The notes beneath the pieces were generated by a model, which saw only the letters and a program-made list of their open reading frames with translations, made no database searches and was not told the DNA's origin. From a virus, in IMG/VR virus record IMGVR_UViG_3300031688_000185, positions 1 to 20,241 of that record: a stretch of DNA of 20,241 nucleotides. One strand, 5' to 3'. The number at the start of each line of letters is the position of its first letter. Within the stretch, counting starts at the first letter, position 1. Below are positions 1-20,241 of the stretch, in pieces. A program made the position numbers and the translations under genes.

Positions 1-921
1 TGTACCGGGGTTAACAGCAGTACTACCTATAGTAGTAGCATTTACAGCAACAGCACCACTAGTTACAGTGAAATCTGTAGAGTCAAAAGAAGCCACACCT
101 TTATGAGTAGTAGTAGCATCTTTAATAGTAACATCACCTGCCGATATTGTAAAGTCTGCAGAAGGAAAGGCAACAATACCTTTTTGAGTCGCGGAAGCAG
201 TTTTAATACTGATAGTAAGCGTATTACTAGTAGCTACCGTATCTATTGCATCTGTACCGACAAAGGCAAAGTCATGGCCAGCTCCGGAAACAGATGTAGT
301 ACCAGTATCACCCGTAATATTAGCCGTTGTAGATATTGTTCTCCATGTTACAACATCGCTACCATTAGTTAATAATGCCTGATGATTCGTACCATCTACT
401 GTAGGAAAAGTAAAGCCGTCAGTACCGTTTAGTCCGAAAGTAACAGCTTGATCTAGAACAACCTTTTCACCCGAATTTGTACTTACAAGACTAAGGTACT
501 TATTACTTCCTTCCTTAAAGACAACTGCATTTGCTTCGTTGTCCTTAATCTTAAATTCAGTTGGTTGGGTGTCTAAATCAATAGTACCCGCATCAATATC
601 TAAGTTACCTGCTGCAACAAGATCAATATCTCCTGCCGCAGAAGTTATGCTATTACCGGCTATAGTAATATTCGCTGTTTTTAACTCACTTATTTTGCTA
701 TTACTATCTACTAATATCGCACTGCTAGCGGTTAATGTCCCTGCTGTCTGATCAAGCATATTGATGTATAATTCACCACCAATTACTACGTTACCTGTAC
801 CATCTGGATTACCTATAAAAAGTTTATCCGAATTCGACGAATACGCTAATTCACCTACGTCAAGATTACCTCCCGGTGCAGCAGCAGTAGTACTGCGTTT
901 TATTCTAAGTGTTTGTGCCAT
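1..921 (-). CDS. Tail fibre-like structural protein, partial (C-terminus beyond left edge)
   Basis: An ATG at 921-919 opens a frame with no stop to base 1, giving 307 residues and no end in the window. A GGAG ribosome-binding site lies a few bases upstream, and the previous gene stops 19 bases away. The N-terminus (MAQTLRIKRSTTAAAPGG, then LDVGELAYS and KLFIGNPDGTG) resembles the start of fibre or virion proteins in T4-like cyanophages and other marine phages; that is recalled similarity, not a search. Residues 60-130 are Asn/Asp/Ile-rich (ITSAAGDIDLVAAGNLDIDAGTID, in part), suggesting beta-helix or fibre shaft. Residues 244-295 hold two copies of a roughly 26-residue motif with KG, a hydrophobic run, S-x-DFT and SG. 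It probably forms part of a tail fibre or adhesin distal to the tail tip, co-transcribed with the two genes before it. Receptor specificity is unknown. Confidence 0.8.
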   Translation of the reverse strand, partial: MAQTLRIKRSTTAAAPGGNLDVGELAYSSNSDKLFIGNPDGTGNVVIGGELYINMLDQTAGTLTASSAILVDSNSKISELKTANITIAGNSITSAAGDIDLVAAGNLDIDAGTIDLDTQPTEFKIKDNEANAVVFKEGSNKYLSLVSTNSGEKVVLDQAVTFGLNGTDGFTFPTVDGTNHQALLTNGSDVVTWRTISTTANITGDTGTTSVSGAGHDFAFVGTDAIDTVATSNTLTISIKTASATQKGIVAFPSADFTISAGDVTIKDATTTHKGVASFDSTDFTVTSGAVAVNATTIGSTAVNPGT

Positions 922-940
922 TTATAACTCCGGGTAAGCC

Positions 941-1348
941 TCAAAAGGCTCCTGCGTCTAGTGTATCTGAGTCACTACCAGCTGATCCTACTATTATAGG
1001 AACCCACTGGAATACACCCGTACTAGTTTCGCGATATACTTTTAATTCATCATCATCTGTGTCGTACCAGATATCTCCCTCCCCGACGTTGGAGCCTGTT
1101 GGGGCACTTGGAGACCTAAAATTTTGATCTGCTAATTGCTGAAGAGCATCCCCAATATTGGTTGCAGTAATGCTTCCGTAGGGGGTGAAGGCTATCGCAT
1201 CTGCAGCCTGAGCTACAGGAATAGCAAAATTATTTACATGTACATTGGTAAACTGCTCACCCATAGATACAGAAATACCAGTTGAACTAGATACTGCTAC
1301 CTTTGTTATTGCTTCCGTGACAGCTACATTTACGGATGCAGCACTCAC
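941..1348 (-). CDS. Small tail-associated structural protein (135 aa)
   Basis: The start is GTG at 1348-1346, overlapping the TAG stop of the preceding gene by one base (TAGTG), with a GAGGT ribosome-binding site about nine bases upstream. No enzyme motif, signal peptide or membrane segment is visible. The N-terminal half is Ala/Val/Ser-rich. Residues 90-110 contain GEGDIWYDTDDDELKVYRE, a GD-x-W-x-D-T...LKVY pattern found in many phage fibre, head-fibre and collar proteins, here followed by a Trp-Val-Pro beta strand. The protein ends TLDAGAF. The setting between a BppU-like protein and a fibre suggests a connector or short fibre subunit of the distal tail. I cannot assign a precise role. Confidence 0.75.
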   Translation of the reverse strand: MSAASVNVAVTEAITKVAVSSSTGISVSMGEQFTNVHVNNFAIPVAQAADAIAFTPYGSITATNIGDALQQLADQNFRSPSAPTGSNVGEGDIWYDTDDDELKVYRETSTGVFQWVPIIVGSAGSDSDTLDAGAF

Positions 1349-1689
1349 TATCTGGTTACCTCTGGATTTATGGTAACAGTTCCCTCAATTAGTCTCTTGA
1401 CTACTACGTCACTCCCTGTAAAGATTTCAAGGTCATAGACATAGGCTCCAGCAGTCATAGCAGTGGTAGTAGCCGCTGATATACTCAGTTTCATAATTCC
1501 AGCAGTGGGAAGACCTACTACCGTGCAAACGAACGAAGCGGCTACTGTTGAAGAGGTATGTGTTGAGCGTATCTGTGCCCTACCAGAATATCCAGTAAGG
1601 TTTTTAGCCGTTGATTGCTCAGTAATTGTCAGATCAATAGCAAAGTCGGAGCCTTGATCAATTACTAAGTTATACGTTCCTGCACTCAT
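1348..1689 (-). CDS. BppU N-terminal-like beta-domain tail protein (113 aa)
   Basis: ATG at 1689-1687 has a GGAG site eight bases upstream and a sigma70 promoter just before it, so this is the first gene of the distal cassette. The short protein looks like one beta-sandwich: an N-terminal DQGSDFAIDLTI strand pair, NLTGYSGRAQIR, GIMKLSISAATT, then AYVYDLEIFTG and a final TVTINPEVTR. The order Q-G-x-x-F, L-T-G-Y, A-x-I-R, Y-D-L-E, E-V-T-R is typical of a small phage protein family related to the N-terminal domain of lactococcal baseplate upper protein (BppU), which links receptor-binding proteins to the tail tip. Family assignment rests on recalled motifs. A role as adaptor between tail tip and fibre is inferred from position. 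Confidence 0.75.
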   Translation of the reverse strand: MSAGTYNLVIDQGSDFAIDLTITEQSTAKNLTGYSGRAQIRSTHTSSTVAASFVCTVVGLPTAGIMKLSISAATTTAMTAGAYVYDLEIFTGSDVVVKRLIEGTVTINPEVTR

Positions 1690-1709
1690 GTCTTTTTCTC
1701 CATTGTGAA

Positions 1710-1738
1710 ATTATATCCCAAAGGACATACTTAGTCAA
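1710..1738 (-). promoter_or_regulatory. Sigma70 promoter for the distal fibre cassette
   Basis: Read on the minus strand, TTGACT (1738-1733) is followed after exactly 17 bases by TATAAT (1715-1710), one mismatch from the full sigma70 consensus. Transcription should begin near 1703-1704, leaving a leader of only about 14 bases that includes the GGAG site at 1700-1697 of the gene starting at 1689. It lies in the 69-base gap after the stop of J, the largest gap between genes downstream of the chaperone. No terminator follows J, so the cassette may also receive readthrough. No extended -10 TGn is present. Confidence 0.8.
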
Positions 1739-1758
1739 GTTTTATTTTTGCGGTGGTA

Positions 1759-4700
1759 CTAGGATAACTTACCGATCTTAACTCTAGTTTGATTATTGGT
1801 ATCTTTTACTTCTATTATTTGTAGCCCCCCATCAATAACTATCTTCGAGTCTGTTCCTATGGTTAATCTATTATTATTGCCAGTTATACTATTAGCGCCT
1901 TCAATGTTTGCACCATTAAGTGTGCCTTTAAAGAAAGCATTTCCAGCTGCATCCACATAAAAAGTATCCAAGTTGCTCGAACTTTTAGCATGTATTATCT
2001 TATCTGTAGTTGCTTGAGGAGAATTTAAATTAATCTGCAAACCTCCCCCACCACTAGTAAAGTTCGGACCTTTAATTATTCCTGTAGTAATATTATCTCC
2101 GTTAATTATCGTTGAGGCAGGATTACTATTTGATAGGTCTGTAAATGCAACTATACCATCAAAAGTCATTATTGAGGTTACAGCCGTAAATGTTATATTA
2201 CTAGTAGCGGCACTCAAAGTTGCAGTATCCCCACCTGGAGCATCTGCTATAGCTGTCATTTGTACTGCGTACCACTTTAACTTAGCTCCAGACGCATTTA
2301 CTGCTTTAAAAGTTGGTGCATATAATTGCCAGTTCTGGCCCGCACTTCCAACCCCATTCCCTGGGTTATAGAGACTAGCAGTGCTAAATGTAAACGTACT
2401 AGTAGAGTTGCCCCTAGTAGGAGCAGTAGGAGCACTGGAGGTAGCAAGAACTTCAGTATGATAGTACAAAGTTGCTATAAGCGTGTTTCTAGCTGCCACC
2501 CCATCCGGGCCTTGAGCCCCATACTGAGCTGCAAGGATAGCACTAGACCAATCACTAAGAGCAATAGTATCTGTATCTGCTGCTGCTAATACTGGAGCAG
2601 TTATTTTCCATAAGTACCTATTGTTTGCTACTGGAGTTGTTGTACTAGAAGCCCCAGTCGCTTGGTACCATCCATTGGCTATAACGCCTGATGTTATTGC
2701 CCCGTCACTAAACCTATAAGTAAGTACATTACCTGGATTAGCTGTTGGAGGTACTGCTGCACTATTTAAGAATGTGTTAGATAATTGATAAAGCTCTGCT
2801 ACGCCCGCACTTATTCCTCTCGCTCCGTCTGTTTTTTCTGCATAAACTACCGGAGGGTTGCTCCAAGTAGGAGTTACAGCCGTTGCTGTAGACGCTCCAG
2901 AAGCTAAACCGACAAGTACATACACTTTGTCTCCGTTTGCTGATAATGCTGGAGGGTTCTTTGACCAGCCTGAAGGCACAGTAAGTGTGTTATTTGTAAA
3001 GTTGTACGAGCCTCCTGTAACATTGCCGCCTGCATTAGCTTGCTTTTTATAAATGTATACCTCAGCATGCGCGGCGCCTTCTATCTGGAAGGGGGTAGTC
3101 CACACATAGTTTACAGTCCCTGCTGTTCTTGTACCGTTTGAAGCCCACAAAAGATCTGTGCCCGCTGGAGGGCTATCAGACCATCCCTCACCTGTAGGTA
3201 CGCCTGCGGAAGGGCTAGGTGTAGAGGCAGAGGTAGCTCTTTTAAATACTATGTTTACTGCAGAACCATCAAGTCTTTTCGCAAAAATAGCTGAAGTTCC
3301 ATAGGTAACAGTCGCTGCTGTTGCGGTGGAAGCTCCAGAAGCTAAACCGACAGATACATATATTTCATCTCCGTCACTTGAAAGTGTAGGGGGGTTTTTA
3401 GACCACCCTGTGGGTACTGTAAGTTGATTATTGGTAAAGTTGTATGAACCCCCAGAGTTGCCCGTGCCATTATTTTTTCTATAAATATATACTTCGGCGT
3501 GTGCGGCTCCCTCTATTTGGTATGCGGTAGTCCACACATAGTTTGCGGGAGTTCCTGCAGGCTCAAAGGCGGCTCTTGTACCTTGTATAGCCCATAAAAG
3601 ATCTGTTCCTGCGGGGGGACTGTCAAACCAACCTGTAGGTACGCCTGCGGAAGCTGACGGAGTGGCAGGAATAGTGGCAGCTCTTTTAAATATTAAGTTT
3701 ACTGCCCCGCCTGTAAGTCCCACCGTTCCAGTATTTCCAGTAAACTGTACCGGGGTTACCCATTCTGATCGTGGTATAGTATCCGTAGTACCTGTACTAT
3801 TAGCACTGGCTGCGGAAGCCCATATTACTCCTCCCGCTAAACTAGTGTCTGTAGGTACTGTGAACCACCCAGTGGCGGCGCCTGAGTTGAAAATCTGCTT
3901 AGTAGCACTGATTGTGTACCCAGAAGCTGCAACAATTTGCCCTGTAGTCATAGATACTGTTACATTTGCAGGAAAAGCAGTGCCTACTGAAGGACTAGCC
4001 GGTATAGTAGTAGCCATTTTATACAAATAAACTAAAGCTGATGAGTTTCCTTGTGAACCTTCTTTTAGTTTACCTATAGAAACAATAGAAGACTTAGTAG
4101 AAGCAGCATTATCAGGATCAAGAGCCTCTCTTACAGTTACTGTGTAGTCTAAGGGAGTTGCACTATAAGCTATACTGGAGTTATTATGTACTGTCTTTGA
4201 CCTAACCCCGTTGGTTCCAGCAATAAAAGTACCATCAACACTTCCATTAGTGGTAGAAAACCCAGTTCCTGTGAACATAAATTCTGGGTTAGTAAATCCT
4301 AACCCAGTTGCAGTTAAAACTATCCCTGTATTAGGTATACTTGTCAGTTGAGTTCCTGCTGCATTATAAGACAGAAAAGGTAAACTAGAAGTAACTAAGG
4401 CACTTTTACCTATACCATCTAATTCAGGTGTTATCTGCAGGAAGGACATTGTGTTGTTAACCCCTCCAAGTGCGTATTTACCACTTGCGCCCGCAGCATC
4501 AGTGCCTGAGGCGTTGTAGCTAACAGGAGTAATTATAAAGTCTTCCTCAAAATCTATCTCTAGTTCTTGCTTACTTATAGCCAGACTAGTTGCAGTTGCT
4601 GCAGGCCAAGGATAGTCTACATACATTACAGTGTTGCTCTCTATTAGAGCCACTTTTGCTGCATAGGTACTACCTATAGTAACTACAGTACCTAAGGGCA

Positions 4701-7700
4701 GATTTAGAAACCCAGAGCCTATAATCTTACGAGAGTCTTTTGTCATTGTACAGGTACCTAGACTTGCCCAAATACTGTTTGCATTTGCTACAAATTTAGT
4801 TCCATCATACCAATATGACAAGGTTCTTCCATAAGTAGTAGTATCTGTCTTACGGGCTATCAGCTTAAGTGCATTAGCAGACCCACTAGCTGCATCAAGA
4901 GCACTGAAATCCATCATTAAGTAGCCTAAGTCAACTCCTCCCTCCTGATAAGGCCAATTAGCATGTGCAAGAGCTACACACGATAGTCCATAACTATTTG
5001 GGTCTAAAGTTGTGTTCCTCTTTGCTATGTTTATATCAGTGAAAGGAGCCGCAGCATACGAAGTAGTTCCAAACTTAACTGAACCTTTCTGAGAGCCTGA
5101 GCCTATAACAGACACATCACTAGTAGAGAAGCCTCCCTTTATTAGACCCCCTAATCTTGGGAAGTCTCCTTCGAACGCGTCATCTATATCTATACTTGCA
5201 GAAACTTTTTTAGAGGTTCTTCCTTTACCGCTGACCGTCTGTATAGCTACTGTGTGTCTTCCATTTGTAACATTATCGAATCTTAGATGGCTTCTCCAGC
5301 TTTGAACAGTCTCTCCGCTACGAAGATCACTTCCGTTTATCTGATCGCCAAACGTATGAAAGATTTTATATTCTGCTAAGTGTTCATATGTAGTAGATAC
5401 TCCAGAAGAGCCTACAGGATCTGGAGCATCCCATTCGATTATTACTTCTTGCCCTTTTTGATCTGGGTTAGGCTCTACTAATATTCGTATTCCTTTAGGG
5501 GGAGGAACTTCTGCTGTGTTCTCTGGGGGGAATAATGGATCTGCTCCTGCAAGGCTAAACTCCTTATCCACAGAATCAAATTTTAAGTCAGAATATTCTA
5601 CTGCGACTATATCAAAGTTCTGCTCTTTCTCACCTATAGAAAGTATTTTATAGGGTTTATACGAAGCTAGAGTGGTCTCACCTGCTGTACTAACTTGTTT
5701 TATAGCCCACATATCCCCGTTTGTCGGTAGTACAGAGAAAGCGGAAGCTATAGGAATAGTATCTCGGTCCTCTACAGTGGTAGTGCCCCCTGTTGTTAGA
5801 ACTCGCTCTTCTATTACTGTTTCGTTGATATATTGTAGATTTAGCATATCCCCGCTAGTGTCTGCGGCGCTTTCAATCTGCCTACGAGTCAAATCTTCAT
5901 TAGTAGCATGTAGTAATAAAGTAGTAGCACCCCCTACAGTGGCATGAGTTATAGTGTCCCCCCTAGAGTATGTTGAGCTGCCTCCACCAACTTCAGCAAT
6001 AACTGCACTATCCTGATTCAGAAGTATAGTTCTTTTAGGTAGTATTACCGCAATGGTATAAGTAAAGCCGGACGTAAAGTTAGAAGAAATAGCGCGGTCA
6101 ATAGTAATAGCAGAAGCAGTGCATCCATTAACTCTACCGCTGAAAGATATATTGAATTCAGCCTCATCCTGAAGATTTATAACATCTCCGGGAGATAGAA
6201 AAGAAGCGTTAGCAGAAGTAGCAAAACTTACTAGTTCAGTTTGATTTAATGCTGTCCACAGCTTCCATCTTCCATATCTTATCGCCTGACCCTCAGACGT
6301 GCAACCAAAAGCTACAGCTTTCTCACTCTTTATAGTACCTGTTCTTATTTGGTTCTCTCTATCTTCAATAATAATAGGCTCTAGCTTATACTCTGATTCT
6401 GGGTTTGTCCACTCCACAATCATTTGATTGACACGAGTTTTGCTCCCCGTGGTCTCATAGTTAAAGCTGCCATCAATCACATTGCTTCTGGAAAAGGTAT
6501 AAACAGGGTGCAATTTTTCGTCTATTACAGGGGTGAATTGACCATCGCTCCAATATAGTATACCTCTAAATATTGTTGCTAAGTCTTTTAACACCTTGTA
6601 CGCATCCGTTGCTTTTGTAAAGTACACATTTGCACGAAAGCGGGGTTCTTTAGCGCCTTTACCATCAGGAACTAATTCGTCGCAGTACTTAGCGATCCTA
6701 TATAGAGCGTACTTGTCTAGATCCTCTGCCTCCAGAAAGTCTCCTAGCCCATATCTATTATTAATTAATATATCATAGAATACCCAAGCAGGGTTGTCTG
6801 TGTATACTAGTATCTCGTGCCCTTCACTATCTTTTAAGAAGTCGCCGTTCCATAGTTGAGGGACATTACCAAAAGCAGAAGGGCTAGTTCTAGTGTACTT
6901 AGCATTAAGCCCGTCGCCTTGCTCTCTAGTTACATAATTACTAGGAACTCGTACTTTTAAGCCTTGGCACAGATAAGTACGAGAAGGCATATTAGTAAAA
7001 GATTTAGAGCTAAAACTAATATTAGCTAGAGCTGTATGAGGGTGCGATAACTTTTCTTTTATTATCCCAGTTACGCTAGAAAGAGAGCTAGTATACACAC
7101 TTTGATACCTAGGTTTTGCTTCCGTTAGCGATGGGTTAATAGCTCTTCCTATATTAGGATCATGCTGAGTCATCCGTGTTATTTTTAGCTTAAACCCGTT
7201 AAAAGGCTGGTACTGTTCCAGGTTTATTCTCATTTCAAAGCTAACGCCGCTTTTATACTTACCACTATGAACCCACACAGGCACACCATCGAGAGTAGTA
7301 CCATTTGGGCTTTCTATAACCTTATAGCGGTCTCCTCCTCCGTTATCAATGCTTAACTCTATTTTATAACCTACACCTGCTGGGTACTCTCTCCCACTGC
7401 TACTACTAACAAAATAGATTCCAGAGGGGTAGTTTATTAGAAACTTTACTTCGTCTATCTCTGAAGCCTGCGCTCCAGATGCGGTAATAGTCCTAGCAGC
7501 ATTCTTCTCTAAAGCAGCGTCTGAAACAGTAAGAGCAACAGAAGTAGTTCCTACTCCCTCTATAGTTGGGAGAGGGCTTTGGTCGATAGTACCATTAGCA
7601 AAAGACCAGCCAGAATTTTTATACTTCTCTTCAATCTTTGCTTTCTCTGCCCCCGTAGCATCACTCTCTAACATTGCTCTCGTTATACCGAATCTAAAAG

Positions 7701-8496
7701 TTCCAGTAATACCTGCATTATTAGCTAAAGTTATAGTATTACCATCAATGGCGGAAATTTCTAAGAATACTCCTGCTTCTAAAGTCTGTACCACACCAGT
7801 AGTTCTATCGGCATCAGACATTAGTAGCTTCCAACCAAGTGATGCCCCCCAAGTAAACTTTGCTGTCTGGGCATCAACGTCAACCTCACTTAGCCCCCCG
7901 CGTAGATCATTACCGCTTTTAGTTAGAGCAAGATTAGCGAATACATTATCAGTAATAGGGCTAGTAATTACGGTAGCCCCTGGGTTTACTTCAGGGTGTG
8001 CCCAGTCTGCTGTCATAGCAGAGCCAGCAGTTCTAGTAAGAGTAACACTGCCTCCTATAGCCACTCTCCTCACTTCGCCACTGCCAGTTAAGTAGTTACC
8101 GGTGTACGTGTACCCTGCAGAAGGAGCCGTAATATCAGACATAGTAACAGAAGTACTATATACTCCATAGACCATAAGATATTTCTTTCCTTCACTACCT
8201 ACAGCCGCAGTAAATGTACTAGTTCCTGTATTAACCGTTACAGTGGAACTATTTGCAGCAAATGTTGCGGTGACTCCCACCTGAGTTGCGAAAGAGGTTT
8301 GCTCTGCAGATTGAAGAGCATCGTTATTTATAAATATACCTGTTCCGCCCCCTACAAGACCTTGAATAGGGCCTTCTGAAATTAGGTCGGAAACTAGAAT
8401 AGTCTGCTCATTACTAGAACTTATGGCACCTGCTAACGAGTCATTGTCTGAGGAATAACGTCTTCTATCTAGTGCATTTATGGATTGTTGTGGCAT
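1759..8496 (-). CDS. J: Tail tip / central fibre host-specificity protein, lambda gpJ-like (2245 aa)
   Basis: This protein caps the tail tip and, in lambda, contacts the outer-membrane receptor. Homology to lambda J is visible from memory along the first 800 residues: LVSDLISEGPIQGLVGG near residues 34-50, TRTSPSAFGNVPQLWNGDF near 530-550, a block WVFYDILINNRYGLGDF near 570-590, VPDGKGAKEPRF near 615, and FGCTSEGQAIRYGRW near 715. A fibronectin-III-like region follows (about 1000-1100). Residues 1250-1313 look like a small beta-barrel insert. Residues 1597-1888 are two tandem units of about 146 residues. The C-terminus (TFYVDAAGNAFFKGTLNG near 2170, then INGDN/TGIIKG-type strands before it) is the usual central-fibre end. 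Lambda J has 1132 residues, so this is about double. ATG at 8496 has an AGGA site nine bases upstream; the gap to I is 23 bases. Confidence 0.95.
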   Translation of the reverse strand: MPQQSINALDRRRYSSDNDSLAGAISSSNEQTILVSDLISEGPIQGLVGGGTGIFINNDALQSAEQTSFATQVGVTATFAANSSTVTVNTGTSTFTAAVGSEGKKYLMVYGVYSTSVTMSDITAPSAGYTYTGNYLTGSGEVRRVAIGGSVTLTRTAGSAMTADWAHPEVNPGATVITSPITDNVFANLALTKSGNDLRGGLSEVDVDAQTAKFTWGASLGWKLLMSDADRTTGVVQTLEAGVFLEISAIDGNTITLANNAGITGTFRFGITRAMLESDATGAEKAKIEEKYKNSGWSFANGTIDQSPLPTIEGVGTTSVALTVSDAALEKNAARTITASGAQASEIDEVKFLINYPSGIYFVSSSSGREYPAGVGYKIELSIDNGGGDRYKVIESPNGTTLDGVPVWVHSGKYKSGVSFEMRINLEQYQPFNGFKLKITRMTQHDPNIGRAINPSLTEAKPRYQSVYTSSLSSVTGIIKEKLSHPHTALANISFSSKSFTNMPSRTYLCQGLKVRVPSNYVTREQGDGLNAKYTRTSPSAFGNVPQLWNGDFLKDSEGHEILVYTDNPAWVFYDILINNRYGLGDFLEAEDLDKYALYRIAKYCDELVPDGKGAKEPRFRANVYFTKATDAYKVLKDLATIFRGILYWSDGQFTPVIDEKLHPVYTFSRSNVIDGSFNYETTGSKTRVNQMIVEWTNPESEYKLEPIIIEDRENQIRTGTIKSEKAVAFGCTSEGQAIRYGRWKLWTALNQTELVSFATSANASFLSPGDVINLQDEAEFNISFSGRVNGCTASAITIDRAISSNFTSGFTYTIAVILPKRTILLNQDSAVIAEVGGGSSTYSRGDTITHATVGGATTLLLHATNEDLTRRQIESAADTSGDMLNLQYINETVIEERVLTTGGTTTVEDRDTIPIASAFSVLPTNGDMWAIKQVSTAGETTLASYKPYKILSIGEKEQNFDIVAVEYSDLKFDSVDKEFSLAGADPLFPPENTAEVPPPKGIRILVEPNPDQKGQEVIIEWDAPDPVGSSGVSTTYEHLAEYKIFHTFGDQINGSDLRSGETVQSWRSHLRFDNVTNGRHTVAIQTVSGKGRTSKKVSASIDIDDAFEGDFPRLGGLIKGGFSTSDVSVIGSGSQKGSVKFGTTSYAAAPFTDINIAKRNTTLDPNSYGLSCVALAHANWPYQEGGVDLGYLMMDFSALDAASGSANALKLIARKTDTTTYGRTLSYWYDGTKFVANANSIWASLGTCTMTKDSRKIIGSGFLNLPLGTVVTIGSTYAAKVALIESNTVMYVDYPWPAATATSLAISKQELEIDFEEDFIITPVSYNASGTDAAGASGKYALGGVNNTMSFLQITPELDGIGKSALVTSSLPFLSYNAAGTQLTSIPNTGIVLTATGLGFTNPEFMFTGTGFSTTNGSVDGTFIAGTNGVRSKTVHNNSSIAYSATPLDYTVTVREALDPDNAASTKSSIVSIGKLKEGSQGNSSALVYLYKMATTIPASPSVGTAFPANVTVSMTTGQIVAASGYTISATKQIFNSGAATGWFTVPTDTSLAGGVIWASAASANSTGTTDTIPRSEWVTPVQFTGNTGTVGLTGGAVNLIFKRAATIPATPSASAGVPTGWFDSPPAGTDLLWAIQGTRAAFEPAGTPANYVWTTAYQIEGAAHAEVYIYRKNNGTGNSGGSYNFTNNQLTVPTGWSKNPPTLSSDGDEIYVSVGLASGASTATAATVTYGTSAIFAKRLDGSAVNIVFKRATSASTPSPSAGVPTGEGWSDSPPAGTDLLWASNGTRTAGTVNYVWTTPFQIEGAAHAEVYIYKKQANAGGNVTGGSYNFTNNTLTVPSGWSKNPPALSANGDKVYVLVGLASGASTATAVTPTWSNPPVVYAEKTDGARGISAGVAELYQLSNTFLNSAAVPPTANPGNVLTYRFSDGAITSGVIANGWYQATGASSTTTPVANNRYLWKITAPVLAAADTDTIALSDWSSAILAAQYGAQGPDGVAARNTLIATLYYHTEVLATSSAPTAPTRGNSTSTFTFSTASLYNPGNGVGSAGQNWQLYAPTFKAVNASGAKLKWYAVQMTAIADAPGGDTATLSAATSNITFTAVTSIMTFDGIVAFTDLSNSNPASTIINGDNITTGIIKGPNFTSGGGGLQINLNSPQATTDKIIHAKSSSNLDTFYVDAAGNAFFKGTLNGANIEGANSITGNNNRLTIGTDSKIVIDGGLQIIEVKDTNNQTRVKIGKLS
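2822..3700 (-). repeat. Two tandem ~146-aa repeats within J
   Basis: Two in-frame copies lie back to back inside J (about residues 1597-1742 and 1743-1888). Shared elements are a VNLIFKRAT/VNIVFKRAT opening, SAGVPTG, SPPAGTDLLWA, YVWTT, QIEGAAHAEVYIY, GGSYNFTNN, LTVP-x-GWSKNPP and VGLASGASTATA. An exact 21-base match (GCTCCAGAAGCTAAACCGAC plus A on the plus strand) occurs at 2894 and 3332, a spacing of 438 bases or 146 codons. Elsewhere the DNA is diverged at many synonymous sites, pointing to an old duplication. Each unit splits into two related half-units (a Y/F-I-Y/F-K strand, then PTGW..PP). A weaker relative (ALVYLYKMATTIPASPS) precedes the pair. Confidence 0.85.
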
Positions 8497-8519
8497 TTTA
8501 TAATTCCTTTATAGGGCTT

Positions 8520-9194
8520 TTAACCCGCTGAAACAGTTATCCCGTAAGGAGTCCCATTTGGGCCGAAGCCCAAAGTATTAATACTTGAATTTATACCTGC
8601 AATTTCAAAACTTATAGGTTGGCCAGGTACTCTTAGCTCGCCATAGAGTACGGGAACAGGGTCTCCTTGTACAGTATTTTTTTCTGCCCCATTAAATAAG
8701 TAAGATTGCTCTTGGTCTTGATCGGTTGCAGGGTCAGGTGCCATCATCTGAGTCAATCCCATTATTGCTAAATTCAAACTTAGGCCTGCAACTACGCTAC
8801 CAGCCCAAGTTAATGTAGTGACACCGGTACCGGCGGCGGTAGTAGTTAACTGGACGCCAAATGCTGCTCCGCCTGGTATTAAGAATAATGCTGCGATTGC
8901 GAGTGCTGCTAGTATTTTTGCAACACCTGATTTGGAGCCTGCAGGTATAGGAGTAATAGTGATATCTCCTACATTTAAATCCATAATGCACTCTTCTATA
9001 TAATCAATAGTATTGTCTGCTACGTCTATGACAAAACCCACAGATTTTTCATGGCAGTCTATAATATACTTCCTAAAAGAAGGAAAATTAGCTTCTAAAC
9101 ATCTGAAAGCGTCCCTGACTGTGGGCGCATTAAACTGAAAATGAGTTCCAAACTTCTCCCCCATTTCCCCCTCTAAATATATATTACGAATCAT
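8520..9194 (-). CDS. I: Tail assembly protein, lambda gpI-like (224 aa)
   Basis: At 224 residues this is nearly the length of lambda I (223). It shows the family's three parts: an N-terminal beta-grasp-like domain (RNIYLEGEMGEKFG, then PTVRDAFRCLEANFPSF, residues 3-40); a Gly/Ala hydrophobic middle beginning PAGSKSGVAKILAALAI (residues 84-150); and a C-terminal YLFNGAEKNTVQGDPVPVL then YGELRV stretch (165-189). Lambda gpI is needed to assemble the tail tip, is not found in mature virions as far as is known, and works with K ahead of J. The ATG at 9194 lies within the end of K (11-base overlap) with its own AGGAG site, so translation is probably coupled. No signal peptide. The hydrophobic middle may insert in membrane or pack in the tip; this cannot be decided here. 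Confidence 0.9.
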   Translation of the reverse strand: MIRNIYLEGEMGEKFGTHFQFNAPTVRDAFRCLEANFPSFRKYIIDCHEKSVGFVIDVADNTIDYIEECIMDLNVGDITITPIPAGSKSGVAKILAALAIAALFLIPGGAAFGVQLTTTAAGTGVTTLTWAGSVVAGLSLNLAIMGLTQMMAPDPATDQDQEQSYLFNGAEKNTVQGDPVPVLYGELRVPGQPISFEIAGINSSINTLGFGPNGTPYGITVSAG

Positions 9195-9882
9195 ACCTAT
9201 AAGCTCCTGTTAAATATTTGTGCCACAAAGGGTATATATTCTCTCTGCAAGACAACCTTTCATTAGCGTGGTGGTAAAAATGGTCATTGCCAATATATAC
9301 ACCACAATGGTTATTTCTATCTGCTAAAACTTTAAAGATTAGTACATCATTTGGCTGCATCTCTCCTAGCTCTACTTTTCTAAGGCCCCAATCACAGATT
9401 AGGTCTTCTCTGAAGTAGTCTAGTCCCTTCTCCCACCAGTCATCCTCGAACATATCTCTTTTAGGTATAACTATACTTTTGGTAAGTAGGTAGTCTCTGG
9501 CCGCTTCAAAACAGTCCGTTACTCCAAACTCGTAGTCTCTACCGTATAGCTCAGTGGTGTTACTCTCAGGGTTAAGTATGTGCAGCTCCATCTCTGGATA
9601 GCTAAAAATATAATAAGGTATTCCCAAAGTATTGCAGTATTTTATGTCACCTTCACTAGGTTCGGGGCTGGCATCAGGGTGGCTATGTACTATTGCTATT
9701 ATATCTGAGGTTCTCTTTATTTTCAAAAACTCAGTAGAGTCAAGTATGAAGTCGTCTTCATTTTCTGCTAAATTAGTGCAAGGAAACCAAACTTTCTTCC
9801 CTTTTACTACTGAAAGTATACCACAGCCCTCTCTAGGGTACTCTTCTTCAAAGTGTTTTTCTATTTCTTGTATAAACTCCAT
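9184..9882 (-). CDS. K: Tail assembly protein gpK-like: JAMM peptidase plus NlpC/P60 (232 aa)
   Basis: Two catalytic domains are visible. Residues 1-115 form a JAB1/Mov34 (JAMM) metallopeptidase with Glu18 (PREGCG) and the complete H-x-H-x7-S-x2-D motif at His66, His68, Ser76 and Asp79 (HSHPDASPEPSEGD). Residues 118-232 form an NlpC/P60-like cysteine peptidase with Cys124 (GVTDCFEAARDYL), His192 (NNHCGVYIG) and a His in FYHHANERL as candidate third residue. In lambda-like phages K acts in tail-tip assembly, and the NlpC/P60 half is thought to cut peptidoglycan cross-links during entry; the JAMM substrate is not established. All visible catalytic residues are intact. The ATG at 9882 abuts the stop of L (TAATG, one-base overlap), and the end overlaps I. 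Confidence 0.93.
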   Translation of the reverse strand: MEFIQEIEKHFEEEYPREGCGILSVVKGKKVWFPCTNLAENEDDFILDSTEFLKIKRTSDIIAIVHSHPDASPEPSEGDIKYCNTLGIPYYIFSYPEMELHILNPESNTTELYGRDYEFGVTDCFEAARDYLLTKSIVIPKRDMFEDDWWEKGLDYFREDLICDWGLRKVELGEMQPNDVLIFKVLADRNNHCGVYIGNDHFYHHANERLSCRENIYPLWHKYLTGAYRYDS

Positions 9883-11189
9883 TATCTGAACTTTCTAGTA
9901 CCTGGAAACGCTCCGAAAGGTAGAGGAATATTAGTATCTACCACGGGGGAGGCTAGGCCGTCAACACTATAATTACCTGTAACGCTGCCGTCTTTATTCT
10001 TAAGGGGCATACCTTGATATCTAATTTTACAAGACTTCAGTAGCTTACCACAAGTATCGCCCCTAGTCCATACGCTTTCTCTTGTACCGGGCTCTATTCC
10101 TGAATTGGCCCTAACAGCTCTCCAAATAGTATTATTCCTCCTAACATACGAGTTTTTTCTACTGTCTAAAGCATCTATTGTATAGGACGTGCCGCCGCTC
10201 CAAGCCGTATAAGTTCTTATTAGCTGCCACTGTGCAGCAGTCTCTGAGGGGGAGGCCTCATTACTGCCACTAACAAGAGGAAGGTCTTTATCACATCGCC
10301 AATATAGCCCTGACTCTGAGGCAACGGCATCTCTCCCCTTTAAAATCATACCCTTTGTATACGCATTACTGGGGGAATAGGTACCTTTCCAAACATCAGT
10401 AGCACTACCGGATACGTAGCTTTTTAGCACTAAGGGCTCGTCATCTCCTGTAAAATAAAAAGAAAAAACGTCGCCATTAGTATCTTCAAACTGTTGGTGC
10501 GTCTTCCATATACAAGCGCTTTTCGTAGGGTCTGTCTCACCCCCTTGGTATATCCAAGAACAGTATTTTCCTACAACCTGCCGTCTTGGTACTCGGACTC
10601 CTCCTAGATCTAGGGGAGAAGCGAGTTCGACTTCTATAAAAATACTGCTCCTGTTAGAGATTCGGTCAATTATAAATAGCTCTTTTTGAAACTCATGCCC
10701 TGAAACACCGGAGCCTGTGTACTTCTCTAAAGTCTTCCTTCTAGTTACTCTGGCGCCTACTAAGTCTTCTGTAACGAATCCTATTGAAGCTACGGCTTTA
10801 CCATCTACGGTTGCATCCCAGGTAAGGTTATTACTTCCATCTACCTTATCCATTTCTGTTTTAAAACCTGAGCTACTTTTAATAATTGACTCTACGTTTG
10901 CAAAGGTTAGGGTCGGACGATTCTGCGCACCTTCTGCAGACCTTTCTATGCTATCCATAAAAATAGGTAAAGCTACATAAGTATGCTCCCCTCCTTCAGT
11001 ACCAGTACCAAATAATAAATCATTAGCTGCAGTACCGTTATCTAAGTCTTTTCCTGGGTGAAAGTATAAAGTATTATTAGTTCCGTCACCTATTTTAATT
11101 TCATATAATTCTATTATACCACTAGCTATTTCAAGGTCTTGCGAGTCTGTTACTAGCTTATCTACATCTGTTACGATTATATTGCTCAC
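9882..11189 (-). CDS. L: Minor tail protein L-like, Fe-S protein with carbohydrate-binding-like insert (435 aa)
   Basis: Lambda gpL (232 residues) is a distal-tail protein whose C-terminal domain binds an iron-sulphur cluster through four cysteines. Here candidate ligands are Cys210 (YCSWIY), Cys226 (KSACIW), Cys380 (GDTC) and Cys387 (KSCKIRY), and the ending LPFGAFPGTRKFR is typical of the family. Between Cys226 and Cys380 sit two Trp/Tyr-rich modules, about residues 267-323 (WKGTYSPSNAYTKGMILKG, YWRC, AAQWQLI) and 327-374 (YTAWSGGTSYTIDALD, IWRAV, ESVW), shaped like CBM5/12 or ChtBD3 carbohydrate-binding domains. A fifth cysteine (Cys299) lies in the first. The start is GTG at 11189-11187, overlapping the TGA of M (GTGA), with only a weak purine run upstream, so coupling to M is likely. 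Confidence 0.9.
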   Translation of the reverse strand: MSNIIVTDVDKLVTDSQDLEIASGIIELYEIKIGDGTNNTLYFHPGKDLDNGTAANDLLFGTGTEGGEHTYVALPIFMDSIERSAEGAQNRPTLTFANVESIIKSSSGFKTEMDKVDGSNNLTWDATVDGKAVASIGFVTEDLVGARVTRRKTLEKYTGSGVSGHEFQKELFIIDRISNRSSIFIEVELASPLDLGGVRVPRRQVVGKYCSWIYQGGETDPTKSACIWKTHQQFEDTNGDVFSFYFTGDDEPLVLKSYVSGSATDVWKGTYSPSNAYTKGMILKGRDAVASESGLYWRCDKDLPLVSGSNEASPSETAAQWQLIRTYTAWSGGTSYTIDALDSRKNSYVRRNNTIWRAVRANSGIEPGTRESVWTRGDTCGKLLKSCKIRYQGMPLKNKDGSVTGNYSVDGLASPVVDTNIPLPFGAFPGTRKFR

Positions 11190-11776
11190 GGTTCATATAC
11201 TCTTTCAAATTTTGCAGTTACATTATAATGGTTAGAGTTTGAAAAGCTAATACTCCAATTTGGGCATATTACTTTTACCTGTCTCTCATCCGGATTAGTA
11301 AAGGTTAAGTCAGTAGAACTGCTTATAGTTTGTAAACTATTTAGTACAACAGCATTTCCAGATATACTTGCAACAGTAACCGTGCCTATTATTCCTGTAC
11401 CTGTTACTGTCGAACCTGTTGATATATTTGCATTATTTGCCGAAGGTGCTAAAGCCACTGAATTTGAGTTACTAACCGCTGCGTTAACAACCCCTATCGC
11501 GGTAGTGGTAGAATTAGTATCTGGGTAGGTAAAGGCAAAAGAAGTTACACCTTTATTAGCTTTAAAAAAGGCTTCTATATCGTTAGCCTCTATTCGTGGC
11601 CGGTTCACAAACCCTATAGAGAAACTCTCTTGAATCGAGTTTAGTCCCTGTGCTATTCTCTGTTGATAACCATCCCCAAATTTAGCAACACTTACGTTAG
11701 GGCTTGAAGACATAGTTAAAGTCTTATCAGGTATAACCTTAGCAGCAATATTTGTTACTATGAATCCAATTGTCAT
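11186..11776 (-). CDS. M: Minor tail protein M-like with inserted beta domain (196 aa)
   Basis: Lambda gpM (109 residues) is a distal-tail tip component. The matching core is split here: VSVAKFGDGYQQRIAQGLN (residues 28-46) and FFKANKGVTSFAFTYPD (70-86) on one side, ERQVKVICPNWSISFSN and YNVTAKFERVYEP (164-196) on the other. Residues 87-162 are an insert with no counterpart in lambda; it contains GSTVTGTGIIGTVTVASIS and VVLNSLQTISSSTDLTFT, a Gly-Thr-Val beta module I recognise from many marine phage virion proteins. ATG at 11776 overlaps the TAA of the tape measure by one base (TAATG), with GGAG seven bases upstream. The insert falls where lambda has the TPPYEWRQIKV loop, so it probably projects from the tail surface. 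Confidence 0.9.
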   Translation of the reverse strand: MTIGFIVTNIAAKVIPDKTLTMSSSPNVSVAKFGDGYQQRIAQGLNSIQESFSIGFVNRPRIEANDIEAFFKANKGVTSFAFTYPDTNSTTTAIGVVNAAVSNSNSVALAPSANNANISTGSTVTGTGIIGTVTVASISGNAVVLNSLQTISSSTDLTFTNPDERQVKVICPNWSISFSNSNHYNVTAKFERVYEP

Positions 11777-14700
11777 TATGCTACTCCATACGGATTTAGT
11801 ATTCCGCCCGATCGTTTTTGATACTGTAATTCTTTCTGTACTGCTTGAGATATTGCAGCGCCTATGTCCTGCCCTTGTTGGCTATCGGAGGACGAATCTG
11901 ACTTATTACCACTACCATCCATGGTTACACTGATAGTTACGTTATTTTGTGTACCAGTGCCTCCCCCATTTACCATCTCTACTGGTATCTTTTTATTCTG
12001 CCCAACTGGTACTACTGCTTCTGTTCCATGAAGTACTGCAGGATACCCCGCATCTCGTCCTTGGGCAATTCCACCTGCACGGTAGCCTTTCGGCTCAGTT
12101 ATTCCTCCGTACCTCTGCGTCGGGCCACTCACCATCTTCATCTTCGATACATCAGGCTTCGTGGGACCCGGACCGGTCATCTTTGTTGCGCCAATATTTC
12201 CTATCATCCCCATAGCTGCTAGAATAAGCTTAGCTGCCAGCGCTTCTGCTATAATCCTGCCCATCTGCTTTAAAATACCCACTGCCATATTTCTGAAAGC
12301 ATCTTTTACTTTCAGAGTACCGTTTATCATACCCTCAAAAGCATCTGCCATACCTGCGCCTATACCGTCTGAAACAGTTGCCCCTAGCCTTCCTATTGTA
12401 CTAAGGTTCTTTTTAACTTTTAAGACCGCCATATCCTGGCCTGTCAACAAGGCTTCTTGCTTATCTATAGCCCTTTGTAGGACGTCCAGTCCTTCTTTAG
12501 GAGCATTGTCTTCCTTTTTCAATTTTGACTGATAGGATCGTTGGGCAGCCTCCAAGTCTAGTTGTATCCTAGCTCTCTTTGCTACTTCTGCTTTTATTTT
12601 TAATTCGTTATTAACAAACTGTGTAACATTTTTAGGCATAAAACTAGCTTCATTCGCGGCCATACTATTTTTTATATCCGCCATAAGATTGTCTAGTCTT
12701 GCTACTTCGTCTGCTGCCTCTTTTATAGTCTCTGTATAAGCTTCTAAACCCCCGAAACTGCTAAATAATGCGTCCATCTTCTCCTGAGCATCACTGTGTA
12801 CTTTGAGGTTGTTCGCAGTGATAACTAACTCTGCCCCCTCGTTTCTTAGGCTCTCTATAAACTCTAACTGTTCAGGCATGCTTTTTTCGTTCAAGCTAGT
12901 TAAAGAATTTAGGGCATTTTTAAAAGAGCTTGTCTTTCCTACAAAGTCTCTGTTAGCTATTTCAATTTTATTTAAAGCATCATCGTTGCCGGCCTCTATG
13001 AGTGAGACAATTTCTACCCCAACAGGCCCTAAAAGTGACAGATTAGCCGCGTCTAGTCCGGCGACTAAGTCGTCTAAAGCGGCTTTTTGTGCAGCAGGAT
13101 CTAATTTCTCCGACATTACCTTAGCTACTAGATCAGCTATATTCATTGTGGACAAAAAGGTTGATTTAATAAGGTCTTTTTTAACAGCCCCTTCTGCTTT
13201 CTTTAGGCCTAGTAGTACATTCTTTAAATCTAGACCAACCTCTTTTGCCACAGCACTAAGAGACTCGAGTCTCTCACTCATCGATTCGATTTTCTTATTT
13301 TCAGCCTCATCTTTTGCCCACTGTTCCATGGGTAAATAGGTATTAGCTAGGTCTGTTAGGCCTGCCATTGCGTCGTCCCCAAAAGTGAAAGGCGTAATCA
13401 GTTGATTATCCTTGCCATCAATTCCAAGCATCTTCTGAGCCCACTCGGGTAGCTTCTCAGCCATGCCATTTATTGCTTTTGCTATAGTATTTAGGCCCCA
13501 CTGCAAGCCCTTTGCAACACTGGAAATCATAGATATAAAGTTAGTTACAACTGTAGCAGGGGCCTTAGACATTGCCTCTAAACCTGATAAAATAGTTCCT
13601 ACTATACCTAATATTACAGTTGCTTTTGCTGCCATGGAAAAAGCTTTTGCTGCGCCCTTAGCTACTTTTGTAGCTAGCCTATAAGGAGCAACGATGCCTG
13701 CTTTTATACCTTTACCCATGAGTTTAAAGAATCTAATGCTCTTTCTAGACCCTGCAGCGATTGTCTGAAATACAGTACGACCTTCTCTATTCATCTGCTC
13801 AAAAGATCTTTTGAAGTGCTTCAACCGTTTAATATCTTCGCCTTTAAATATTCCGCTTACAACTTCTCCATGCTTCTTATATTGTGCCTCTGCCCTATCT
13901 AACGCTGTTTGTAACGCTTTAGTATCTTTCTTACCGAGTTTCTCACCCTTTGCGAGTTTTTGAACTGTCTTACTTTTGGAGCCGCCGTCAACAAGCTGCT
14001 TAGCTATACCTACGGTTTTCTTAGTGGCGGCTGCTTTTACCTTCTCAAGAGTTTGTTTTGTTTTCTGTAACTGAGCATTATACTCCTTCCATTCTGATAT
14101 ACCTCCTAGTACATCTAAGGAGGCACTTTTACCAAAGTCTCCTATTTTAGTAGTTAATGCTTGTATACCGGGAATACTCTTAATAATGGAAATACCTATT
14201 AAGGCAAAAACAGTCGCGGCTACTTTAGCATTTTTCTGCATAAAGTCTGCCAGCGATATAAATGCGGGAAGAAATAGGTCTGTAACTTGACGTACGATCT
14301 CACCAAAGGTTTTTTGAAGCTGGACAAAGGGGTTTGATATTGCTTCAGCGTCTCCAAAGGTTTCATTCAACTGTCTTTGGGTTTCTACTAGTACCGCTTG
14401 GCTTCTCTCATAGCTAGTTAAATCGTCTGCATTCTTACCTATTGCAGCACCATACCTTTTAGTAGCAGTTTCCAGTCTTAAAGTTATGCCTAATTCATCT
14501 AGTAGCTCTGGCTCCGCTTTAGAGGCACCTCGTACTAAACGGTCAAAGGCATCCTCGAATCCTAATCCTAAGGCTGCGGCGGCTTTTTGGGCCCCTACAG
14601 CGAGGTCTTCCATTTGTTGTGGCGAGAACCCTTTTGCAACACCAATTGCGGTGGCTGCGGCTGCCTCTTTAAAGCTTAACATGCCGTTTGCAGCTTCTTG

Positions 14701-15069
14701 TAGCCGCATGGTTAAACCTCTCATAGCTATACCAGTACTGGCAGCGAAGGCGGTTTGGCTTTTTCTAAGGTTCGCAACATCAGCGGCATTTTTAAGGAAG
14801 TTAAATGCAGCAGTCAAGGCGAATACGTTAGCAGCTAGTGTAGCGTACGCTGGCACTAAGCCGCTTGAGATGCCTTGCATCATTTTTGCGTTATTTTTTG
14901 TAGTATTCGCAGAAGTCTGGGCGGCGCCTTTTAGTCTACGATCCGTAGTCTGTGCGGCTCTGCCCATTCTCTCCAAGCCGTCAGCAGCGCCAGCGGCACC
15001 TAACCCAACTTTCTTGGTGGAGCCTTTGTCGTCTACTTTTACGTCTACACTGACTGTATTTTTTGCCAT
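11776..15069 (-). CDS. H: Tail tape measure protein (lambda gpH-like, 1097 aa)
   Basis: The long, Ala/Lys-rich protein sits directly after the chaperone frames, where a tape measure is expected. It is mostly helical, with hydrophobic segments near residues 69-93 (LVPAYATLAANVFALTAAF), 282-305, 476-498 and 935-963. A phage-tape-measure-like region spans about 95-275. The end contains KVKDAFRNMAVGILKQMGRI, then RYGGITEPKGYRAGGIAQG and AVLHGTEAVVPVGQ, the usual C-terminal pattern of lambda-type tape measures. It fixes tail length and is ejected during DNA entry. At about 0.15 nm per residue, a family rule of thumb, the tail would be around 165 nm; lambda H has 853 residues. ATG at 15069 overlaps the stop of the GT frame (TAATG). 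Confidence 0.95.
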   Translation of the reverse strand: MAKNTVSVDVKVDDKGSTKKVGLGAAGAADGLERMGRAAQTTDRRLKGAAQTSANTTKNNAKMMQGISSGLVPAYATLAANVFALTAAFNFLKNAADVANLRKSQTAFAASTGIAMRGLTMRLQEAANGMLSFKEAAAATAIGVAKGFSPQQMEDLAVGAQKAAAALGLGFEDAFDRLVRGASKAEPELLDELGITLRLETATKRYGAAIGKNADDLTSYERSQAVLVETQRQLNETFGDAEAISNPFVQLQKTFGEIVRQVTDLFLPAFISLADFMQKNAKVAATVFALIGISIIKSIPGIQALTTKIGDFGKSASLDVLGGISEWKEYNAQLQKTKQTLEKVKAAATKKTVGIAKQLVDGGSKSKTVQKLAKGEKLGKKDTKALQTALDRAEAQYKKHGEVVSGIFKGEDIKRLKHFKRSFEQMNREGRTVFQTIAAGSRKSIRFFKLMGKGIKAGIVAPYRLATKVAKGAAKAFSMAAKATVILGIVGTILSGLEAMSKAPATVVTNFISMISSVAKGLQWGLNTIAKAINGMAEKLPEWAQKMLGIDGKDNQLITPFTFGDDAMAGLTDLANTYLPMEQWAKDEAENKKIESMSERLESLSAVAKEVGLDLKNVLLGLKKAEGAVKKDLIKSTFLSTMNIADLVAKVMSEKLDPAAQKAALDDLVAGLDAANLSLLGPVGVEIVSLIEAGNDDALNKIEIANRDFVGKTSSFKNALNSLTSLNEKSMPEQLEFIESLRNEGAELVITANNLKVHSDAQEKMDALFSSFGGLEAYTETIKEAADEVARLDNLMADIKNSMAANEASFMPKNVTQFVNNELKIKAEVAKRARIQLDLEAAQRSYQSKLKKEDNAPKEGLDVLQRAIDKQEALLTGQDMAVLKVKKNLSTIGRLGATVSDGIGAGMADAFEGMINGTLKVKDAFRNMAVGILKQMGRIIAEALAAKLILAAMGMIGNIGATKMTGPGPTKPDVSKMKMVSGPTQRYGGITEPKGYRAGGIAQGRDAGYPAVLHGTEAVVPVGQNKKIPVEMVNGGGTGTQNNVTISVTMDGSGNKSDSSSDSQQGQDIGAAISQAVQKELQYQKRSGGILNPYGVA

Positions 15070-15365
15070 TATCCCTGTATTCTATGGGTGTATGTCGTAC
15101 CATCACCGCCTTTTGTCTTGTTTTTCTTCTCCTTTCTCTTCTGGTCTTCGTGACGTTTCCTTTGTAATAAAGAATCATGTAGTTTCATAAAGTATAAAAC
15201 GTCTCGCCTATTATCAACTTCATATAAATGAAATAATTGGGTAGTTTCTGTCCAATTTTTACCCATGTACATACCTGACATACCGTCCCACTTTTCTGAA
15301 ACAAGATCAGATATAAAAAATGCCATTTGAACTTCTTCTGGGAAAACAGAAGGTTCAAGTGGCAT
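15069..15365 (-). CDS. T-domain frame of GT (ATG-bounded part, 98 aa); probably not a separate gene
   Basis: A gene finder that ignores frameshifting would report this 98-residue frame from ATG 15365 (MPLEPSVFPEEVQMAFF). The bases upstream (GATCCCCAAAGA) hold no convincing Shine-Dalgarno sequence, and the same frame is open for another 42 codons up to the slippery site in G. I therefore read it as the C-terminal portion of GT rather than an independently started protein. Internal initiation at 15365 is possible but has no support in the sequence. Its stop overlaps the tape-measure start by one base. Confidence 0.45.
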   Translation of the reverse strand: MPLEPSVFPEEVQMAFFISDLVSEKWDGMSGMYMGKNWTETTQLFHLYEVDNRRDVLYFMKLHDSLLQRKRHEDQKRKEKKNKTKGGDGTTYTHRIQG

Positions 15366-15916
15366 TCTTTGGGGATCAGGTTCTTCACCTAGTTGTTCGC
15401 AGATAAGCAGGTACTTCTCTACGTCAATAGAGTCCTGCTCTGTTACATACCTTTCAAGTAGCGTTTGTATCTCTGCTACTTGTTCTGCGTAAAATTTTCC
15501 AAGTCACCTACAGCATCGGTCAACCATGAATCAAAATCTGACCCATTTTGCATTAAAGTTGCTGCATTGTCCTGAGTATAAGGTAAACAATCATTAGGAT
15601 CAAATTGTGAAACATCCACCAAAAGAAGCTCTTCTAAGTATGAATATTTTAACCCTTTCCATCCTTTTATAACTGCTGTAGTATACTCTGTTAAAAACTT
15701 ATCATCATCTAACTCTTCTATGGGCTGCCTTGTTTTCTTATCCCACTTATTTGAAAGACATCGCTTTCTTAACTTAAGTAGCCCTTCCCTTGCTAAATGA
15801 CAAACGTCAATAGTAAAGCCTTCATAACCAGGGTAGTCCATGGTTACTGTCTTACTGGGAGTCATAAGACTCTTTAGCGGTACGGGTTCTTTTTTAGTAG
15901 TTGTAGCGTCAGACAT
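15069..15916 (-). CDS. Tail assembly chaperone GT, predicted -1 frameshift fusion (282 aa)
   Basis: Translation starts at the ATG of G (15916), reads 142 codons to the slippery sequence A-AAT-TTT (15497-15491), slips back one base and continues in the second frame as YAEQVAEIQTLLERYVTEQ to the TAA at 15071-15069. I read the intervening frame base by base and found no stop. The product has 282 residues, against 279 for lambda gpGT. In lambda, G and GT in a fixed ratio coat the tape measure and recruit tail-tube protein; the T part contacts tube subunits. The T part here ends in a strongly basic stretch (KRHEDQKRKEKKNKTKGG). The frameshift is predicted from sequence only, but position, lengths, slippery site and stem-loop agree. 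Confidence 0.88.
15455..15497 (-). promoter_or_regulatory. -1 ribosomal frameshift signal (slippery heptamer plus stem-loop)
   Basis: The G frame reads GAA AAT TTT ACG, so the heptamer A-AAT-TTT (15497-15491) fits X-XXY-YYZ in the correct phase. After an 8-base spacer comes a perfect 8-bp stem, CAAGTAGC (15482-15475) and GCTACTTG (15462-15455), around a 12-base loop. The TAG stop of G (15478-15476) lies inside the 5' arm. Four loop bases (ATAC) could pair with GTAT at 15450-15447, a weak pseudoknot possibility. Slippage joins G to T. The heptamer differs from lambda's GGGAAAG. Efficiency cannot be judged from sequence. Confidence 0.85.
15476..15916 (-). CDS. G: Tail assembly chaperone G-like (146 aa)
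   Basis: This is the main, non-shifted chaperone product, expected to bind the tape measure during tail assembly and be absent from the virion. It is close in length to lambda gpG (140). Recognisable features include an N-terminal disordered KKEPVPLKSLMTPSKTV, a central Lys/Leu helix region, IKGWKGLKYSYLEELLLVD near residues 87-105 and the end DFDSWLTDAVGDLENFTQNK, a pattern I associate with phage tail chaperones. ATG at 15916 has an AGGA site about ten bases upstream and is first in the transcript from the promoter at 15946-15974, which should make it abundant. It ends at TAG 15478-15476, just past the slippery site. Confidence 0.92.
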   Translation of the reverse strand: MSDATTTKKEPVPLKSLMTPSKTVTMDYPGYEGFTIDVCHLAREGLLKLRKRCLSNKWDKKTRQPIEELDDDKFLTEYTTAVIKGWKGLKYSYLEELLLVDVSQFDPNDCLPYTQDNAATLMQNGSDFDSWLTDAVGDLENFTQNK

Positions 15917-15945
15917 GATTATTAAATCCTTATTTTTAAAACTAA

Positions 15946-15974
15946 ATTATACGATATAAGACAATAAATGTCAA
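15946..15974 (-). promoter_or_regulatory. Consensus sigma70 promoter for the tail-assembly operon
   Basis: On the minus strand TTGACA (15974-15969) and TATAAT (15951-15946) are both perfect consensus hexamers with an ideal 17-base spacer. Start of transcription is expected near 15937-15939, leaving a leader of about 22 bases before the ATG of the chaperone. It lies immediately downstream of the intrinsic terminator of the tube gene, so it restarts transcription for chaperone, tape measure and tip genes. GACA and TGTC flanking TTTAT inside the -35/spacer region form a small inverted repeat; it could be an operator half-site pair but is short enough to be chance. Confidence 0.88.
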
Positions 15975-15998
15975 GTATTATTTTTGAGTGGGTGAACG

Positions 15999-16021
15999 AA
16001 AAAAGGGGCCGGAGCCCCTTT
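15999..16021 (-). terminator. Intrinsic terminator after the major tail protein gene
   Basis: Minus-strand AAAGGGGC, loop TCCG, GCCCCTTT forms a perfect 8-bp hairpin (16021-16002), and the 3' arm runs on into T residues to 15999, giving six T in a row. It begins five bases after the TAA-type stop of the tube gene (16027). Stem, tight loop and U-tract are all textbook. It would limit highly expressed tube transcripts from running into the chaperone genes. On the plus strand the hairpin is followed by TCAG, so it serves the minus strand only. Confidence 0.92.
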
Positions 16022-16026
16022 CAGTG

Positions 16027-17688
16027 TTAAGCGTAATCATCTACCGGGAAGTAGGTAATTGAGCTAATTTCGTCTGCAATTCCAAAGTCTGTTGGGAGTG
16101 CTGTGAAGTTAGTTTCCATTGAGATAACATCCTCAATAGAGTGTGTTGGTACTTCAATATGTGCAGTAGGGAATACAACTTTTAATGCTGGGTCGGTTGC
16201 ATTACCAGTAGCAGTAGCTCCGCCAATATGCATTGTTACTTCAAACTTATTTACAACTTTTGCCATTGCACCAATACTAACAAGATCGTTAAAAAACTGT
16301 CTTGAGGTACCTGCAGAACGGTCAGCGTCATTCAAAGTAAGATAGCAAGTTGCAGAACCGCCAGCATTTCTACTACCAGTTACATGCTCCAAAGGCTTGT
16401 TAATAGCACCTAGCTCTTCCGGTACAAGGTAGGAGATATTATTACCAATAGTAAAGCTTCCTCCTGTCAGTACAAGACTGTACCTACCATTTGCAGCAAC
16501 TAAGTTAGTAGCGCTGAAAGTTCCCACCGTTCCGGTACTAAGGTCTAACCCACCTATAGTGAAGGTATTTGCAGCAACTGCCGTAATAGTATGCTCAATA
16601 TTCTGCAGAACATCCACACTACTGATAGTAATACCACAAGTACCTGTAACAAACACTTTGTCTCCTACAGCAAATCCATGTGCTGTTGCTGACGCAACTG
16701 CACCAGCTACTTTAGTGAGACCAGTAATAGAAGCTGAACTACCTGGGAAGATAGTTGGAATCTTATCAGTAGCATCGGCTGTTTCAATAGACACAGAAGT
16801 CAGTCGATTACGAATGAAGTTTTTAGTACTATTAGTACCTTCATCTATTGCTGGGGTAAGTGACACAAAGCCGCTTCCTGCTGGGACTGTACTGACAATA
16901 TTAAACTGTCTTCCTAATGCATTATCAGTGTCAATAAAAACATCACCTAATGCAATAGCGCTAGTGTCTCGGGTTGTTGCATTGTACGCTGGTGCAGTAA
17001 TGCCTGTAAGTACGCCTCCGGAAACATCTTGAATTTCCTTAGACATTCCTGACCATCCCAGAGTAGCAATACCGTCTACATCAAAGTCTACACTGACTTC
17101 GTTTACAACGGCTTCCGGCATACGATATACCAAAGGATCAGCATTTGCAGTATCAATCATAAAGAAGATAGTAAATCCGCTCATAGCAGACCTATTAGAT
17201 TCTGTTACTTTTATTACAGAACTTGAACTCCCTGGGGTAAGAACAGCACCGCCTGCTACAGCAGGATTGGTGGCTCGGGTAAAGCCATTTGCTTTGACGT
17301 AAGTATCTGCGCCAAACATAGCTGCCCATAAGACCTCTTCTACCGCGTGTACCTCTGTAGCACTATCTGCTGATACACTACCAGTAGGGACAGGAGACCC
17401 TGCTTTAGACTCAAAAGGCCTGATGTATGTAGAAAAAGACCATTCGGCAGGTGCCAAAGAGTCTGTAAACATACGACGACCACGTCTACTTATACCTGCG
17501 GTGCTTTCCATTTCCGCAAGTGTTATTTCGGAGGTATTGGTAGTCTGTGAAAAGCTATAGCCGTCCAAGATGGGAATTTCCCACAATGCTCCTTCACCCA
17601 GTTTAAGGGGGGATTCTGTATTATCAGCAGGGTTACGAAATTGAACAAACATTCTCGTATCACGACTGAAATATAATTGTTGTGCCAT
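16027..17688 (-). CDS. Major tail (tube) protein with inserted beta domain (553 aa)
   Basis: Position (after the tail terminator, before the chaperones), a strong AGGAG ribosome site and a dedicated terminator indicate the tube protein, the lambda V counterpart. N-terminal motifs MAQQLYFSRDTRMFVQF, IPILDGYSFSQTTNTSEIT, SRRGRRMF and LAPAEWSFSTYIRPFES are ones I associate with large tube proteins of environmental siphoviruses. Most lambda-type tube proteins have 150-250 residues; this one has 553. Residues 320-395 (TAHGFAVGDKVFVTGTCG, NTFTIGGLDLSTG) resemble a small E1-FCCH-like beta domain that phages often insert in virion proteins. The C-terminal part (FEVTMHIGGATATGN, then TAHIEVPTHSIEDVISMETNF) looks like tube core again. 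Exact domain borders are estimates. Confidence 0.85.
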   Translation of the reverse strand: MAQQLYFSRDTRMFVQFRNPADNTESPLKLGEGALWEIPILDGYSFSQTTNTSEITLAEMESTAGISRRGRRMFTDSLAPAEWSFSTYIRPFESKAGSPVPTGSVSADSATEVHAVEEVLWAAMFGADTYVKANGFTRATNPAVAGGAVLTPGSSSSVIKVTESNRSAMSGFTIFFMIDTANADPLVYRMPEAVVNEVSVDFDVDGIATLGWSGMSKEIQDVSGGVLTGITAPAYNATTRDTSAIALGDVFIDTDNALGRQFNIVSTVPAGSGFVSLTPAIDEGTNSTKNFIRNRLTSVSIETADATDKIPTIFPGSSASITGLTKVAGAVASATAHGFAVGDKVFVTGTCGITISSVDVLQNIEHTITAVAANTFTIGGLDLSTGTVGTFSATNLVAANGRYSLVLTGGSFTIGNNISYLVPEELGAINKPLEHVTGSRNAGGSATCYLTLNDADRSAGTSRQFFNDLVSIGAMAKVVNKFEVTMHIGGATATGNATDPALKVVFPTAHIEVPTHSIEDVISMETNFTALPTDFGIADEISSITYFPVDDYA

Positions 17689-17749
17689 AGATTATCTCCT
17701 ATGAACTTGAAAAGGCATGGTCGTGAACGTTTGTTCGTGCCCGCATTTT

Positions 17750-18202
17750 CTAATAACGAACCTCTATTAAAATCTCACCGACTCCAAGAGGTTCTAAAGC
17801 ACCTTCATCAGTGTCTATACTGATGACTGTGATCTGTTGTGCGTACTGCTCCTGACCATTTCTGTCATAATACACTAGCTTACTGTTTTCTTCTATAACA
17901 GTTTCTACATCTTCTAACAGCTCATCTAAAGCAGTAACAGCATCTTCTTCTTTAACATAACATCTTACTGTTACATTTAGAAATCTGTCTTTATATCCCC
18001 CAGCTTGGTACTGTCTACTTTCACTTCCTGCATTTAAATGTATTGCGGGAAACTCTTCTATTTCGTCCCAAAACTTTAATCGGGGGCTTGTCTCTGCTAC
18101 TGCTTGGTAGTACAGCCCACGACCATCTATCTTACCAAATACATCAGCTAGAGCGGTTACTATACCACTTCTTCGAGATGTATAAAATCTTTCGCCTGTC
18201 AC
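17750..18202 (-). CDS. Tail terminator protein, lambda gpU-like position (150 aa)
   Basis: Tail terminators form a hexameric ring that stops tube growth and joins tail to head. The gene lies between the gp10/Z-like protein and the tube gene, as in lambda and HK97. The sequence has the expected alpha/beta size and pattern: an N-terminal helix (SGIVTALADVFGKI), EEFPAIHLNAGSESRQYQ, KDRFLNVTVRCYVKEED, LDELLEDVETVIEEN, and a closing PLGVGEILIEVRY. Lambda U has 131 residues. The start is GTG at 18202-18200, overlapping the TAG of the previous gene by one base (TAGTG), with a strong AGGAG site. The 61 bases between its stop and the tube gene hold only the tube ribosome site and an imperfect inverted repeat. 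Confidence 0.82.
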   Translation of the reverse strand: MTGERFYTSRRSGIVTALADVFGKIDGRGLYYQAVAETSPRLKFWDEIEEFPAIHLNAGSESRQYQAGGYKDRFLNVTVRCYVKEEDAVTALDELLEDVETVIEENSKLVYYDRNGQEQYAQQITVISIDTDEGALEPLGVGEILIEVRY

Positions 18203-19560
18203 TACAATCTCCTAGTATAAAATCGTCCTATTGCCATTGACCTTGCTATCTCTCGGATAGAAGCATCTATTAGCTTTCTAGGATCTCTCTTACCGTCTGC
18301 CCAAGGGCTGGCTCCTCTCCCTCCATCTTCAAATATTTCATAGGGATCAGATTGATAAGTGTACCCAAAACTAGGAAAGCCTCCTTTTGTAGGTATAACG
18401 TTCTCTACTCTCACACTATTTGCAAAGGTTCCTGTAACATTATCCATTCGGGGAAAGCCCATATTCTTCTTTACTGTAGCGGGTAGATCCCGATTTAGTA
18501 AAGCAACTAAAGAAAACATGCTTGACCTACTGCCCGTATCTAATGTACCAACAGCACCGTTGCTTTTATCTACAAAAGGTTTACCCTTCGACAGCTTAGG
18601 TTTCTTCTGCTTACCTTTTGCTTTAGAGACACCTACTATAATTTTGGCATCCGTAAAGTTTACTCTCATTCTTTTTTGCTTTTTTGCTTTTCTAGCAAAA
18701 GGATTAAGTACGCTTTTTATTATTTCCGTCTTTTTAGAGTCGGAGCTTTCTTGCTCTAACCAGTACTTCCCTCCTAAAGCAGCTAGTAGAGTTTCCAGGT
18801 CTTTATTAAGTTGCATTACAATTTTCTTCTCGTCCTGGGAGCCTTTTAGCTTGTTCAACCTACTACTCTCAATAGATACTGATAACGTTCGAGGTTGTTT
18901 TTTAGTATTGGATTTAATACTAAGACTTAAAGAAGACACTAAGTTATCTAACTGTTTCTTTGCCCCTTTGGTAAGCTTAGTGCCAAACTGAAATAATGCT
19001 GCATTAGAGTCTTTTACTTTCTGGTTAGCGATAGCGGAGCTATTCTCATGTCCAATATCTAAAAAGTTGCTGGTAGGCATAGCAATCTCGCTCGCTGTGC
19101 GACCTTTATTTAGTACCACAATTGCTGCTTTTATCTTCGTAAGTAACGGTTTTTGAGCTTTACTTTTCATTGTTCTGAAGGCGTTAAAAACACTTGCACT
19201 ACCTCCATCAGAGGCTTGTGCTATAAAGAAAGTAAAGTCTTTAGGATTTCCTACTATCTTAGATACTGACGTTTTTTTCAGGCCAGAGTCATTATACGAC
19301 TTAGCTGAGTTATATATAGCTGTACACATACCCGGGACTGCGTCGTCTATTATGTCCTCTATCCTTTTTGCTAGCTTTCCTCCAGGGCCTGTAGCACCAC
19401 GCTCTCTCATCTCTTCTCTAATTTGGTGCTTTATATCGTCTTCATTTATAGTTATAAAATGAGTCTGCTTATTAGCAATCTCTTTTCTATAAGTTGCAGA
19501 ACTTTGCTCAAGCCTATCGCTTAGAAGTGTTGTTAATGCTGCTAAGTCCCCCGAGGCCAT
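18202..19560 (-). CDS. Neck/tail-completion protein, HK97 gp10 / lambda Z-like position (452 aa)
   Basis: The gene stands between the head-tail connector and the tail terminator, the slot of HK97 gp10 or lambda Z. The last 100 residues carry the pattern of that group: MGFPRMDNVTGTFANSVRVE, PSFGYTYQSDPYEIFEDGG, then RDPRKLIDASIREIA and GRFYTRRL. The first 330 residues are not part of the usual 110-190-residue family and are not recognised; they are polar and Lys-rich, with a strongly basic stretch KPLLTKIKAA near 140-150 and ARKAKKQKRMRV near 290-300. No enzyme motif, membrane segment or signal peptide was seen. ATG at 19560 overlaps the TAA of the upstream gene (TAATG); the ribosome site is weak, suggesting coupled translation. 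Function beyond neck assembly is unknown. Confidence 0.7.
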   Translation of the reverse strand: MASGDLAALTTLLSDRLEQSSATYRKEIANKQTHFITINEDDIKHQIREEMRERGATGPGGKLAKRIEDIIDDAVPGMCTAIYNSAKSYNDSGLKKTSVSKIVGNPKDFTFFIAQASDGGSASVFNAFRTMKSKAQKPLLTKIKAAIVVLNKGRTASEIAMPTSNFLDIGHENSSAIANQKVKDSNAALFQFGTKLTKGAKKQLDNLVSSLSLSIKSNTKKQPRTLSVSIESSRLNKLKGSQDEKKIVMQLNKDLETLLAALGGKYWLEQESSDSKKTEIIKSVLNPFARKAKKQKRMRVNFTDAKIIVGVSKAKGKQKKPKLSKGKPFVDKSNGAVGTLDTGSRSSMFSLVALLNRDLPATVKKNMGFPRMDNVTGTFANSVRVENVIPTKGGFPSFGYTYQSDPYEIFEDGGRGASPWADGKRDPRKLIDASIREIARSMAIGRFYTRRL

Positions 19561-20147
19561 TAAAAGTTCTTGTACAAGTCTAAGACTCGCTTAATGTGGT
19601 CTGGGAAAGAGACATTATCTCGCTGACTAGAGCTACCCTGATTCTGTATACTAGCACCGGCTATACTCTGCCGAGCCTTGTGCTCATCTTTTAAATAGTA
19701 GGTAACTAAATCTAGTACAGCTAACTTAAGGTCCGCAGGAACTGCTGTGTAGCCAGCAGTATATACTACTTTAACTGTTTCTATGCCAGTGGGCCAATTT
19801 TTATACCCAGAAGCAGTTGTTCTGAGTATAGAGTCAGTTGCTTTATTAAGAGCGTACTCCTTTGCCCCTGTAGTAAGAGTAGTTAGAGTAGCTCCATAAG
19901 AGAGGGCTTCTTGTACACTTACTATTGCATTTACTGGGCTTTCTGTTAATTGTACTATGTGGGTGCTCCATTCAATATTAAACGTCTCCGTTTTATTGGT
20001 GGAGTAATAGTCTACAAAACTATTACCACAATAAGTTTTCACTAATTGACTTATGGAGGGGATTAAAACATTCAGGCGTGCGTCTTCTTTGGGCTGAGTT
20101 ATACCCTCTGCCGTTTTGTATTCCTGTAATGTTATTAAATCTGCCAT
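19560..20147 (-). CDS. Head-tail connector protein, HK97 gp6-like (195 aa)
   Basis: This looks like the first neck protein added to the portal after DNA packaging. The first third (ITLQEYKTAEGI, then LNVLIPSISQLVKTYCGNSF, residues 5-43) and the segment ETVKVVYTAGYTAVPADLK then LAVLDLVTYYLKDEH (near 123-155) are the standard gp6/connector signatures; the middle (VQLTESPVNAIVSVQE) is the usual beta insert seen in this family. The C-terminus is polar and ends in HIKRVLDLYKNF. ATG at 20147 has only a poor Shine-Dalgarno candidate (GGAC), so an alternative start was considered, but no better in-frame Met precedes the conserved region. It overlaps the next gene by one base, so the two are probably co-translated. 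Confidence 0.88.
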   Translation of the reverse strand: MADLITLQEYKTAEGITQPKEDARLNVLIPSISQLVKTYCGNSFVDYYSTNKTETFNIEWSTHIVQLTESPVNAIVSVQEALSYGATLTTLTTGAKEYALNKATDSILRTTASGYKNWPTGIETVKVVYTAGYTAVPADLKLAVLDLVTYYLKDEHKARQSIAGASIQNQGSSSQRDNVSFPDHIKRVLDLYKNF

Positions 20148-20166
20148 ATTCTATAAGTCCATAAGT

Positions 20167-20193
20167 AAAAACTTAGGGGAGATAAACTCCCCC
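20167..20193 (-). terminator. Probable terminator between the upstream gene and the connector gene
   Basis: On the minus strand GGGGAG (20192-20187), loop TTTAT, CTCCCC (20181-20176) makes a 6-bp GC-rich hairpin, followed by TAAG and five T (20171-20167). The U-tract starts four bases after the stem, weaker than ideal. It lies about 20 bases after a possible gene end and 20 bases before the connector start. No good promoter is visible between hairpin and ATG, so termination may be partial, allowing readthrough into the neck genes. Confidence 0.55.
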
Positions 20194-20215
20194 TCGTTTC
20201 TATACTTTCTAACTA

Positions 20216-20241
20216 TTACGAGTTAGTTTGCTTCAGTGCAA
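20216..20241 (-). CDS. Possible 3' end of an upstream gene (last 7 codons)
   Basis: The minus-strand frame ending at TAA 20218-20216 reads ALKQTNS before the stop, and the stop is followed at a natural distance by the hairpin at 20193-20167. In comparable phages the gene before the connector is the major capsid protein. The other two frames also stop within these bases, so which frame is used cannot be proven from 26 bases. Confidence 0.3.

Follow-up and report, generated by a model that had tools for sequence, protein, structure and literature searches.

The tail module of an uncultured marine virus of bacteria very probably (estimated probability of about 0.94) encodes two tail assembly chaperones, G and GT, produced from one locus via a -1 programmed ribosomal frameshift. 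Frameshift-made pairs of tail chaperones are a textbook feature of tailed phages. The evidence consists of the anatomy of the site, its conservation, the covariation of a downstream hairpin, the homology of the products to chaperones, and the coding character that T shows ahead of any start codon; the slippage itself, its efficiency, and the role in assembly are inferred. An earlier note had proposed a -1 frameshift joining G and GT, and this proposal is borne out by homology, synteny, codons frozen at the site, the covarying hairpin, and the periodicity of the T frame.

Organization of the locus

The window, i.e., the whole stretch of DNA analysed, comprises 20,241 bases of the virus record IMGVR_UViG_3300031688_000185. 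Its minus strand carries a siphovirus tail module in a lambda-like order (head-tail connector, tail terminator, major tail protein, G, T, tape measure, and minor tail proteins). Two overlapping frames sit between the genes for the major tail protein (16027-17688, 553 aa; phrog_3575, E 2e-39) and the tape measure protein (11776-15069, 1097 aa; phrog_3779, E 4e-41). The first, G (15476-15916), specifies a zero-frame product of 146 aa followed by TAG, is preceded by a Shine-Dalgarno-like AAGGA (15927-15931) 10 nt ahead of its ATG, and matches the PHROG tail assembly chaperone family phrog_313 (E 5e-10). The second, T (15069-15503), is an open -1 frame extension providing 140 residues past the junction; it matches another tail assembly chaperone family, phrog_3914 (E 6e-13), and its stop codon is overlapped by the ATG of the tape measure gene.

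The relatives of G are 27-84% identical to the protein of the window. Bacterial and archaeal genomes searched with G yielded no relative, Pfam returned zero matches for the G/T chaperone products, and comparison with solved structures, by sequence or by fold, gave no confident match for G or T (best E-value of 0.95 for the G model, with the HK97 chaperone 2ob9 at E 3). The AlphaFold2 model of T (mean pLDDT of 85) matches, using Foldseek, the tape measure chaperones of T5-like phages, with E-values of 7e-7 to 2e-5.

A perfect sigma-70 consensus, TTGACA-N17-TATAAT (15946-15974, minus strand, 12/12), lies upstream of G. It is perfect in 39 of 91 distinct relatives, while none of 101 control stretches has fewer than two mismatches to this consensus, and such conservation makes it probable that G, GT, and the tape measure gene have their own promoter. 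A terminator-like element, AAAGGGGC-TCCG-GCCCCTTTTTT, can also be seen at 15999-16021 of the minus strand, in the gap separating the major tail protein gene from G; a terminator scan from the major tail protein gene to G found nothing by its rule, this element not being called.

Anatomy of the shift site

The candidate slippery heptamer, A_AAT_TTT (15497-15491, minus strand), is in the phase X_XXY_YYZ, as described in the earlier note, and starts at the last base of G codon 140, the stop of G being codon 147. An uninterrupted -1 frame spans 15503-15072 (144 codons, with its stop at 15071-15069) and reaches back to the heptamer, as had been stated; its first ATG, GTG, or TTG is the ATG at 15365. 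A shift at the heptamer gives a GT of 142 + 140 = 282 aa with the junction ENF-YAEQ, so that the previously given product lengths (146 and 282 aa) and junction (ENFYAEQ) are reproduced from the sequence.

The heptamer is followed by an 8-nt spacer, ACGCAGAA, and by a perfect 8-bp stem, CAAGTAGC (15482-15475) / GCTACTTG (15462-15455), with a 12-nt loop. The 5' arm (15475-15482, CAAGUAGC) contains the UAG of G (15478-15476), and the 3' arm (15455-15462) reads GCUACUUG; the stem, its distance, and the location of the stop codon within it all agree with the first description of the site. The RNA fold of the 55-nt region has an energy of -11.2 kcal/mol (z -2.7). The locus displays the features canonical for -1 frameshifting, i.e., an X_XXY_YYZ heptamer in the correct phase and a covarying downstream structure within the usual distance of 5-9 nt. 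By itself, the heptamer is not rare: A_AAT_TTT occurs six times in the window, for 5.6 copies expected, and the case for the site consequently rests on the relatives. Position, phase, and conservation together lift this putative slippery sequence beyond chance.

Conservation of the site in relatives

Three sets of relatives were compared. For the first, a search of IMG/VR with G gave 316 relatives, and 80 of them were retrieved irrespective of their shift site; the second was fetched with a divergent member (L095) as the query; the third (n = 70) was selected by the motif, and has to be weighed beside the unselected first set. As the relatives share a lineage, none of the counts below represent independent trials.

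GAA_AAT_TTT_AC is present towards the end of G in every distinct relative of the first set, almost always four codons ahead of the stop. In this set, the open -1 frame starts 19-52 nt before the stop codon of G and normally runs for 130-150 codons, and the +1 frame shuts after 8-29 codons. All members of the second set have AAT_TTT_AC, with variation restricted to the first base of the heptamer. AAT_TTT_AC, thus, does not vary over about 100 distinct environmental relatives, and the whole heptamer hardly does; the alignment of relatives suggested in the earlier note also reveals a covarying stem (see below). In the motif-selected set, the Glu, Asn, and Phe codons of the site are fixed as GAA, AAT, and TTT in 70/70 relatives, whereas elsewhere in G these codons account for 67%, 62%, and 81% of the choices, GAG, AAC, and TTC being freely used.

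The codon preceding AAT is GAT, giving T_AAT_TTT, in five relatives (L197, L203, L211, L212, and L215), which form one subclade with L200, where GAG gives G_AAT_TTT. Both frames and the hairpin are intact in these six phages, as is the U_UUU re-pairing core. The situation that the earlier note had named as evidence against a shift, an altered heptamer with intact frames, is partly present in one subclade, but because the U_UUU core and hairpin are kept there, the model is refined rather than refuted. With a T in first position, the P-site codon is read as UAA after the -1 shift, so that tandem re-pairing would be imperfect. In a study of dnaX variants (PMC6787027), first-position mismatches lower slippage but often leave it substantial; the T- and G-first phages may, by this measure, shift less or depend on the Phe-tRNA.

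A variant of the mechanism, in which a single Phe-tRNA slips on U_UUU in the P site and the AAA part is favoured without being required, draws on this subclade, in which the first base varies with AAT_TTT_AC and hairpin unchanged, and on the T5-like phages, which pivot on the same UUU. It is nevertheless rather unlikely: GAA (X = A) is retained in 101 of 104 distinct relatives although GAG makes up one third of the Glu codons elsewhere in G, which indicates that the first A is of importance to the majority of these phages.

Covariation of the downstream hairpin

A downstream hairpin with z < -2 is found in 97% of the 104 distinct relatives (mean z of -4.2). In clade A, 97.7% of the cells of the stem pair; the covariation score is 0.212, compared to 0.105 in shuffled alignments and at most 0.077 in slid controls, and 19 cells are altered on both sides, versus 6.4 in the shuffles. 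The pair 15475/15462 (columns 24/37) ranks first among 15,576 column pairs (180 columns, background-corrected covariation). One side of this pair falls on the second position of a T codon, with A/E/D/V changes, and the other on a third position, which makes protein constraint a poor explanation of the covariation. The 3' arm of clade B has been re-sited 7 nt nearer, leaving a loop of 7 nt, and covaries too, the basal G-C pair being exchanged for C-G. The stem, thus, persists despite the change of register.

Probable translation of the T frame before its first ATG

Between G's stop and the ATG at 15365, the differences per T codon position amount to 0.275/0.182/0.512, a periodicity that is the mark of a presumably translated frame. 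The T model contains confident helices at residues 2-18 and 24-34, ahead of the first ATG. The first T-frame start is found at T residue 43 in 44/70 relatives and at residue 34 in 14/70. A T frame that would be entered by frameshifting only is conserved in the relatives.

These data bear on the possibility that T is a separate protein of 98 aa, initiated at ATG 15365, with an incidental upstream overlap. The internal ATG is a Met in 70/70 relatives, and T is annotated in some T5-like records as a separate gene with its own start. Yet the approximately 36 T-frame codons between G's stop and this ATG show coding periodicity, no Shine-Dalgarno sequence precedes the ATG in 59 of 69 relatives, several T5-like relatives have V, I, or L at this residue, and the conservation of the heptamer and hairpin would be left without explanation, all of which makes a separate T very unlikely as the sole product. 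Given the conserved Met, an extra short T may still be made besides GT. A model in which ribosomes terminate at the UAG of G and then re-initiate on T would fit the position of the stop in a structured region, but most relatives are devoid of a T-frame start codon near it, and this route appears extremely improbable. The same can be said of RNA polymerase slippage, through which GT would arise at transcription, from a mixed mRNA. The site does contain an A/T run (AAAATTTT), but four A and four T make rather short runs for slippage by a polymerase, which, moreover, would need neither a covarying hairpin 8 nt downstream nor a particular phase of the heptamer.

Proposed mechanism

In the favoured mechanism, -1 programmed frameshifting, the majority of ribosomes would read G to its UAG, releasing the 146-aa chaperone. 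A minority would stall at the hairpin, allowing the Asn- and Phe-tRNAs to slip in tandem from A_AAU_UUU onto AAA_UUU, and would go on in the -1 frame to produce the 282-aa GT, which shares its N-terminus with G and carries T as its C-terminal domain. If assembly proceeds as in lambda, the G part may coat the tape measure protein, the T part may recruit the major tail protein, and both G and GT are expected to depart before completion of the virion.

Homologous pair of T5-like phages

Based on G and T, the nearest named relatives of the window are Demerecviridae (T5-like phages) rather than lambda. T5 p139/p138 constitutes a homologous G/T pair, G being about 35% identical. In these phages, T occupies the +1 (or, equivalently, the -2) frame relative to G, and the overlap starts at TTT_CGT or TTT_CGA in 19 of 19 records, a count that includes near-copies, several of them near-identical. 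The records cover T5, Epseptimavirus, Sugarlandvirus, Pogseptimavirus, Cetovirus, Jesfedecavirus, Novosibvirus, Vipunavirus, the Vibrio phages D36, D260, and VCPH, and others (+1 entries L100-L106, L108-L110, L127, L130, L131, L133, L134, and L136-L140). Elsewhere in T5-like G genes, TTT represents only 40% of the Phe codons. From the invariant UUU_CGN at the overlap, T5 probably makes its GT through a +1 shift. A -2 shift was judged less likely, since the Phe-tRNA would then land on CUU, ACU, and the like, instead of UUC.

The two groups share homologous G and T, as well as a conserved Phe codon towards the end of G that is an invariant column across the window lineage and the T5-like group, but differ in the shift itself, -1 at UUU_ACG in the window lineage versus +1 at UUU_CGN in the T5-like phages. 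In the tree of fused GT proteins, which is unrooted, the -1 and +1 groups fall on opposite sides of one branch with a support of 100/100. It is quite likely, judging from these comparisons, that the G/T pair switched frameshift direction with the same Phe codon as the pivot, and equally so that the switch opposes a -1 shift on (A_AA)U_UUU with a hairpin, in the window lineage, to a +1 shift on UUU_CGU/A, in a group including T5. The ability of UUU to re-pair one base back or forward would have provided the evolutionary bridge between directions. The site of the Vibrio phage VCPH reads AAT_TTT_CGT. Viral contigs scanned with T5-like G for intermediates in direction gave only near-copies of known phages, or none.

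A consistent hairpin was not found at the T5-like +1 site (z 0.05 in T5), and a universal one was rejected. The phage VspSw_1 has a strong hairpin (GGAGCU/AGCUCC, at about 2930-2960, z -4.1) downstream of its TTT_CGA, which T5 is without; it is possibly a lineage-specific stimulator. In two Aeromonas Shenzhenvirus phages, AhSzq-1 (L132) and Akh-2 (L135), several UAG codons interrupt the conserved G and T frames, which become continuous only when UAG is decoded as an amino acid, and the deposited annotation is correspondingly fragmented. This suggests amber recoding in both phages. TTT_CGA appears there too once UAG is read in this way.

The paper on Klebsiella phage Sugarland describes the chaperone as being without a predicted frameshift signal, similar to T5 (PMC6256483). 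The Salmonella phage Sw2 record (NC_048062), for its part, lists a joined 'Tape Measure Chaperone Frameshift Product' of 835 nt among its annotations, and BFVD includes a tape measure chaperone of 277 aa from phage Shivani, so the idea of a fused product has already been used by annotators. A literature search, limited to papers available without subscription, found none describing a T5 G/T frameshift.

Comparison with other recoding systems

The likeness to lambda G/GT holds for the product sizes, as put forward in the earlier note, and also for gene order, -1 direction, and the location of the shift near the end of G (review PMC5009743). It does not extend to kinship, as the G and T sequences of the window fall in T5-like and not lambda families; in the named T5-like phages, T is in the +1 frame. 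The lambda heptamer, GGGAAAG, also differs from A_AAU_UUU, and the window lineage is distinguished from lambda by its strong conserved hairpin, re-sited in one clade. E. coli dnaX shares the -1 shift by a bacterial ribosome on a heptamer followed by a hairpin, but its heptamer is A_AAA_AAG and it has an upstream Shine-Dalgarno-like stimulator.

For the +1 sites, the closest parallel is influenza A PA-X, where the Phe-tRNA re-pairs from UUU to UUC at UCC_UUU_CGU (PMC3498833), a site whose UUU_CGU core is shared by most T5-like sites. The likeness is one of site only, as PA-X belongs to a eukaryotic virus, the 5' UCC context is missing in the phages, and CGU is not rare in E. coli.

Significance

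The frameshift described here, with its heptamer and covarying hairpin followed over about 100 lineages, constitutes a well-conserved and unusually clear case of the lambda G/GT kind. It corrects the annotation of this lineage, in which T is to be annotated as GT. The T5 +1 shift is directly testable in a laboratory phage and, if the change of direction is true, the G/T pair would offer a natural system for a recoding site that changes direction while its product is kept.
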